NCBI RefSeq assembly: GCF_001282785.1
Contig: NZ_CVUA01000001.1
Span: 744,001-808,000, forward strand
Direction of reading: 5' to 3'
From: Halolamina sediminis
GTDB lineage: Archaea > Halobacteriota > Halobacteria > Halobacteriales > Haloferacaceae
DNA: 64,000 bases
Shown here: positions 1 to 64,000 of the stretch, one piece after another
Numbering within the stretch: the stretch's first letter is position 1
How the letters are laid out: each line of letters starts with the position of its first letter
Program-made: the position numbers and the translations under genes
Notes under the pieces: generated by a model
The model's database searches: none
Seen by the model: the letters and a program-made list of their open reading frames with translations, nothing else
What the model was told of the DNA's origin: nothing

Positions 1-909
1 CGCCTCGAAGTGAGCCTCGCTGGCCTCTCTAGCCTTCCGCAGGCCGTACTCGGGCACGCCGAACTCCTCGCCGCGCTCGACGAGTCGGTGCATGATCGAC
101 AGCGTCGGGACGAACACCGCGCCCGTCTCCTCGAACAAGTCGAGACACTCCTGATCGATGTAGAAGCCGTGTTCGATCGTGTCGACGCCGTTTTCGAGGG
201 CGGCCTTGATTCCCGGCGCGCCCTGTGCGTGGGAGGCGACCGGGATGCCGACGCGGTGGGCCTCCTCAGTGAACGCCCGGATCTCCGCGTCGGTGAACTG
301 GCTCTGGCTGGGGGCGTCCTTCTCGCTGAGCACGCCGCCGGTGGTCATGATCTTGACGAGGTCGGCGCCCTCGCGGATGCGCTCGCGGGCTCCCTTCCGG
401 CACTCGTCCGCGCCGTCGACGATCTGGCTCCCGCCGCCCTCGTCGCTCGTCGCCCACTCGTAGGGGAGGTAGTGACGGTCACCGTGGCCCGCGGTCTGGG
501 AGAAGCTGCTGCCGCTGGTGAACACGCGTGGCCCCGGGATCGTCCCGTCGTCGACGGCGCGTCGGATCGGGAGGCCGGCCTCGCTGCCCACGTCCCTGAC
601 GGCGGTGAAGCCGGCTTCGAGCAGCGTCCGCACGTCGGCGGTCGCCCGCGCGGTCGCGAGCTCGGTCGACTCCCGGATCCAGTCGAACGGCTCCATCGAC
701 CGACTCCCCTTGAGGTGGAGGTGGGCGTCGATCAGCCCCGGGATCACGGTCTCGCCGGCGTGGTCGATGCGCTCGGCGTCGTCGGGCGCCGCGACGGCTT
801 CGGCGGGCCCGACCTCGACGATCCGACCGTCCTCGACGAGTATCCGGGCGTCGCTGATCGGCTGTTTGCCGGTGCCGTCGACGAGCGTGCCGCAGTCGAT
901 GTACTCCAT
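1..909 (-). CDS. Amidohydrolase family protein (3' end outside window)
   Basis: A metal-dependent hydrolase of the amidohydrolase superfamily (imidazolonepropionase/Xaa-Pro dipeptidase-like group). The frame is open to the left edge, so the C-terminus is missing; 303 residues are visible. Reading from ATG at 909, the metal ligands appear in the right order: HxH in DAHLHL (His63, His65), a candidate carboxylated lysine in DLVKI (Lys184), His225 in SHAQG and His245 in IEHGF. An N-terminal strand-rich segment (about residues 1-55) matches the small beta-sandwich of the family. The fifth ligand (Asp) would lie beyond the edge. The substrate cannot be told; relatives cleave cyclic amides or N-blocked dipeptides. 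It is divergent from the DUF1684 gene at 1002. Confidence 0.85.
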   Translation of the reverse strand, partial: MEYIDCGTLVDGTGKQPISDARILVEDGRIVEVGPAEAVAAPDDAERIDHAGETVIPGLIDAHLHLKGSRSMEPFDWIRESTELATARATADVRTLLEAGFTAVRDVGSEAGLPIRRAVDDGTIPGPRVFTSGSSFSQTAGHGDRHYLPYEWATSDEGGGSQIVDGADECRKGARERIREGADLVKIMTTGGVLSEKDAPSQSQFTDAEIRAFTEEAHRVGIPVASHAQGAPGIKAALENGVDTIEHGFYIDQECLDLFEETGAVFVPTLSIMHRLVERGEEFGVPEYGLRKAREASEAHFEA

Positions 910-1001
910 GCTTTTCGGTAGCGAACCACATCTGTTAGTGGTTCGGCTCCCGGCAGCCCCGACAACGCCGGACTCATCCCCGGGCGGGCCCAACCGCGCC
1001 C

Positions 1002-1568
1002 ATGAGCGACTCGACGCCCGCAGACTGGAAGACACAGCTCCGACGGAACCGCGAGGAGAAAGACGAGTTCTTCGCCGAACACCCGCAGTCGCCGGTCCCG
1101 CCGGAGCACCGCGACGCGTTCGACGGCCTCGACTACTTCGACCCCGACCCCGCGTTCCGGGTCGAGGCCGAGGTGACCGCCCACGACGAGCCCGAGCCGG
1201 TGGAGATGGAGACGACCAACGGTCCGCCGACCCGTTACCTCCGGGTCGCGACGTTCGCGTTCGAGCTCCGGGGCGAGGAGTGTACACTCCACGCCTACCG
1301 ACAGGAGAACAGCGAGGACGACACGCTGTTCGTCCCGTTCCGGGACAAGACGACGGGCCAGCAGACGTACTCCGGGGGGCGGTACATGGAGTTCGAGCCA
1401 GAACAGGAGCTCGGGGACGCCGACATCGTCACGCTCGACTTCAACCTCGCGTACTCGCCGTTCTGTGCGTTCAGCGAGACGTTCGCGTGCCCGCTGCCGC
1501 CCGAGGAGAACTGGCTCGAAGTGGTCGTCCCCGCCGGGGAGAAGACGCCCGACCTCGGCGAGGACTGA
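1002..1568 (+). CDS. DUF1684 family protein
   Basis: A 188-residue soluble acidic protein. It shows the DUF1684 pattern: an N-terminal helical segment ending in FFAEHPQSPVP, a central FVPFRDKTTGQQTYSGGRY block, and a C-terminal DFNLAYSPFCAF followed by CPLPPEENWL. No signal peptide or membrane segment. The biochemical function of DUF1684 is unknown to me; the fold is thought to be beta-rich. It stands alone, with the convergent Rsm22-like gene ending 13 bases after it. Confidence 0.85.
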   Translation: MSDSTPADWKTQLRRNREEKDEFFAEHPQSPVPPEHRDAFDGLDYFDPDPAFRVEAEVTAHDEPEPVEMETTNGPPTRYLRVATFAFELRGEECTLHAYRQENSEDDTLFVPFRDKTTGQQTYSGGRYMEFEPEQELGDADIVTLDFNLAYSPFCAFSETFACPLPPEENWLEVVVPAGEKTPDLGED

Positions 1569-1581
1569 GCCGTCGGCCGAC

Positions 1582-3066
1582 CTACGGCACCACGAGATCG
1601 ACGACCGTCTCGCCGTCGACGACGAGGTTGTACGCCTCCTCGTCGTCGTTCCACAGCACGAGCGCGTTCTCCATCGACAGCACTGCGCCGTAGTCGGCCT
1701 CCCCCAGCGCGCGGTTAAGTTCGGTGTGCTGGGTGAGCACCGCGTACTGTTCGGTGTTCTCGCTGCCGTCCCCGATCTTGAAGATCGGGTTGGGGTCGGC
1801 GCCGTACTCCCGCGTCCGTTCGCCCTGCCGGCTCAGGTCGGGGCTGAGCTTCACCGTCAATAGGTCGATACGGTTGCTGACGTGGCGCTCCATCTCCCCG
1901 GCCTTGGCGTGGCGGTCGGCGGAAGCGACGATCTGGCTCCGTCGCTTCCCGTCCGGGCGCAACAGCGCGTACGCGAACTGGACCGACGTTTTCGTGAACG
2001 TCCCTGGGTCGTCGCGCTCCGTGCCGCCGCCGGCCCCGCGCTCGCCCTCGTCTAACTGCTGTTGCATCCGCGGCGCCTCGACGTCGGGGCGAACGTCGAA
2101 GGACCAGCCCCGGTCCGACGGCGACTCGTCGGGCCAGAGCCGGAGCGTCGGCGAGTACACCGACGGCCCCGAGTCGGGCCGGGCGATCGAACGCTCGACC
2201 TCACGGAGCCCGGTCGCGGTCTCCAGATCCGCGGGTGCGATCGCGAGCATCGTGCCGTCGTCGGCGACCGCGTCGAGGTAGCGCGCCGCCGTCGCTTCGG
2301 GGTCGGCCAGCTCCGAGAGCACGTTACAGAACGTGAGCAGGTCCACCTCGCCCACCGACTCGGGGTCGAACTCCTCCGCGCGCTCGCGGTGGACCGTCGT
2401 TCGGACGTTTCGGGGGGTCTCCGCCAGCAGGTCTTCGAGCAGGTCCGCGGCCGGCGAGGGTTCCAGCGCGTGATACTCGATCAGTGGCGGCTCCCCGTCG
2501 ACACTTGCCGCCTCGTGGAGGTAGTCGATCAACGCTAGTGCGGGACCGCCGACACCGGCGCCGACGTCGAGCACGCGGAGCGTCCGTGAGAGGTCGCCGT
2601 TCGCCGCGAGGTCGTCGAGCACGTAGCCCATCGCGGCGTAGTAGTCCGGCAGATGGTAGATCGCGTACCCCAGCGCCGCGGTCTCGTCGTACTCGACGGG
2701 GTTGCCGTGGTAGTAGTCGGCCTTGAGTCGGCGGACCGCTTCCCGGAGCTCGTCGCCGGAGTCGCCGTCGTTCCAGTCGAGCCCGAACCGCTCGACGAGC
2801 CGGTCGACGACCACGCGCTCGTACTCGGCGGGGAGCGTCTCGGGTGCCCATCCCGGCGGGGAGAGGGGGGTGTCGGCGGCGGGGACGAACGTGCCGTCCG
2901 CTCGTTCCACGAGGTCGAAGTCGAACGCTGCGGCCCGGAGTTCCTGCCGGACCACCGCGGAGTGGGGCGTGTCGTCGAAGTACTCCCGGATCTCCTCGGG
3001 GTCGATCGGGCGAACCTCCCGGAGGTAGTTCACGGTGTCCCGGAGGCGATCGCGGTCGACGGTCAT
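1582..3066 (-). CDS. Rsm22-like SAM-dependent methyltransferase
   Basis: A 494-residue protein of the family annotated in haloarchaea as small ribosomal subunit Rsm22. The SAM-binding motif I is clear at about residues 164-176 (VLDVGAGVGGPAL), followed by an acidic motif II-like LEPSP and LLTFCNVLSEL. The N-terminal 150 residues are helical (a possible RNA- or subunit-binding part). The C-terminal half carries a cysteine-free beta-rich extension ending in VVDGETVVDLVVP. Rsm22 in mitochondria is needed for small-subunit assembly; an rRNA methylation role in archaea is inference. The ATG overlaps the stop of tyrA upstream (ATGA), so the two are co-transcribed. Confidence 0.75.
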   Translation of the reverse strand: MTVDRDRLRDTVNYLREVRPIDPEEIREYFDDTPHSAVVRQELRAAAFDFDLVERADGTFVPAADTPLSPPGWAPETLPAEYERVVVDRLVERFGLDWNDGDSGDELREAVRRLKADYYHGNPVEYDETAALGYAIYHLPDYYAAMGYVLDDLAANGDLSRTLRVLDVGAGVGGPALALIDYLHEAASVDGEPPLIEYHALEPSPAADLLEDLLAETPRNVRTTVHRERAEEFDPESVGEVDLLTFCNVLSELADPEATAARYLDAVADDGTMLAIAPADLETATGLREVERSIARPDSGPSVYSPTLRLWPDESPSDRGWSFDVRPDVEAPRMQQQLDEGERGAGGGTERDDPGTFTKTSVQFAYALLRPDGKRRSQIVASADRHAKAGEMERHVSNRIDLLTVKLSPDLSRQGERTREYGADPNPIFKIGDGSENTEQYAVLTQHTELNRALGEADYGAVLSMENALVLWNDDEEAYNLVVDGETVVDLVVP

Positions 3067-3839
3067 CGGTCACCCCCGTCGGCGGCGTCGCCCGCCTCCC
3101 TGTACAGCGCTGTGAACGCCTCGCTGTCCGCGTCGGCGATCTCGCGTGCGGCGTCGGCGACCGCGTCGGCGCCGCCGAAAGCGTCCTGAATGTCGGCGTA
3201 CACGCGCGCGTCGCCGTCGGTCACCGTCCCGGCGAGGTCGGACAGCCCCGCGGAGACCGGCGTGTGGAACTCCTCGCGGACCTCGTCGCCGGCCAGCGCC
3301 CACGCGAGGACGGCGGCGTGGCTCTTGGCTTGGATCGTCGACATCGCGTCGTCGTGCTCCGCGGGCGTGGTCTCGAACACCTCGTTGCCCGCCGCCCGCA
3401 GCGCGTCAAGCAGCGGCGAGAGCGTCGGGCCCACCGCGTCGGCGACGAGCGCGACGTTGCCCGGCGCCCGCTCGGGGGCGAACAGCGGGTGGAGGCTCGC
3501 GCGCTCGCAGTCGGGCAGGTGTTCGTCCATCGCTGCCACGGGCTCGGCCATCACGCCCGAGAGGTCGAGCATCGCTGCTCCCGTGGCCGGCGCCCAGTCC
3601 GCGACGGCGGTCTCGACGGCGGGGATGGGGACCGCTAGCGCGACCGTCTCGAAGCTGCGGTCCGTCGCCGGCACGCCGCCCTCGAGCGTGACTGCCTCGG
3701 CGTCGAACTCGGCGGCGGCGTCCTCGGCGGCCGCGGTGTCGGTGTCGGCGAACGCGAGGTCGACCGCCGGCCGGGCGTCGACGAGCGTTCCGGCCAGCCA
3801 GCGACCCATCGCGCCGGCGCCGACGATACAGAGCGTCAT
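3063..3839 (-). CDS. tyrA: Prephenate dehydrogenase
   Basis: A 258-residue NAD(P)-dependent dehydrogenase for tyrosine synthesis (prephenate to 4-hydroxyphenylpyruvate). The Rossmann motif is at the very N-terminus (IVGAGAMG, residues 5-12). Family features include AVPIPAVE, the ASLHPLFAPE segment with the conserved His, and the helical dimerisation domain from about residue 160. There is no ACT or chorismate mutase domain; the length fits the short haloarchaeal form. It is first in a two-gene unit with the Rsm22-like gene, overlapping by 4 bases, an apparently non-metabolic partnership that is common in haloarchaea. Confidence 0.85.
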   Translation of the reverse strand: MTLCIVGAGAMGRWLAGTLVDARPAVDLAFADTDTAAAEDAAAEFDAEAVTLEGGVPATDRSFETVALAVPIPAVETAVADWAPATGAAMLDLSGVMAEPVAAMDEHLPDCERASLHPLFAPERAPGNVALVADAVGPTLSPLLDALRAAGNEVFETTPAEHDDAMSTIQAKSHAAVLAWALAGDEVREEFHTPVSAGLSDLAGTVTDGDARVYADIQDAFGGADAVADAAREIADADSEAFTALYREAGDAADGGDR

Positions 3840-4190
3840 CTACCCGTAACTGGTGGTCGTCGGGTGAAAAGGGGCGCGGATGTCGGTAGTTGGTTCGGGA
3901 CGGCGGGAGAAGTTCGTCGAGTGGCGTTGCGGTGGCGCGAAGCGTCGGCGCCTCCGTGCGCCGACCGAGCGCGAGGTCCTCGCGAGTGAACCGAGCGAGG
4001 GCACGAGAGAGCTTGCTCTCTCGGAGGACGAACGAGCGAAGCGAGTGAGTCAGCTGGGGAGGCGTGAGGGCTGTACTGTGGGGTGGGACTGAAAGGGGCC
4101 GGAGCGACCGCCCACGTTCAGAGTACTGCTGTCTGCCTTCACGGAAACTCTACTTCCCACAGAACAGAGAATGCCCCAGCTATCGACCGT
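3840..4190. other. Gene-free interval with repeat-like, hairpin-rich sequence
   Basis: This 351-base interval has no convincing gene. It contains a perfect hairpin, GAGAGAGC-TT-GCTCTCTC (4005-4022), a shorter one, GCGAGG-T-CCTCGC (3971-3983), and motifs such as GCGAAGCGAGTGAG and GTGGGACTGAAAGGGGC (about 4030-4097). I recognise the last two types as short motifs dispersed between genes in many haloarchaeal genomes; this copy assignment is from memory, not from a search. A 70-codon open frame here (3880-4092) is low in acidic residues and follows the repeat sequence, so it is not called a gene. Confidence 0.5.
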
Positions 4191-5360
4191 TCATACTTCT
4201 AACTGCTCGGGGTAGTCGGTGAAGTTCTCGTACCCGTCCTCGGTCACCACCGCGATGTCCTCGATCCGCACGCCACCGTGCGCCGGGTCGTACAGCCCGG
4301 GTTCGATCGTCACGATCTGGCCGGCCTCGAGCTCCCCACCACGCGGCGATAACGAAGGCGCCTCGTGGACGTCCAGCCCGACCCCGTGGCCGGTGCTGTG
4401 GATGAACCCCGTTTCAGTCGACGGGTCGTCCCGGAGCGTCGGGTAGCCGGCCGCCTCGTACACGTCACACACCGCCGCGTGCACGTCGGCGCCGCTCGCG
4501 CCGGCCTCCAACTGCTCAAACGCCGCGCGTTTGGCCTCCTGGGTGAGCTCGTACCACTCCGCGACCGTCCCGCTGGCCTCGCCTTTGACGAACGTCCGGG
4601 TCATGTCGGAGTGATAGCCCGTCTCCTTGCTCCGCGGGAAGATGTCGACGATGATGGGCTGGCCCGCCTCCAGCGGCCCGCTGCCGCGGTCGTGCGGGTC
4701 CGCGGCGTCGGTGCCGCAGGCGACGATCGTCTCGTCCAGCGCGCAGCCGTGTTCGAGCAGCGTCACCTCGATCTCGGTTTTGACGCGCTCGCTGGTGAGC
4801 GGCTCGCCCTCGTGATAGAGCGTCCCGTTCCGGACCTCGGCAGCGTCGAGCAGGTCTTCGCAGGCCTGCATCGACGCCTCGTTGGCGATGGTCGCCTCGC
4901 GGACGTGTTCGACCTCCTCCTCCGTCTTCACCGCGCGGATGTCGTCGACGACGCCCGCCGAGTCGACGCTCAGCGCGATCCCTTCCTCGCGGAGGCCATC
5001 AGCCGCGCCGACGGGGAACGTCTCCGGCACCGCGATCGAGTCGACGCCGTTGGCATCGAGGAACGCCGCCTGGAGCTTCGCCCGGGCGACGCCCCCCCCG
5101 TGTTCCTCGCGGAGCGACTGGTAGTCATACTCGGAGGTGCGGTCGACGCTGCCGCGGGCTTCCTTCGTCGCGCGGCCGTACTCCAGCCCCGAAGTGAGGA
5201 GTGCGGTTCCCTCGGGCGTGTAGACGGTGAAGAAGGGGTCCGGCGCGTCGAAGCCGGAGAGGTAGCGCTGGGTCGAGTCGTCGCTGTCGGCGTAGACCGC
5301 GTAGCCGTCGAGTCCCTCGTCGGCGAGGTACTCGTCGAGCGAACTGGTGTCGATCTCCAT
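4191..5360 (-). CDS. pepQ: Xaa-Pro peptidase (M24 family)
   Basis: A metallopeptidase of family M24 that releases residues next to proline, cytoplasmic, 389 residues. All five pita-bread metal ligands are visible in order: Asp in VDIFPR, Asp in YHSDMTRTF, His in STGHGVGLDVHE, Glu in TIEPGLY and Glu in RIEDIAVV. The N-terminal third is the creatinase/prolidase N-domain. I start at ATG 5360 (MEIDTSSLDEYL); the frame stays open 23 codons further up but that part is Ala/Thr/Pro-rich and unlike the family. The promoter region is shared with the divergent lipoprotein gene at 5463. Confidence 0.88.
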   Translation of the reverse strand: MEIDTSSLDEYLADEGLDGYAVYADSDDSTQRYLSGFDAPDPFFTVYTPEGTALLTSGLEYGRATKEARGSVDRTSEYDYQSLREEHGGGVARAKLQAAFLDANGVDSIAVPETFPVGAADGLREEGIALSVDSAGVVDDIRAVKTEEEVEHVREATIANEASMQACEDLLDAAEVRNGTLYHEGEPLTSERVKTEIEVTLLEHGCALDETIVACGTDAADPHDRGSGPLEAGQPIIVDIFPRSKETGYHSDMTRTFVKGEASGTVAEWYELTQEAKRAAFEQLEAGASGADVHAAVCDVYEAAGYPTLRDDPSTETGFIHSTGHGVGLDVHEAPSLSPRGGELEAGQIVTIEPGLYDPAHGGVRIEDIAVVTEDGYENFTDYPEQLEV

Positions 5361-5462
5361 GTCCGCGTTGGCGGGCGGCGTCGGCAAAGGCGTTGTCGTC
5401 GCGGCCACGCTGGCAGCAAGCGTCGACACAAGGGATTTCCCGGCACCGGCCGGACGACCGGT

Positions 5463-6347
5463 GTGCGACGACGTGCCCTCCTCTCACTGTCCGCGCTCGC
5501 GCTCGCCGGCTGTACCGCGCCCGGCTCCGACGCCATGGGCGTCCCCAGTGACGCCTCGGACTGCCCGTCGGTCGGCGACCGGATCGTCTGCGTCCCCGAG
5601 ACGGACCCCGAATCGGTCGCGGTCGCGCTGACCGCCGACACGCGGTCGGTTTCGCCGCCCGAGACGGTGACGTTCACACTCGAGAACGGATCGGACCGGA
5701 CGCTGTCGACCAACTTCTACGCGTGGACGCTCTGGAAGCGCGCCGACGGCGATTGGTACCGCGTGGTCCCGGACATCTGGCGGGAGCCGCTGATGACTCT
5801 CGACTCCGGCGGGCGCCACGAGTGGGCGCTCACCGCCGAGCACGACCTCCCGCCGGACCCGGACCGGTACTACGACGCGTGGCTCGAAGCAGGGACCGTC
5901 GGCGGCCTCGGCGGCGGCGAGTACGCGTTCACGGCGGACGGCGTCCTCGGCGACTCCGAGGGAGAGACGCTCGGCTTCGCGGCCCGCTTCGGCGTCGACG
6001 CCCCCGAACTAACGCTCGAACCGACCGAACGGGTCGTCGACGCCGCCCGCGACGGCGGCGTCGTGACCGTCCGAGGTGAGGGCGAGGACGAAGACGGCTC
6101 CCGCGCCGAGCTAACAGTCCGACGCGTCGAGACCGCCGACGAACCGGTGCGAATCGTCCCCGAGCGGGCGGCACACGACTACCGGCTGCGGAACACGCTG
6201 TCGTACTTCGAGGACGGCGTCGAGCGCGTCCGGTACGTCGAGGAGAACCACGCGATCACGCCGTCGTTCGGTATCGACGAGCCGTACGCGATCCGCTACG
6301 AGGAAGAGCTGTACGAAGTGACGACGAGCGAAGGGAACAACGAGTAG
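5463..6347 (+). CDS. Predicted lipoprotein of unknown function
   Basis: A 294-residue exported protein. From a GTG start at 5463 the N-terminus reads VRRRALLSLSALALAGC, a twin-arginine-like signal with a lipobox Cys (residue 17), so the mature protein would be lipid-anchored outside the membrane. The mature part is rich in beta-strand patterns and Asp/Glu; a first domain (about residues 55-155) resembles a small immunoglobulin-like sandwich of the type seen in proteins with 'SVSPPETVTFTLEN' phrases. No catalytic motif is seen. The long frame continues upstream to 4365, but that part is antisense to pepQ. Divergent from pepQ. Confidence 0.7.
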   Translation: MRRRALLSLSALALAGCTAPGSDAMGVPSDASDCPSVGDRIVCVPETDPESVAVALTADTRSVSPPETVTFTLENGSDRTLSTNFYAWTLWKRADGDWYRVVPDIWREPLMTLDSGGRHEWALTAEHDLPPDPDRYYDAWLEAGTVGGLGGGEYAFTADGVLGDSEGETLGFAARFGVDAPELTLEPTERVVDAARDGGVVTVRGEGEDEDGSRAELTVRRVETADEPVRIVPERAAHDYRLRNTLSYFEDGVERVRYVEENHAITPSFGIDEPYAIRYEEELYEVTTSEGNNE

Positions 6348-6356
6348 CGGCCGCGA

Positions 6357-7403
6357 CTACCAGGTGCCGTGGAACGTGTCGAAGGAGAGCTCGTCCAGCG
6401 GCTTGTTGCCGATCGCGATCTCGTACTCGCCGGGAGTCAGCATCGGCTTGTGGAACTGCGGGCCGTCGTCGGTGGTGATCCGCGGACAGCCCGTGTTGAC
6501 GAACGCGTCCATGTCGAAGTTACGCAGACGGTCCGGCGTCACCTCGTCCATCGTGATCAGGTAGGCGTTCTCGTTCTCGTCGACGATCCGCTCGGCGGTC
6601 TCCCAGCGGCCCTGCCCGATCTTGGTACAGAAGATGACGCCCCACTTCTCGGCGTCCATCGCGCGGTGGACCGCGCCGTAGCGCTGCTTCATGAACTTCT
6701 CCGTGTCCGCGACGGTGACGACGTTGTTCACGGGGTCGGCGATGACGACCTTCTTGTCGGGGTGCTCCATCGCCAGCCCGAGGGGGTGGAACTTCCCGCC
6801 GCCGACGTACAGCACCTGATCGGCGTCGATGTCCGCGGAGGCGTAGTTGCAGCCGAGCACCTGCCCCTCGTGGGTCAGGCGGTCGTCACCCTTCCGAGTG
6901 TGGACCTCGTACCCCTCGTCCTCCAGCCACTCCTTCATGTCGTCGAAGAGGTTCATGTGCTGGGCGGTCGTCACGAGCCCCACGTCGTCCTCGGGGAGCT
7001 CCCCCAGCGCCTCCTCCATCATCGGGAACGGGTCGACGTTGGAAAATAGTGGGACGTAGATGATCTTGTCCGAGTTCTTCATCGGCGAGTGGCCGAAGTG
7101 GACGAACACGTCGGTGCGGCGCATCAGGAACGTGTCGAGGTCGCAGGCGCCGTAGCAGGGCTGGCCCGACAGCATGAACGTCACGTCGTCGGGCGCCAGC
7201 GCCCGCAGGTCGTCGGCGACCGCGGGGCCGCGGCGTTTGAGCCCCTCGGGGAACTGCAGGCCGACCTTCTTGGCGTCTTTCTCCTCGATCTCCTCGATGA
7301 TGCGTTCCAGTTCGTAGTCCCACTCCCGGTCGTGGCGCAGGGACATCCCCGTGTTCCGGAGGTCCCCCTCGCTCGTGGCGTCGCCGGCGGCGTCCTGACT
7401 CAT
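6357..7403 (-). CDS. dph2: Diphthamide biosynthesis enzyme Dph2
   Basis: A radical-SAM-like [4Fe-4S] enzyme that transfers the 3-amino-3-carboxypropyl group from SAM to the histidine of elongation factor 2, the first step of diphthamide formation. Three widely spaced cluster cysteines are present: CYGAC (Cys83/Cys87), LGCNY (Cys185) and TGCPRI (Cys306), one in each of the three repeated domains, as in archaeal Dph2. I start at ATG 7403 (MSQDAAGD, 348 residues) because the 17 codons above it are hydrophobic and precede the acidic start typical of haloarchaeal proteins. Confidence 0.92.
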   Translation of the reverse strand: MSQDAAGDATSEGDLRNTGMSLRHDREWDYELERIIEEIEEKDAKKVGLQFPEGLKRRGPAVADDLRALAPDDVTFMLSGQPCYGACDLDTFLMRRTDVFVHFGHSPMKNSDKIIYVPLFSNVDPFPMMEEALGELPEDDVGLVTTAQHMNLFDDMKEWLEDEGYEVHTRKGDDRLTHEGQVLGCNYASADIDADQVLYVGGGKFHPLGLAMEHPDKKVVIADPVNNVVTVADTEKFMKQRYGAVHRAMDAEKWGVIFCTKIGQGRWETAERIVDENENAYLITMDEVTPDRLRNFDMDAFVNTGCPRITTDDGPQFHKPMLTPGEYEIAIGNKPLDELSFDTFHGTW

Positions 7404-7482
7404 TAGCGTCGTTACCGGGTACAGACGGATAATCCCCGCGTTCCCGTCACTCACGTGCTCCCGCGACCCACGATCCCGGGAC

Positions 7483-8172
7483 TCAGCGCTCGAACACGAG
7501 CGAGAGCAGCTTCCGCTCGGCGGCGGTCAGATGCTCCGACAGCGTCGGCTGGCTGATCCCCAGCCGGTCGGCCAACGCCTCGCTGCTCACTTGTCGGGGC
7601 CAGTCGTAGTAGCCCGCCTCGAAGGCGGTTTCGAGCACCTCGCGCTGGCGCTCAGTCAGCCGGCGCTCCAGCGCGCGCTCGAACTCGCGGTGGCTGAAAA
7701 GCGGCGTGAACGACTCCTGCTCCCGCTTGGCGACGAGGTCGCCGTCGTACTCCGCCTGAAACGTCGATATCACGTCGCGGGCGTCGTACTCGCCGGGCAG
7801 CTCCGCGACGATGCGGCCCTCGCCGTGGTCGCCGACGACCGAGCGCGGGAGCGCGCCCAACTCCGCCAGCCGCACCGCCGGACAGTTCTCCTCGACGAGG
7901 AACTCCAACAACCCCCCGTCGTCGTAGCGCTCGATCACCGTGACCGCGATCGACGGGTGTTCCGCCGACAGCGTCTCGACGATCGACAGATCGGTGCCGC
8001 GCACGCTGTAGAACTCCGCGTACGCCCCGTCGGCGCGGGGGACCATCTCCTCGAGTTCGAGCCGACAGGACCCCGCCGCCGACGCGCCGACGAACGGGTA
8101 CGTCGGGTCGTCGAACGCGAACTCGAGTTCGACGACCGGGTCGTCGTTGGACTGCCCCGATCGGACTGACAT
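7483..8172 (-). CDS. BAT-type helix-turn-helix regulator (HTH-10)
   Basis: A 229-residue transcription regulator of the bacterio-opsin activator family, which is expanded in haloarchaea. The C-terminal HTH-10 domain is clear: LTERQREVLETAFEAGYY, then the recognition-helix part LADRLGISQPTLSEHL, ending in a short helix AERKLLSLVF. The N-terminal 160 residues are the BAT-associated sensor-like region, without a PAS or GAF domain that I can recognise. I prefer ATG 8172 (MSVRSGQSN); an in-frame ATG at 8199 would add nine residues. The regulated genes are unknown. Confidence 0.8.
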   Translation of the reverse strand: MSVRSGQSNDDPVVELEFAFDDPTYPFVGASAAGSCRLELEEMVPRADGAYAEFYSVRGTDLSIVETLSAEHPSIAVTVIERYDDGGLLEFLVEENCPAVRLAELGALPRSVVGDHGEGRIVAELPGEYDARDVISTFQAEYDGDLVAKREQESFTPLFSHREFERALERRLTERQREVLETAFEAGYYDWPRQVSSEALADRLGISQPTLSEHLTAAERKLLSLVFER

Positions 8173-8416
8173 GTCAACAGTTACCGTAGCTACGGACAAA
8201 AACCTCGGGGTGGACCGCCCTGAATACGTCTCGGGGGTCGCCTTCCCGCGGCGGCCGCCGCCGCTCGACCCCGCCGTCCGTGGACACCGATGTCGTCCCG
8301 CCGGCTCCCGTTCGCACTCCGGCGTCGTTCCGTCGCCTGCTCGGAGGGTCCCACGCCTCCGACCGGACGTACCGGCTCGTCACGTCTAAACTGTCAGCCT
8401 ATGCTGTTAGGCGCGA
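8173..8416. other. Intergenic region upstream of the BAT-type regulator
   Basis: No gene is seen between the BAT-type regulator and the 3' end of the next gene. It presumably holds the minus-strand promoter of the regulator: a T-rich stretch (TTTTTGTCC on the minus strand, about 8195-8203) lies about 25-30 bases before ATG 8172. The rest is GC-rich without coding pattern. Confidence 0.35.
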
Positions 8417-9004
8417 TCACTCGCCGTCGCCGTCGCCCGCCAGCCCGGGGTCGGCGGCGAACTCACCGCCGTAGGAGTAGTACTCCTGCGGGTCGGGGAA
8501 AAAGGCCGACACGTCGTCGTGATCGACCGAGGCGATCACGGTGCCGTCGAGCTTTCGGAAGTGGGTGTGCATCTCCCCGCGCTCGGTCGCGGCGCGGACG
8601 AGCTCGCCCGCCTCGCGCTTCCGGAACGCGCCGGCGACGAACACGATCAGCTCCTCGTCGTGGTCGAGACACTCGGTGACGATGAACGTCGTCGGGCCGG
8701 CGCCGGCCTGATACACCGCGGTCTCGTCGAACTCGGCACGCTCGCGTGCGTCGACGACCGTCTCCGCGGTGTCGCCGTCGACCAGATACGTCAGGCCCCA
8801 GTGCTCGGCGCCCTCGGCGTCGGGGGCGACGGGTGAGGTGTCCTGTGAGAACACGACGAGCGTCTCGTAGCCGGCGTCCTCGCGGTCGGCGGCCATCGCT
8901 CGCGTGTCCTCGACCGTCCGTTGCCAGCCGTCGCGGATCACGTCGGCGTCGTCGGCGATCCGGTCGAGCTCGTCCGGCACGCCCTCGCCGTCGGGGTTGA
9001 CCAT
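8417..9004 (-). CDS. Conserved haloarchaeal acidic protein, unknown function
   Basis: A 195-residue highly acidic cytosolic protein. Strong haloarchaeal codon use and a regular alternation of strands and helices support a real gene, e.g. ETLVVFSQDTSPV, HWGLTYLVDGDTAE, TFIVTECLDHDEELIVFVAG and MHTHFRKLDGTVIASV. No signal peptide, membrane segment or catalytic motif is seen. I recall similar small proteins annotated only as DUF proteins in haloarchaea (probably DUF7529) but am not certain of the number. The gene ends upstream of the regulator gene and is transcribed in the same direction with a 244-base gap, so it is probably a separate unit. Confidence 0.7.
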   Translation of the reverse strand: MVNPDGEGVPDELDRIADDADVIRDGWQRTVEDTRAMAADREDAGYETLVVFSQDTSPVAPDAEGAEHWGLTYLVDGDTAETVVDARERAEFDETAVYQAGAGPTTFIVTECLDHDEELIVFVAGAFRKREAGELVRAATERGEMHTHFRKLDGTVIASVDHDDVSAFFPDPQEYYSYGGEFAADPGLAGDGDGE

Positions 9005-9049
9005 ACCGATACAGGGGTGGCGTCGCTGATAAAAGGTGTGCGTTCCCCC

Positions 9050-9445
9050 TCAGCCGGGCACGCCGAACACGAGTTCGAGCGCCGCCGACACCGCGAGCAC
9101 GGCGACCGCGGTGGTGAACAGCTTCACGTTGCGGTCCACCCGGTCGGAGAAGGGGAGCCGCTCCCCTCGAAGCGGCGGGAGCTCCTGGATCTTGACCTCG
9201 AAGCGGTTCGGCTCCTCGCCCTCGAGGTCGACGATCTGTCCGTCCCGCTTGGGGCGTTCGGGCTGGATGCCGAAGCTTCCGACCCCGAACAGCAGCGTCC
9301 CGATCACGAACAGCAGCAGCTTCAGGGTGGGGAGCCCCTCGCCGAGCAGGAACGCCGGCACCGCGGCGCCGGCGACGATCAGCGTCGTCGCCGCGACGAC
9401 CCAGAGGGCGAACTCCGCGTAGCGGAGGAGGCGTCTACTCGCCAC
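9050..9445 (-). CDS. Small two-helix membrane protein in the peptide-transport operon
   Basis: A 131-residue protein with two adjacent transmembrane segments near the N-terminus (WVVAATTLIVAGAAVPAFLL and LLLFVIGTLLFGVGSF), a charged middle (RPKRDGQIVDLEGEEP) and a third hydrophobic segment at the C-terminus (LFTTAVAVLAVSAALELVFG). I choose GTG at 9445, giving VASRRLLRYAEF; it overlaps the stop of the preceding ATPase gene by 11 bases, which suggests translational coupling. The open frame above this point is antisense-like. Function unknown. Confidence 0.65.
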   Translation of the reverse strand: MASRRLLRYAEFALWVVAATTLIVAGAAVPAFLLGEGLPTLKLLLFVIGTLLFGVGSFGIQPERPKRDGQIVDLEGEEPNRFEVKIQELPPLRGERLPFSDRVDRNVKLFTTAVAVLAVSAALELVFGVPG

Positions 9446-10766
9446 GGGTCTCTCGACCCAGCCGGGCGTCCACGTCCGCGTACTCGTCGGAGTGGCGGTG
9501 GCAGTAGCTCTTTCGCCCCGTGTCGCTGACCGTGTAGTGTTCGGGGCGCTCGCTGTCACAGACGCCGCCGAACTCCTCGCGGAGCAGGTCGCGTGCCTCA
9601 CTGGGGTGGCCGGCTTTCACCCGCTCGAGCGCCTGCTCGATCGGCTCCTCGACCGACGCGGGCCTGTCGACGCCGTCGAACAGGTCGGCGACCGCCTCCT
9701 CGATGTCGTCGTGTTTCGAGAAGTTACCGGTCCGGCGCTTCACGCGGTCGGTGATCGAGAGCTCGACCCGGGTCCGCTCCCGGACGATCTCCCGGAACCG
9801 TTCGATGGCCTCCCACACGTCGTCGTCGAGATCTTGGTAGGGCTCGGGCCGGATCTTCGCCGGGCAGCGCGTCGAGAACTGACAGCCCTGGGGCGGGTCC
9901 CGCGGGCTCGGTGGCGTCCCGGGGAGCGTGATCCGGTCGATCGTCGCCGTCGGGTCCGGCCGCGGGATCGCCGACAGCAGCGACTTCGTGTACGGGTTCG
10001 ACGGGGCGTTGAACAGCTCCTCCGTCTCGCCGAGCTCCATGATCTTCCCGAGGTACATCACCGCGACGCGGTCACAGATGTGCCGGACGACGCTCAGGTC
10101 GTGGGCGATGAACAGGTAGGTGAGATCGAGCTCCTCTTGGAGGTCTTCGAGCAGCGTGATGATCTTCGCCTGGACACTCACGTCGAGCGCCGACACCGGC
10201 TCGTCGAGCACGACGAACTCGGGGTTGAGCGCGAGTGCGCGGGCGATCCCGACACGCTGGCGCTGTCCCCCCGAGAACTGGTGGGGGTAGCGGAAGTAGT
10301 GCTCCTCCTGCAGCCCGACTTTCTCCAGCAGGTCACGCACGCGCTGTCGGCGGTCGCGGTCGGTCTTCCAGTCGTGGGCGTCGAGCGGCTCGCGGATGAT
10401 CTCACCGACGGTCATCCGATCGTTGAGGCTGGACTCGGGGTCCTGGAACACCATCTGGGCGTTCCGCCGCCAGTGTTTCAGCTCCGTCCCGGAGAGCTCG
10501 GTGATATCCGTGCCGTCGAAGGAGACGCTCCCCTCGGTGGCCTGTTCGAGCCGGATCAGCGTCCGGCCGAGCGTACTCTTGCCCGAACCGGACTCGCCGA
10601 CCAGCCCGAACGTCTCGCCGCGTTTGATCTCGAAGTCGACGCCGTCGACGGCCTGCACCGGCGGCGGCGACAGCACGCCGCTCCCGCCGTAGTACTTTTT
10701 CAGCCCCTCGACTTCGATGAGCGTCTCCTCGTCGGTCGGATCGTCGCGCTGAAGCTGTTGACTCAT
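9435..10766 (-). CDS. Dipeptide/oligopeptide ABC transporter ATPase, DppF/OppF-like
   Basis: One of the paired ATPases of a peptide importer, 443 residues. Walker A GESGSGKST, the signature LSGGQ equivalent FSGGQRQR, Walker B VVLDEPVSALD and the switch His in FIAHDLS are intact. The oligopeptide-transporter C-terminal motif (CQFSTRCPAKI) is present but the region after it is about 90 residues longer than in bacterial OppF and holds extra helices and a CHRH end. In bacterial homologues the cysteines of this tail bind a 4Fe-4S cluster; here Cys residues lie in RCPAK, GVCDSE and KSYCHRH. It overlaps the DppD-like gene by 4 bases (ATGA). Confidence 0.88.
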   Translation of the reverse strand: MSQQLQRDDPTDEETLIEVEGLKKYYGGSGVLSPPPVQAVDGVDFEIKRGETFGLVGESGSGKSTLGRTLIRLEQATEGSVSFDGTDITELSGTELKHWRRNAQMVFQDPESSLNDRMTVGEIIREPLDAHDWKTDRDRRQRVRDLLEKVGLQEEHYFRYPHQFSGGQRQRVGIARALALNPEFVVLDEPVSALDVSVQAKIITLLEDLQEELDLTYLFIAHDLSVVRHICDRVAVMYLGKIMELGETEELFNAPSNPYTKSLLSAIPRPDPTATIDRITLPGTPPSPRDPPQGCQFSTRCPAKIRPEPYQDLDDDVWEAIERFREIVRERTRVELSITDRVKRRTGNFSKHDDIEEAVADLFDGVDRPASVEEPIEQALERVKAGHPSEARDLLREEFGGVCDSERPEHYTVSDTGRKSYCHRHSDEYADVDARLGRETRGE

Positions 10767-11818
10767 TCGTTCTCACCTCCGTCGGCCGCGGCGAGCTCCC
10801 GGTGGTGCTCCACGCGGCGGTCCTCGGGTTCGTCGTCGGGGTACAGCAGACAGGCGGCGGTGTGGTCGTCGTTCTTGCCGACCTGGACGTGCTGTGGGGC
10901 GACGGCGTCGCAGGCGTCGAACGCCTTCGGACACCGCGGCGCGAACCGACAGTGGCTCGCCTCCTCGTTCGGCGTCGGCACGTCGCCCTCGATCGTCCGG
11001 AGCTGTTCGCCCGCGGACTGGTCGCCAGGGATCGCTCCCAGCAGCCCGTCGGTGTAGGGGTGCCGCGGGTTCGCGAACAGATCTTCGACCGGCGCCTTCT
11101 CGACGAACTCGCCGGCGTACATCACGTTCACGCGATCGGCGATCTCCGCGATTACGCCCATGTCGTGAGTAATGAACAGGATGGAGAGCCCGCGCTCCTC
11201 TTGGAGGTCCTCGAGCAGTTCGAGGATCTGCGCCTGGATCGTCACGTCGAGCGCGGTCGTCGGCTCGTCGCAGATGAGGAACTCCGGATCGCAGGCGAGC
11301 ATCATCGCGATCACCGCACGCTGGCGCATCCCGCCCGAGAACTCGTGGGGGTACTCGTTCAGCCGACGGGGGGCGTCGGGGATGGCGACCCGTTCGAGCA
11401 GCCTGATCGCCTCCTTGCGGGCCTCCTCGCCGGTGATTCCCTGGTTCACTTCCAGGGACTCCATGATCTGGTTCCCGACGGTGTAGACGGGGTTGAGCGA
11501 CTTCTGGGGGTCCTGGAACACCATCCCGATGCCGCTTCCCCGGACCTGCTGGTACTGCTTCTCGTCGTACTCGGTCAGCTCCTTGCCGTTGAGTTTGATC
11601 GACGAGCCGGGCATTATCTCGCCAGGGCTCTCGATGAGCCCCATGATCGAGCGGGCGGTCACCGACTTCCCGGAGCCGGACTCGCCGACGATGCCGACGG
11701 TCTCGCCCTTCCGGACGTCGAAGTCGACGCCGTCGACGGCCCTGATCGTCTCGCGGTCGGTGTGGAACACGGTCTGGAGGTTCCGGACCGAGAGCACCAC
11801 GTCGTCGTCCGCGGCCAT
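10763..11818 (-). CDS. Dipeptide/oligopeptide ABC transporter ATPase, DppD/OppD-like
   Basis: The partner ATPase, 351 residues, usual length for the family. Walker A GESGSGKS, signature FSGGMRQRA, Walker B LICDEPTTALD and switch His FITHDMG are all present, and the C-terminus has the oligopeptide domain with HCRFAPRCPKAFDAC. It starts one base inside the stop of the permease gene (TGATG), so its translation is coupled to the upstream gene. It acts on the cytoplasmic face together with the DppF-like protein. Confidence 0.9.
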   Translation of the reverse strand: MAADDDVVLSVRNLQTVFHTDRETIRAVDGVDFDVRKGETVGIVGESGSGKSVTARSIMGLIESPGEIMPGSSIKLNGKELTEYDEKQYQQVRGSGIGMVFQDPQKSLNPVYTVGNQIMESLEVNQGITGEEARKEAIRLLERVAIPDAPRRLNEYPHEFSGGMRQRAVIAMMLACDPEFLICDEPTTALDVTIQAQILELLEDLQEERGLSILFITHDMGVIAEIADRVNVMYAGEFVEKAPVEDLFANPRHPYTDGLLGAIPGDQSAGEQLRTIEGDVPTPNEEASHCRFAPRCPKAFDACDAVAPQHVQVGKNDDHTAACLLYPDDEPEDRRVEHHRELAAADGGENE

Positions 11819-13371
11819 CAGGCACCACCCCCTGCGGCGGCTTCCTCACCTTCGTCGCTCTCGGTCTCGGGGTCGATCGCGTCGCGGATCCCGTCACCGA
11901 ACGCGTTCAGCCCCGTGACGAGCACGACGATCATCACGCCGGGGATGAACGAGATGTGCCACGACGGCCCGGAGACGTACGACTGGCCGAGCGACACCGC
12001 ACGCCCCCACGCGGGGGTCGGCGGCGTGATCCCCAGCCCGTTGCCGAGGAACGAGAGTGCGGCGAGACCGACGATGATCCCGCCGGTGGACATCGAGGCG
12101 TACACGAGTAGATAGCCGGTGATGTAGGGGAACATGTGTTTGCGCATGATCGTCCGCGACCCCTGTCCGAAGCTCTCGGCGGCGTCGATCCACTCCTCTT
12201 GGGCGACCTGCAGCGCCGGACCACGGACTGCCCGCCAGAGGAACGGCCAGCCCGTGAACCCGAAGATCAGTGCCAACAGGAACCCGCCGTCGAGCACGCT
12301 TGCGATCCAGTGGTTCGCGAACACCGCACTGATCATGATCAGCAGGAGTAGCCGCGGAACGGAGACGATCCCGTCGGCGGTCGTGAGGATACCGAGGTCG
12401 ATCACCCCCGTGTAGTACGCCGACACCATCGCCAGCCCGCCGGCGATAAACGCGCTCAGTCCGATCGCGAGTCCGGCGACGATCAGCGTGATCCGGGCCC
12501 CGCCCATCATGAAGGTGAACAGGTCACGGCCGTTCGGGAGCGTGCCGAACGGATGGAACCGCTCGAAGTTGTCGTACGTCATCGGGCCGACGTTCTGGCT
12601 GCCGGCGCCTTTGGACTTGGAGTCGAAGTTGGCGGCGCCGGCGCTGATCGTCACGACCTCGCCGGCCTCCTCGTCGAAGTGTTGGATCTCGGTGCTGTAC
12701 GGCGACTGAATGTTGCCCGCGACCGTCGTCGGCCCCAGCGCCGGGCCGAACAGCGCCATGATCAGGAACAGCGCGAGCACGAAGATGCCGAACTGGCCCC
12801 AGCGGTGGTCACGGAGCCGGTCGACGATGTCGTCGGAGGGCGTCCAGTCGGCCTGGCGGTAGTGGTCGCGGAAGACGAGCCAGCCGCGGAACACCCAGTA
12901 GAACGCGAACAGCGAGTAGGCGACGATGAGGAGGACGCGGAACCCCCACGCCAGCGCCGGCTCCAGGCCGAGGAACGTGTCGACCCACGGCCCGTCGGCG
13001 CTGGCCATGTGGCCTTGGTTGGGAATCGTCTCCCGGCTGAGCAGCGTCGGGAGCCCTTCCGCGGTGTCACGGACGCCCGTTACCGCGTTGGAGACGCTCG
13101 ACTGGAAGTCGACGACGCCGGACGAAAGCCCGCCCAGCCCGAGCAGGCCGAACAGCACGTCGAAAATCGCGGTCACGCCGATGAACGCCGCGTCGAGTAC
13201 CGTCAGAATCGCGCCGACGAACGCGCCGAACTCGACGGCGATCAGCACGGCCGTCACGGAGAGCCAGCGGAGTGCCGGCGCCGGATCGTCGACGACGCGG
13301 GACCACAGCGGCCTGTCGTCGTACTCGAACTTCGGGCCGGTGTCGCTTTCGGAGGCGGTGTTCGTGCTCAT
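11818..13371 (-). CDS. Dipeptide ABC transporter permease, DppC-like, with large N-terminal insertion
   Basis: An inner subunit of the importer, 517 residues, far longer than a bacterial DppC (about 300). The C-terminal 300 residues are standard: HPFGTLPNGRDLFTFMMGGARITL, several transmembrane segments and the EAA loop (DAAESFGQGSRTIMRKHMFP). The first 200 residues hold a transmembrane segment (LRWLSVTAVLIAVEFGAFVG), a hydrophilic external-looking stretch around residues 95-135 and another pair of segments. I know such extensions from other haloarchaeal DppC proteins. It overlaps the DppB-like gene by 4 bases. Confidence 0.85.
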   Translation of the reverse strand: MSTNTASESDTGPKFEYDDRPLWSRVVDDPAPALRWLSVTAVLIAVEFGAFVGAILTVLDAAFIGVTAIFDVLFGLLGLGGLSSGVVDFQSSVSNAVTGVRDTAEGLPTLLSRETIPNQGHMASADGPWVDTFLGLEPALAWGFRVLLIVAYSLFAFYWVFRGWLVFRDHYRQADWTPSDDIVDRLRDHRWGQFGIFVLALFLIMALFGPALGPTTVAGNIQSPYSTEIQHFDEEAGEVVTISAGAANFDSKSKGAGSQNVGPMTYDNFERFHPFGTLPNGRDLFTFMMGGARITLIVAGLAIGLSAFIAGGLAMVSAYYTGVIDLGILTTADGIVSVPRLLLLIMISAVFANHWIASVLDGGFLLALIFGFTGWPFLWRAVRGPALQVAQEEWIDAAESFGQGSRTIMRKHMFPYITGYLLVYASMSTGGIIVGLAALSFLGNGLGITPPTPAWGRAVSLGQSYVSGPSWHISFIPGVMIVVLVTGLNAFGDGIRDAIDPETESDEGEEAAAGGGA

Positions 13372-14459
13372 TGTTGGGTGTCACCCAGTGTGATACGCGG
13401 GTCGATCAGTGTGTAGAGTACGTCCTGAAGGATGTTCATCAGTACTTGGATGAGAACGAAGATGAACACGAGTGCCATCACCACGGGGATGTCGGGTCCG
13501 AGGATCGCCCGGAAGAAGAGGTTCCCGAGCCCGTTGATGCTGAACACGCTTTCGACGAGCACCGAGCCACCGATGAGCAGGTAGAACTCACCCATGATGA
13601 CGGGCAGCAGCGGGACGATCGCGTTCCGGCCGACGTGTTTGACGACGATCCGCCGTGGGGAGAGTCCCTTGGCCTTGGCCGTCTCCACGTACTTCGAGTT
13701 GATGCTCTCCAGCACTGCCGTGCGGCCGATACGGATCTCGTTCCCCATCGACGCCGAGCCGAGCACGAGCGCCGCGGGCAGGATCCATTTGAACGCGACC
13801 GCCATGTTCCGGAGGTCGGGGATCGGGAGGAACAGGAGCTCCAACACCGGCACCCCGTTGAACAGTTCGATCACCGTGAACAGGTTCGCCACCTCGTCGG
13901 GCGTCCCGATCACGTCGGTTTTGATGCCGAGCCCTCGGTACCACGAGAGCGCGCCGCCGGCGCTGAGGCTCCCGGCGATCATCACGGCGAGCCAGAAGTT
14001 CGGCATCGCACGCCAGATGATGCCGCCACCGGAGGCGAGGTAGTCACCCCAGGTGTTGGCGCGGAGGCCGGCGTACAGTCCGAGCGGGACCCCGAAGATG
14101 AGCGCGATCACGACGGACCAGAAGCCGAGCCACAGCGTCGCGGGCATCCGGTTCGCGATGACCTCGGTGACGGGCACCCCACGCTGGAGGACCCACGACT
14201 GCCCGAACTCCAGCGTGAACAGGTCGTACATGATGTTGCCGTACTGGCGCCAGACCGGTACGGGGGTCCCGTCGGCCTGGATGTAGCCGAGCGCGATCCG
14301 GAGCTGTCGGATGTCGCTCGATGTGGCGTCACGGCCGAGGATCGCCAGCACCGGGTCGAGCGGGCCGAGGTACATGATGAGGAACGACATCGTCAGCCCG
14401 AACAGCACGACGGGGACACCTAACCCGAGTCGTTTCAGGATGTACAGTGAACGATTCAT
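13368..14459 (-). CDS. Dipeptide ABC transporter permease, DppB-like
   Basis: A 363-residue permease with six or more membrane segments, starting MNRSLYILKRLGLGVPVVLFG. Family features are the N-terminal SFLIMYLGPLDPVLAI block with a PLDP element, LGFWSVVIALIFGVPLGLYAG and the EAA loop YVETAKAKGLSPRRIVVKH. It forms the translocation pore with the DppC-like protein. It is the first permease after the binding-protein gene; the 223 bases between them hold two hairpins (see 14516 and 14653), which may set the expression ratio. Confidence 0.9.
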   Translation of the reverse strand: MNRSLYILKRLGLGVPVVLFGLTMSFLIMYLGPLDPVLAILGRDATSSDIRQLRIALGYIQADGTPVPVWRQYGNIMYDLFTLEFGQSWVLQRGVPVTEVIANRMPATLWLGFWSVVIALIFGVPLGLYAGLRANTWGDYLASGGGIIWRAMPNFWLAVMIAGSLSAGGALSWYRGLGIKTDVIGTPDEVANLFTVIELFNGVPVLELLFLPIPDLRNMAVAFKWILPAALVLGSASMGNEIRIGRTAVLESINSKYVETAKAKGLSPRRIVVKHVGRNAIVPLLPVIMGEFYLLIGGSVLVESVFSINGLGNLFFRAILGPDIPVVMALVFIFVLIQVLMNILQDVLYTLIDPRITLGDTQQ

Positions 14460-14515
14460 GTGTGAGTCTCTTCAGCATGGCTCGGTCGACGAGCAAAGCG
14501 GGACGATACATCAGT

Positions 14516-14538
14516 GTCGGTACGGACCGGGTACCGAC
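14516..14538 (-). other. Hairpin between binding-protein and permease genes
   Basis: GTCGGTAC and GTACCGAC form a perfect 8-base-pair stem around a 7-base loop. It lies in the transcribed spacer of the peptide-transport operon, 57 bases before the DppB-like start. It may stop exonucleases or act as a processing point; this is inference. Confidence 0.5.
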
Positions 14539-14652
14539 GTGGTTGGCGACGAGAGGATGGAAGTCTAATCATACCGAACAATGATATCGTGGCTGTGTCA
14601 CACCGGCACGACTATGACGAACATCGGCCGGCGAGGTTTTCACCCTGTCGAT

Positions 14653-14672
14653 GCGCTCGAATGGTCGAGCGC
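14653..14672 (-). other. Hairpin directly after the binding-protein gene
   Basis: GCGCTCGA-ATGG-TCGAGCGC is a perfect 8-base-pair stem with a four-base loop, 10 bases beyond the stop codon of the substrate-binding protein (read on the minus strand). The position fits a stabilising or partial-termination hairpin that lets the binding protein be made in excess over the membrane subunits. There is no long U run after it. Confidence 0.5.
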
Positions 14673-14682
14673 GGGTCGGGAG

Positions 14683-16557
14683 TTACTCGCCCTGCCAGTG
14701 GCTGTCGTAGGCCGAGGCGCCGCCGGGGAACACCTGCGTCGGGGTCAGGTGGTAGGCGGGCGCACCGCGGCCCTTGAAGACGCTATCGACGAACTGTGGC
14801 CGGTTGACGACGTACGCCATCGCCTCGCGCACCGGCTTGGGCACCTCCTGCATGTTGAACGCCACGTAGTAGGTGTTGATCGTCGCGGACTGGGCCATGT
14901 TGACCGTCTTGTCGTTCTCCATCGGCCCGTAGGTACCGCGGTCGATCCCGTCGACCGTCTCCTCGATGCTGACCTTGCCCGGGTCGTACTTCGAGGTCGG
15001 GATTCCGGACACGTCGGCGTTCTCGTTCAGGAAGTAGTTGTACGAGGCCGAGGTGTCGGTGATGATCGCGGCGTCGATGCCGTCGATCGCGGCCTCCTGA
15101 CCGTGGTAGTCCTCGAACGTGTCGGCGGAGAACTCGCCGCCGTTGCCGGACTCCCAGCTCGCGAACTCGAACGGACCACAGCCGACCGGGTTGGTGGAGA
15201 ACTCCTCCCAGCTCATCTCGCCCTCGTACCCCTCGATGTCGCCCACGATGCCCTCGGGAACGACCGAGAACGCGGAGTAGGCGAGCACCGACAGCGCGAA
15301 CGGGAACGAGTTCTGGAGCGTGACCGTGAACGTGTAGTCGCCCGTGGCCTCGACGCCGGTCGAGTCGGGGACGACGTTGCCCTCGTCGTCGGTCTCGCGC
15401 TCGATGTTGAGCACCGAGTTCGGGAAGTAGGTGTTCGTGGAGTTGGAGGACTCGACGAGGCGGCGGATCGAGTACACCATGTCGTCGGCGGTGACCTCGC
15501 CGTAGTCGCCGTGGAACTGGATCCCCTCCTTGAGCGTGAACTCGTACTCCGTCAGGTCGTCACTGACGGTGTAGTCGTCGACGAGGAGGTTCCGGACCTC
15601 GGTGGTCCCGTTGTGGTAGTTCATCGGCGCGTCGAACAGGTTCATCACCTTCCCGCCCGAGGCCGTGTTCCCCGAGGCGATCGGGTCGAGCGCGCTGAAC
15701 GTCGCCGAGATCTTGTCGAGGCGGTCCTTCCCCTCGAGCCCCTTGACGGAGATGTTCTCTTTCGACCGCGAGCTGCCCATCCCGCCCGGCGGGCTGTAGT
15801 CGAGGCGGTCGTACCAGAAGCTCTGGGACACCTGGTGGTACATCGGCAGCAGCGCGGCGGACTCCCAGAGACCTTCCTCCATCTTGACGGCCGCTTCGTC
15901 ACGGGCCTGCTGAGCCTCCTCGGACTGCTGGGGGTTGTTCTGGATCTGGTCGAACTGCTCGGTCATGAAGTTCCGGACGTCCGTCTCCGTCTCGGAGTCC
16001 TCGGTCCAGAACAGCCGTGCGCCGTTGGGCGCCGGCCCCTCGCCGTCGTAGACGGTGTTCTCGGGGTCGATCAGCTGGAGGAAGTTCTGGGGCGCGGGGT
16101 AGTCCGCGATCCAGCCCAGCGTGAACGCCTGCATGTCGCCCTTCTCGGTTCGGCTGAGCAGGCCGCTGAAGTCGGCCTCCGCGATGCTCATGTCGATGTG
16201 GGCGCTCTCGAGGCGGGAACGGATGGTGTTGGCCATCTCCTTCCACGCCGGGCTCGTGTACTGGAGCCAGTCGAGTTCGAAGCGGTTGTCGGGGCCGTAG
16301 CCGGCCTCCTCCATCACCTGACGGGCGCTCTCCACGTCGGTCTCGCCCGGCGAGTACGGGTAGGAGTCGAGCCCGGTGAACTCCTCGTTACCGCCCTGGC
16401 CGTCGGTCCCGGTGGACGTATCGGTGCCGTCACCGTCGGAGCCGTCGGTCGGCGAGCCCTCGCCGCCGTCGGTACAGCCGGCGACGCTGGCCGTCAGCGC
16501 AGCGGCACCAGTCGCCTGGAGGAACTTACGACGATCGAAATCACTATTTTCGGACAT
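14683..16557 (-). CDS. Dipeptide ABC transporter substrate-binding lipoprotein
   Basis: A family-5 solute-binding protein of 624 residues that captures peptides (or a related solute) outside the cell. From ATG 16557 the N-terminus MSENSDFDRRKFLQATGAA has a twin-arginine motif and the lipobox ASVAGC, so it is Tat-exported and lipid-anchored. An acidic, Gly/Thr/Asp-rich linker follows. The family core includes YEFTLKEGIQFHGDYGEVTADDMVYS and NPVGCGPFEFASWE. An ATG six codons upstream (16575) is possible but gives a poorer signal. A likely TATA element (GTTTAAG on the minus strand, about 16585-16591) lies about 30 bases above the start. It heads the five-gene importer operon. Confidence 0.9.
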   Translation of the reverse strand: MSENSDFDRRKFLQATGAAALTASVAGCTDGGEGSPTDGSDGDGTDTSTGTDGQGGNEEFTGLDSYPYSPGETDVESARQVMEEAGYGPDNRFELDWLQYTSPAWKEMANTIRSRLESAHIDMSIAEADFSGLLSRTEKGDMQAFTLGWIADYPAPQNFLQLIDPENTVYDGEGPAPNGARLFWTEDSETETDVRNFMTEQFDQIQNNPQQSEEAQQARDEAAVKMEEGLWESAALLPMYHQVSQSFWYDRLDYSPPGGMGSSRSKENISVKGLEGKDRLDKISATFSALDPIASGNTASGGKVMNLFDAPMNYHNGTTEVRNLLVDDYTVSDDLTEYEFTLKEGIQFHGDYGEVTADDMVYSIRRLVESSNSTNTYFPNSVLNIERETDDEGNVVPDSTGVEATGDYTFTVTLQNSFPFALSVLAYSAFSVVPEGIVGDIEGYEGEMSWEEFSTNPVGCGPFEFASWESGNGGEFSADTFEDYHGQEAAIDGIDAAIITDTSASYNYFLNENADVSGIPTSKYDPGKVSIEETVDGIDRGTYGPMENDKTVNMAQSATINTYYVAFNMQEVPKPVREAMAYVVNRPQFVDSVFKGRGAPAYHLTPTQVFPGGASAYDSHWQGE

Positions 16558-16672
16558 CCTGACAACGTATCCCACCGTGCCGAACTTAAACGTTATGTAG
16601 TGATAGTTACTTGGGGATAGTTACCAATTCACAAGAACCCACTGGAACCGGCGAAAAATCCCGACCCAAACC

Positions 16673-16680
16673 CGTTTATT
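16673..16680 (+). promoter_or_regulatory. TATA box for HtrA-like gene
   Basis: GTTTATTC centred about 25 bases before ATG 16702. This spacing puts the transcription start at or next to the ATG, the leaderless arrangement that is common in haloarchaea. Confidence 0.6.
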
Positions 16681-16701
16681 CGTTGCTTTCCCAAAACGGC
16701 T

Positions 16702-17739
16702 ATGGACTACTCCCGCCGCCAGTTTCTCACTGTCGCAGGTGCCGGGATCGCTGCGCTCGCGGGCTGCTCCGCTCCGGGCGGCGACTCGGGGATAGACGGT
16801 GAACAGCCGTTCGTCGATCTCTACGAGGCGGTCTCGCCGTCGGTCGTCCGCCTGCGCGTGTACGACTCCCGCGGCGCGCTCGGTGAGGGGTCGGGCTGGC
16901 TCTTCGACGACGGCGTGTTGGTCACCAACGCGCACGTCGTTACGGGCGCGGACACGGTACGCGCACAGTTCGCGAACGGCGACTGGACCGAGGCCGAGAT
17001 ACTGGGGAGCGACCCGTACAGCGATCTCGCCGCGCTCTCAGTCGACCCGCCCGTCGACGCCGACCCACTGTCGCTCCTCGACGAACAGCCCCCGGTCGGC
17101 ACCCGCGTCGCCGCCGTCGGCGCGCCGTTGGGGCTTGCGGGGTCGCTCACCTCCGGGGTCGTCTCGGGCGTGAACCGGACGATCTCCTCGATCCAGAACT
17201 TCACCATCTCCGGCGCGATCCAGACCGACGCGGCGGTCAACCCCGGCAACAGCGGCGGCCCACTGCTCACGCTCGAGGGCGACGTGGCGGGCGTAGTCAC
17301 ACAGGCCGGCGCCGAGAACGTCGGCTTCGCGATCAGTGCTTCGCTGACTGAACGGGTGATCCCCGAGCTGGCCGAGACGGGCAGCTACGAGCATTCTTAC
17401 CTCGGTGTACGCATTCGCCCCGTCACACCGCTGCTCGCGGCGGCCAACGATCTCGACGAGGCCCGCGGCGTCTACGTCTCGGCGGTCCCCACGGGGAGCC
17501 CCGCCGACGGCGTCCTGCAGGGCGGCAGCGAGATGGTGATCGTCGAAGAGTCGCCCCAACCGACCGGCGGCGACGTGATCGTCGCGTTCGACGGGACCCG
17601 AATCGAGACGACGGGCCAGCTCGGCACCTATCTCGCACTGGAGACGAGCCCGGGCGACACGATCGCGGTGACGGTGATCCGCGACGGCGAGCGCCGGACC
17701 GTGGACGTGACGCTGGGGACGCGGCCGGACCCGCGATAA
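16702..17739 (+). CDS. HtrA/DegP-like serine protease, membrane-anchored lipoprotein
   Basis: A 345-residue S1C protease for extracytoplasmic protein quality control. The N-terminus has a twin-arginine motif (SRRQFLTVAG) and a lipobox ending at Cys22 (ALAGC). The trypsin-like catalytic triad is His78 (TNAHVV), Asp108 (YSDLAAL) and Ser184 (GNSGGPL), all intact. One PDZ domain follows from about residue 235, with GVYVSAVPTGSPADG and GDVIVAFDGTRIETTGQL. It is a single-gene unit divergent from the peptide importer, with only 144 bases between the starts. Confidence 0.92.
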   Translation: MDYSRRQFLTVAGAGIAALAGCSAPGGDSGIDGEQPFVDLYEAVSPSVVRLRVYDSRGALGEGSGWLFDDGVLVTNAHVVTGADTVRAQFANGDWTEAEILGSDPYSDLAALSVDPPVDADPLSLLDEQPPVGTRVAAVGAPLGLAGSLTSGVVSGVNRTISSIQNFTISGAIQTDAAVNPGNSGGPLLTLEGDVAGVVTQAGAENVGFAISASLTERVIPELAETGSYEHSYLGVRIRPVTPLLAAANDLDEARGVYVSAVPTGSPADGVLQGGSEMVIVEESPQPTGGDVIVAFDGTRIETTGQLGTYLALETSPGDTIAVTVIRDGERRTVDVTLGTRPDPR

Positions 17740-17798
17740 AGCCCGCGTGGGAGCGACGCCGGACGACGAGCGAGAACGGCGCGGGGCCGCGGCCCGAG

Positions 17799-18281
17799 TT
17801 ACTCCTCCATCCGTTCGACGAGATCCTCGAACTGCTGTTTCCGTTCCTCGACAGCCTCCTCGCGGAGCACCTCCTCGTCCTCTGTCGGGCACGCAAGCGA
17901 CGGCACTTCCGCCGGGGTCCCCTCCTCGTCGAGCGCGACGAAGGTGAAGAAGGAAGCCGTCGTCTTTCGTTCCTCGCCTTCCCGGGGATCCTCCGCGCGC
18001 ACGTCGACTTTCACGTCGACACTGGTGCGGCCGGTGTTGAACACGTACGCTTGGACCACCGCCACCTCGCCGAGGTCGATCGGCGAGATGAAGTCGACGT
18101 GATCCATCGACGCCGTGACGACCTGTCGGTTCGCGAAGCGCATCCCCGCGATGGCGCCACAGATGTCCATCCAGTGGAGGACGGCGCCCCCGAGCGCCCG
18201 GCCGAGGTTGTTCGTGTCGTTCGGGAGGAGGAGCTCGGTCATCTCGGTGTACGACTCCGCGAGCGTCGCCGTCTGGGTCAT
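17799..18281 (-). CDS. Acyl-CoA thioesterase (hotdog fold)
   Basis: A 160-residue hotdog-domain thioesterase of the YciA/ACOT group, which hydrolyses acyl-CoA. Diagnostic pieces are LLPNDTNNLGRALGGAVLHWMD (catalytic Asn/Asp region), the SMDHVDFISPIDLGE segment and VNTGRTSVDVKV-like strand FNTGRTSVDVKV. The last 30 residues form an acidic, charged helix. I take ATG 18281; a GTG two codons upstream is also possible. Cytoplasmic, alone. Confidence 0.85.
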   Translation of the reverse strand: MTQTATLAESYTEMTELLLPNDTNNLGRALGGAVLHWMDICGAIAGMRFANRQVVTASMDHVDFISPIDLGEVAVVQAYVFNTGRTSVDVKVDVRAEDPREGEERKTTASFFTFVALDEEGTPAEVPSLACPTEDEEVLREEAVEERKQQFEDLVERMEE

Positions 18282-18335
18282 GGGCACCGCTCCGGCCGCG
18301 GCGCACTCAAAGCCGCCGATCCCGTCGATGGCGGG

Positions 18336-18788
18336 CTACTCGTCGCCGTCGGGGCGGTCGACACCGAGCTCCTCGCGGCTGCGGCCCGCCGCGTCGAGCA
18401 CGTCGTCGTCGATCTCGATCGGGCAGTCCACCCGCACCGCGATCGCGACAGCGTCGCTGGGTCGGGCGTCGAAGGTGCGCGACTCGGGCTCGCCATCCTC
18501 GTAGCGCTGGGCGTCGATCTTCGCGTAGAACGTCCCCTCTCGGAGCTCGTCGATCCGCACGCGGTCGAACGCCCCGCCGAACTCCGTCACCATCTCGACG
18601 AGCAGGTCGTGCGTCAGCGGCCGATCGAACGGGTCGCCCGCGAGCCCGCGCTGGATCGCGTCGGCCTGATCGTCGGTGACGAAGACGGGGAGATACTCCC
18701 CGCTGGCGCGCAGCAGCGCGGCCGGGACCTCCTCCCCCGACGGCGTATTCCCCGTCGCGATGCCGGTGAGTTCGGCGACGTGGTTCAT
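18336..18788 (-). CDS. Bifunctional nuclease family protein (DUF151)
   Basis: A 150-residue protein with the DUF151/BFN domain. The hallmark RPSDAVAIAVRVDCPI is present near residue 115, with GEYLPVFVTDDQADAIQRGL and THDLLVEMVTEFGG before it. Plant and thermophile members have been reported to have nuclease activity; in archaea the role is unknown. I start at ATG 18788 (MNHVAELTG), as in family members, not at the ATG 18 codons upstream. The C-terminus is a short acidic tail. The adjacent UPF0212 gene is divergent, 80 bases away. Confidence 0.85.
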   Translation of the reverse strand: MNHVAELTGIATGNTPSGEEVPAALLRASGEYLPVFVTDDQADAIQRGLAGDPFDRPLTHDLLVEMVTEFGGAFDRVRIDELREGTFYAKIDAQRYEDGEPESRTFDARPSDAVAIAVRVDCPIEIDDDVLDAAGRSREELGVDRPDGDE

Positions 18789-18868
18789 GATGGCAGGATC
18801 GGCTCGAACCCGCAAATAGCTGTCGCGGGACCGAACGTTCATGCTGCCGGCCCGCGAACGTCCGGCCG

Positions 18869-19321
18869 ATGGACTGCCGAGTCGTGCTGGAGGCGGCGGT
18901 ACCGGTCTACGACGTGGTGACGCCCGATGCAGCCGTCGGCGCGGCCATCTCGAAGGTCGGGAAGCAGCTCAACCCCGACCTTTCCTACGTGGATATCGAG
19001 CCCCGCAACCGTCGCTCGCCCCGGGGTGCCGAGCTTCCGCCGGCGACCGTCGCCGCCGGCGAGGGGCTGGTCGCGCTCGAACTCGGGATGACGGTGTACG
19101 ACGTCGAGAGCGAGGATCACGCCGTCCGGATCGCGCGCTCGGAGATCGGCAGCCGGCTGGAAGGAATCCCGCTCGAACGCCTCTCCTGTGAGCCGGCCGA
19201 GGAGGACGAGAGCGAGACTGGGGAGATCGACGCCACCGAAGACGTCGAGCCGGCGGACGACGGCGACGAGGAGGCACTGCTCCCGGAGTTCGAAGAGATG
19301 GTCGAACAGCATCGGGAGTGA
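18869..19321 (+). CDS. UPF0212 (DUF555) protein lacking the zinc-ribbon cysteines
   Basis: A 150-residue protein whose first 110 residues match UPF0212: VVLEAAVPVYDVVT, ISKVGKQLNPDLSYVDIE and ALELGMTVYDVESEDHAVRIARSEIG. In archaeal relatives I recall a CPxCGE motif between the two blocks; here the corresponding stretch reads RSPRGAELPP, with no Cys. The only Cys residues are at position 3 and near 110 (RLSCEP). The last 40 residues are an acidic tail rich in Glu and Asp. Function of the family is unknown. Zinc binding would be lost if the motif comparison holds. Confidence 0.8.
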   Translation: MDCRVVLEAAVPVYDVVTPDAAVGAAISKVGKQLNPDLSYVDIEPRNRRSPRGAELPPATVAAGEGLVALELGMTVYDVESEDHAVRIARSEIGSRLEGIPLERLSCEPAEEDESETGEIDATEDVEPADDGDEEALLPEFEEMVEQHRE

Positions 19322-19558
19322 AACCGATCACGGCGTGTGACCTGCCGCGCGCTCCGTCGCGCCGCCGCGGAGCCCATGCCGTGATCGTGTAGTAACCCAG
19401 TCGCGGCGCGCGACCGGCGACCGACGCCATGTCGGTCGTCGGAACCGATCCCGTGATCGTGTAACACCGAGTTTCGGCGCGTGCCTGCCGCGCGCTCTGT
19501 TCGCTGCGAACGGCACCGCCGCTCCCGAGCGTGAGTCGCAGGAGGTGATGTCGGCGCG
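19322..19558. repeat. Imperfect direct repeats between UPF0212 and UPF0058 genes
   Basis: The spacer has repeated segments: CCTGCCGCGCGCTC at 19341-19354 and again at 19484-19497, and a CCGTGATCGTGTA element at 19379-19391 and 19451-19463, each followed by an A/C-rich stretch and CGGCGCG. AACCGATC occurs near 19322 and 19443. The units are not evenly spaced, so this looks like a decayed tandem duplication, not an array. No gene is seen. Confidence 0.5.
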
Positions 19559-19789
19559 TCAGTCGGCCGTCGCGGGGATCGCTTCCGTCTCGTCCGGTGA
19601 GCCAGTCAGTCCGTCGACGAGTTCGAAGACGGCGCGCTTGTGGTCGGTTTTCGAGCGGTGGATCGACGTCGGCTGGACCCCGAACTCCTCGTAGCCGCTC
19701 AGGTCGACGTCCGGTTCCCCGGTCTCTTCGTACTCGGCTCGTACCTCCGAGAGAAGACCGTGGAGGTGAATGAGCTCCTGTTTCTTCAT
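19559..19789 (-). CDS. UPF0058 family protein
   Basis: A 76-residue protein that matches the haloarchaeal UPF0058 family almost end to end: MKKQELIHLHGLLSEVRAEY at the start, then YEEFGVQPTSIHRSKTDHKRAVFEL. The ATG at 19789 gives the family's usual start; two extra codons upstream are in frame. It is helical, cytoplasmic and of unknown function. A TATA-like CCCTATAACC on the minus strand (about 19815-19824) lies some 30 bases upstream. Confidence 0.85.
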   Translation of the reverse strand: MKKQELIHLHGLLSEVRAEYEETGEPDVDLSGYEEFGVQPTSIHRSKTDHKRAVFELVDGLTGSPDETEAIPATAD

Positions 19790-20040
19790 ATCCACCGTTC
19801 TCTACCGTCCGGAGGGTTATAGGGTTACTTTGAGTATTGTTAACAAACAAGGCCCACACAGCGGCTGGTTCGCCCGAAATCGGCGAAATCAGTGAAACCG
19901 CCAACATGTCGGGCGTGCCGCGGCGGCGTTCCGCCGTGCACCCGGATCGACGTCGTCGCCCTCGTGCGGATCGTTAGCGTGATCACGACCCGCCCGTCGG
20001 GTTTCAGACGTTTCAAGTCGGTCCACGCGGAGGTCCGGGT

Positions 20041-20469
20041 ATGGAGACCACCGATCCGGCGTCGCTGATCGAGCGGGCCCGCGACGCCCTCGACGCCGCC
20101 TACGTCCCCTACTCCGAGTATCGCGTCGGCGCTGCGGTCCTCACCGACGCCGGGGAGATCTTTACCGGCTGTAACATCGAGAACGCCAACTACAGCAATG
20201 CCCTCCACGCCGAGGAGGTCGCGGTCGGCAGCGCGGTCCGGGCGGGCCACCGCTCGATCGCGGCGGTCGCGGTCACCTCCGCGGAGCGCGACGGCGTCAC
20301 GCCGTGTGGGATGTGCCGACAGACCCTCGCGGAGTTCGGCGACGAGGACGTGCCGGTGTACTGCGACACGGGCGACGGGGAGTACAACGAGTACTCGCTG
20401 GGCGAGCTCATCCCCGACACGATCACCCCGGGGATGCTGGGGATCGACCCCGAAGCCGACGACGACTGA
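20041..20469 (+). CDS. cdd: Cytidine deaminase
   Basis: A 142-residue zinc enzyme that deaminates cytidine and deoxycytidine for pyrimidine salvage. The zinc and proton-transfer residues are visible: His56 and Glu58 in HAEE, and Cys89/Cys92 in PCGMCRQ. The substrate loop YVPYSEYRVGAA and FTGCNIENANYS are typical of the tetrameric class. The C-terminus is a short acidic tail. The 50 bases to the downstream acetyltransferase suggest co-transcription. Confidence 0.93.
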   Translation: METTDPASLIERARDALDAAYVPYSEYRVGAAVLTDAGEIFTGCNIENANYSNALHAEEVAVGSAVRAGHRSIAAVAVTSAERDGVTPCGMCRQTLAEFGDEDVPVYCDTGDGEYNEYSLGELIPDTITPGMLGIDPEADDD

Positions 20470-20517
20470 CCCCGAACCCGCGGAAGCCATTTGCCCCCCG
20501 GGGCCATACGGCCGTAC

Positions 20518-21099
20518 ATGTACGTCCGCGACGCACGGAACCGGGACGAGGCGTGGTTGCTCGACCGGATCGAGGAGATGGGGCTCGACAGCACCGCCTT
20601 CCGCTCGCGGGACTACGTGATCGCGGTCGACGAACGGACGAACGACCGGGCCGGCTTCGGCCGCTACCGCATCCACAAGACCGACCAGGGGGAGGTCTGT
20701 GAGCTCACCGGGATCGGCGTCGTGGACGGCTGGCGCGGGCAGGGTGTCGGCGCCCACGTCGTCGAGCGGCTGATCGACCTCGCGGCCGACAACGAGTTCG
20801 AGACGGTGTACTCGATCACCGATAGCGACGACTACCTCCAACAGTTCGGCTTCGAGACCGCCGACGCCGACGCGCGCCCGCCGGTGATCCGCGACCGACT
20901 CGAACAGAAACGCGAGGAGGTCGACGAGGACGTGGCCGTCGTGGCGATCGACACCGGTGCCTTCGAGATGCCCGCCGAGCTCCGCGAGCGGTTCAAGAAC
21001 GCCGAGAAAGGCGGCAACGAGACCGAGGAGCCCGAGGAGAGCGCCGAGGACTTCGGCATCGACGCGGAGGAAGCGACGTACAAGTACGACACCGGATAG
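20518..21099 (+). CDS. GNAT family acetyltransferase
   Basis: A 193-residue protein with a GNAT fold. The acetyl-CoA loop is at ELTGIGVVDGWRGQGVGAHVVERL (pattern RGQGVG), followed by SITDSDDYLQQFGFE. The ATG at 20518 (MYVRDARNRDEAWLL) starts directly with the fold's first strand. After the GNAT core (about 150 residues) there is an acidic, Glu-rich tail with a coil tendency ending in EATYKYDTG. Haloarchaeal relatives are annotated only as N-acetyltransferases; the substrate is unknown. Follows cdd by 48 bases. Confidence 0.75.
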   Translation: MYVRDARNRDEAWLLDRIEEMGLDSTAFRSRDYVIAVDERTNDRAGFGRYRIHKTDQGEVCELTGIGVVDGWRGQGVGAHVVERLIDLAADNEFETVYSITDSDDYLQQFGFETADADARPPVIRDRLEQKREEVDEDVAVVAIDTGAFEMPAELRERFKNAEKGGNETEEPEESAEDFGIDAEEATYKYDTG

Positions 21100-21114
21100 T
21101 CCGTTCCGCCGGCT

Positions 21115-22656
21115 CTACTCGTCCTCGTCGGGATCCTCCCCGCGAGCCCGTTTGTACATCGCGAGCGCCTCCTCGCGACGCTCGCTATGGTCGACGATCG
21201 GGTCCGGGTAGTCGACGCCCAGCTCCTCACGTTCCGCGTCGCTCTTCTCGACCCAGCCGTGGATCTCTTCGGCGTCGAGCCCCCGGAGCTCAGGGACGTA
21301 CTCCCTGATGTACTCGGCGTCGGGGTCGTATCGCTCGCCCTGCGTGGCGGGGTTGAAGATCCGGAAGTACGGCTGGGCGTCGGTGCCGGTCGAGGCCGCC
21401 CACTGCCAGCCGCCGTTGTCGTTCGCGGTGTCGTGGTCGACGAGCCGGTCGCGGAAGTGGGCGTAGCCCGCCCGCCAGTCCCACAGCAGATCCTTCGTGA
21501 GGAAGGAGGCGACGATCATCCGCACGCGGTTGTGCATCCACGCCTCCTCGCGGAGCTGACGCATCCCGGCGTCGACGATCGGATAGCCCGTCTCGCCGGC
21601 CTTCCACGCGGCGAGCTCGTCGTCGTCGTTGCGCCAGTCGATCGGCTTCTCGTAGGACTTGTAGTTCGCCGTCACGATCTCGGGGTTGAAGTAGAGCACC
21701 TGCGCGTAGAACTCCCGCCACGCTAACTGCGACTGGAACGTCCGGACGCTCTCCTGCGCCGGCCCGAGTTCGTCGTTGTCGTCGCCGTCCGCCTCACCCC
21801 CTGACTCGTCCCGCTGTTGGTCGCGTCGTTCGGCCTCCTCCATCGCCGCTTCGGTCGCGTCGTACACCTCCCGAAGGCCGATGGTCCCGAACCGGAGGTG
21901 TGGCGAGAGCCGCGAACTCCCCTCCCGCGCAGGGTACTCCCGTTCTTCCTCGTACTCGAAGATCCCCGCCGAACAGAACGCTTCGAGCCGGTCGCGGGCA
22001 GCCGTCGTTCCTCCGGCCTGCACGTCGGCGTCCGGCTCCTCGAACCCCAACTCCTCGATCGACGGAAGCTCTGCCTGCAGCGCGTCGTCGAGGTCGAACT
22101 CACCTGTGAACGAGTCCACCAGCGCGTTCGGGGCGAGCGCGTCGGCGTCCGCGAGGTCACCAGCGTCGGGCGCCTCGAACGGGTCGGGCTTCTCGCGGTC
22201 GCGCCACTTCTTCCAGAAGTAGGTGTACACCGAGTACGGCTCGCCGGCGTTGGTCCGGATCGTTCCCGGCTCGTGGAGCACCGCGTCGTGGTGCGTTTCC
22301 GTGTCGACGCCCGCCCCGTCGAGCGCCGCCTCGACTCGGTCGTCGCGGTCCTGTGCCAGCCCGGAGTAGTCCGCGTTCCAGTGGACTGTCCCGGTGTCGA
22401 CGGCCGCCGCGAGCGCGGGCAGCACCTCGGCGGGGTCACCCCGGGCCACCACGAGATCGCTCCGCCGTTCTCGGTACGCCTCACGGAGTTCCGCGAGCGA
22501 GTCGAGCATGAACCGCACTCGGGCGTCGCTCCCGTGTTCGAGCACGGCTGAATCGAAGACGAACACCGGAACCACTCCGTCGGCATCGTCGGCCGCCGCC
22601 GCAAGCCCGCGGTTATCGCTCGCCCGCAGATCCCGTCGGTGCCAGAAGATCGCCAT
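21115..22656 (-). CDS. phr: Deoxyribodipyrimidine photolyase (class I)
   Basis: A 513-residue FAD enzyme that repairs UV-made pyrimidine dimers using light. The N-terminal antenna-cofactor domain starts MAIFWHRRDLRASDN. The FAD domain has the family blocks FQSQLAWREFYAQVLYF, DAGMRQLREEAWMHNRVRM and the DNA/FAD-contacting DHDTANDNGGWQW. An acidic insertion of about 30 residues (rich in Asp, Glu, Gln) sits near residue 280. High-light habitats of haloarchaea fit the gene. It ends 13 bases from the convergent acetyltransferase gene. Confidence 0.93.
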   Translation of the reverse strand: MAIFWHRRDLRASDNRGLAAAADDADGVVPVFVFDSAVLEHGSDARVRFMLDSLAELREAYRERRSDLVVARGDPAEVLPALAAAVDTGTVHWNADYSGLAQDRDDRVEAALDGAGVDTETHHDAVLHEPGTIRTNAGEPYSVYTYFWKKWRDREKPDPFEAPDAGDLADADALAPNALVDSFTGEFDLDDALQAELPSIEELGFEEPDADVQAGGTTAARDRLEAFCSAGIFEYEEEREYPAREGSSRLSPHLRFGTIGLREVYDATEAAMEEAERRDQQRDESGGEADGDDNDELGPAQESVRTFQSQLAWREFYAQVLYFNPEIVTANYKSYEKPIDWRNDDDELAAWKAGETGYPIVDAGMRQLREEAWMHNRVRMIVASFLTKDLLWDWRAGYAHFRDRLVDHDTANDNGGWQWAASTGTDAQPYFRIFNPATQGERYDPDAEYIREYVPELRGLDAEEIHGWVEKSDAEREELGVDYPDPIVDHSERREEALAMYKRARGEDPDEDE

Positions 22657-22755
22657 ACCGGCACGTCGGCCGGCGGTTCCCTGAAACTACTGGCACCGGC
22701 CCCCACAAACGTTTATCAGCCATCGCGCGCCAGTTCTACCCCACGAGAACCGACA

Positions 22756-23940
22756 ATGTCCCCGCGACGTCCCTCCAGCCCGCGCCTCCGCGTCGGAAGC
22801 ATCGCCGTCGTGCTCGTGCTGGCGGTTGCTGCGCCGCCGACGGTGGCCGCTGTCGGCGGCCCCAGCACCGCCGAGCAGCTTGACGAAACGGCTGCCCCAG
22901 CCGTGGGGAACCTCAGCGCGACACTCCCACCGCCCGACGCGGAACCGGACGAGATCCGTGCTGCCGCAGCGGCCGGCCGACTGGCACCGACCGACGCCGT
23001 CCACCCGAACGGCACCGTGCTGTTCCGGCTGAACGGCAGCACGGCCACGGAGCCGTCGAACGACTCCACGCTCGGCGACGTGCTGCAGTTCGGTATGCGC
23101 CAGACCGAGGCGTCGACGACGCCCGAGCGACTGCCGCTCCGGCTGAACACGTCGAGATCCGGCGACGCCGTCCGGACGTTCGTCGTCGACGATGACCGCT
23201 ACGTCGTCGTCGATCTCCCGAACGCGACGTGGGAGTACGACGGCGAACCCGGAACTCACGCGCTCGACCCACGGCCCCGGGTCGCGCAGGGATACGTCGC
23301 GACCCTGACGATCGCCGCGAACGAGACGAGGATCTCCCGAAACACGACCGTCCAACTGACCGAACCACAGATCGACGGCGACGCCGAAGTCGACGCCGGC
23401 GAGGTCGCGATCCTGACCGTCGGCATGCCGGGCACGCGGGTCGCGACGCTCGTCGTCGGCACCGAGGACGCTGGCTCCCGTGCCGGGCTCATAGTCGTCG
23501 ACGAGGACGCCGACGGCAGGGTCGACGTTCGGCTCGACACCGACGCCGAGAGTCTCGAAGCGGCGTTCAGCGCCGTCGGCGCGGACGTGGTTCGACGCCA
23601 CCCGGCCGCCGGGTTCACGACGTGGAACGGGACGCTCCCGCCGGGCGAGTATCGGCTCGGGGCCGACGTCGGGGAGCCCGAAACGGTCGCCGCGGAGCGG
23701 TACGACTGGGGGCCGGTGCTGACGGTCGGCGAGCCAGCCTCCGGTTCGGCGACGCCGACAGCCACCGCTTCGCCGACGACCACGCAGTCATCGACACCGA
23801 CGCAGTCGCCGACATCGACTGAGACAACCACGGCGACTGCCGTAACGACGACGGAGTCGCCCGGGTTCGGTGTCGTGACCGCGGTGCCCGCGCTGGCGGT
23901 CGTCGTGTTCGTCGCGAGAGGGAACCGGCTGGAGCTCTGA
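22756..23940 (+). CDS. PGF-CTERM surface protein, paralogue 1
   Basis: A 394-residue secreted protein. From ATG 22756 there is a Sec-type signal (SIAVVLVLAVAAPPTVAA). The body is an extracellular beta-rich domain with several N-glycosylation sequons, and has TVLFRLNGST, GDVLQFGMRQTEA and VVDDDRYVVVDLPNATWEY blocks. A Ser/Thr/Pro-rich linker (about residues 330-365) leads to the sorting signal SPGFGVVTAVPALAVVVF and a short basic end (RGNRLEL), recognised by archaeosortase A, which attaches the protein to a lipid. The tail is one residue group longer after the helix than in standard PGF-CTERM. Paralogous to the following gene. Confidence 0.8.
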   Translation: MSPRRPSSPRLRVGSIAVVLVLAVAAPPTVAAVGGPSTAEQLDETAAPAVGNLSATLPPPDAEPDEIRAAAAAGRLAPTDAVHPNGTVLFRLNGSTATEPSNDSTLGDVLQFGMRQTEASTTPERLPLRLNTSRSGDAVRTFVVDDDRYVVVDLPNATWEYDGEPGTHALDPRPRVAQGYVATLTIAANETRISRNTTVQLTEPQIDGDAEVDAGEVAILTVGMPGTRVATLVVGTEDAGSRAGLIVVDEDADGRVDVRLDTDAESLEAAFSAVGADVVRRHPAAGFTTWNGTLPPGEYRLGADVGEPETVAAERYDWGPVLTVGEPASGSATPTATASPTTTQSSTPTQSPTSTETTTATAVTTTESPGFGVVTAVPALAVVVFVARGNRLEL

Positions 23941-24175
23941 CCCCCTCGACCGGCGAATTTTGCCGATAGCGCGGCGTCAACGGGGCCCAAACACCGTTCG
24001 GAAGGGAAGCGTTTAGTTCGCCCCGGAAAACCGACAGATAGCGGTCGGATCCTCCGCCAGCCCCCGCCCAGTATCGCCCTCCGCCGGAGCGACTGTGCTT
24101 CCAGCACCGGCCAACGCCGCCGAACCCCGGAGCGATCAGGGGATGGGGTCGCGGGCCGTCGATCCGACACGATCC

Positions 24176-25159
24176 ATGAACGCACGACACACCGCACTCT
24201 CACTCGCAGTCGTACTGCTCGTCGCCGCCGCCGCACCCGCGGCCGCGACCGCACCTATCGGCGAGGATGCCGTCGGCGACCTCACCGTGACGACGGCGCC
24301 GGCGACCGCCTCGGCCTCTGCTGCCGCGGAGGCTGCCACGGCGGCCGACTCGACCGATAGCCTCGTCGCCGCGAGCGACGTGGCCGTGTTCCGACTCAAC
24401 GCCTCCGGCGTGCCCGCCGAAGCCGACGACGACGGGACGCTGCTCGGCGACGAACTGACGCTCTCGCTCCGACAGACCGCGAGCAGCGTCGACACGAACG
24501 CCACCGCGAAGACGATGGATGCGACCGCCGACAGCGACGGGGTCGCCGTCCGCGCCACCGAGAGTGCCGTCTACGTCGCGGTCGACCTCGCGACGGCGGC
24601 GTTCCAGCAGGGCAACGGCACCCCGACCGCGGCGGTCGGGGACAGTTTCACCGCCACGGCGACGGTGACCGACGCGGTCACCGAGGGCGAGAACTACACT
24701 CGAACGGCGACGTTCGGCGTCGTCGAGCCGTCGGTCAACTTCGTCGGCGGCGTCGACGAAGCGACCGCCGGCGACACCGCCGAGTTCACCGCCGCGACGC
24801 TGCTTTCTCCCGGCACCTCGCTGACGGTCGCACTCTCGCCCAGCGAGACCGGTGAGACACAGACCACACAGGTGACTGTCGGCGCAGACGGCCGCGCGAC
24901 CGGCGAACTCTCCTTCGACGGGTTCGACGCGGGCGAGGAGTACACGGTTCGCGTCACCGCCGAGGAGACCGACCTGAACGCGACCGTGACGGGCACGACG
25001 GGGGCCGCTTCGACCGACACGCCCGCCCCGACCGAGAGCCCCACGGTGACTGACACCACAGCGTCGAGCGAGACCAGTACGTCCGGACCCGGCTTCGGCG
25101 TCGTCGCCGCGCTGCTCGCGCTGCTCGGTGCCGGCGCCGTCGTCGGCCGTCGCGCGTAA
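24176..25159 (+). CDS. PGF-CTERM surface protein, paralogue 2
   Basis: A 327-residue secreted protein, start ATG 24176. Signal peptide: LSLAVVLLVAAAAPAAATA. The body repeats the layout of the preceding gene: VAVFRLNASG, GDELTLSLRQTASS and AVYVAVDLATAAFQ occupy matching positions, so the two arose by tandem duplication. A threonine-rich linker (TPAPTESPTVTDTTASS) precedes GPGFGVVAALLALLGAGAVVGRR, a standard PGF-CTERM tail with terminal arginines. Function is unknown; it is probably a cell-surface binding or structural protein. The 235 bases between the genes hold no gene. Confidence 0.82.
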   Translation: MNARHTALSLAVVLLVAAAAPAAATAPIGEDAVGDLTVTTAPATASASAAAEAATAADSTDSLVAASDVAVFRLNASGVPAEADDDGTLLGDELTLSLRQTASSVDTNATAKTMDATADSDGVAVRATESAVYVAVDLATAAFQQGNGTPTAAVGDSFTATATVTDAVTEGENYTRTATFGVVEPSVNFVGGVDEATAGDTAEFTAATLLSPGTSLTVALSPSETGETQTTQVTVGADGRATGELSFDGFDAGEEYTVRVTAEETDLNATVTGTTGAASTDTPAPTESPTVTDTTASSETSTSGPGFGVVAALLALLGAGAVVGRRA

Positions 25160-25212
25160 CCCCCGGAGTATCGAAGCGAAACCCCTTTTCGATCCTCCCC
25201 CGCAGTCGGCGT

Positions 25213-26580
25213 GTGAACCAGGAACGCCTGCAGTTCTGGTCGCTCTACCTCTCTCGGTTCGCGACGGGCTTTGGCTACTCGACGCTCGCGCTGCTGATCC
25301 CGTTCTACATCGAGGTGCTGAACGCCTCGGACTTCATGGGCGGGCTGTTCATCACGGGGTTTACGCTGGCACAGACGATCGTGGTGATCCCGCTGGCGTG
25401 GGCGGGCGACCGTTTCGACAAGAAGAAAGTGCTGCTCGGGGTGTTGAGCGTGAGCGTGCTCGCCTACGTCGCGTTCGCGAACGTCCAGCCGATCGGCGAC
25501 GCCGTCGCCGGCGTCGCGGGCTCGTTCCTCGGCGTGGAGCTCTCGACGAGCTTCGCCGACAGCACCGCGTTCATCGGCGTCCGCGCGCTGCAGGGCGTCG
25601 CCGTCACCGGTTCGGGGCTGATGACGCTCTCGCTCGTCGGCGAGCTCGCCGACCACGGCGAGCGGGCCAACAGCATCGGGAAGGCCAACTCGGTCCGCTT
25701 CCTCGCGTCGATCCTCGGGATGATCATCGCGGGCGGACTGTACCAGGTCATCGGCTTCACGCCGATCTACACGGTCATCGTCGCCTCCTTCGCGCTCGCG
25801 ATCGCGGGCGTCTGGCTCTACCTCCCGGCCGACGAGAGCCGCTCGTACGGCAACCCGTTCGCGGGGCTGGCGCTCAACAAGCGCATCATCACGCTCACCT
25901 CGTTCCGCGCGCAGTACGCCGTCGCCGTCACCGTCGTCCGGTCGTGGGTGAGCATCTTCGCCGGCGTCTCGGCGGCCCGGGGCGGGCTGGCGTACGCCGG
26001 GCTGGCGGTCGCGTTCGTCCTCGTCGCCGAGAAGCTCACGAACATGCTCTGTCAGCCGTTCACCGGCCGCCTCTCCGACGACTACGGGCGCTCGCTGTTC
26101 GTGTTCGCCGGCGGCGGCGCGTACGGGCTGGTCGCGCTCGCGGTCCCGTTCACGCCGGCGATCGGGGCGGCGATCGGGCTCCCCGAGACGTACGAGCTGA
26201 TCGTCCCGTCGCTGCTCAGCGACCTGGTCGGCGTCGGCGCGGGGTACTCGCTGCTCGGGAAGCTCGGTCCGGCCTTTATCCCCCTCCTCGTGATCAACGG
26301 CCTGCTCGGCGTCGTCGACGCGTTCCGGGAGCCCGCGAGCATGGCGCTGTTCGCCGACGAGGGCGCCGACGAGGGCGGGATCGCCGCCAGCTTCGGCATC
26401 CGCGAGCTCGTCTGGCGCCCGGGAAGCGTGCTCGGCCCCGTGCTCGCCGGCTGGCTCTGGAGCCAGTACGGCATCGCGACGGTGTTCTTCGTCGGCGGCG
26501 CGTTCGCGGTGACGGGCGCGCTCACGTTCGCGGTCGTACTCACGTGGTTCCACGGCCGCGGCGCGCTGACGGAGTGGTAG
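25213..26580 (+). CDS. MFS transporter
   Basis: A 455-residue major facilitator with about twelve membrane segments, GTG start at 25213. Typical MFS features are the loop-2/3 motif AWAGDRFDKKKVLLG after the second segment and, in the second half, LCQPFTGRLSDDYGRSLF. A central hydrophilic loop holds LGVELSTSFADSTAF. Substrate cannot be told; the family includes drug and sugar exporters. It stands alone between the PGF-CTERM pair and the HAD gene, ending only one base from the convergent HAD gene's stop. Confidence 0.8.
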   Translation: MNQERLQFWSLYLSRFATGFGYSTLALLIPFYIEVLNASDFMGGLFITGFTLAQTIVVIPLAWAGDRFDKKKVLLGVLSVSVLAYVAFANVQPIGDAVAGVAGSFLGVELSTSFADSTAFIGVRALQGVAVTGSGLMTLSLVGELADHGERANSIGKANSVRFLASILGMIIAGGLYQVIGFTPIYTVIVASFALAIAGVWLYLPADESRSYGNPFAGLALNKRIITLTSFRAQYAVAVTVVRSWVSIFAGVSAARGGLAYAGLAVAFVLVAEKLTNMLCQPFTGRLSDDYGRSLFVFAGGGAYGLVALAVPFTPAIGAAIGLPETYELIVPSLLSDLVGVGAGYSLLGKLGPAFIPLLVINGLLGVVDAFREPASMALFADEGADEGGIAASFGIRELVWRPGSVLGPVLAGWLWSQYGIATVFFVGGAFAVTGALTFAVVLTWFHGRGALTEW

Positions 26581-26581
26581 C

Positions 26582-27850
26582 TCAGCGGCCGTCGCCGCGC
26601 TCGAACGCGGCCAGTCGGTTCAGCGCGATCGCCGTCCGAAGCGGCGTTCCGGCGTCGCCGCGGTCGAACAGCAGCCCGTCGGTGTCGCGGACGTGGTCCA
26701 GCACCACCTCGGAGGCGTGCTCCGGCGCGCCCGCGACCCCGGCGTCGGTCCGTTCGACCCACTCCATCACCCGCAGGTCCGACTTCGAGTCGCCGAGCAC
26801 CAGCGCGAACGGGTCGTCGATGCCGAGCACGTCGAAGGCGGCCTCGACGCCGGCGACCTTGTCGAGTTCGAGCGACGTGATCTCCGCGGCGTCGGCCTCG
26901 TAGTACCCAACGTCCACGCGTTCGAACAGCTCCCTGACCGGCTCCGGGACGGTGATCTCGGGGACTGACGCACCAACGCGGTCGAGCACGGCGGCGATCT
27001 CGGCGTCGGCGGCGGCGTAGTAGGCGCGGGCCCATCTCTCCGCGTCCCCGTCGATTCCGGTCTCCGCGGCGACTGCCCGGCCCAGCGAGTCGATCTGGTG
27101 GCGCAACGCCTCGTCGATCACCGCCCGCGCGTCGTCGCTGCCGGTCTCGTGGTTGGGCTTGAGGGTGACGTTGAACTCGTTGCCCTGGAGGTGACAGCCG
27201 CGGGCGACCGCCTGCGGGGCGTCGCCGAGCGCGCTTGACCGCACCTGCTCGAACACGCGCCGGACCGACGGCGCCAGCTCCTCGTACAGCAGCTGCTTGG
27301 TGTCCGAGCCGTGCCCGGGCGTGAACACGCCGTTGCCGGCCTCGTACACGACCGAGAGATCGCCCGAGTGGACGAGCTCGCTGCCGAGCCCCTGCACGAG
27401 AAACCCCTTCACGTTCTCCAGCGTCTGCCCGGTGCAGATCACGATCGGCACCCCGTCGTCGTGCAGTTCCGTCAGCAGATGGAGCGTCTCGCGGGGGATC
27501 TCGTTGTCCGTGCTCCCCGCCGAGCGCAGCGTCTCGTCCACGTCGAGCACGAGCACGTTGATCGCCCGCCCCTCGCGTTCCCAGAGGTCGGCGGCCGTCC
27601 TCGCGGTCTCCCGGGTCGCGCGGCTGGCGATGTCGGCGTACGCGGCCCCGAACGCGTCGACGATCCGGCCGTTCCGACTCTCGAAGTCCGCACGTGCGGT
27701 CTCCCACCGCTCCAGCGCGGCCGTCGAGTCCACCGGCGGGAACAGCTCCACGAAGTCGCGCAGGGAACGGATCGACGCGGTGTCGAACTCGTCGTACAGC
27801 CGGTCGAGCCGTTCGCGGTGGTCGACGCCCGAGCGGTCGGGGTTTCGCAT
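26582..27850 (-). CDS. HAD superfamily hydrolase
   Basis: A 422-residue phosphatase-like protein. The nucleophile motif is VLVLDVDETLRS (Asp103, with Asp105 as acid/base), and the last motif is VLGDSKSDLRVMEW. Motif II is the VICTGQ threonine, and a conserved Lys lies in the SLELDKVAGVEAAF segment. The N-terminal 95 residues are a helical extension and the cap domain is large, which suits sugar-phosphate or polyprenyl substrates. It is divergent from glucose dehydrogenase with a shared 61-base control region containing a TACT element, so a role in sugar metabolism is likely. The exact substrate is not known. Confidence 0.75.
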   Translation of the reverse strand: MRNPDRSGVDHRERLDRLYDEFDTASIRSLRDFVELFPPVDSTAALERWETARADFESRNGRIVDAFGAAYADIASRATRETARTAADLWEREGRAINVLVLDVDETLRSAGSTDNEIPRETLHLLTELHDDGVPIVICTGQTLENVKGFLVQGLGSELVHSGDLSVVYEAGNGVFTPGHGSDTKQLLYEELAPSVRRVFEQVRSSALGDAPQAVARGCHLQGNEFNVTLKPNHETGSDDARAVIDEALRHQIDSLGRAVAAETGIDGDAERWARAYYAAADAEIAAVLDRVGASVPEITVPEPVRELFERVDVGYYEADAAEITSLELDKVAGVEAAFDVLGIDDPFALVLGDSKSDLRVMEWVERTDAGVAGAPEHASEVVLDHVRDTDGLLFDRGDAGTPLRTAIALNRLAAFERGDGR

Positions 27851-27862
27851 GGCTCAAATCTT

Positions 27863-27878
27863 TACTCACTATAGGATA
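27863..27878. promoter_or_regulatory. Possible TrmB-like operator between HAD and glucose dehydrogenase genes
   Basis: TACT-CACTATA-GGATA has the TACT half-site and 7-base spacing of the Halobacterium TrmB operator (TACT-N7/8-GAGTA) but two mismatches in the second half. It overlaps the likely TATA element TTTATCC of the minus-strand HAD gene (27874-27880), which is about 27 bases from ATG 27850, and lies 34-49 bases before the gdh ATG. Confidence 0.4.
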
Positions 27879-27911
27879 AACGTTTTGTGCGGCTGTGTGA
27901 TACGGTGTTGC

Positions 27912-28952
27912 ATGGACGCAGTTGTGCTGCACGAAGACGGCTTGCCGCGGCTGGTCGACCGGCCGCGGCCGGATCCGGGACCCGGCGAGGCGCTGATCCG
28001 GGTCGATCGGGTCGGCATCGACGGCACCGATCGCGAGGTACTCGACGGCGTACACGGCGGCGTCGAGGCGTCGATGGTGCTCGGCCACGAGGCTGTCGGC
28101 ACCGTGGCGGAGCCGAACGGGACGGGGTTCGAGGTCGGCGACACGGTCGTCCCGACTGTCCGGCGGCCGCCCGGGGGGTACAACGAGTACTTCCGCCGGG
28201 GCGAGCCCGACATGGCGCCGATGGACGAGACCGTCGAGTGCGGCATCGACGGCGCCGACGGGTTCATGGCCGAGTACGTCGCCGTCCCGAGCGAGTACCT
28301 CGTCCCGCTGCCCGAGCGGCTGGCGCCGTACGGGTTCCTCGTCGAACCGCTGTCGATCTCCGCGAAGGCGCTGGAGCTGGCAGCGGCGTCCCGCGAGCCG
28401 TTCACGTGGGACCGCGACCGCGCGCTGGTGCTCGGGACGGGGTCGCTGGGGCTGCTGACGGTTCCCGTGCTCGCCGAACGGTTCGAGGGGGTGTACTGTC
28501 TCGGCCGCCGTGACCGCGACGACCCCGCGGTCGAGCTCGCGATCGAGGCCGGCGCGACGTACGTCGACTCCCGCGAGACGCCGGTCGAGTCGGTGCCCGA
28601 GGCGTACGCGCCGATGGATCTGGTGTTCGAGGCGACCGGCTACGCGCCACACGCGGTCCAGTCGGTGTCGGCGCTGGCGCCAAACGGCGTCGCGGCGCTG
28701 CTCGGGGTGCCGGAGCCCCACACTGCCGAGGTGGATCTCGCCGACTTCCACCGCGAACTGGTGCTCGGCAACCGTGCGACGGTCGGCTCGGTCAACGCCG
28801 GCTACACCGACTTCGAGCGGGCGATCGAGTGGCTCGACGCGATGCCGGCGTCGGTCCGCTCGGCGTTCGTCGAGCACGTCTACCCAATCGAGGAGTTCGA
28901 GGCGGCGCTGGACAGCGACGTTATCAAGGCGGCAGTCGAACTCGACCCATGA
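27912..28952 (+). CDS. gdh: Glucose 1-dehydrogenase (NADP-preferring)
   Basis: A 346-residue zinc-dependent medium-chain dehydrogenase that oxidises D-glucose to gluconolactone, the first step of the semi-phosphorylative Entner-Doudoroff path. It closely resembles the Haloferax mediterranei enzyme: Asp40 in DGTDREV, His59/Glu60 in LGHEAVG and Glu145 in VEPLSIS provide the zinc site, and VVPTVRRPPGGYNEYF is shared. The cofactor loop LGTGSLGLL and GRRDR (an NADP-type phosphate pocket) are present. The stop overlaps the ATG of gfcR (ATGA). Confidence 0.93.
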   Translation: MDAVVLHEDGLPRLVDRPRPDPGPGEALIRVDRVGIDGTDREVLDGVHGGVEASMVLGHEAVGTVAEPNGTGFEVGDTVVPTVRRPPGGYNEYFRRGEPDMAPMDETVECGIDGADGFMAEYVAVPSEYLVPLPERLAPYGFLVEPLSISAKALELAAASREPFTWDRDRALVLGTGSLGLLTVPVLAERFEGVYCLGRRDRDDPAVELAIEAGATYVDSRETPVESVPEAYAPMDLVFEATGYAPHAVQSVSALAPNGVAALLGVPEPHTAEVDLADFHRELVLGNRATVGSVNAGYTDFERAIEWLDAMPASVRSAFVEHVYPIEEFEAALDSDVIKAAVELDP

Positions 28953-29569
28953 AGAACGTCGACGACCTAATCGAGGAGGCACGCTCGCTCGCCGACCGCG
29001 GCTTCTCGAAGGGGGAGATCGCCGACGAGCTCAACGTCTCCCGGGAAACCGCCTCGTGGCTGGTCGAGCGTGCCGGCGCCACGCCCGCTCAGGGCGGCGG
29101 CCCGGGCGACATCCACGTCGACTGGTCGGCGGTCGGCCGGGACTCCTCGCGGCTGGGCAACGTCGCAGCCGCGCTGGCGGACCTCCTCTCGAAGAAAGGT
29201 GAGGACGTGGACCTGACCGTCGGCGTCGAGAAAGCCGGCGGTCCGCTCGCGACGACCGTTGCGACGGAGCTCGACACGGATCTCGCGACGTACACGCCCC
29301 GAAAACACCAGTGGGAGGAGGGCAGCATCGAGAACCTTGAGGGCGGCTTCTCCCGGAACTTCGCGGAGGTCCGCGAGCGGGAGTGTTACATCGTCGACGA
29401 CACCATCACCTCCGGCACCACGATGCAGGAGACGATCGACGCCGTCCGTGCCCGCGGGGGCGAGCCCGTCGCCTGCGGCGTGCTCGCGGACAAGCGCGGC
29501 GTCGACGAAGTCGACGGCGTGCCGGTGTACTCGCTACTACAGGTGATCCGGGTCGGCGACGGCGCCTGA
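28949..29569 (+). CDS. gfcR: GfcR transcription regulator of sugar catabolism (PRTase-like)
   Basis: A 206-residue fusion of an N-terminal helix-turn-helix (about residues 20-42, KGEIADELNVSRETASWLV) and an orotate phosphoribosyltransferase-like domain. The PRPP loop CYIVDDTITSGTT (146-158) is intact. In Haloferax volcanii the GfcR protein activates glucose and fructose catabolic genes, probably by sensing a phosphorylated intermediate. It is co-translated with gdh through a 4-base overlap, which fits direct control of this pathway. Confidence 0.88.
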   Translation: MKNVDDLIEEARSLADRGFSKGEIADELNVSRETASWLVERAGATPAQGGGPGDIHVDWSAVGRDSSRLGNVAAALADLLSKKGEDVDLTVGVEKAGGPLATTVATELDTDLATYTPRKHQWEEGSIENLEGGFSRNFAEVRERECYIVDDTITSGTTMQETIDAVRARGGEPVACGVLADKRGVDEVDGVPVYSLLQVIRVGDGA

Positions 29570-29571
29570 GT

Positions 29572-30552
29572 TCAGCGGTCGATCTCGTCGGCACCGCCGT
29601 CGACCACCGCCGCCACTTCTTCCGGCGTCACGACTGCCGCGTCGCCCGCGACGGTCCGCTTCAGCGCCGCGGTCGCGGTCGCGGCGTCGAGCGCGCTCGG
29701 AACCGAACTGCCGGTCAACAGGCTCGCGAGCAGCCCGCCGACGAACGCGTCGCCGGTCCCGACCGGGTCGAGAGTGTCGGTTTCCAGCGCGTCGGCTTCG
29801 TGGATCTCGCCGCTGTGGGCGGCGACTGCGCCCGCCTCGCCGCGGGTCACGACTACCGCCTCGCAGTCGTGTTCGACGCCGAGGCTGTGTGCGATCTGCC
29901 CGGCCTCGCCGTCGCGGTCCAGCACGGCCTCGGCGTCGCGTTCCGCGACGACCAGCACGTCGACGTGTTCGAACAGCGGACGGAGTTTGTCGGCTGCTTC
30001 GGCGGGCGTCCAGAGCTTCGATCGGTAGTTGAGATCGAACGCGCGCGTGATGCCGGCGTCGCCCGCCGCTTTCAGAAGCGCCGCGGTCGTCTCTCGCAGC
30101 GTCTCCGAGAGCGCGGGCGTGATCCCGCTGGTGTAGAACGCGTCCGCGGCGCGAACGCGGTCGACCGCTAACTCGTCTGGCGTCGCCGTCCGGATCGCGG
30201 CGTCCTCACGGTCGTAGACGACGGTGGTCCCGCGGGGCTTCCCGCCCGGCTCGAGGTAGTACGTCCCGACACGCCCCTCACCGGTCGCGACGAGGGGCTC
30301 GACGCCGTGTTCGCGAACTCCACGCTCCACGCGGCGGGCCAGCGGCGAGTCGGGCAGCTTCGACAGCCACGCCGCCTCACAGCCGAGTTGGGCCGCGGCC
30401 ACGGCGACGTTGCTCTCGGCGCCGCCGACGTGGACCGCGAGCTCGTCGGCCGTCTCGAGGCGGTCGCCGGCCGGGGGGCTGTACCGCAGCATGCTCTCGC
30501 CGAAGGTGGCGAGCGTCGGTTTCGGGCCGTCGCCGCCGGCGGATAGGCTCAT
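29572..30552 (-). CDS. kdgK: 2-keto-3-deoxygluconate kinase
   Basis: A 326-residue PfkB-family kinase that phosphorylates 2-keto-3-deoxygluconate to KDPG using ATP. Start ATG 30552 (MSLSAGGDGPKP), overlapping the dehydratase stop by 4 bases. Family blocks are LATFGESMLRYSPPAGD, VGGAESNVAVAAAQLG, LSKLPDSPLARRV, FDLNYRSKLWTP and the catalytic-base motif DPVGTGDAFVGGLLA. It is downstream of and translationally coupled to gluconate dehydratase. No usable ATG between the two. Confidence 0.88.
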   Translation of the reverse strand: MSLSAGGDGPKPTLATFGESMLRYSPPAGDRLETADELAVHVGGAESNVAVAAAQLGCEAAWLSKLPDSPLARRVERGVREHGVEPLVATGEGRVGTYYLEPGGKPRGTTVVYDREDAAIRTATPDELAVDRVRAADAFYTSGITPALSETLRETTAALLKAAGDAGITRAFDLNYRSKLWTPAEAADKLRPLFEHVDVLVVAERDAEAVLDRDGEAGQIAHSLGVEHDCEAVVVTRGEAGAVAAHSGEIHEADALETDTLDPVGTGDAFVGGLLASLLTGSSVPSALDAATATAALKRTVAGDAAVVTPEEVAAVVDGGADEIDR

Positions 30553-31784
30553 ACCGGGTCGAACAGTTCCTCGCCGTCGACTAAGTGTTTGGCCACGGCG
30601 TCGCGGTCGAGGGTGACGCCGAGCCCCGGCTTTTCGGGCACCTCGATCGAGCCGTCGACGATCACGTCCTCCTCGACCAGATCCTCCCACCAGCCGAGCT
30701 CGTAGGAGTGGTACTCGACCGCCAGCGAGTTCGGCACCGCGGCGCCGACGTGGGCCGCCGCGACCGTCGCGATCGGCGAGGCGACGTTGTGCATCGCGAC
30801 GGGGACGTAGTACTGGTTTGCCACGTCGGCGATCTTCCGCGTCTCACGCATCCCGCCGACCTTGGGCAGGTCGGGGGCGACGATGTCGACGGCCCCGTCC
30901 TCGATCAGCCGGCGGAGCTCGGTCACGCGGTAGCGGTTCTCCCCGACCGTGATCGGCGTCGTCGTCGACTTCGTGACTTCCTCCTGCACGTCGAGGTTCT
31001 CCGGCGGGACGGGATCTTCGAGCCACCACACGTCGTACGGCTCCAGCTTCTCGGCGAGCCGTTTGGCGCTGCCGCCGGAGAACGTCCAGTGGCAGTCGAA
31101 GGCCACGTCCGCGCGGTCCTTCACGCGCTCGGTGACGGCCTCGACGATCTCGACCTTGTGGCGGATCTCGCCCGGCCGGAGGTGGCGGTTCGCGCGGTCC
31201 TTTTCGAGCCCGCTCGGCACGTCGAGGTCGAACTTCAGCGCGTCGTAGCCGAGCTCCTCGACGACGCGTTCGGCCTCGTCCGCGCAGGCTTCGGGGTCTG
31301 CCTCCGCCTCGGTGTGGCAGTCGCAGTACACCCGGACCTCGTCGCGGTACTTCCCGCCCAGCAGCTGGTACGCCGGGATGTCGAGGATCTTCCCCGCGAG
31401 GTCGTGCAGCGCCACCTCGATCCCCGAGATGGCGGTGACGGTCACGCCCTCGACGGAGCCCTCGCCGGACATCTTCTGGATCAGGTGCTCGTAGAGGCGG
31501 TCGATGTCCAGCGGGTTCTCGCCGAGCAGGAACGGTTTCATCCGTTCGATCAGTTCCGGCACGCCGGCGCCCCAGTACGCCTCCCCCGTGCCGGCGACGC
31601 CGGCGTCGGTGTAGATCCGGACGAGCGTCCACGGGAAGTTCCCGTCGACCATCGTCGTCTGTACGTCGGTGATCTCGACGTCCCGACCCCCGCCGCGCTC
31701 GCCCGTGACGCCCATCGTCTCGGCGGAGAGCTCCCGCATCGTGTACTCCGCGTTCGGATCGTGGAGCTCCGAGTAGTCGACCAT
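30549..31784 (-). CDS. gad: D-gluconate dehydratase (enolase superfamily)
   Basis: A 411-residue mandelate racemase/muconate cycloisomerase-type enzyme that converts D-gluconate to 2-keto-3-deoxygluconate. Metal ligands are Asp in FDCHWTF, Glu in WLEDPVPPENL and Glu in TVGENRYR. YDALKFDLDVPSG (catalytic-type Lys region) and VPVAMHNVASPIAT fit the gluconate/galactonate branch. The first 40 residues hold an extra N-terminal extension. The start is at ATG 31784, preceded by an 18-base palindrome that overlaps the likely TATA box. Co-transcribed with kdgK. Confidence 0.88.
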   Translation of the reverse strand: MVDYSELHDPNAEYTMRELSAETMGVTGERGGGRDVEITDVQTTMVDGNFPWTLVRIYTDAGVAGTGEAYWGAGVPELIERMKPFLLGENPLDIDRLYEHLIQKMSGEGSVEGVTVTAISGIEVALHDLAGKILDIPAYQLLGGKYRDEVRVYCDCHTEAEADPEACADEAERVVEELGYDALKFDLDVPSGLEKDRANRHLRPGEIRHKVEIVEAVTERVKDRADVAFDCHWTFSGGSAKRLAEKLEPYDVWWLEDPVPPENLDVQEEVTKSTTTPITVGENRYRVTELRRLIEDGAVDIVAPDLPKVGGMRETRKIADVANQYYVPVAMHNVASPIATVAAAHVGAAVPNSLAVEYHSYELGWWEDLVEEDVIVDGSIEVPEKPGLGVTLDRDAVAKHLVDGEELFDPV

Positions 31785-31793
31785 GGCGAACAG

Positions 31794-31811
31794 TTACTAC
31801 ACGCGTAGTAA
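31794..31811 (-). promoter_or_regulatory. Palindrome overlapping the gad promoter, TrmB-like site
   Basis: TTACTACACGCGTAGTAA is a perfect palindrome (7-base arms around ACGC) 10-27 bases before the gad ATG. On the minus strand it contains the TATA-like TTTTACTA and also fits TACT-N7-TAGTA, one base off the Halobacterium TrmB operator. Binding would cover the promoter. Confidence 0.55.
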
Positions 31812-31815
31812 AAGA

Positions 31816-32727
31816 TTACTCTAACAGCCCGAGTTCGTCGAGATCAGCCCGGAGCGCCGCGCTGTCCGCCTCGTCCATCCGTCGCAGCGGCGAGCGCAGC
31901 GGCCCGGCGTCGAACCCGCGGTGTGTAAGTGCCTCCTTCACGCCGGCCATGTACGGGCCGCGCTTGATCGCCGTGCGAACCGCGTACACCCGTTCCTGCA
32001 GATCCGCGGCGCGCTCACGCTCGCCGGCGTCGTACGCCTCGTACAGGTCGACCACCAGTTCGGGGAAGGCGTTCGCGACCGCCGACACCATCCCGGTGCA
32101 GCCGAGGTCGAGCCCGGGCTTCAGCAGGGAGTCCGAGCCCGCGAGGAAGGTGAGATCGTCGTGGGCGGCGACGGCCTGCCCCAGCCACGGCACGTCCTTC
32201 GAGGAGTCCTTCAGCCCGGCGAGGTTGTCGATGGCCGCGAGTTCCTCGAGCGTCTCGCGGCTCAAGTCGTTCCCCGTCTTCGAGGGGATGTGGTAGACGT
32301 ACACCGGGCAGTCGACCGCATCGCAGACCGTTCGGTAGTGCTCGACTGCGGCGTCGCCGTCGAGGGGGTAGTAGTACGGCGTGACGACCACGACGCCGTC
32401 GGCGCCTACCCGCTCCGCAGCCTGCGCGCGCTCGACGGTCCGGCGGGTCGCCGGTTCGCCGACGCCGGCGATCACCGGCACTTCGTCGCCCACCTCGTCG
32501 ACGACCGCGCGGACGACCGCGTCGCGCTCCGCGGGCCCGAGCAGCGCGAACTCGCCGTTCGTCCCGAGCGGGAACACGCCGTGGACGCCGCGATCGACGA
32601 CGAAGCGGGCGTGGGCGGCGGTCGTCTCGGCGTCCAGTTCGCCGTCGGCGTCGAACGCGGTTACGGTCGGCGGGACGACGCCGTGCAGCGAGAGCGGGTC
32701 GGCCGCGCCGGGGGTGGGTGCGGACAT
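31816..32727 (-). CDS. kdgA: 2-keto-3-deoxy-(6-phospho)gluconate aldolase, DapA family
   Basis: A 303-residue class I aldolase of the DHDPS superfamily that cleaves KDPG (and possibly KDG) to pyruvate and glyceraldehyde (3-phosphate). The Schiff-base lysine is in NLAGLKDSSKD, the catalytic tyrosine in YVYHIPSKTG, and the pyruvate-binding GTNGEFALL pattern (GTNGE) is near residue 50. ATG 32727 (MSAPTPGAADPL) is the best start; the open frame above it is antisense-like. Family members of this length in haloarchaea are annotated as KDPG or 4-hydroxy-tetrahydrodipicolinate synthases, and the context decides for KDPG. Confidence 0.82.
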   Translation of the reverse strand: MSAPTPGAADPLSLHGVVPPTVTAFDADGELDAETTAAHARFVVDRGVHGVFPLGTNGEFALLGPAERDAVVRAVVDEVGDEVPVIAGVGEPATRRTVERAQAAERVGADGVVVVTPYYYPLDGDAAVEHYRTVCDAVDCPVYVYHIPSKTGNDLSRETLEELAAIDNLAGLKDSSKDVPWLGQAVAAHDDLTFLAGSDSLLKPGLDLGCTGMVSAVANAFPELVVDLYEAYDAGERERAADLQERVYAVRTAIKRGPYMAGVKEALTHRGFDAGPLRSPLRRMDEADSAALRADLDELGLLE

Positions 32728-32771
32728 GGCCGACGGGAGGGCGGGCGCTCCCTTGGAACTACCGACACGGG

Positions 32772-32787
32772 TACTCGGAACCGAGTG
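32772..32787. promoter_or_regulatory. TrmB-like operator between kdgA and trmB
   Basis: TACTCGGAACCGAGTG contains the palindrome ACTCGGAACCGAGT and fits TACT-N7-GAGTG, one base from the published Halobacterium TrmB operator TACT-N7/8-GAGTA. It lies 44 bases above the kdgA start and 46 above the trmB start, so it could control both genes, including autoregulation. Confidence 0.6.
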
Positions 32788-32833
32788 AACGGGACGCCGG
32801 TGTTTATGGTCGGGGGGACAGTTCCCACTGAGT

Positions 32834-33868
32834 ATGCACGACGACGACCTGCGCACGGCGCTGGAGCGGGTCGGGGAGACGTTCGACTTCGGCGAGTACG
32901 AGATCGAGGCGTATCTGGCCGTGCTCGAACACGGCCGGCTCACCGCGACCGAGATCGCCGACCGGACGGACATCCCCCAGCCCCGCGTGTACGACACGGT
33001 CCGAAGCCTCGCAGATCACGGGTTCGTGGAGCTCCAGGAGTCCCGACCGATGCAGGTGCTCGCGATCGAGCCCGAGGAGGCGTTCGGCGGCGTGCGGTCC
33101 TCGCTCGACGAACTCGTCAGTGGCCTCGAACAGCGCTACACCGCGCCGGCCCGAGACGCCGAGGCGGTCACGCTGATCAAGTCGCCCGCGACGATCGAGC
33201 GCTACCTGCGGGAGGTGATCGAGTCCGCGGAGTTCGAACTGCTGCTCTCTCTCACACCGGACCTATTGGCCGAGTTCGAGGACGAACTCCGGGCCAAACG
33301 CGAGGCCGGCGTCACGATCGAACTGCTCGTCTCCCCCGCCGCGGCGGTGCCCGACCCCGAGGCGTACGACTACACCGAGGTCGCGACGACGGCCCGGTCG
33401 CGCCGCGGCGTCACCACGCCCGTCGCGGCGGTCGGCGACGGGGAGTTCTCGCTGTACGCGACCCGCGAGGCGGTCAGCCGCGGGAAGGAGCGCTACGGCG
33501 TGGTGTTCAACCGCTCGGAGCTGGGGTTTCTCGTCTCGGGGTTCGTCTCGACGGTGCTGTGGGCCTCCGGCGAGACGCTAGCGACGACGCCCGACCGGAG
33601 CCTCCCCCGCCGGTACGCGTCGCTGCGGCGCTGTGTGGAGGAGGTCGAGGCGCTCGACGGGCCGCTCCGGGCGACCGTCGAGGGGCGGGACGTGCTGGGC
33701 GGCGAGCCCCGCGACGTGGCGGGCGAGGTCGTCGACACGACGCGCAACGACGAGGAGTCGATCGCGTCACTCACGCTCGACACCGGGGACGGCGAGGTCC
33801 GGGTCGGCGGCCGGGTCGCGGCGCTGGAGGACGTCGAGGCCCACGAGATCACGATCGAGCGCGCCTAA
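32834..33868 (+). CDS. trmB: TrmB family transcriptional regulator
   Basis: A 344-residue sugar-sensing regulator. The N-terminal winged helix-turn-helix is at about residues 20-75 (EIEAYLAVLEHGRLTATEIADRT, QPRVYDTVRSLADHGFVEL). A coiled-coil-like EEAFGGVRSSLDELVSGLEQRY follows, then a phospholipase-D-like effector domain with LIKSPATIERYL and GVTTPVAAVGDGEFSLYAT. Halobacterium TrmB is a global regulator of glycolysis and gluconeogenesis; here the flanking genes are the same pathway. It overlaps the convergent sugar kinase by 4 bases. Confidence 0.85.
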   Translation: MHDDDLRTALERVGETFDFGEYEIEAYLAVLEHGRLTATEIADRTDIPQPRVYDTVRSLADHGFVELQESRPMQVLAIEPEEAFGGVRSSLDELVSGLEQRYTAPARDAEAVTLIKSPATIERYLREVIESAEFELLLSLTPDLLAEFEDELRAKREAGVTIELLVSPAAAVPDPEAYDYTEVATTARSRRGVTTPVAAVGDGEFSLYATREAVSRGKERYGVVFNRSELGFLVSGFVSTVLWASGETLATTPDRSLPRRYASLRRCVEEVEALDGPLRATVEGRDVLGGEPRDVAGEVVDTTRNDEESIASLTLDTGDGEVRVGGRVAALEDVEAHEITIERA

Positions 33869-34824
33869 GGCCGGAGCTGCGAGCGGTCGGTCGCGGTGAT
33901 CGCGGCCGCGAGCGCGCCGCGGACGACCGCCTCGTCGCCCAGCGACGTGAGCCGGAGTTCGGGGACGTTCGTCATCACCAGCTCCGGGAGCCGTTCGCGG
34001 ACCGGATCGACGACCCGTTCGGGGTTGTTCCGCGCGACGGCGCCGCCGACGTACACCACCAGCGGGGCGTAGGCGTGGACCAGATCGGCGATCCCGGCGG
34101 CGTTGAACGCCTGCATGCGCTCGATCACTCGCTCGGCGAGCGGGTCCTCGTCCGCGGCGTCGAACACGTCCTTCGCGTCGATCTCGTCCAGGGAGAGCTC
34201 GGTCGGAACGCCTTCGGTCTCGTGGACGTACCGCGCGTGCCGGGGGATGTTCGTCCCCGAGCAGTACGCCTCCCAGTGGCCCTCGGCGCCGCAGCCGCAG
34301 GTGATCCCGCCGACTTCGAGTGTGTCGTGGCCCACCTCCGCGGCGTTGCCGTCCCAGCCCGAGAGCACGCGGCCGTCGACGGCGACGCCGGCGCCGATCC
34401 CCGAGGAGATCGTGAGGTAGGCCATGTCGTCGGGACTCCGGTCGGCGTAGAAGCGCTCGCCGATCACGCCGGCGTTGGCGTCGTTGACCACGGTCACGTC
34501 CGCGTCGAGGAGTTCGCCGAGTGGGTCGGCGAGAGGGACGCGATCGACGTTCGGCCCGAGGTTGGCCGAGCGACCGAGCTCGCCGGCGGCCTTATCGAGC
34601 GGCCCGATCGAGCCGACGCCACAGCGAACGATCGCCGTCGGCGCGACGCCGGCGTCGTCGAGCGCTGCCCGAGTCGCGGCGACCATCGCGTCGGCGACCG
34701 CGTCGCCGTCCGGCCCACGGGGGGTCCGCCGGCGTGCCCGGCTGACGACGGTGCCGTCCTCGTCGCCGACGACGGCCTTGATGTTGCTCGCACCGAGATC
34801 GACCGCCGCGAACCACGCGGTCAT
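33865..34824 (-). CDS. ROK family sugar kinase (glucokinase-like)
   Basis: A 319-residue ROK protein. The ATP/phosphate loop is FAAVDLGASNIKAVV, the sugar-binding NDANAGVIGE and EVGHDTLEVGG, and the zinc motif reads ITCGCGAEGHWEAYCSG, i.e. CGCG-x2-H-x4-C in place of the usual CxCGxxGCxE. A strand-kinase domain swap GSIGPLDKAAG is also standard. The likely reaction is ATP-dependent phosphorylation of glucose or another hexose. It is convergent with trmB. A TTTACTTACC promoter-like element lies about 75 bases above ATG 34824, leaving a leader of about 50 bases. Confidence 0.8.
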   Translation of the reverse strand: MTAWFAAVDLGASNIKAVVGDEDGTVVSRARRRTPRGPDGDAVADAMVAATRAALDDAGVAPTAIVRCGVGSIGPLDKAAGELGRSANLGPNVDRVPLADPLGELLDADVTVVNDANAGVIGERFYADRSPDDMAYLTISSGIGAGVAVDGRVLSGWDGNAAEVGHDTLEVGGITCGCGAEGHWEAYCSGTNIPRHARYVHETEGVPTELSLDEIDAKDVFDAADEDPLAERVIERMQAFNAAGIADLVHAYAPLVVYVGGAVARNNPERVVDPVRERLPELVMTNVPELRLTSLGDEAVVRGALAAAITATDRSQLRP

Positions 34825-35030
34825 CCGTCCACCGCTTGCGGCGTGCCCGTCCGGACTCGGTGCCAGCGCATGTTGTGAACTATTGATTCGAAGGTAAGTA
34901 AATTTCTTACGCGTCGGTCGTGACCGTGTGGTGTGACAGTCATAACCACTGACGGGATGGCTTCGGGACGGCTTCCGGCCGCAGGTGGGCGGTCGGGGGG
35001 CACGGAACGCGGGACGGGCGAGGTGGGACC

Positions 35031-36137
35031 GTGAGCGAACCGCTCTCGGTCGGGATGCTTGGCTACGGCTTCATGGGGAAGGCCCACGCAAACGCGCTCG
35101 CGCGGCTGCCGATGTTCGTTCCGGACGCGCCGGCGGTCGAGCGCGAGGTGCTGATCGGTCGCGACGAGGCCGCACTCGCCGAGGCGGTCGACCGGCTCGG
35201 CTTCACCCGAACGGCGACAGACTGGCGCGAGGAGGTCGCCGACGTGGACGTGTTCTACAACCTCGGGCCGAACCACGTCCATCCCGAGCCAACGATCGCG
35301 GCGCTGGAGGCCGGGACGCCGGTGCTGTGTGAGAAACCCATGGCGCCGACGCTCGCCGCCGCCGAACGCATGGCGGCGGCCGCGAGCGAGGCGGACGCCA
35401 CCGCGGCGGTCGGCTTCAACTACCGGTACGTGCCGGCGATCCAGTACGCCAAGCGACTCATCGACGCGGGCGAACTTGGGGAGATCCGGCAGTTCCGCGG
35501 GCGGTACCTGCAGGACTGGCTTGTCGATCCCGAGGCGCCGGCGAGCTGGCGGACCGACGCCGACCGCGCGGGCAGCGGCGCGCTGGGCGATCTCGGCGCG
35601 CACACGATCGACCTCGCGCGCTTCCTCGTCGGCGAGATCGAGCGCGTGAGCGGCCAGACCACCACGTTCGTCGACGAGCGCCCCGCGGCCGACGGCGAGG
35701 GGACCGACCCCGTGACCGTCGACGACGCCTACAGCGCACAGGTCCGCTTCACAAACGGCGCCGCCGGGACGCTCGAAGCCTCCCGAGTCGCCGTCGGGCG
35801 GAAGAACGACCACACAATCGAGATCGAGGGGACCGAGGGCGCGATCCGGTTCTCGCTCGAACGCCTGAACGAGCTCGAACTGTACCGCCCCGGGAACCGC
35901 GGGTTCGAGACCGTGCTCGTGACCGAGGAAGACGACCCGTACCTCGAGCACTGGTGGCCGCCCGGCCACGTGCTCGGCTGGGAACACACGTTCGTCCACG
36001 AGAACCACACGTTCCTCTCGGCGATCGAGGGGGAGAGCACGTACGCGCCCGACTTCGCCGACGGGCTGGCGGTCCAGCGAGCCTTCGACGCCGTCCAGCG
36101 AAGCGCCGCGGCCGGCGAGGAGGTGACGGTCGGATGA
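35031..36137 (+). CDS. Gfo/Idh/MocA family oxidoreductase
   Basis: A 368-residue NAD(P)-dependent sugar dehydrogenase-like protein, GTG start at 35031. Rossmann motif GMLGYGFMGKAHANAL at residues 7-22, the family motif VLCEKPMAPTL (EKP), and the C-terminal GAHTIDLARFLVGE that carries the catalytic Asp/His region. Substrates in this family include glucose, myo-inositol and other sugars. It is next to the glucose gene set and shares a 4-base overlap with the following UspA gene, so sugar oxidation is likely but the exact sugar is unknown. Confidence 0.78.
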   Translation: MSEPLSVGMLGYGFMGKAHANALARLPMFVPDAPAVEREVLIGRDEAALAEAVDRLGFTRTATDWREEVADVDVFYNLGPNHVHPEPTIAALEAGTPVLCEKPMAPTLAAAERMAAAASEADATAAVGFNYRYVPAIQYAKRLIDAGELGEIRQFRGRYLQDWLVDPEAPASWRTDADRAGSGALGDLGAHTIDLARFLVGEIERVSGQTTTFVDERPAADGEGTDPVTVDDAYSAQVRFTNGAAGTLEASRVAVGRKNDHTIEIEGTEGAIRFSLERLNELELYRPGNRGFETVLVTEEDDPYLEHWWPPGHVLGWEHTFVHENHTFLSAIEGESTYAPDFADGLAVQRAFDAVQRSAAAGEEVTVG

Positions 36138-36580
36138 GTCTCGACACGATAGTCGTCGCGGTCAGTGACGAGGCCGAGCGGACGGAGTCAGTCGCACAGA
36201 CGGCGATCGACGTGGCGGGGCCCGCGGGCGCGACCGTCCGGCTCGTCCACGTCTTCTCCGAGGGTGGGTACGAAACGGTGAAAGATCAACTCGAGTTCGG
36301 GCCCGACGACGAGGTGACGTCGGACACCGTCGCCACGCGGCACGCGACGATCCGCGAGGTCGGCGCGATGCTCTCTGCGGCGGGTATCGAGTACGAGTCA
36401 CACGGCGCCGTCGGCGACACGAGCGACGAAGTGCTCGAACTCGCGGAGCGAGTCGACGCCGACATGCTGATCGTCGGCGGGCGCGGCCGCTCGGCGGCGG
36501 GGAAGGCGGTGTTCGGTTCGACGGCCCAGAAGATCCTCTCGAACGCGCCCTGTCCGGTGACGTACGTCAGGGCGCCGTAG
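36134..36580 (+). CDS. Universal stress protein (UspA family)
   Basis: A 148-residue single-domain UspA protein. The ATP-binding signature IVGGRGRSAAGKAVFGSTAQKIL fits G-2x-G-9x-G-(S/T), so it is probably of the ATP-binding class. Start ATG 36134 overlaps the upstream stop. Such proteins are numerous in haloarchaea; the coupling with an oxidoreductase gene is the only clue to role. Confidence 0.85.
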   Translation: MSLDTIVVAVSDEAERTESVAQTAIDVAGPAGATVRLVHVFSEGGYETVKDQLEFGPDDEVTSDTVATRHATIREVGAMLSAAGIEYESHGAVGDTSDEVLELAERVDADMLIVGGRGRSAAGKAVFGSTAQKILSNAPCPVTYVRAP

Positions 36581-36590
36581 GGCCACGCTC

Positions 36591-37739
36591 TCAGGTCGGG
36601 TCCACGCCCTCGACGTCGTCGAGCGAGCGGTTCTTGAGCGCCTTGCCGGTGCGGTCGTCGAACAGGTGGATCGCCTCCGGCGGGATGGTCGCAACCACGC
36701 GGTCACCCGAGGAGACGGTACGCATCCCGCTGATCGTCGCGATGAACGTCTCCCCGTCGGGCGCGTCCCCGAAGCGGAGGTAGACGTTGTTCGACTCCCC
36801 GACGGGCTCGACCACGTCGACGACGCACTCGAAGTCGTGCGGGCCGAGCGTGTCGGTCTCGGCCGCGAACTCGACGTCCTCCGGGCGCACGCCGAGCGTC
36901 ACGTTCGTCGCGTCCCCGAGCGCCTCGCGGACGGCTTCCGGGAGTGGGTAGGTGAACCGCTCAGCCGAGAGCGCGTCGCCCTCGCGGGTCGTCGGGAAGA
37001 AGTTCATCGACGGCTCGCCGATGAACCCCGCGACGAAACGGTTGGCGGGCGTGTGATAGCACTCGAGCGGCGTCCCCACCTGCTGGAGCACGCCGTCGTC
37101 GAGCACGGCGATGCGGTCCCCCATCGTCATCGCCTCGGTCTGGTCGTGGGTGACGTACACCGTCGTCACGCCCAACTCGTCCTGAATGCGCTGGAGTTCG
37201 GTGCGCATCGTCGCCCGGAGCTTCGCGTCGAGGTTCGACAGCGGCTCGTCCATCAAAAACGCCGCGGGGTCGCGCACGATCGCGCGACCGAGCGCGACGC
37301 GCTGCTGCTGGCCGCCGGAGAGCTCCGAGGGCTTGCGGTCGAGCAGCTCCTCGATGCCCATCATCGTCGCCGTCTCCTCGACGGTGGTCCGGATCTCGTC
37401 GTCGGGCATGTCGGTCGACTCCTCCAGCCCGAAGCTCATGTTCTCCCTGACGGTCATGTGGGGGTACAGCGCGTAGGACTGGAACACCATCGCGATGTCC
37501 CGATCCGCGGGCGCCGTGTCGTTGATCGCGCGTCCGCCGAGCCGGATCTCGCCGTCGGTGACGGTTTCGAGGCCGGCAATCATGCGCAGGGTCGTCGACT
37601 TCCCGCAGCCGGAGGGGCCGACGAGCACGAGGAACTCCCCGTCCTCGATCCCCATGGCCACGTCGTCGACAGCGACGACCTCGTCGCTTCCCCCGTCGTT
37701 GAACACCTTCGTTACCGAGTCGAGCGTTAGTTCTGCCAT
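36591..37739 (-). CDS. Sugar ABC transporter ATPase (MalK/UgpC-type)
   Basis: A 382-residue ATPase of the carbohydrate CUT1 group. Walker A GPSGCGKST, Q-loop FQSYALYPHMTVRENM, signature LSGGQQQRVALGRAI, Walker B AFLMDEPLSNLDAKLR and switch His YVTHDQTEAMT are intact. The C-terminal 130 residues form the TOBE/OB regulatory domain (TLGVRPEDVEFA). Belongs to a four-gene importer with the binding protein at 39723, and lies right behind the glucose catabolic genes, so glucose or another hexose is the probable substrate. Confidence 0.9.
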   Translation of the reverse strand: MAELTLDSVTKVFNDGGSDEVVAVDDVAMGIEDGEFLVLVGPSGCGKSTTLRMIAGLETVTDGEIRLGGRAINDTAPADRDIAMVFQSYALYPHMTVRENMSFGLEESTDMPDDEIRTTVEETATMMGIEELLDRKPSELSGGQQQRVALGRAIVRDPAAFLMDEPLSNLDAKLRATMRTELQRIQDELGVTTVYVTHDQTEAMTMGDRIAVLDDGVLQQVGTPLECYHTPANRFVAGFIGEPSMNFFPTTREGDALSAERFTYPLPEAVREALGDATNVTLGVRPEDVEFAAETDTLGPHDFECVVDVVEPVGESNNVYLRFGDAPDGETFIATISGMRTVSSGDRVVATIPPEAIHLFDDRTGKALKNRSLDDVEGVDPT

Positions 37740-37758
37740 CGTAGATCACCTCTGAACC

Positions 37759-38658
37759 TCATGTGGCTACCCCCTCGGCGAACTTGTCGCCGAACAGGAC
37801 GTACACCACGAGCGTCGGCAGCGCCGCCAGCAGCGCCGCGGCCATCCGCAGCGGGAAGTTCGTCCCCGACTGGGACACCCCGATCCCGACGAGCTCCTGT
37901 GTCACCACCGACGCGTCGCCGAACTGGACGATCGTCAGCGCGAACAGCAGGTCGTTCCAGATCTGGGTGAACTGGTAGATGAACACCACCGCGAACATCG
38001 GAACCGACAGCGGTAGCACGATCCGGCGGTAGATCGTCGACACCGAGGCGCCGTCGAGCCGGGCCGCCTCGATCATCTCCGTGGAGAGCTTCTTGTAGTG
38101 GGCCCGGAACAGCAGCGTACAGATCGGGATGCCGTAGGCCGTGTGGGTGACGATCAGCGCCACCAGCTTCCAGTGGTACTCCTGAATTAGCGGGAGCGCC
38201 GCGAACGGCGCGAACAGCGACTGCAGCGGCACGACGTTGTACCAGAACTGCGTCAGCGGCACCAGCACCGCCTGGTACGGGATGAAGATACCCGCGACGA
38301 ACAGCGCGTAGATCCCGACCTGCCCGCGCCAGTCGACGTTGGTCAGCCCGTAGGCGGCCATGCTCCCGAACAGTCCGGAGAGGATCGTCGCCGGGATCAC
38401 GAGGATGAAGCTGTTCGCCAGCCCGCGGGCGAGTCCGTCGAACGCGTTCCCCCACGACTGGAGCGAGAACGAGCCGGTTTCGGAGATCAGCGGCTCCAGC
38501 GGCGGAAGGAACGGTGCCTGCCCGGTGTAGCTCTCAGGGCTGGTGATCGACGTGAACAGCCCCGTCAGGATCGGCAACAGGTAGAACCCGGCCATCCCGA
38601 TCAGCACGACGTAGAGGGCGGTCCGCTTCAGCTGCACCCCCTCCTCGTTCGTGCTCAT
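37759..38658 (-). CDS. Sugar ABC transporter permease (MalG-type)
   Basis: A 299-residue permease with about six membrane segments, beginning with a short cytoplasmic head. The EAA loop is EMIEAARLDGASVSTIYRRIVLPL, and the end VVYVLFGDKFAEGVAT is typical for MalG. The stop is 19 bases from the ATPase start. Overlaps the MalF-type gene by four bases (ATGA). Confidence 0.9.
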   Translation of the reverse strand: MSTNEEGVQLKRTALYVVLIGMAGFYLLPILTGLFTSITSPESYTGQAPFLPPLEPLISETGSFSLQSWGNAFDGLARGLANSFILVIPATILSGLFGSMAAYGLTNVDWRGQVGIYALFVAGIFIPYQAVLVPLTQFWYNVVPLQSLFAPFAALPLIQEYHWKLVALIVTHTAYGIPICTLLFRAHYKKLSTEMIEAARLDGASVSTIYRRIVLPLSVPMFAVVFIYQFTQIWNDLLFALTIVQFGDASVVTQELVGIGVSQSGTNFPLRMAAALLAALPTLVVYVLFGDKFAEGVAT

Positions 38659-39701
38659 AGGTCACCTCGTCGGTACTGCGAGTAGACGTACGGCGCGACG
38701 ATACACAGCGCCATCACGAACAGGATCACCGCGATCGTCGAGCCGTACGCCCAGTTCTGGTTGGCGTACGCCTCCCTGACCATCCGCGTCGCGAGGATGT
38801 CCGCCGACGGGCCGGGCTGGTAGCCGCCGTACATCGAGAACAGGAAGTCAAAGGCCTTGAGCGCGAACACCGTGATCACGACCAGCGCGCTCACGGTCGC
38901 GGTCCGGAGTTGGGGGATGATCACCCGCCAGTACATCTTGACCGTGCTCGCGCCGTCGACGCGGGCGGCCTCGAAGTGACTCGACGGGATGCCCCGAAGT
39001 GCGGCGAGGTAGACGATCATCGCGTAGCCGCTGAACTGCCAGATCAGCGCGAACGCGACCGCCCCGAGCTTCAGGTCGGGGTTCTGGACGATCTGTACCG
39101 GGCCGATCCCGAACACGCCGAGAGCGACGTTGATCAGTCCGGTGTTGGGGTTGTACATGTAGAGCCAGAACTTCGCCGTGACGACGAAGGAGAGGCTCAT
39201 CGGCAGCAGGTAGATCGTCCGGAACGTGTTCTCGAAGCGGATCCCGCGGTCGACGAGGATCGCGAGCAGCAGGCCGAGCGCGAGACAGACCGCCGCGAAC
39301 CCGACCATCAGGGCGATCGTGTTGCCCAGCGAGTTCCAGACGGGCTCGACGGTCAGGTCGGACCACGCCGGCGTCGCGCCGTTCACCTCGCCGCCCATCC
39401 CGACCATCGAGAGGATGCCGTCGATCGGGTCCGAGAACGCGACGAGGTAGTTCTCGACGTCCAGATCCGTGTAGTCGGGCTCGCCGATGCCGGAGAAGTC
39501 GGTCAGCGAGAGCAGGAAGTTCCAGACGACGGCGCCGTACACGAACAGTCCGACGAGCAGGAACGGCGGCAGCCAGAACGGGGCCGACCGGACCGAGTCC
39601 CGCGAGAGCAGCGACCGCTCCGACTCGGCGGCGGATCCGCCGTCGGTGCGGGCGTCGCTGTCGGACCAGCGGTTACGAAGTGTGGCTATCGGGTCACGCA
39701 T
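38655..39701 (-). CDS. Sugar ABC transporter permease (MalF-type)
   Basis: A 348-residue permease. The N-terminal 35 residues are charged and cytoplasmic, then a first segment (FWLPPFLLVGLFVYGAVVW). The EAA loop is SSHFEAARVDGASTVKMYWRVIIPQL and the last segments end YVYSQYRRGDL. A loop of about 70 residues between the first two segments (DFSGIGEPDYTDLD...) is the external part usual for this subunit in archaea. Confidence 0.9.
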   Translation of the reverse strand: MRDPIATLRNRWSDSDARTDGGSAAESERSLLSRDSVRSAPFWLPPFLLVGLFVYGAVVWNFLLSLTDFSGIGEPDYTDLDVENYLVAFSDPIDGILSMVGMGGEVNGATPAWSDLTVEPVWNSLGNTIALMVGFAAVCLALGLLLAILVDRGIRFENTFRTIYLLPMSLSFVVTAKFWLYMYNPNTGLINVALGVFGIGPVQIVQNPDLKLGAVAFALIWQFSGYAMIVYLAALRGIPSSHFEAARVDGASTVKMYWRVIIPQLRTATVSALVVITVFALKAFDFLFSMYGGYQPGPSADILATRMVREAYANQNWAYGSTIAVILFVMALCIVAPYVYSQYRRGDL

Positions 39702-39722
39702 ACCTGTGCTTCCAGGGAATCG

Positions 39723-41006
39723 TTACTCGAACGCGCCGACGAGCGCCTCCGCGGTGGCGTCGACGTCGTAATCTTCGAGGAAGCCGCTGAAAGCACTGGT
39801 GATGTTCGTCTTGATCCCGGGCGAGACCGCCAGGCCGTGCTGGATCGACGGCGGCTGGCTGTCCGCGCCCGTGAAGTCCTCGTACTGGTCCTGCTGGAAC
39901 GTGTTGAGCTGGGACACGTCGGCGTCCTTCCGGGGCGGGATCGACCCCTTCTCGCGGTTGAACAGCACCTGCCCCTCCGTGCTGGCACAGTAGCTGAGGA
40001 ACGTCTTGGTCGCCTCCGGCGAGGGGTTGTTGTCGAAGTACGGGAACGAGTCCATGTTGAGCAGGTAGCTCCCTTCCGAGCCGGGGTAGGTGACCTGTCC
40101 CCAGTCCTCGCCGTAGTTGAACTCGTCGTTGCCGCTGTACGCGCCCGCGGCCCAGTCGCCCTGGTGGATGAAGGCGGCGTCGCCCTCCATCACCATCGTG
40201 TTCGCCTCCGTGAAGCCGATCGAGGAGGCGTCGCTGGGGTAGTACTCGCTGAGCTCGACGACGTGTTCGAGCGCCGCGCGGACCTGCTCGACGTCGCCCT
40301 CACCCTCGGTGAAGGCGGTGTAGCCGTCGACGCCGGCCTGTGCGAGCAGCGCCGTCTCCCAGAGCTGGATCGTCGACCACGTACCGCTGGTCTGCTGGGC
40401 GAACGGCACCGCATCGGTGTTCTCCGCGACGGCCGCACACGCGTCGACCACGTCCGCCGGCGAGGAGAGCGACTCGGGGTCGACGCCGGCCGCTTCGAGC
40501 ACCGCGGTGTTGTAGAAGAGGTTGTTGATGCGGTGGATGTTCAGCGGCACCGTGACGTACGTCCCGTCGAGCTTGGCCTGCTCTTTGGGTCCCGGGAGGT
40601 AGTTCTCCTCCACCTCGTCGGTCCAGACGTCCTCCTCGATGCTGGCGTAGGCCTCGCCGAACTTCTCCAGGGTGGCGCCCGGCCACGTCTGGAACGTGCT
40701 CGGCGGGTCGTTGGCCTGCAGTCGGTTGCCGATCACCTGGTCGAGGTTGCCACGTGCGGCGCCGTTGACCGGCTCCTCCGCGAACTCGACGTCGGGGTGG
40801 GCCTCCTGGAACCCCTCGATCAGCGCCGCGATGGCGGCGTTACCGTCGCCCGAGGACCACGCGTGGAGCAACTGAATCGGGTTCTCGGGCCCGCCACCGC
40901 CGCCGGTGAGGCTGCTACAGCCGGCCAGTCCTGTCGCACCCACCGCCGCGGCGGACGCGAGCACGCTTCGCCGCGAGCGCCCCGCCTCGTTCGTGTCCGA
41001 GGACAT
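39723..41006 (-). CDS. Sugar ABC transporter substrate-binding lipoprotein
   Basis: A 427-residue extracellular solute-binding protein of the carbohydrate family 1. From ATG 41006 the N-terminus is MSSDTNEAGRSRRSVLASAA, with a twin-arginine motif and a lipobox (GLAGC), hence Tat export and lipid anchor. The family core LLHAWSSGDGNAAIAALIEGFQ and PDVEFAEEPVNG are characteristic; aromatic residues NLFYN and SYLLNMDSFPYFDN probably line the sugar site. An ATG seven codons upstream would lengthen the signal. Heads the importer operon. Confidence 0.9.
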   Translation of the reverse strand: MSSDTNEAGRSRRSVLASAAAVGATGLAGCSSLTGGGGGPENPIQLLHAWSSGDGNAAIAALIEGFQEAHPDVEFAEEPVNGAARGNLDQVIGNRLQANDPPSTFQTWPGATLEKFGEAYASIEEDVWTDEVEENYLPGPKEQAKLDGTYVTVPLNIHRINNLFYNTAVLEAAGVDPESLSSPADVVDACAAVAENTDAVPFAQQTSGTWSTIQLWETALLAQAGVDGYTAFTEGEGDVEQVRAALEHVVELSEYYPSDASSIGFTEANTMVMEGDAAFIHQGDWAAGAYSGNDEFNYGEDWGQVTYPGSEGSYLLNMDSFPYFDNNPSPEATKTFLSYCASTEGQVLFNREKGSIPPRKDADVSQLNTFQQDQYEDFTGADSQPPSIQHGLAVSPGIKTNITSAFSGFLEDYDVDATAEALVGAFE

Positions 41007-41020
41007 ATGTGACGAACGTA

Positions 41021-41036
41021 TACACACTTACGAGTA
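41021..41036 (-). promoter_or_regulatory. TrmB-like site in the sugar importer promoter
   Basis: Read on the minus strand, TACT-CGTAAGT-GTGTA has 7-base spacing and one mismatch to TACT-N7/8-GAGTA. It overlaps TTTACT, a TATA-like element centred about 26-30 bases before ATG 41006, so binding could block or guide transcription of the importer. Confidence 0.45.
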
Positions 41037-41163
41037 AATCTTGTGGTACTCCCTCACGGGCCGGTTTCAGTCGAGAGACGCGGTGCTTCCGGGTGACTTC
41101 GTCTAGGATCGGTTCGGTCGGGACTGCCGAGGATTGATAGCTCCGCGTCGCGAACAGTACCGA

Positions 41164-41319
41164 ATGGACGACGACTCGAGAGGTGCGCTGTCGCCGTTCT
41201 TCCCGTCGGAGACGCCGGCGCTCCGGGGGCGCGGCCGGAAGTGGGTCGCGATCCTCCTCGCGGCACTCCTGCTCGTCGGCTCGCTCGTGGGGTTCGTGAC
41301 CGCCTTCCTCCCGGCCTGA
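41164..41319 (+). CDS. Small single-span membrane protein
   Basis: A 51-residue protein: a polar N-terminus (MDDDSRGALSPFFPSETPAL), a basic stretch RGRGRKW and one transmembrane segment (VAILLAALLLVGSLVGFVTA) to the end. Positive-inside rule puts the N-terminus in the cytoplasm. Start ATG 41164 gives the best length; the frame above it lacks coding character. The stop is directly followed by the convergent thrS stop. Small proteins of this sort next to thrS occur in haloarchaea, but function is unknown. Confidence 0.6.
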   Translation: MDDDSRGALSPFFPSETPALRGRGRKWVAILLAALLLVGSLVGFVTAFLPA

Positions 41320-43245
41320 CTACTCGTCGAGGAAGTCCGGCTCGACGCGTTTCTCCTCGTACTCGGCTTCGAGGTGGTCGCGGAACGCCTCGGGGTCGAC
41401 ACCGTCGGCCTCGCGCTCGAAGCGGTCCCGGACCGAGATGGTGCCGGCCTCCTCCTCGTCGCTACCGACGATGATCATGTACGGCAGCCGGTCGTCGTGG
41501 GCCTCCCGGATCTTCCGGCCGACCGTCCAGTCCCGATCCTCGACTTCGACGCGGAACCCGTCGAGCTCGTTTTTCACCCGGTGGGCGTACCCCAACGCGT
41601 CGTCGGAGACGGGGAGGATGCGCACCTGCTCGGGCGCGAGCCAGAGCGGGAACTGGCCGTCGAAATGCTCGATCAGCACCATGAAGATGCGCTCGTAGGA
41701 GCCGTACAGCGCGCGGTGGATCATCACCGGGCGGTGGTCCTCGTTGTCCTCGCCCGTGTAGGTCAGGTCGAACCGCTCGGGCATGTTGAAGTCGAGTTGG
41801 ACCGTCGGGCCGTCCCAAGAGCGCCCGAGCGCGTCGCGGAACGAGAAGTCGATCTTCGGGCCGTAGAACGCGCCGTCGCCGGGTTCGATCCCGTAGTCGT
41901 ACCCCTCGGAGTCGAGCACTTCTCGGAGCTGCTCCTCGGCGCTCTCCCAGATCTCGTCGCTGCCGACGGACTTCTCGGGGCGAGTCGCGAGGTCGACGTC
42001 GACTTCGAGGTCGAACTGGCCGATCAGCGTGAAGATCATCTCCATGATCTCCCGGACCTCGGCCTCGATGTCTTCTGGTTTGACGAACAGGTGGCCGTCG
42101 TCGATGGTGAACGCCCACGTCCGGGAGAGTCCGGAGAGCTCGCCGCGCTGCTCCTTGCGGTACACCTTCCCGTTCTCGAAGTAGCGCTCGGGCAGGTCGC
42201 GGTAGGACCACGAGGACTGGTCGAAGATGGTGGCGTGGCCCGGACAGTTCATCGGCTTCAGCCCGTACTCCTCGTCGTTCACGTCGAGGAGGAACATGTC
42301 GTCGCGGTAGTTGTCGTAGTGACCCGACTGCTTCCAGAGCTCGGTCCGGAACAGGTGGGGCGTCTCGACCTGCTCGTAGCCCGCCTCGCGGTTGAGTTCG
42401 TTGACGTAGTCCTCCAACTCCTGCAGGATCGTCTTCCCCGCGGGGTGGTACAGCGGCAGTCCCGGTCCGGTCACGTCCGGCACCGAGAACAGATCCATCT
42501 CCTGGCCGATGCGGCGGTGGTCGCGCTCCTCGGCCTCCTCGAGCATCTGGAGGTAGTCTTCGAGTTCGGACTCGGACTCGAACGCCGTCCCGTAGACGCG
42601 GGTCAGCGTCTCGTTGTCCTCGTCGCCGCGCCAGTACGCCGAGGAGATGTTGAGCAGTTCGACCGCGCCGATCTCCCCGGTGGACTCGACGTGGGGGCCC
42701 TGACAGAGGTCCTCCCAGTCGTCCTGTCGGTAGAAGCTGACCGTCTCCGCGTCGGCGGCCTCCTCCTCGAGGATCTCCCGCTTGAAGCGGTTGTCGTCGT
42801 ACCGCTCGAACGCCTCCTCCCGGGAGCGTTCGAGCCGTTCGATGTCGTAGTCCGCTTCGACGATCTCCACCATCTCCGCCTCGATCGCGTCGAGATCAGC
42901 CTCCTCCAGGTCGACGTTCGTCACGTCGTAGTAGAAGCCGTCCTCCGTCGGGGGGCCGATGGTGAGTTTGGCCTCGGGGTGGAGCCGCTGGAGCGCCTGT
43001 GCGAACACGTGGGCCGCGGAGTGACGCAGCACGTCGAGGTACTCCTCGGACTGGTCGGTGACGATCTCGAGCTGTGCGCCGTCGTGGAGTTCGTCCTCCT
43101 TCGCGACGAGTTCGCCGTCGACGACGCCCGCGACGGTGTCGTCGCCGAGCCCGGGGCCGATCTCGTAGGCGGCGTCCTCGACGGTGGCGTCATCCGGCAC
43201 GGAGAGCTCCGAACCGTCCGGCAGCACGACCGTGATATCGCTCAT
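41320..43245 (-). CDS. thrS: Threonyl-tRNA synthetase, bacterial-type
   Basis: A 641-residue enzyme that charges tRNA-Thr. The N-terminal TGS domain (residues 1-60, [22 protein letters not shown]) is followed by the bacterial-type editing domain with [13 protein letters not shown] (HxxxH) and CQGPHVEST (CxxxH). The class II catalytic core has motif 2 around [15 protein letters not shown], zinc cysteine in [13 protein letters not shown], and motif 3 [20 protein letters not shown]. The C-terminal anticodon domain is [11 protein letters not shown] onward. Most archaeal ThrRS have a different editing domain, so this form was acquired from bacteria by an ancestor of haloarchaea. Confidence 0.95.
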
Positions 43246-43316
43246 ACGCCACGCAACTCCCCGCGGGGATTAAGACCTGTTGAGATGCGTTGGCGGACCT
43301 CCGCAACGCTTTCCAC

Positions 43317-44255
43317 TCAGATCTCGATCGCCTCGCCGCCCGCGGCCCGCTCGAGGCCGACGACGACCGCGGCACCGACGACCGCCGCCCCACAGAAGAG
43401 GCCGATCGCGGCCGTCGTCCACCCAGTGTCGAGCCGTGTCGCGGTCTGGACGACTGGCGCCCGGAGCGCGCCGACGACCAGCGCGACGAGGAACGTCATC
43501 GTCGCCGCCTTCCGGCGGTCGAGCGCCCACCTGACCGCGTGGGCGACGGTGAACAGGCCGCCGACGCCGCCCGCGAGGAACGTGAGGATCGTCGGCGTCC
43601 CCGCGGGGATCGACGCTGACTCGCCCGTGAGGATCGCGAACACGGCGTCGACGAACGCGCTCAGGTGGTCGATCATGTACTCGTACTGTCCCAGCAGCAG
43701 GAGCAGCAGCGAGCCCGACACGCCGGGCAGGATCATCGCGGTCACCGCGATCGAGCCAGCGAGGAAGGTGACGGGCAGGCTGTGTCCGAGCGCCCCTTCT
43801 GCCTGCCCGGAGAGCAGGAACGCGACCGCGAACCCCGAGACGGCGGCGGCTTGCCGGCCGCGGGTGTCGAACGCCATCTCCCGGCGCAGCAGCCACGCCG
43901 AGGCGCCGATCAGCCCGAAGAAGCCGCCGAACGTCGCCGCGGGGTAGGCGGCCATCGCGTGTTCGAGCACGCGCGAGACGGTCACGATCGCGGTCGCGAT
44001 CCCCAGCCCGAGTGCGGCGAGGAACAGCCCGTCGATCTCACGGAACGCCGCGACTGCGTCGGCACGGCGGTCGGGCAGCGGTGCGGCGACGATGTCGAGC
44101 AGTCGGTCGGGCTCGACGGCGGTGATCGCGGCGATCAGTCGCGGGTAGATGCCGGTCAGCAGCGCGATGGTCCCCCCCGAGACGCCGGGCACCGCGTCCG
44201 CGGCGCCCATCGCGATCCCGCGGAGGTAGACGCCCAGGGAGGCCCGTCCAGCCAT
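43317..44255 (-). CDS. popT: DUF368 protein, polyprenyl-phosphate transporter (PopT-like)
   Basis: A 312-residue membrane protein with about eight segments, with the DUF368 internal repeat: GAADAVPGVSGGTIALLTGIY near the N-terminus and AGSIAVTAMILPGVSGSLLLLLLGQYEYM in the middle, the two PGVSG elements being the family mark. Bacterial DUF368 proteins were shown to recycle undecaprenyl phosphate across the membrane. Here the start codon overlaps the aglB stop (TAATG), so the two proteins are co-translated; AglB releases dolichyl phosphate on the outside, and a transporter for its return is expected. Confidence 0.85.
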   Translation of the reverse strand: MAGRASLGVYLRGIAMGAADAVPGVSGGTIALLTGIYPRLIAAITAVEPDRLLDIVAAPLPDRRADAVAAFREIDGLFLAALGLGIATAIVTVSRVLEHAMAAYPAATFGGFFGLIGASAWLLRREMAFDTRGRQAAAVSGFAVAFLLSGQAEGALGHSLPVTFLAGSIAVTAMILPGVSGSLLLLLLGQYEYMIDHLSAFVDAVFAILTGESASIPAGTPTILTFLAGGVGGLFTVAHAVRWALDRRKAATMTFLVALVVGALRAPVVQTATRLDTGWTTAAIGLFCGAAVVGAAVVVGLERAAGGEAIEI

Positions 44256-47200
44256 TAGTTCGTCGCCCGCGCCGCCGGACCGAGCGCGTCGAGCTCGCCG
44301 ATCACGCTCGGCGCCTCGACGGCTGTGTCGGATGACTGGTCGTCACCGTCGGCGGTCGCCGACAGCTCGGTGCCTGCGAGGCTGCTGGTGTTCTCGGTCG
44401 TGTTCGTTTCGTTGCCGCTCTCGTTCTGTGCGCCCTCGGGCGGCTGTGTGCGCTTCTCGAGCGTGATCTGTTTGGGCTCCTCGTCGACGCCCAGCACCTT
44501 CCCCTCGGAGACGTCGAACTCCTGGCCGTACTGGATCGAGTAGCCGCTCTCGTTGGTCGTCGCCGGCGCCGAGACGGTGTAGCTCCCGTTGGCGCGGACG
44601 CTCACGTTCGTGTAGCCGTCCTCCGGCCCGAACTCGTCGTAGCCGGTCGTGGAGTACGGCAGCGTCAGCGTGAACTCACCCTCGTCGTTCGTCTCGGCGT
44701 GCTGCGTGTAGGTGAACGTCTGGTTCGACGACGGCATCCGCATCTGGACGGAGGCGGTCACCTCGGTGTTGGCGGGCGCGTTCGACCCCTCGACGGTCGC
44801 GCTCGGCACCTTCTCGAACGTCTTCACCCACGACGGCGTCGTGGTGGACTGCTGGTAGATCAGCCCGTAGAGCCGGTCGCCGGCCATCGCGGCCTGTCGG
44901 CGGTCGTTCAGCTGGAAGTTCCGGTTCTGGGCCTCGCTGGCCTTCGCCAGTCGGTAGTGCTCCAGCGCGGGGACGTCCTCGCTCGGGAACGGCCCGACGC
45001 CGCCGATCTGGGCGCTGCCGTCCTCCTCGACGTACGCCTCGGCGGCGCTCATGTTGGGGAAGCGCCGCAGCATCGAGTCGTTGGCCATCGTCGTCCGGGC
45101 GTCGAAGGACTCGCCGTCGGCGCTGGTCAGTTCGCGGGTCTCCCAGTCGACCACGAACGGCGCGGCGTCCTGTGCGGAGCCGTGGTAGCGGTACAGCCGG
45201 ATCATCAGGCTCTCGTAGTACCGCTGGTCGTAGATCTGGGCCGACTGGCTGACGAACGTGCCGCGTTCGGTCTCGTTGAGCTGGTAGATGCCCTCCGCGA
45301 AGTCGCTGTAGGAGACGTTCTGGTCGTCGTAGAACGTCACGGGCGCGCTGAACTTCGAGGTGACCGAGGCCATCTGGTAGTCGACCATCACGTAGCGGGT
45401 CTCCTCGCCCGGCTGAGCGCGGCGGTCGAGCACGTTCTGGGCCTGGCTCTCGTTGGGCGCGAGCAGGTAGTTCGCGGCGTTGGTCGCGCCCTGCTGGAAC
45501 GGGTTCGCGTTCGGAATCCGTTCGCTCTGGGTCGTGATCCAGTGGCCGTAGTCCCACCACGACATCACGCCGTAGGCACCTTCGGGGTACTCGAAGTCGT
45601 CAGTCTTCTCGTAGGCGCCGTAGTACTCCATGTCTTCGGCGTTGCCGGCGCCGCCGAGGTTCCCTTCTTCGGGGGTGTTGTTCTGCATCCAGTCGAACGT
45701 GCCTTCCCACGCGAGCACCGCGCCCGGGCCGGTGCTGTTGCCGGTCTGGACCGACGTGGCGGTCTGCGTGCCGGGGCTACCGGGGCCGCCGCCGAGCGTG
45801 ACGGGCATCGCGAGCACGGGCGCGGCGACGAGCAGGAGGACGGCGGCGACGGTGAGCACCTGGTGGCCCTCCAGCTCCTCGACGAACATGATCGCGCCCA
45901 CGAGCGCCGCGGCCGCGACCGCCACTGCCGCGAGCGTCTGATCGAGCAGCAGCAGGCCGAACACGACCGGAACCGCCGCGAAGCCGATCGTGCGGACTTC
46001 GAGGTCGGCCGCGGCCAGCGCGCTGTCGATGTCGATGTAGTTGAGCACGCGGCCGAACAGGTACGCGTTCGCGACGACGACGACGACGGCGAGGTAGTAG
46101 TTGAAGCGGACCTGGGTGAACGCCATCGAGGTGATAAAGGCTGCCCAGACCACGAACAGCAGGTCGGTCGCCTCGTACTCCGCGATCAGCGGTGCACCAG
46201 CGAGGAGCGCCGCGACGATCACGAGGCCGAGCACTTGCTGGTCGATGCCGACGGCGCCGCCGATCACGCTCGGCAGCGGCGTCAGGAAGATCAGTGCGGC
46301 GGTCAGGAGGCTGCCGCCGAGGTAGGTGTACGCACGCTGGGTGCCCTTGCGAATCAGCGGGCGGGCGTGCATGAGCACGACCGCGAGGATCGCGGTGAAC
46401 AGGGTGACCCCGTACTCGAGGATGATGCGTTCGGTACCGCTGTTGAGGCCGTACTGCTGGATGGAGTTCTGGCTGATGAACGGTTGGGCCTCGGAGATGG
46501 TTCGGGTGGCAGCGCCGGCGCTGAAGCCGACGATACGGAGGAGGTTGCCGGTGATCTGACTGTAGAGCCCCTGAGCGACGACGGAGATCACGATCGTTCC
46601 AATCGTGCCGACCGCGAGGATGGCGACGGGGAAGTAGGTCGGGTCGATGTCCTCGCGTTCCCAGTAGCGGGCGAACACGGCGAAGAACACAGCCGCTGTG
46701 GCGACGGCAAAGGCGGCGATCGGCTGGAGAAGGGAGTGGGCGGTCGTTCCGATACCGATCGTGTCGATCAGGAGGACGCTTATCACGCCGGTGACACCCA
46801 TCGACACGGCTACCACGAAGGCGATCGGTTCGGGAGTATCACCGTGGACAACGTCCGTGACAACGTTCAGGACGAGGAACAGACCGACGATACCGACGAG
46901 GAACACTGCTGGCGGCCACGCCCAGATGAACAGTCCCATTAGGACGCCAGCAGCGACGGACCAGAGGAGTGGTTCCTTTGTCGTATCGAGATCTCGGGAC
47001 TCGATCAGTTCCTCGCGTACAACCTCCCAGACTGGCATCGTCCGATTTGCGACGGCGACGGCGCCGAAGAGGCCGACCATCGCCATTCCCATGAAGAACG
47101 GCTCGACGGCGTTGTGATCGGCAGCACCGACGAGCGTTCGCTGGAGGAAGAGTCCCGGAAGGAGTGCGAGGAGGAATACAGCGAACAAGCCGCCAAGACG

Positions 47201-47638
47201 GCTACTGAACCGTTTACCGATGAAGTAGACGGGAACCACAGCGAGGGCACCGAAAACGGCTGGCGAAACGAGGAGGACTTTGGCGACGAGTGCCTCGTTG
47301 GGGGAACCGAGACCGATGATCAGTGCCAAGAGGGCGACCAGTTGGTCGTAGAGCGTCCCGAACTGCCCTGCGAACCGGCCTACCGGGAACCCAGTCCAGG
47401 GATCGAAGGGCATGACACCCGGGAAGTTCAGCGTGCTGTAGGTGCTCTGTCGCAGGTGGTACCAAGCGTCGTTCCCGGAGAAGTACACCTCGTTGTTCTG
47501 GAGGAACCGGGAGTAGTTCTGCATCCGGACCCAGAACATCCACGCCATCGCGAGGAGGAGTGCGGGGACGTGGTACCAGTCGGCCGCCGTATCGCGGAGC
47601 GACTGGAGAAAGTCGTTGCTTTCGCTTCGCGAACTCAT
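44255..47638 (-). CDS. aglB: Oligosaccharyltransferase AglB (STT3)
   Basis: A 1127-residue enzyme that transfers the lipid-linked glycan to Asn in Asn-X-Ser/Thr on secreted proteins such as the S-layer glycoprotein. About thirteen membrane segments cover residues 25-620. The first external loop carries the metal-binding SGNDAWYHL (Asp57). The sequon-binding motif WWDYG is at 694-698 in SWWDYGHW. The C-terminal soluble domain includes FFQQ-like NPFQQGATNAANYLLA and ends in a Ser/Thr/Asn-rich tail with several sequons of its own. ATG 47638 (MSSRSESNDF) is preferred to one nine codons above. Co-translated with popT. Confidence 0.95.
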   Translation of the reverse strand: MSSRSESNDFLQSLRDTAADWYHVPALLLAMAWMFWVRMQNYSRFLQNNEVYFSGNDAWYHLRQSTYSTLNFPGVMPFDPWTGFPVGRFAGQFGTLYDQLVALLALIIGLGSPNEALVAKVLLVSPAVFGALAVVPVYFIGKRFSSRLGGLFAVFLLALLPGLFLQRTLVGAADHNAVEPFFMGMAMVGLFGAVAVANRTMPVWEVVREELIESRDLDTTKEPLLWSVAAGVLMGLFIWAWPPAVFLVGIVGLFLVLNVVTDVVHGDTPEPIAFVVAVSMGVTGVISVLLIDTIGIGTTAHSLLQPIAAFAVATAAVFFAVFARYWEREDIDPTYFPVAILAVGTIGTIVISVVAQGLYSQITGNLLRIVGFSAGAATRTISEAQPFISQNSIQQYGLNSGTERIILEYGVTLFTAILAVVLMHARPLIRKGTQRAYTYLGGSLLTAALIFLTPLPSVIGGAVGIDQQVLGLVIVAALLAGAPLIAEYEATDLLFVVWAAFITSMAFTQVRFNYYLAVVVVVANAYLFGRVLNYIDIDSALAAADLEVRTIGFAAVPVVFGLLLLDQTLAAVAVAAAALVGAIMFVEELEGHQVLTVAAVLLLVAAPVLAMPVTLGGGPGSPGTQTATSVQTGNSTGPGAVLAWEGTFDWMQNNTPEEGNLGGAGNAEDMEYYGAYEKTDDFEYPEGAYGVMSWWDYGHWITTQSERIPNANPFQQGATNAANYLLAPNESQAQNVLDRRAQPGEETRYVMVDYQMASVTSKFSAPVTFYDDQNVSYSDFAEGIYQLNETERGTFVSQSAQIYDQRYYESLMIRLYRYHGSAQDAAPFVVDWETRELTSADGESFDARTTMANDSMLRRFPNMSAAEAYVEEDGSAQIGGVGPFPSEDVPALEHYRLAKASEAQNRNFQLNDRRQAAMAGDRLYGLIYQQSTTTPSWVKTFEKVPSATVEGSNAPANTEVTASVQMRMPSSNQTFTYTQHAETNDEGEFTLTLPYSTTGYDEFGPEDGYTNVSVRANGSYTVSAPATTNESGYSIQYGQEFDVSEGKVLGVDEEPKQITLEKRTQPPEGAQNESGNETNTTENTSSLAGTELSATADGDDQSSDTAVEAPSVIGELDALGPAARATN

Positions 47639-47796
47639 TGGCCTGAATCGTACCAAAACGGGCATAAGGTTTGTGTATCACTCTGAGAGGAGTTCGCCGT
47701 CGAGGGCTCTTCTCGGCGGTCGATCGAGTCCGGACGGTAACGGGGACGATGCAAGAGTCGAACGCTTTTTGCGGGCGTCACGAGTAGCCGCGGCCA

Positions 47797-48735
47797 ATGA
47801 AGATCTCCGTCGTCATCTGTACGTACTCGATGGATCGGTATGAGGTGTTCTGCGACGCGGTCGACAGCGTCCTCGAACAGACGTACGAGCCAGTAGAGAT
47901 CGTGTTGGTGGTCGACGGTAACGAGACCGTCTACGAGCGTGTGCGTGAGGAGTACGGGGACGTCGAGAACGTCGTCCACCACAACAACGACGAGAACCGT
48001 GGGATCTCCTACAGTCGGACGAAGGGTGCGGAGCTCGCGGCGGGGGAGATCGTCGCGTTCATCGACGACGACGCCGCCGCCGAACCGGACTGGGTGGAGC
48101 AGCTGGTCGAAGTGTATGCAGAATCGGACGCCATTGCCGTCGGCGGCGACGTGAAGCCCGACTGGCAGATTACAAAGCCCGATTTCTTTCCGGCGGAGTT
48201 CTACTGGCTGGTTGGCGTCGTCGAACCCGGGTTCGCGGAAGACGGCGAGGAGGTCCGGAACACGTACGGCTCGAACATCTCCTACCGGCGCGAGGAGTTT
48301 CTGGAAGTCGGAGGGTACGACCCAAACACCGGGCGGAAGGGTGATCGACATCTCCAAGCTCACGAGGCCCCCGTGGGGATTCGACTTCTGGAGGAGTACG
48401 GACGAGGGATGGTGTTCACGGAGGACGCGGTGGTGCACCACAAGCTGTTCGACTACCGCGGGGAGTTCGACTGGCTAGTGTCGCGGTCGTTCTGGCAGGG
48501 GTATTCCAAGCGCGTGATGGACCTGCTGTATCCGGACGCGCCGGACGACAAGAGCGAGTATTTGGAGCAACTACTGACCGAGCGTGTTCCGGGCCGGCTG
48601 AAGGGACTGGTTCGATCGCCGTCGGCGGCGGCAGTGAAGCAGCTGCTCGCGATCTTCGTGTTTACGGGGGCAGTAGGGCTGGGGTATCTGTACGCGATTC
48701 TGACGCCGAACGTGGTGGAGAAGGCTAATTCGTAG
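47797..48735 (+). CDS. aglG: Glycosyltransferase, AglG-like (GT2)
   Basis: A 312-residue family-2 glycosyltransferase. The nucleotide-sugar fold opens with KISVVICTYSMDRYEVF; the metal motif is AFIDDDAAAEPDW, and the acceptor region includes NTYGSNISYRREEF. A C-terminal membrane segment (LLAIFVFTGAVGLGYLYAIL) anchors it on the cytoplasmic side. It resembles Haloferax AglG, which adds the second (glucuronic acid) residue of the S-layer glycan, in length, start and position next to aglB. The exact sugar is inferred. Its last 11 bases overlap the convergent next gene. Confidence 0.75.
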   Translation: MKISVVICTYSMDRYEVFCDAVDSVLEQTYEPVEIVLVVDGNETVYERVREEYGDVENVVHHNNDENRGISYSRTKGAELAAGEIVAFIDDDAAAEPDWVEQLVEVYAESDAIAVGGDVKPDWQITKPDFFPAEFYWLVGVVEPGFAEDGEEVRNTYGSNISYRREEFLEVGGYDPNTGRKGDRHLQAHEAPVGIRLLEEYGRGMVFTEDAVVHHKLFDYRGEFDWLVSRSFWQGYSKRVMDLLYPDAPDDKSEYLEQLLTERVPGRLKGLVRSPSAAAVKQLLAIFVFTGAVGLGYLYAILTPNVVEKANS

Positions 48736-49627
48736 GCGCCGGGATGTCGTTGCGCTTCTCGCCAAACAGGAACTCGTAGTAGTAGCCGAAGCCGCGGCAG
48801 GCGAGCATGGTGATCGAGAGAAGCGAGAACGCGACGCGCGTGAGCGCGGACTCGGGCTCGTCGTCGTCGCCGTTGCTACCCGAACCGCTGGGGGTCGGCG
48901 GGATGCCCGGCTTGCCGAACCGCTCGGGGTAGTAACGCTGCTTCTGACAGAACCCCCGGCCGACGCGGAAGTTCTTGCTAGCCAGCGTGTCGAAGGAGGT
49001 GCGTGCAGGGTGGTAGACGGTAGCGTCCTCGGCGTAGCCCTGCTCGTAGCCGGCCTCGTGGACGCGCTCTCCGAACTCGCGGTCGCCGCCGGAGACGAGT
49101 CGGCTGTCGAAGGTGCCCACGTCCTCGAACACCTCCCGGCGGACGAGCAGCGCACACGTGGGCGCGTAGTGCTCCGTTTCGAGGTACTGTTCGACCGGGA
49201 AGCCGGTTCGAGCGTTGTACCGGCCAACGAGGGTGTCCTCTGGCAGCGTGAGCTCGACGTTACAGCCGAGGTAGTCGGCTTGCTGTTCGTCCATGGCTCG
49301 GAGGGCGGTTTCGAGCCAGTTGTCGTCGACAGTCTCGTCGGCGTCGACGAACGCGAGCACGTTGCCGTCTGCGTGCTGGATGCCTTTGTTCCGGGCGGCG
49401 TAGGAGCCCTGGATCTCGTCCTCGACGAGGAGGTGTATGTGCCCGTGGTCCTGAGTGTAGTCGCGGATCGCTTCGCGGGTGTCGTCGGTGGAACCGTTAT
49501 CGACGACGAGGATTTCGTGGTCTTGATCAATCCTGTCAGTCAAGGAACCAAGCGTGTCAGAGATCCCTCCGAAGTCGTTGTAGACGGGGACGATGACGGA
49601 GATAGCAGGTGAATCGAGCATATCCAT
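48725..49627 (-). CDS. Glycosyltransferase (GT2) in the glycosylation cluster
   Basis: A 300-residue GT2 enzyme. Fold start AISVIVPVYNDFGGISDTL, donor loop VVDNGSTDDT, metal-binding AFVDADETVDDNW and acceptor loop CALLVRREVFEDVG followed by GGDREFGERV. The C-terminus has a Gly/Ser/Asp-rich link and one membrane segment (LLSITMLACRGFGYYYEFLF). AglE-type enzymes look similar. Start ATG 49627 (MDMLDSPAISV) or 49621. It is convergent with the aglG gene and divergent from the alkaline-phosphatase-like gene. Confidence 0.75.
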   Translation of the reverse strand: MDMLDSPAISVIVPVYNDFGGISDTLGSLTDRIDQDHEILVVDNGSTDDTREAIRDYTQDHGHIHLLVEDEIQGSYAARNKGIQHADGNVLAFVDADETVDDNWLETALRAMDEQQADYLGCNVELTLPEDTLVGRYNARTGFPVEQYLETEHYAPTCALLVRREVFEDVGTFDSRLVSGGDREFGERVHEAGYEQGYAEDATVYHPARTSFDTLASKNFRVGRGFCQKQRYYPERFGKPGIPPTPSGSGSNGDDDEPESALTRVAFSLLSITMLACRGFGYYYEFLFGEKRNDIPAPTN

Positions 49628-49669
49628 TAGTAGCGTCGCACACTGGGGAAGGCGCGTACAGAGTTCCAA

Positions 49670-49764
49670 TCGTTTGTGGTAGCTGCCTAGTCTTCAAAAC
49701 CGTTTCTTGTTCCATATAGTAGATTAGGGGACCACAACGCTCATCCCCGACTATACGTCTTTTA
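49670..49764. promoter_or_regulatory. Divergent promoter region at the edge of the AT-rich island
   Basis: This 95-base spacer is AT-rich compared with the GC-rich genes on its left (ATATAGTAGATTAGG at 49713-49727 and ACGTCTTTTA directly before ATG 49765). It marks the left border of the low-GC part of the cluster. No exact factor-binding site is assigned. Confidence 0.35.
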
Positions 49765-50685
49765 ATGGAAATGGGATTCGACAAGTGGGCCCGCGACTCC
49801 ATCGAGGAGATACGAGAGAACGGGATGGATGGATTGAACGAGGTTACGTACCAACTATACCTCGGGTTCCTACGGCGTGCGTACGCTTTACAAGACCACA
49901 GCGATGAAGAGTCCATCTTTGATCGCGAGTGGGATATACTCGTGATTCTTGATGCATGTCGCCGTGATCTCATTGAGTCCGTTGAGGACGACTATGATTT
50001 CCTCACCGAGAATAAACCATTCCGATCGATGGGTAGCATGTCTCGAGAATGGATGCAAAAGAACTTCACAGAAGCGTACTCGGAAGAACTACGACGGACT
50101 GCGTATATCTCCGGGAACATATTCACGGAAGACTACGCCGAACCGAACCAGTTCGATTACCTTGACGAGGTGTGGAAGTACGCATGGGAAGGGGGGACCG
50201 TGCCCGCACGGGCGATCACCGATCGTGGCATCGCTGTGTATCGGAACGAGGATCCCGACCGTATGATACTCCACTACATGCAACCCCACGCGCCCTCGGT
50301 CCCCGACCCTCTCGGTGAGGGGATGGCCCTACCAGGAGACGATGACGACTGGACATCCTCGCCAGAATTACTCCGTGCTGGTGCTGTGACCAAGGATCGA
50401 CTCGTCGAATCCTATCGTGCAAACTTGCGGTACGTCCTTGACGACGTGGCAGTTCTCCTAGAGAACGTGGACGCCGAGCACGTCGCTATCACGGCCGATC
50501 ACGGCGAGGCATTCGGCGAGAAACACATCTACGAACATCCCGATCACATGCCTCTGGACATTCTGCGGGAGGTACCATGGTACGAGACGACCGCAACGGA
50601 CCAGGGAACGTACGAACCCTCGCTCGAACCAACTAAGGAGACCGGTGACATGGACGAAAAACTCCGTGCACTTGGTTACCTCTGA
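49765..50685 (+). CDS. Alkaline-phosphatase superfamily (sulfatase-like) protein
   Basis: A 306-residue protein of the alkaline phosphatase/sulfatase fold as seen in haloarchaeal glycosylation clusters. The metal-binding N-terminal motif is DILVILDACRRDLIES, a hydroxyl nucleophile candidate lies in RSMGSMSREWM (Ser), and the second metal site is ITADHGEAFGEK; LHYMQPHAP provides another His. It has no FGly-type Cys. ATG 49765 gives MEMGFDKW; ATG 49771 is equally possible. Codons ATA, TTA and AGA are more frequent than outside the cluster. It could transfer or remove a charged group (sulfate or phosphate) on the glycan. Confidence 0.65.
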   Translation: MEMGFDKWARDSIEEIRENGMDGLNEVTYQLYLGFLRRAYALQDHSDEESIFDREWDILVILDACRRDLIESVEDDYDFLTENKPFRSMGSMSREWMQKNFTEAYSEELRRTAYISGNIFTEDYAEPNQFDYLDEVWKYAWEGGTVPARAITDRGIAVYRNEDPDRMILHYMQPHAPSVPDPLGEGMALPGDDDDWTSSPELLRAGAVTKDRLVESYRANLRYVLDDVAVLLENVDAEHVAITADHGEAFGEKHIYEHPDHMPLDILREVPWYETTATDQGTYEPSLEPTKETGDMDEKLRALGYL

Positions 50686-51782
50686 ACCTCCAGAGCTTCG
50701 CCTCGATACACTGAGATCAAATCCACTGTAACGTCTTTCCAGTCGTAGTGGTCGAGAGCAGTGGAACGGTTCTGTTCCCCGACCTCGTCGAGATCCGAAC
50801 GAACTGTCTGCACCGCTCGTTCAAGTGCGCTCCCTAAACCGTCGTCCGGATCGTAGAGTATGTTCCCTCCCGGGTCCACACTCGGAATAGCCCCAAGTCG
50901 TGGGGCGACGAACGGTCGACCGAACGTCATGGCGAGGAGAACGGATCCCGAGTTGAAGATGTCCTGATACGGGAACACAGCCACATCGCATGCTCCGAAG
51001 TATCGGGGCAAATCCTTGTCAGGGATATACCGGATATCGAGTACTACGTCGTCACGGTCCGCAGCGAGAGACTCAATAGTCTGGGTAGTCTTCTCATCCT
51101 TCGAATTGCCCGCAATCATAAGCTGTGCGTTCGAAGGTTCGAGATCACACCACGTCCGGAGGAGCTCAGGAACCTGCTTGTAGGGCCGAATACGTCCAAA
51201 GTAGAGGAATGTCCGTTTCTTTGGGTCGAGATCCAATTCGCGTCGGCACGTTTCACGGTCTCTATCGGTAGGTGAGTAGAGCGGGGCATAGTTCCCGTGT
51301 GGGATACGAATGATGTTATCTAAAGGTGTGCCGAGATAGGCTTCCAATTCTTGCTCGGTCCGTTCGTCCCATACCTGAACCGCGTCGGCGATACCGACGA
51401 TCCGACGACTCACCCAATGGTCGATAGACTCGTGTCGGCGCTCGTGATTGCACCGGTTATGCACGGTCCAGACGATACGAATGTCTAGATACGAGCACAA
51501 CCACACTTGTGCGACGAACGCAAATGCGAAGAAGGCAGATAGGAGCCAAGAGAAAGGGAGTCGCTCGAAGTCACTGTAATTTCCGAGAAGGAAGTATGGG
51601 TGAGTCCAATGTAAATGAATGACGTTTATATTGTTTCGCAATGCATCAACGGCGAGCGGCCAGAGTGGATGACTGTGCGACTCGTGGGTTGTTTCCACAT
51701 CCTGTTGATTGAGATGAGCATCAAGCATGTCGAGGTACTGATTCCCATCGAAATATGGAGCGAGAAGGACTTTTAGAGCCAT
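50676..51782 (-). CDS. Glycosyltransferase (GT4, GT-B fold)
   Basis: A 368-residue GT-B enzyme. The C-terminal nucleotide-sugar half has TFLYFGRIRPYKQVPELL, an IAGNSKDEKTTQ-type loop and the donor-binding GACDVAVFPYQDIFNSGSVLLAM ending AFGRPFVAPR-like TFGRPFVAPRLG. A hydrophobic patch (LLSAFFAFAFVAQVWL, about residues 88-103) can dip into the membrane, as in glycolipid-acting members. AT-rich codons. It is convergent with the alkaline-phosphatase-like gene (10-base overlap) and divergent from the GT61-like gene. Confidence 0.75.
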   Translation of the reverse strand: MALKVLLAPYFDGNQYLDMLDAHLNQQDVETTHESHSHPLWPLAVDALRNNINVIHLHWTHPYFLLGNYSDFERLPFSWLLSAFFAFAFVAQVWLCSYLDIRIVWTVHNRCNHERRHESIDHWVSRRIVGIADAVQVWDERTEQELEAYLGTPLDNIIRIPHGNYAPLYSPTDRDRETCRRELDLDPKKRTFLYFGRIRPYKQVPELLRTWCDLEPSNAQLMIAGNSKDEKTTQTIESLAADRDDVVLDIRYIPDKDLPRYFGACDVAVFPYQDIFNSGSVLLAMTFGRPFVAPRLGAIPSVDPGGNILYDPDDGLGSALERAVQTVRSDLDEVGEQNRSTALDHYDWKDVTVDLISVYRGEALEVQR

Positions 51783-51897
51783 CTGTGGTGGACCTAACTA
51801 TAATCAGGACCGGATAAGAGATATATCCACGGTTCCGAACTGCAACGTCGGTCAAATATTACAAGCTATTAGTGATGGAGATGAGTTCCTTTCAACG

Positions 51898-53079
51898 ATG
51901 GATTTGAGTAGCACTCCGAGACGAGCCCTCCGGAAGCTACGGATGGACGGCCTCGGCGAATTACTTACTGAGGGTTGGGATACTCTCTATGTAGACGCCT
52001 TACTTTACCGTGGGATGTACCAAAACATCCTCCTAGAACACCTGGACATAGTAACGCGAGACGAACTTCGAGAACTTCCGGGCTACGTAGAGTACGAAGA
52101 AACGGACGCACGCGTGAAGTACAAGGGGAGAGATGGGCTTGGGGACGACGGAGAACGCTTCAATGCTGTTAATCGGTTCATCTACGAGGAGAGTGACGCA
52201 TTGTTTCTCGGCCCCGTCGGGCCCGGAATCACTTCCGATGGAGAAGTAATCTCGGAGAGCGTCGCACCCCCGCCACTCGTAGAGAGACGCGTAGGTGTTT
52301 GTCTTGCACAATCAATAGACGAGAACGGGGTACGTCGTACACTAAACGCTCTCTCTGGGGAGGTCACGCCTGACCGGAGTTTTGACACAGCCGCGTTCGT
52401 TGTACCGCCTTGGCCGAATTACTATCACTGGACAATGGAGAGTCTATTGCGCGTACGCTTGCTCGAAATACACGGAGAGGTGACAGGGACATACCCGACA
52501 CTCATTGTTCCAAGGGACCGCTCGTCATGGGTGGATGAGACGCTTAGTTTGCTCGATTACGCGGGTCCGGTCGCAGGCTTCAACGGTGGTATCGCAGCGG
52601 TGGATACTCTGGTCGTACCGACGTACCCAGATCCGACTCCCGCTGAGTGTCGATGGCTCCGTGATCGTATGCGCACCGGTGCCGGTATAGATATCACTGA
52701 GTCTCGTGAACGGGTATTTGTCGCGCGCGACGACGCAACCGTCCGCCGCATCTCGAATCGGGATGCAGTCGAGCGCGTTCTCAACCAATACGATATCGAT
52801 AGTTACCTCCTCGGCGAACTAAGCGTCCGCGAACAGGTCGAACTGTTTTCTAACGCCGAACTCGTGGTAGCACCTCACGGAGCAGGTCTAACAAACATCC
52901 TCTACGGCGATGATCTCACGGTCGTAGAACTGTTCGGTGATAAATTAGTTGCAACTTTCGACCGTATCGCCGAAAACATGGACCATACCTATCAGTACCT
53001 CGAATGTGGACAGGACGGCGTTGATATTCACGTCAACCCCGATTTGCTTAACCAGAAACTAAGTGATCTCCTGCAATAG
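51898..53079 (+). CDS. Glycosyltransferase family 61-like protein (DUF563)
   Basis: A 393-residue protein matching the DUF563/GT61 group: PPWPNYYHWTMESLLR and, near the C-terminus, SVREQVELFSNAELVVAPHGAGLTNILYG. Plant GT61 enzymes transfer xylose or arabinose. A short basic N-terminal head (TPRRALRKLRM) precedes the domain. No signal peptide or membrane segment, so it acts in the cytoplasm on the nascent lipid-linked glycan. AT-rich relative to the chromosome. Confidence 0.75.
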   Translation: MDLSSTPRRALRKLRMDGLGELLTEGWDTLYVDALLYRGMYQNILLEHLDIVTRDELRELPGYVEYEETDARVKYKGRDGLGDDGERFNAVNRFIYEESDALFLGPVGPGITSDGEVISESVAPPPLVERRVGVCLAQSIDENGVRRTLNALSGEVTPDRSFDTAAFVVPPWPNYYHWTMESLLRVRLLEIHGEVTGTYPTLIVPRDRSSWVDETLSLLDYAGPVAGFNGGIAAVDTLVVPTYPDPTPAECRWLRDRMRTGAGIDITESRERVFVARDDATVRRISNRDAVERVLNQYDIDSYLLGELSVREQVELFSNAELVVAPHGAGLTNILYGDDLTVVELFGDKLVATFDRIAENMDHTYQYLECGQDGVDIHVNPDLLNQKLSDLLQ

Positions 53080-53211
53080 TGACATCATAGTTGAACTCTA
53101 CTCTAGAAACCGTTACAGCTGATTTATTCATATAAAGTTAGTTTAAATCATATTCTTTATATGGTATAAGATCTGGCCGACGTTACCCGCCGTTCTTACC
53201 GAAGTATACAA
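53080..53211. promoter_or_regulatory. AT-rich spacer before the second sulfatase-like gene
   Basis: This 132-base stretch is the most AT-rich of the window (TTTATTCATATAAAGTTAGTTTAAATC and TTTATATGGTATAAG near 53123-53170). Several TATA-like elements overlap; one (TTTATATGG) is about 50-70 bases before ATG 53236. It suits a promoter with strong TATA and possibly a recombination-prone joint in the island. Confidence 0.4.
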
Positions 53212-53235
53212 ATGCAACCCCTCGGATTCGTATCC

Positions 53236-54657
53236 ATGGGTCGACCGAACGTCCTTCTCATCGTTCTCGACAGCGTACGCGGCCTAAACGTCGGCCACCT
53301 CGGATACCCACGGAGCACGACGCCGAACTTGGACGATTTCGCCGAACGGGCGACGACTTACACGAACGCCCGATCACCCGGTATTCACAGCATCTCTAGT
53401 CATGTCAGCATCTTCACCGGCTATCACGTCGCAGAACACCGTGCTACGGCGCATAGTGCGAGCATCTCGTCAGGTCACACGATCTGGGAGGTCCTCGCGG
53501 ATGAGGGCTATCAGACGGGGCTTTTCACGCCCAACTCGATCGTTGCCGAGTCGTCCAACCTCTCCTCGTTCTTTCAGGAAGTCGTCGGTCCGAAGCGTCA
53601 GGAACTGTTATTTCCCGAAGCGCTCGGTCCCGAAGGTGTGAATGGAGACCCCAGCTACGTCGAGTACCTGCTCGAAAGCTTGCAGAGTGACTTCCCACTC
53701 AAGGCGACATTGAACGGCCTATCCCGTGAATTCGGGCGTTCAAAAGGAGCTCATGATCCGGAACGGGAGCACGGTGGGAAGTACGTCGACGAATTCGACT
53801 CGTGGAGAGAGACCAGAGACGAACCGTGGGCGGCTTGCATCAACCTCATGGATGCACATTACCCGTACATCCCGCAAGAGCAGTTCGCCGAGTGGGGTGG
53901 GGGCGGAAAAATCGAGGATCTCCATCGGGAGGCCATGGGCGGGCCACTCACGACACAGTATCTCGGAGATAGGCCGTTTTGGGAACTCGAAGCGACCGAA
54001 AGCCTGTACGACGACTGTATCAAGCAGGTAGACGCTTACTTTGGACAACTGTTAGATCGGCTGGAATCAGCTAGCGAACTCGATGATACATTGGTGGTGG
54101 TGACTAGTGATCATGGGGAGGGTTTCGGCGAATACAGCGCGTTGAACGACGCGGTACGTCTTATTGATCACAGCTGGGGTATCGGCGATGAAGTCTCTCA
54201 CGTCCCGTTAGTTGTAAAACACCCCAACGACGACTCCGCCGAAACGGTGAAAACCCCCGCCTCTCTCACCCAGTTTCCCACTGTCGTGGAAGATGCAATA
54301 GCGGGGGAGAAAACAGGATTCGTCCCCCAAGAAGGCCACACGCTCACGACATCGTACAGGATCGAGAAACCGGGGGACGAACTTCCGATCTCGAAGGGAG
54401 ACCGAGAGCCGTATTTCGGTCCGTGGCACGCCGTATGTCGTGAGATAGGGGGAGAAGTTTTCGTCGACGCAGTTCGAAACGACGACCGAACACGGTACCG
54501 CCCAGGCCGAGACAGCGAACGAAACGACGTAACATCGGTGGATCGGAATTTTGTAGACAAAACCATTCAGGAACTATCTGACGCCGGTATTATGGAAGGA
54601 GAGAAAGAGATCGATCAAGACGTCGAAAAACGTCTTCACGAACTGGGATATAAGTAG
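53236..54657 (+). CDS. Sulfatase-like protein lacking the FGly cysteine
   Basis: A 473-residue sulfatase-fold protein. Metal motif NVLLIVLDSVRGLNVGHLGY (first Asp), a SPGIHSISSHVSIFTG block where cysteine sulfatases have C-x-P-S-R, and VTSDHGEGFGEYS for the second metal site. A serine in this block therefore replaces the formylglycine Cys, as in transferases of the phosphoglycerol/phosphoethanolamine kind. I start at ATG 53236 (MGRPNVLLI) because the fold begins there; ATG 53212 adds eight residues. It has no membrane segment and probably modifies or transfers a charged group in the glycan. Confidence 0.72.
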   Translation: MGRPNVLLIVLDSVRGLNVGHLGYPRSTTPNLDDFAERATTYTNARSPGIHSISSHVSIFTGYHVAEHRATAHSASISSGHTIWEVLADEGYQTGLFTPNSIVAESSNLSSFFQEVVGPKRQELLFPEALGPEGVNGDPSYVEYLLESLQSDFPLKATLNGLSREFGRSKGAHDPEREHGGKYVDEFDSWRETRDEPWAACINLMDAHYPYIPQEQFAEWGGGGKIEDLHREAMGGPLTTQYLGDRPFWELEATESLYDDCIKQVDAYFGQLLDRLESASELDDTLVVVTSDHGEGFGEYSALNDAVRLIDHSWGIGDEVSHVPLVVKHPNDDSAETVKTPASLTQFPTVVEDAIAGEKTGFVPQEGHTLTTSYRIEKPGDELPISKGDREPYFGPWHAVCREIGGEVFVDAVRNDDRTRYRPGRDSERNDVTSVDRNFVDKTIQELSDAGIMEGEKEIDQDVEKRLHELGYK

Positions 54658-54724
54658 TACTTTTAGGCCTAGCTGAGGTAACCGAAAAGGAGACCTTATT
54701 GGGCTTTCTCACGCGTGTTGGTAT

Positions 54725-56176
54725 ATGCGGCTGGGCCAGACCTCCATTATTCACTTCGCATCTCGCTTCCTCGCGTCCGCATCCGGGTTCGCCGCAACGG
54801 TGTTCATCGGTCGGATACTCGGCTCAGGGGGTCTTGGGACCTACTACCTGATCCTCTCGCTCGTCGCGTGGTTGGGTATCGCAGTGAAGATGGGAGTCCC
54901 CAGTTCGATTACGAAGCGGATCAGCGAAGGGACGGATGACGCCGCATACGCGGTCGCGGGAACGTCAATCAGTATTGTTCTCTTCGTAGTAGTCTCAGCG
55001 CTTGTACTACTGTTCCGTGGACAAGTAAACGAGTACATCGGCCACCCGGCTGCAGTGGTCGTTGTCCTGTTCCTAGGGGTGAACTTGGCACAATCGATCA
55101 CTAATTCTGTTCTCAGGGGACAGAAATTGGTCCACATTTCAGGCGTCTTTACACCAATCCGAACGGGCTCCAGAAGCGTCGTTCAGATCATTGGTTTACT
55201 GGGTAGTTTGGGACTCACAGCGCTATATGTCGGTTACACCGCTGGCTATCTGCTTGTCACCCTTCTGGGTCTCTGGGTTGCTATCAAAAACTTCCAGTAC
55301 GTGAGGCTCCCCCGGCGAGAACACTACCAGGAGCTAGTATCGTACGCAAAGTTTTCGTGGGTCGGGTCGCTTCGATCCCGAGCGTTCAATTGGGTTGACG
55401 TGACTGTGCTCAGATTCTTCGTCTCGGCCTCAGCCATCGGAATCTACACAGCAGCGTGGAACATTTCGGTTTTCTTGATACTGTTCGGCGGGTCGTTGAG
55501 CCAAACGCTGTTTCCGGAGATGAGTTCGCTTTCTGCCGATGAAGACTCGGAAGCCGTCGCTGACCTCTTCGAAACTGCCCTCGCTTTCGCCGGACTTGTC
55601 CTGATTCCTGGCCTCATCGGCGGAACGATCCTCGGGGAACAACTACTCCAAGTGTACGGTGATGACTTCTCCCGTGGAGGGACGGTTCTGTCGGTGCTTA
55701 TCGTTGCTACCCTTATCCAGGGTTACCAGCGACAGTTTACGACGGCTCTGAACGCCATGGACAGGCCAGATATTGCGTTTCGTATCAACGCAGTGTTTAT
55801 CACGGCGAACGTGATTCTGAACGTCAGTCTAATACCGTACTTCGAGGTTATCGGCGCAGCGGCAGCAACTGCTACCGCAGTTGCGGTCAGTCTGGTTGCA
55901 GCCCACTACATGCTTTCATCACTGGTCGATTACTCCATCCCGCTCGGTGAGATCGCACGACAATGGGGTGCCGCCGCAGTGATGGGAATTGTCGTGGAAT
56001 TAGGTCGACGGGGCGAAGCCGCGTACGTGAACTTCAGCTACGAGTTCGTGGCAGTAGCGGTGCTCGTTACCCTCGGAGCCGGAGTGTACTTCATCTCCCT
56101 ACTCGCGCTCTCAAGCCGATTCAGGAAAACGGTCGTCGACAATCTCCCGTCACGGTTGTCGGGAATCAGCGTATAA
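54725..56176 (+). CDS. Polysaccharide flippase (Wzx/AglR-like)
   Basis: A 483-residue membrane protein with about twelve to fourteen segments and a short charged head, of the oligosaccharide flippase (MATE/Wzx) family. Marks are FASRFLASASGFAATVFIGRILG at the start, an intracellular R-rich loop (YVRLPRREHYQELVSYAKFSWVGS) and the mid-protein FLILFGGSLSQTLFPEMSSL. In Haloferax AglR is proposed to flip the lipid-linked glycan across the membrane for AglB. This gene is the natural partner of AglB in the window. Confidence 0.82.
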   Translation: MRLGQTSIIHFASRFLASASGFAATVFIGRILGSGGLGTYYLILSLVAWLGIAVKMGVPSSITKRISEGTDDAAYAVAGTSISIVLFVVVSALVLLFRGQVNEYIGHPAAVVVVLFLGVNLAQSITNSVLRGQKLVHISGVFTPIRTGSRSVVQIIGLLGSLGLTALYVGYTAGYLLVTLLGLWVAIKNFQYVRLPRREHYQELVSYAKFSWVGSLRSRAFNWVDVTVLRFFVSASAIGIYTAAWNISVFLILFGGSLSQTLFPEMSSLSADEDSEAVADLFETALAFAGLVLIPGLIGGTILGEQLLQVYGDDFSRGGTVLSVLIVATLIQGYQRQFTTALNAMDRPDIAFRINAVFITANVILNVSLIPYFEVIGAAAATATAVAVSLVAAHYMLSSLVDYSIPLGEIARQWGAAAVMGIVVELGRRGEAAYVNFSYEFVAVAVLVTLGAGVYFISLLALSSRFRKTVVDNLPSRLSGISV

Positions 56177-56190
56177 CCGACAAACAGAGA

Positions 56191-56916
56191 CTACATGACG
56201 TTCTCCCCAGCCTGCAACCGCTCCTCTGCCTCGTCCCGATCCTCCGGATACCCAACGTCGATCCGCCAGCCTTCCATCGGAATCGCGTCGATCGTCCGCC
56301 CGCTCTTGATCAACAAATCAATAGCGTCCGAAAGCTCGTACTCGTTACGGTCGGAAGGCTGCACCAGTTTACACGCGTGGAAGATTGCGGGCGAAAACGT
56401 GTAGAAGCCAGTCATCACCAGATTGCTCGGCGGGTCGTCGGGCTTCTCGACCACTTCCTGTATCTCGCCGTAGTCGTTCGTGTCACAGACGCCGTACCGG
56501 CTCGCCTCCTCGTAAGGCACCTCCTCAACGAGGAACGCCGCGTCGGTGCGGTCCTCCTGCTGACGGCTAACCACGTCCTCCAGGTTCGCCTGGAAGATGT
56601 TGTCGCCGAGCATCAGCATGAAGTCCTGATCGACGTGCTCCTCCGCCTTCAACAACGCATGAGCCAGTCCGTCCTGCTCGCGCTGGTGGGCATACGTGAT
56701 CGGAACGCCCTTGAACTCGTCGCCGAAGTGGCTGATGATGTTCTGTTTCTTGTAGCCCACGATGACCACGAGCTTCTCGGCGCCGAGCTCCACCAGCTGC
56801 TCGAAGCAGTGTGTGAGGATCGGTTTGCCCGCGACCTCAACCATACCCTTCGGTTTATCCTCGGTCAGCGGGCGGAGGCGCGTCCCCTCACCAGCCGCGA
56901 GAACTACTGCCTGCAT
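56191..56916 (-). CDS. aglF: Nucleotidyltransferase AglF (UTP-glucose-1-phosphate)
   Basis: A 241-residue sugar-nucleotide synthase. The phosphate loop is QAVVLAAGEGTRLRPLTEDKP, followed by MLMLGDNIFQANL, GVCDTNDYGEIQEVVEKP and GWRIDVGYPEDRDEAEERL. Start ATG 56916; a start 9 codons upstream is less likely. Haloferax AglF makes UDP-glucose for N-glycan synthesis, and the next gene (aglM) oxidises UDP-glucose to UDP-glucuronate. The 96 bases between the two ATGs hold both promoters. Confidence 0.85.
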   Translation of the reverse strand: MQAVVLAAGEGTRLRPLTEDKPKGMVEVAGKPILTHCFEQLVELGAEKLVVIVGYKKQNIISHFGDEFKGVPITYAHQREQDGLAHALLKAEEHVDQDFMLMLGDNIFQANLEDVVSRQQEDRTDAAFLVEEVPYEEASRYGVCDTNDYGEIQEVVEKPDDPPSNLVMTGFYTFSPAIFHACKLVQPSDRNEYELSDAIDLLIKSGRTIDAIPMEGWRIDVGYPEDRDEAEERLQAGENVM

Positions 56917-57012
56917 GACCCTGACTTGCTGGGGCGTACTCAAATACTTTTAGCAACCCCTACGAGAGCAGAGACAGAATAGATTATCAATCCTGACCCC
57001 CTCAAAACCCTC

Positions 57013-58323
57013 ATGCACCTCTCCATCGTCGGCAGCGGCTACGTCGGCACAACCGTCGCCGCCTGTTTCGCCGACCTCGGCCACCAGGTCACCAACATCG
57101 ACGTCGACCAGTCCGTCGTCGACACGATCAACGCCGGGGAGGCTCCGATTCACGAAGAAGGACTCCAAGAGCTCGTTGACGCCCACGCGGGCGAGAACTC
57201 AACCAACCGCCTCCGCGCGACGACCGACTACGACGCGGTCCTCAACACCGACGTCACGTTCCTCTGTCTCCCCACGCCGCAGGCCGAGGACGGGAGCATC
57301 GATCTCTCGATAATGGCCAACGGAGCCGAACAACTGGGCGAAACCCTCGCAGAGAAGGCAGACCACCACACTGTCGTCGTAAAGAGCACCGTCGTCCCCG
57401 GCACCACCGAGGAAGAGATCGCACCGCTCCTCCAGAACCCCTCCGAGCGAGCCGACAGCGGAACCGTCGGCGCCGGCATGAACCCCGAGTTCCTCCGGGA
57501 AGGCACGGCCGTCCACGACTTCCTACATCCCGACAAAGTCGTCCTCGGCGCCGATAACGAGCGCACGCGCGAGGATATGCACGCAGTGTTCGCCCCGTTG
57601 CTCGACCAGCACGACGCGCCGGTCGTCGAGACCGACACCCGAACCGCCGAAATGACCAAGTATGCGAACAACGCCTTCCTCGCGTCGAAGGTCTCGCTGA
57701 TCAACGACATCGGGAACATCTGCAAGCAGTTCGACATCGACGCCTACGAGGTCGCCGACGCGATTGGTCTCGACGATCGGATCGGCGAGCAGTTCCTGCG
57801 CAGCGGTCTCGGATGGGGCGGCAGCTGCTTCCCGAAGGACACCCGCGCGATCATCCACGCCGCCGAGGAATCGGGCTACGAGCCGGCGATTCTCAACGCC
57901 GCCGTCGAGGTCAACGACGGGCAGCCCGAACGCTTGCTCGAACTGCTCGACGAACACCTTGACGTCGACGGTGAGCGCGTCGCCGTGCTCGGACTCTCGT
58001 TCAAGCCCGGTACCGACGACATCCGGAACGCACGCTCGATCCCCGTTATCGAAAAACTCCAGCAGCGGAACGCCTCCATCACCGCCTACGACCCCGTCGC
58101 CGCCGACGAGATGCGCGAGCGATTCCCGGGGATCGAGTACGCCGATTCGGCCGGTGACGCGCTCGACGGCGCGAGCGCGGCGCTGATCGTCACAGAGTGG
58201 GACGAGTTCGCCGCCCTGGACGAGGAGTTCGAGTCGATGAATCGAAAGCTCGTCGTCGATGGCCGTCGTGTCGACCTCCCCATCGAGGAGCGCGACCTCG
58301 AGTACGAAGGCCTCTGTTGGTGA
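57013..58323 (+). CDS. aglM: UDP-glucose 6-dehydrogenase AglM
   Basis: A 436-residue enzyme that makes UDP-glucuronic acid for the S-layer glycan with two NAD reductions. Rossmann motif IVGSGYVGTTVAACF (5-19); the catalytic Cys272 is in GWGGSCFPKDTRA; a substrate-binding Lys lies in EMTKYANNAFLASKVSLIND. The C-terminal domain has LGLSFKPGTDDIRNARSIPV. Size and motifs fit the family exactly. Divergent from aglF. Confidence 0.92.
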   Translation: MHLSIVGSGYVGTTVAACFADLGHQVTNIDVDQSVVDTINAGEAPIHEEGLQELVDAHAGENSTNRLRATTDYDAVLNTDVTFLCLPTPQAEDGSIDLSIMANGAEQLGETLAEKADHHTVVVKSTVVPGTTEEEIAPLLQNPSERADSGTVGAGMNPEFLREGTAVHDFLHPDKVVLGADNERTREDMHAVFAPLLDQHDAPVVETDTRTAEMTKYANNAFLASKVSLINDIGNICKQFDIDAYEVADAIGLDDRIGEQFLRSGLGWGGSCFPKDTRAIIHAAEESGYEPAILNAAVEVNDGQPERLLELLDEHLDVDGERVAVLGLSFKPGTDDIRNARSIPVIEKLQQRNASITAYDPVAADEMRERFPGIEYADSAGDALDGASAALIVTEWDEFAALDEEFESMNRKLVVDGRRVDLPIEERDLEYEGLCW

Positions 58324-59030
58324 CCGCCGCTCCCTGAATCAGGCTGACTTATCCGGATTCCGTGTGAACTGATCCGGTCGATTCGGGCCGGAACGGGCGA
58401 GAAACGAGTCCGAAATGGAGAACGTCTCCATACTCGGGAGCACGGGCGATTTACCCGTCTCAGTTCCTGTTGGGCCCGGACGACCGATTCATAATCGGAT
58501 TCCTGCCCCGCAAGTGCTCTACCCGTGGGTTTCGAGAGGTGAGTATGGCCAACCGCGTCGCGATTCGCGAGGTGCTCAGGCAGTAGCCGGGGAAATGGAG
58601 CGAGAGAGTCCTTCAGTCGCCAATTCGGAGAGTCACGCGACTCTGTCGAGAATTCCCTAACCGCACGAGGGGAACCGATTATGAAGAAATATTGGGCGTC
58701 TTTGGTGGCCGTTCCTCGATCCCACGATCACGCGATTCCCTGAATATCGCCATTCCTGAGCATCTACCGGCAGGATCCCACCCTTCCACCGCTCGTACTA
58801 CTTCACGTTTAGACACACGAACCCAGTCTACTTGCGGGGATCTCGGCCGATTATGACCGGTTGTCGTGGGTGTTTTGACGGCAGTGAGGATTCATAATCG
58901 ATCCTCGCCGTGCGGTTCGGGAGGAACGGGAAATAGGTGCCAGTCTCAGCATACTGCCTCCCTGGAGGGTTCGAAAACACGTCGGGAATCGCTCGTTGTG
59001 GATGTCGTGAGCCGGAACGCGTGAGTACCG
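58324..59030. other. 707-base gene-free interval with recurring ATTCATAATCG motif
   Basis: No convincing gene is seen. The interval is less GC-rich than its neighbours and contains repeated short elements: the inverted repeat CCGATT-CAT-AATCGG at 58484-58498, the motif CCGATTATGA at 58674-58683 and 58849-58858, and GGATTCATAATCGATCC at 58888-58904. Small open frames here have no family match by eye. It may hold decayed remains of the same antitoxin family that lies to the right (see 59031-59126). Confidence 0.5.
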
Positions 59031-59126
59031 CTAAACAGGGGCTTCGGATCGGTCGTCCGACTCCGGATCGTCTCGAAGCGACAGATAGACGTCGATGTCG
59101 TCGAACGGGACCACCGGTCGCTTCGA
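59031..59126 (-). pseudogene. Truncated third copy of the HVO_A0114-like antitoxin (C-terminal remnant)
   Basis: In frame on the minus strand, this stretch codes SKRPVVPFDDIDVYLSLRDD, then PESDDRSEAPV and a stop. It matches the C-terminal end of the intact gene at 59602 at 26 of 31 positions, all in the same register. It has no start and no HTH part; its left joint falls exactly against the stop codon of the copy at 59130. DNA homology continues 30 bases past the stop into 59001-59030. So it is the leftover of a third tandem copy cut by recombination. Confidence 0.75.
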
Positions 59127-59129
59127 AGC

Positions 59130-59555
59130 CTATGCAGACGCGCCAGTCCGATCCCCACTCACGTCTCCGGGGAGCTGCAACGAGAAGTCGATGGTCTTCG
59201 CTCCCCCACGGAGGATCGGCTTTTTGCTCGCACCTTCCTGTTCGAACTCGACGACGCCGAGGTTTTCCAGCTCCTGCAGGTTCCGGTGCACCTCTTTGTA
59301 GTCCCGGTCGACGGCTCGTGCGGCCTCGCTAATGCTCGCCGGCTCCGCCTCGACGATCGCCTCCAGTAGCTCGAGGTTCGAGGTCCGCATCAGCCGAGCG
59401 ACGTCGGCGTAGCTCTCGAAGTCCAGAACGAACCGATCGTCCTGCTCGACGGCGTCGCCGGTCTCGCCGTCGAGCGCTCGTTCGAGTCGCTCACGGCCCG
59501 CCTCGCGGAGTTCGTCGCGCTGTCCGTACGTGATCTGTAGCGTGTCGGTAGTCAT
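59130..59555 (-). CDS. HVO_A0114-like DNA-binding protein, second copy
   Basis: A 141-residue protein with a winged-helix core: ASISEAARAVDRDYKEVHRNLQELENLGVVEFEQEG, near residues 75-115. It is a diverged paralogue of the gene at 59602, with which it shares EEPASMRAAARLVDRD-type sequence. The C-terminal strand KPILRGGAKTIDFSLQL differs, and it has no toxin gene directly upstream. It probably binds DNA and could act as a spare antitoxin or as regulator of the copy next to it. ATG 59555 (MTTDTLQITYG). Confidence 0.72.
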   Translation of the reverse strand: MTTDTLQITYGQRDELREAGRERLERALDGETGDAVEQDDRFVLDFESYADVARLMRTSNLELLEAIVEAEPASISEAARAVDRDYKEVHRNLQELENLGVVEFEQEGASKKPILRGGAKTIDFSLQLPGDVSGDRTGASA

Positions 59556-59601
59556 GGCGTAGGACCGGATGGATGTCGTACGTCGGAACGCGTGAGCGCC
59601 G

Positions 59602-60015
59602 CTACGCGGGTGCTTCGGACCGATCACCGGATTCCGGATCGTCTCGAAGCGACAGGTGGACCTCGATGTCGTCGAACGGAACCATTGGCCGCTTCGAGCG
59701 GCCCTCCTGTTCGAACTCGACGACGCCGAACTGTTCCAGCTGATTCAGGTTCCGGGAAACGTCTTTGATGTCCCGGTCCACCAGTCGCGCCGCCGCACGC
59801 ATACTGGCGGGCTCCTCTTGGGCAATCGTGCGAAGGAGCTCGATAGCGCGCGGACTAAACACACGCATGAGTTCGTCCGGATCCTCAAACGTGACCCGAC
59901 TCGGCGGCGCTTCGTCCGGAAGGTTACCTTCGAGGGCAGCCTCCATCGCATCCTCCGTTCGATCCATCATCCCTTCCAGTGTCCCGACTGTCACGACGAG
60001 TGTGTTCTGTGACAT
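59602..60015 (-). CDS. Antitoxin/regulator of the HVO_A0114 family
   Basis: A 137-residue winged-helix protein. The helix-turn-helix is EEPASMRAAARLVDRDIKDVSRNLNQLEQFGVVEFEQEG (about residues 70-110), followed by a strand pair KRPMVPFDDIEVHLSLRDD and an acidic tail. It follows the TumE-like gene with a 42-base gap. In haloarchaea this pair is annotated as toxin plus DNA-binding antitoxin; the gene order toxin-first is as expected for this type. Start ATG 60015 (MSQNTLVVTVG). It has a paralogue (59130) and a remnant (59031) downstream. Confidence 0.8.
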   Translation of the reverse strand: MSQNTLVVTVGTLEGMMDRTEDAMEAALEGNLPDEAPPSRVTFEDPDELMRVFSPRAIELLRTIAQEEPASMRAAARLVDRDIKDVSRNLNQLEQFGVVEFEQEGRSKRPMVPFDDIEVHLSLRDDPESGDRSEAPA

Positions 60016-60057
60016 TGGTTGCTCCGTAGGTGGCACCCACCGACAGAACGCCCGGCC

Positions 60058-60351
60058 CTATGGCCCGAGTACATCGGTCTCCCACCGAAAACGGGCTTGT
60101 ACCTCGCTGTACCCTGGGAATTCGTAGTCATCGTCCAATCCGTCCGCCGTGTGCCGTTCGTGGACGCCGTGGGAATTATCGTATCGGACGATAGTGTCGC
60201 CGCCGACTGTGCCGTAGTGGAGCCGGTATTTCACGCCATCAGGGAACTTCTCCGAGTCCTGAACCGCGAGGATGCGGATTCGAACGATGGTGTTCCCATC
60301 CGGCTTGAAACGCTCATCGACGAGCTCCATCACGTCGTCGGCAGGTGCCAT
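60058..60351 (-). CDS. TumE-like toxin (DUF6516)
   Basis: A 97-residue protein of the TumE/DUF6516 toxin family: KPDGNTIVRIRILAVQDSEKFPDGVKYRLHYGT followed by TIVRYDNSHGVHERHTADG with the His-rich YDNSHGxHERH core. In the family this is a translation-blocking toxin whose partner is an HTH antitoxin. ATG 60351 (MAPADDV) is preferred; an upstream TTG could add two residues. A TATA-like ATATAG on the minus strand (about 60379-60384) lies about 30 bases above the start. Confidence 0.78.
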   Translation of the reverse strand: MAPADDVMELVDERFKPDGNTIVRIRILAVQDSEKFPDGVKYRLHYGTVGGDTIVRYDNSHGVHERHTADGLDDDYEFPGYSEVQARFRWETDVLGP

Positions 60352-60378
60352 CGACAACTGATGGTACGCATCCCAGCA

Positions 60379-60386
60379 CTATATGT
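60379..60386 (-). promoter_or_regulatory. TATA box for the toxin-antitoxin operon
   Basis: Minus-strand ACATATAG, 28-35 bases before ATG 60351. It would start transcription close to the toxin ATG; the spacer to the right (60387-60612) holds no other feature except the aglJ promoter region. Confidence 0.5.
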
Positions 60387-60612
60387 GTTGGGCCTAGTCA
60401 CAACGAAACCGTGGAGTTCCCGGATGACCGCTGGTGCTGCACTATTGCTTCCACGCTCAGAACCACATGCACGCATCGCTGTTGACTAGCACAACTGTCG
60501 GTGACCCGTCTGTGGGGTGACGAAAAAGGGCCGACGAGTGCAACAACATCCGAACACCGCCCGCCCCAAGTAGAAGCCTTTTCACTCCACCCACTACCAC
60601 ACCAGAAACGAC

Positions 60613-61533
60613 ATGCCCGACCTCGAGCGCGTCACCGTCCTCCTGCCCACCTACGACGAGGCCGCCACCGTCGGCGACGTCGTCGACGGCTTCCGCGAGC
60701 AGGGGTTCGACGACGTGCTCGTGATGGACGGCGACTCGGAGGACGACACCCGCCAAATCGCCCGCGAGCACGGCGCCCGGGTCGAGATACAGTCCGCCTC
60801 GGGCAAGGGACAGGCCATCCGCGAGGCCGTCCGCGAACACATCGACCGCGAGTACGTCCTGATGGCCGACGGCGACGGCACCTACCGCCCCGAGGAAGCT
60901 GACCGCATGCTCGCCCCCCTCGACGACGGGTACGAGCACGTCATCGGCGACCGCTTCGCCGACATGGAGGCGGGCGCGATGACCCGCCTGAATCAGGTCG
61001 GCAACAAGCTCACCAACCGGCTGTTCAGCGTCATCCACGGCGAGCGCTTCGACGACATCCTCAGCGGCTACCGGGCGTTCAGCCGCGACTCCTTCGACCG
61101 CCTGCGACTCTCGGCGGACGGGTTCGGTATCGAGACCGAGATGGCCGTCGAGTGCGCGAAGCAGGGGATCCCCACCGCGGTCGTCCCGATCACCTACCTC
61201 GAACGCCCCGCGGGCTCGAACACCAACCTTCACCCAATCCGGGACGGCGGGATCATCTTCCTCGAGCTGTTCCGCCGCGCGAAGACGAGCAATCCGCTGT
61301 TCTACTTCGGCAGCGTCGGCGTCGCCTCCGGGCTCGGCGGCACCGCGATCGCCGCCTTCGTCGCGATCGAGTGGTTCGTCTACGGCGTCCCCCACCAGAT
61401 CTGGGCGCTGGCCGGCGCCGCCGGCATCCTGCTCGGCGTCCAGCTGCTGATGTTCGGCGTCCTCTCGGACCTGATCCTCACCCTCCACCGCGAACAGCTC
61501 GACCGGATCGACTCCATCGCCGGCAAGGAGTGA
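60613..61533 (+). CDS. aglJ: Glycosyltransferase AglJ (dolichyl-phosphate sugar transferase)
   Basis: A 306-residue GT2 enzyme that adds the first sugar to dolichyl phosphate. Motifs: VTVLLPTYDEAATVGDVV, VLVMDGDSEDDT, LMADGDGTYRPEE (DxD-like), FDDILSGYRAFSRDSF and FGIETEMAVECAKQGI. The C-terminus has two membrane segments (FGSVGVASGLGGTAIAAFVA and ALAGAAGILLGVQLLMFGVL). Length and ending (LTLHREQLDRIDS) match Haloferax AglJ. It is separated from the rest of the cluster by the toxin-antitoxin and decayed region. Confidence 0.87.
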   Translation: MPDLERVTVLLPTYDEAATVGDVVDGFREQGFDDVLVMDGDSEDDTRQIAREHGARVEIQSASGKGQAIREAVREHIDREYVLMADGDGTYRPEEADRMLAPLDDGYEHVIGDRFADMEAGAMTRLNQVGNKLTNRLFSVIHGERFDDILSGYRAFSRDSFDRLRLSADGFGIETEMAVECAKQGIPTAVVPITYLERPAGSNTNLHPIRDGGIIFLELFRRAKTSNPLFYFGSVGVASGLGGTAIAAFVAIEWFVYGVPHQIWALAGAAGILLGVQLLMFGVLSDLILTLHREQLDRIDSIAGKE

Positions 61534-61640
61534 TACGCCCGACTGCGTCGACGGCGGACGTGATCCACGCGGAAACGGCCGTCGACGGCCGCTACCCGCA
61601 GCCGGCGCGCTTTTCCCCGCCCGCGCCCGATCGACGCGTA

Positions 61641-61850
61641 ATGACCGACTACACGACCGTCTCGATCCCCACCGAGCTCGCCGAGCGCGTCGACGAGACG
61701 ATAGAGGGGACGAGCTTCTCCAGCACGAGCGACCTCGTTCGGTTCCTGCTGCGCAGCATCGTGATCAAACATCAGGAACGCGGGGAGCTCACGGAGGCTG
61801 AGTTCGAGGAGATCGCTCAGCAGCTCGAAGATTTAGGTTATCTGGAGTGA
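61641..61850 (+). CDS. Ribbon-helix-helix DNA-binding protein
   Basis: A 69-residue RHH (CopG/Arc-type) protein: the strand TTVSIPTELAERVDETIEGT, then helices SSTSDLVRFLLRSIVIKH, and a charged C-terminal helix ending LEDLGYLE. Such proteins are common antitoxins or small repressors; no toxin is adjacent. It follows aglJ with a gap of 107 bases, in the same direction. Confidence 0.75.
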   Translation: MTDYTTVSIPTELAERVDETIEGTSFSSTSDLVRFLLRSIVIKHQERGELTEAEFEEIAQQLEDLGYLE

Positions 61851-61952
61851 TTTGTTCTGGGCGGAAGGAAGTGTAAATCACGTTCTGTCCCGCAGTTCCA
61901 CGGAATCGTCTATTTATCAACTCCTAACATCAAACGCAGTAATATCTGTCTA

Positions 61953-61960
61953 CTTATATA
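61953..61960 (+). promoter_or_regulatory. TATA box for the 42-residue mini-protein gene
   Basis: CTTATATA, 24-31 bases before ATG 61984, an unusually good match to the haloarchaeal TATA consensus in an otherwise AT-rich spacer (61851-61983). The spacing fits a leaderless transcript. Confidence 0.6.
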
Positions 61961-61983
61961 GAGACGAATTGGCATGGAGTGTA

Positions 61984-62112
61984 ATGTCCGAACTCAAGTC
62001 GTTCCTGGCCGACAACCCGAAGATGATGGGCGTCCTGTTCACGATGATGCTGTTCCTCTCGCAGGCGGGTAGTGTCGTCGCTGGGCACTCAAGCCCCACC
62101 GCTGGCCCCTGA
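61984..62112 (+). CDS. 42-residue mini-protein with signal-peptide-like segment
   Basis: The protein has a charged N-terminus (MSELKSFLADNPKMMG), a hydrophobic stretch (VLFTMMLFLSQAGSVVA) and a short end GHSSPTAGP. I recall similar short proteins in haloarchaea with the same NPKM-GVLFTM pattern (perhaps DUF7503), usually of unknown role. AxA-type cleavage after VVA or VAG would release a peptide of about 8-9 residues; alternatively it is a small membrane-bound peptide. The good TATA box argues that it is expressed. It ends 24 bases before the convergent CHAT gene. Confidence 0.65.
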   Translation: MSELKSFLADNPKMMGVLFTMMLFLSQAGSVVAGHSSPTAGP

Positions 62113-62136
62113 ATCGATTTCTAAAGGAAGAACCGC

Positions 62137-64000
62137 TTACTGCGAAAGGTCCGATAGCCACTTGATCTCCCCATCGTAACGGACGAGATCGTCTTCAGCA
62201 TCGTTGAGGAGAGTTTCGAGATCCGAATAGAATACCTCCCCCAAAACTCCTGGAGCGAGGTGTTGACGTCTGTCGTCGCCGATGTCTATCGACGCCATTC
62301 CGCCGGTACTCAGATCGGAGTCGGGATACAGTTGGACCCTCGCGATATAGCCATCCTCGACCTGTTCGATATCCGTGATCGGCGCTCCGATACTCTCCCC
62401 TTGCACGATGTCGACATCGCCGTCACCAACGACTGAATACTGTCCACCGACGAACGACTGCTTACTCGCAACGCTAAGCGCCGAGTGGAGTGGGAACCCG
62501 TAGTTTAACAGTTTCACCATCGCTTTTCCGACCCGCGTCGCACCGCTGTTGACAACCTCGGTGAGTGTGACGACGCCGCCGACAGCGCCGTTCTTGAGCA
62601 GCGCCATCCCCTGGTCGTAGGAGGCACAGCCGTTGAGGAAGAACGCGTCGACGCCAACGGAGTCGACGGTACGAGCGTCGAGTCGACCGTCGGTACACTG
62701 GAAACCGTCGGATTCGACGTGGCCGACGTAGTGGAGGAACTCCCGCTCGGTCTCCAAGACGGCCTTGAGCCGCTCGGTCGTGAGGTTACGGTACACCCGG
62801 AGGTCGAACGGGAACTCGGTGTCGTCGCCGTACACCTCCTCGGCGACATCGCTCTCCTCGGTCATCCCCTCGTCGTTCACGACGACGGTGACACCGATCT
62901 CCTCGGAGGGGATCTGGTCGAGACGGTTGCGGTAGCCATCGACGGACGCCTTGATACCGCCGACGGGGACGCCGTCGTCGGCCCAGACCGTCTCGAACGC
63001 GCCGGTCGGTTCCGGTTCGACCAAGTCCGGCAGTGGTCCCTCGGGCGTCTGTGCCCCCCCGTCTCCCGTGCTGCGTGCAGAACTGCGCGTCGGCCCGGCG
63101 AGGGTGGCCGCGTCCGGACTGGAGCCGGTACGCGCGAAGTCGAACAGCGAGTCGGTCTGGACCTGTTCGGCGGTCGTCGCCTCCCCCGCGGGCGTCTTGA
63201 TTGTCGCGAGATCGTCGAGCAGGTACGGCAGCAGTTCGGCGTTCTCCGGCTCGGGCGCGACGTAGCCCGCTGTCTTCCACTTGGGCACGCAGTCGGCGAT
63301 CCGCTCGAAGGGGACCGAAAGGTAGGCGTCCAACTGTTCCGAGAGCGACCGGCCGTAGAGGTCGGCCCAGTCGAGGTCGACCAGTGCGTCGACGTCGTCG
63401 CGTTCGGCGAGTTCGACCTCGTAGAACCCCTCGGTCCGGGCGACGCAGTCGAACAACAGCGTCTGCTGGAGCGTCTCCGCGACGGTCTCCTCGAACCCGC
63501 CCGGCCCGTCGAGCCGGTAGCTGAACCCGTCCTCACCGACAAGTTGGGGGACGTTCCCGGGCACCACCTCGGCGCCGAGGTAGAACGCGAGCGGCGCGAC
63601 CGCGTAGACGAACCGGAGCCGCGGCGGCACCTCGATACGGACGCCCGCATCCGCGGCAACCATCGAGTCCGAGATCTCCAGCTCGTCGCCCAGTTCGATC
63701 TCCGGTGGGTGCCCGCGCAGCGCCGGGTAGGACCGCTCGACGGAGGTGGTCTTCAGCGACGAGGACATCGCCGAGACGGCGCGCATCATCTCGCGGGGCT
63801 CTTCGGTCGTCGTGATCGTCCCCGCGGGGTGGTTGTGCCGAGACCGCCCGGCGACGAACAGATCGCCGTCGGTCCCGACCGTCGTCGTCATCCCGTTGGT
63901 CTCGACGGTCAGCGAGCCTTCGACCCGCACGTACAGCTTCACCGGCTGTTCGAGTTCGATCAGGTACTCGCCCGGGGGGAGATCGACGCCGTCGGTTCGG
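62137..64000 (-). CDS. CHAT-domain (caspase-like) protein, 5' end outside window
   Basis: The frame is open to the right edge, so the N-terminus is missing; 620 residues are visible. The C-terminal third is a CHAT protease domain: catalytic His in EFLHYVGHVESDGF (codon 62719-62721) and Cys in FFLNGCASYDQGM (codon 62626-62628), with the flanking VDAFFLNGC strand and GAVGGVVTLTEVVN as in caspase-like folds. The 31-residue spacing from His to Cys is short but within the group. The N-terminal part has a beta-rich VEGSLTVETNG and a RHNHPAGTITTTEEP segment of unknown role, and a Pro/Gly/Ser linker. No signal peptide is visible. Probably a regulated cytosolic protease. Confidence 0.78.
   Translation of the reverse strand, partial: RTDGVDLPPGEYLIELEQPVKLYVRVEGSLTVETNGMTTTVGTDGDLFVAGRSRHNHPAGTITTTEEPREMMRAVSAMSSSLKTTSVERSYPALRGHPPEIELGDELEISDSMVAADAGVRIEVPPRLRFVYAVAPLAFYLGAEVVPGNVPQLVGEDGFSYRLDGPGGFEETVAETLQQTLLFDCVARTEGFYEVELAERDDVDALVDLDWADLYGRSLSEQLDAYLSVPFERIADCVPKWKTAGYVAPEPENAELLPYLLDDLATIKTPAGEATTAEQVQTDSLFDFARTGSSPDAATLAGPTRSSARSTGDGGAQTPEGPLPDLVEPEPTGAFETVWADDGVPVGGIKASVDGYRNRLDQIPSEEIGVTVVVNDEGMTEESDVAEEVYGDDTEFPFDLRVYRNLTTERLKAVLETEREFLHYVGHVESDGFQCTDGRLDARTVDSVGVDAFFLNGCASYDQGMALLKNGAVGGVVTLTEVVNSGATRVGKAMVKLLNYGFPLHSALSVASKQSFVGGQYSVVGDGDVDIVQGESIGAPITDIEQVEDGYIARVQLYPDSDLSTGGMASIDIGDDRRQHLAPGVLGEVFYSDLETLLNDAEDDLVRYDGEIKWLSDLSQ

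Follow-up and report, generated by a model that had tools for sequence, protein, structure and literature searches.

A DUF368 (PopT-family) gene paired with aglB in haloarchaea, a candidate for dolichyl-phosphate return after N-glycosylation

Which protein brings the lipid carrier back across the membrane after archaeal N-glycosylation? To our knowledge, no archaeal protein has been experimentally assigned to this step, and none was found in the literature searched. The question is raised by a window of DNA from Halolamina sediminis (the whole stretch that was analysed; 64,000 nucleotides inside a 2.84 Mb contig), in which aglB, the gene for the archaeal oligosaccharyltransferase, is directly followed by a gene for a DUF368 membrane protein. 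In bacteria, DUF368 and DedA proteins have been implicated in the return of undecaprenyl phosphate, as reported in Sit et al. 2022 (PMC9876793). The first-pass annotation of this DNA stated that it knew of no assigned protein in archaea, which overlooks a result in the same source: the DUF368 protein of H. volcanii, HVO_RS12060, partly complemented a V. cholerae vca0040 mutant. Enrichment of DUF368 in the class Halobacteria was also noted there, whereas aglB is not mentioned in the available part of that article. The DUF368 family, its likely role and the trial of a haloarchaeal member in a foreign host were hence already known, and what is added here is the class-wide pairing of DUF368 with aglB. 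No paper in the literature searched mentions both PopT and AglB. The 2023 work of Roney and Rudner reportedly used a syntenic analysis, and it is quite possible that the aglB–DUF368 link was noticed in it.

Both genes are located on the minus strand. The product of aglB (44255..47638; an alternative in-frame ATG is possible upstream, at 47665) is an STT3-family protein of 1127 residues that matched TIGR04154 at 874.2 bits against a cut-off of 450, as well as PF02516, PF22627 and PF18079, in profile searches; this score and a WWDYG motif at residue 694 (WWDxG in the AglB subfamily) place it in that subfamily. The DUF368 gene (43317..44255) encodes 312 residues. The TAA stop of aglB occupies 44257-44255 and the ATG of DUF368 occupies 44255-44253, base 44255 being common to both (TAATG, 44253..44257), and the minus strand across the junction reads ...GACGAACTAATGGCTGG... 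The one-base overlap described in the first-pass annotation is therefore genuine, both genes being real by profile match and the junction having been read directly. On inspection of the junction, no clear GGAGG-like Shine-Dalgarno sequence was seen directly before the DUF368 ATG, which would fit re-initiation. The setting of the pair includes a divergent gene for an AglG-type glycosyltransferase (47797..48735, plus strand; NF041394, 513.8 bits, cut-off 440) and thrS, 71 bp from DUF368. Behind thrS lies a sugar-type ABC transporter operon (36591-41027; ATPase, two permeases and binding protein), which is related to the archaeal glucose transporters GlcV/GlcU/GlcT/GlcS.

By the known activity of its relatives, the AglB of the window is predicted to be an oligosaccharyltransferase that uses dolichyl monophosphate as the carrier. 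The AglB systems of H. volcanii and Hbt. salinarum belong to the same archaeal STT3 subfamily (TIGR04154), and the N-glycan of Hbt. salinarum is assembled on dolichyl monophosphate according to the available part of PMC8674786, in which no carrier recycler is named. Because of this carrier, the product freed by AglB should already be the monophosphate, in agreement with what had been supposed from the sequence. The monophosphate is also the carrier form handled by bacterial DUF368, as described in PMC9876793.

The family assignment of the DUF368 protein was upheld. PF04018, which is described in Pfam as 'Undecaprenyl phosphate translocase-like', matched residues 15-267 at 207.7 bits against a gathering cut-off of 26, covering positions 1-229 of the 246 in the profile, and the bacterial PopT translocases VCA0040 of V. 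cholerae and SAOUHSC_00846 of S. aureus share this family with the window protein over nearly the whole domain. In a 50-row alignment of the window protein and 49 relatives, mostly bacterial, GI-MGAAD, PGVSGGT and a further stretch, LPG-SG, are among the invariant positions; bacterial members have the invariant GAAD, PGVSGGT and LPGxSGS in common with the window protein, to which the Vibrio rows are ~35-37% identical. The protein is built from two internal repeats. A PGVSG motif occurs once in each of them, at residues 23 and 177, and the alignment of one half to the other has a probability of 97.8%; such a two-repeat build is frequent among transporters. As we read the alignment, the GAAD-PGVSGGT and LPGxSGS stretches together with the two-repeat build would define the PF04018 family, and the window protein has all of these features. 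It is 83-88% identical to proteins of Halolamina rubra and H. pelagica. The NCBIfam equivalogs NF052564 (V. cholerae type; 174.3 bits) and NF052563 (PopT; 84.2 bits) both remained below the cut-off of 400, and by these scores the protein would be a relative of both named bacterial equivalogs, filed as neither. PF04018 was the sole Pfam match at E <= 0.001, with no match to DedA (PF09335); the DedA/UptA flippases, for which the same bacterial step has been proposed, are thus unrelated to it by Pfam.

A single-sequence AlphaFold model of DUF368 was poor (pLDDT 45.5) and was replaced by a model built from the alignment, which is all-helical with a mean pLDDT of 89.9. A sequence search yielded no solved relative, and a fold search of the PDB with this model gave no match at E <= 0.001; the best hit, BbZIP, was rejected since its Z of 9.2 is within the chance range for helical bundles. 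As there is no convincing structural match, the mechanism of DUF368 is not drawn from structure. Transport of a polyprenyl monophosphate by the window protein is predicted by analogy, the H. volcanii homologue being the only haloarchaeal member that has been tried. In contrast to bacterial DUF368/PopT, for which the carrier is undecaprenyl phosphate, the haloarchaeal carrier is dolichyl phosphate, and the gene in the window stands behind an oligosaccharyltransferase gene.

PF04018 is present in 386 of the 391 genomes of the class Halobacteria. In a sample of 160 haloarchaeal genomes picked by PF04018 score, the first 80 among the best and the next 80 among the weaker, DUF368 followed aglB on its 3' side, with the same orientation and within 3 kb, in 123 genomes, which represent 60 of 81 genera and all but one of the ten families. 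This way of sampling affects the overall fraction: the pair was linked in 75 of the 80 genomes of the stronger set and in 48 of the 80 of the weaker set. Among evenly drawn haloarchaea (G000-G023), DUF368 was linked in 20 of the 23 genomes that carry it and unlinked in three, and one more genome was without DUF368. The linkage is, if anything, undercounted, because in some unlinked cases the assembly is fragmented and the two genes are on different contigs. The order that the first-pass annotation had wished to see checked is accordingly conserved, and these counts confirm that the pair exceeds chance. It is present in seven named genomes (three Halolamina, two Halomarina, Halapricum hydrolyticum and Halorhabdus salina) and is retained where identity to the window proteins is only 30-52% for AglB and 41-61% for DUF368, and no AglB-like gene was found in the flanks of 73 other DUF368 loci of the same search, which are bacterial by their titles.

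One locus per linked genus was then compared; these 60 loci were chosen as linked and serve for a comparison of neighbours, not for an estimate of frequency. DUF368 is on the aglB strand in all 60. When the possible start nearest to the aglB stop is counted (an in-frame ATG or GTG, which need not be the true start), its distance from that stop is at most 10 bp in 36 of the genera, at most 100 bp in 49 and at most 300 bp in 56. Other neighbour clusters occur in at most 31 of the 60 loci; a divergent cluster taken as the AglG family is found in 31, AglG matches are present in many loci, and thrS is not kept, the other 59 loci giving only two weak matches (35% and 25%). With its surroundings scrambled in this way, the aglB–DUF368 pair stands out.

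Four spacing outliers (L091, L099, L102 and L145), from Haloferax and three related groups, have a gene of opposite orientation between aglB and DUF368, which by its look would encode an AglM-like UDP-glucose dehydrogenase. Group g7 is identified as Haloferax by its PCNA, which matches the H. volcanii PCNA chain of 3HI8/3IFV at 95-100% identity; the treatment of Haloferax as an unlinked group was thereby ruled out, its DUF368 being beside aglM and aglB. Along this locus, on the border of the agl cluster, aglB is followed by aglM in the opposite orientation and then by DUF368 in the orientation of aglB. In the genome with 100% identical PCNA (G189), the order is two sugar-nucleotide/glycosyltransferase-like genes, aglG, aglB, aglM and DUF368, which is in line with the known H. 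volcanii agl cluster of aglF, aglI, aglG, aglB and aglM. Unlike in the window, the stop-start overlap is lost in Haloferax owing to the intervening aglM. HVO_RS12060, given as the H. volcanii DUF368 protein in PMC9876793, is like the window protein a haloarchaeal member of PF04018, and it is probably the direct counterpart of the latter because the Haloferax relatives place DUF368 beside aglM and aglB. Near the glycosylation genes of the window there is also a weak match to the sulfatase family (PF00884; 49765-50685), and proteins 40-44% identical to its product occur near aglB in two Haloferax loci, three of them in a row in one (L304; the other is L303).

From these data the following account is proposed. 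Transfer of the glycan to protein by AglB would leave dolichyl monophosphate on the outer leaflet, and DUF368, as the PopT-family member of haloarchaea, would move it back to the inner leaflet for recharging. Standing behind aglB in what would be one transcript, often with a stop-start overlap, the DUF368 gene would be expressed in step with aglB, so that the supply of the carrier protein is matched to AglB. The observations underlying this account are that DUF368 belongs to PF04018, that it is paired with aglB, that the pair is conserved and that the two genes are co-absent as described below. The dolichyl-phosphate substrate, the inward direction, the co-transcription and the matching of supply are what we infer, and the return of dolichyl phosphate is helped by the partial complementation seen with the H. 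volcanii homologue (PMC9876793). We consider the account as a whole probable, although well short of certain.

The pair is absent in 37 of the 160 genomes, and about a quarter carry DUF368 away from aglB, which counts against the account and does not support a strict dependence. In a quick tree, in which 41 of 97 inner branches were weakly supported, 16 of the 21 unlinked haloarchaeal copies examined formed one supported clade (L146-L152, L154-L158, L160-L162 and L205); the remaining five, placed among linked relatives, look like independent relocations. The clade represents a second haloarchaeal DUF368 subfamily, apart from aglB, which some genomes have as their sole copy and others as an additional one; some f4 genomes, such as G005, have both linked and unlinked DUF368. 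No widely conserved neighbour of DUF368 was found in the f3/f11 part of the unlinked clade, and no obvious replacement transporter was seen by eye behind aglB in the unlinked genomes. Such unlinked copies, a genome with DUF368 but without AglB (G225) and the service of bacterial members to several glycan pathways (PMC12826051) would agree with DUF368 as a general recycler for every dolichol-dependent pathway, its place behind aglB reflecting AglB as the largest user. This is unlikely, yet it deserves consideration; AglB is suggested as the main partner by a pairing that is close, old and confined to aglB, and the two readings overlap.

AglB was absent from one of 174 tested genomes with DUF368, and four of the five genomes of the class without DUF368 (G186, G205, G306 and G381) are also without AglB at the TIGR04154 cut-off (Fisher p 6e-7 for co-absence); the fifth, G021, has AglB. 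However, the genes touch and the assemblies concerned consist of 90-180 contigs, so that a single gap or deletion explains the co-absence as well as a functional tie does. These four genomes, three of which are of one genus, represent either true loss of N-glycosylation or assembly gaps. Outside the class, PF04018 was found in 21 of ~124 other genomes of a phylum sample, with no AglB near DUF368 at any of 20 loci within a stretch of up to ~7 kb on either side, and AglB-type proteins also occur in genomes without DUF368. DUF368, absent from most genomes there, is thus no general archaeal need. Group f30, a family outside the class, includes three genera (L305, L306 and L307) in which DUF368 and AglB share a strand, with DUF368 12.5-14 kb upstream; by eye, the genes between them include an apparent thermosome subunit, and DUF368 is beside apparent uracil-uptake genes. 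From the look of the intervening genes, this stretch was read as shared gene order and not as a glycan cluster. Of the interpretation offered in the first-pass annotation, the conserved linkage and the family membership thus stand. In addition to the claim that no protein had been assigned, two parts are not supported as worded: a 'fixed partnership' is too strong for a pair missing from 37 of 160 genomes, with most of the examined unlinked copies in a separate clade and AglB without DUF368 in G021, and a recycling carrier of this type is not needed by archaea in general, most genomes outside the class being without DUF368 despite AglB-type proteins.

DedA proteins were present in all 59 haloarchaea checked, which counts against the account, and they may share the task as redundant recyclers. 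The 'dedicated' carrier of the first-pass annotation is no more than a conjecture. The further step, in which recycling is chiefly the work of DedA proteins and DUF368 serves as a back-up for high pH or high salt only, would accord with PMC9876793: V. cholerae requires DUF368 only under alkaline conditions, and DUF368 and a DedA gene form a synthetic lethal pair there. This step is improbable given that DUF368 is near-universal in the class and placed in an operon with aglB, and that the class inhabits high salt, where DUF368 is thought to be important (PMC9876793). It is more doubtful still that DUF368 brings the charged carrier to the outside or acts on some other lipid needed by the surface-layer machinery: the transport direction of DUF368 is unsettled in the available literature and the TIGR04154 subfamily is named for its association with archaeosortase A, so that other envelope steps are functionally close, but the uncharged monophosphate is the substrate described for the family, and the same activity is supported by the ability of the H. 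volcanii protein to complement in part (PMC9876793). An inherited gene order without functional meaning, simply unbroken since the ancestor of the class, is hardly credible when the pair stays together with many overlaps among scrambled neighbours, even though the sampled genomes are related and the comparison covered the neighbours at 60 linked loci.

The return of AglB-released dolichyl phosphate by DUF368 is therefore the reading retained, and on the sequence evidence DUF368 would be the best candidate for the missing archaeal carrier-lipid recycler. The more complete claim, that DUF368 is an AglB-coupled haloarchaeal return carrier which closes the lipid cycle of N-glycosylation within one operon and had not been recognized before, is advanced tentatively, with rather less than even confidence. 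A gene pair found across the class points to one candidate, and the recycler question is thereby reduced to the deletion of a single gene in Haloferax or Halobacterium. The chemistry would also be simple, since direct release of the monophosphate by AglB, if it occurs, would leave no need for an intervening pyrophosphatase step. If the proposal is true, the function of bacterial DUF368 would be extended to dolichyl phosphate and to extreme salt.
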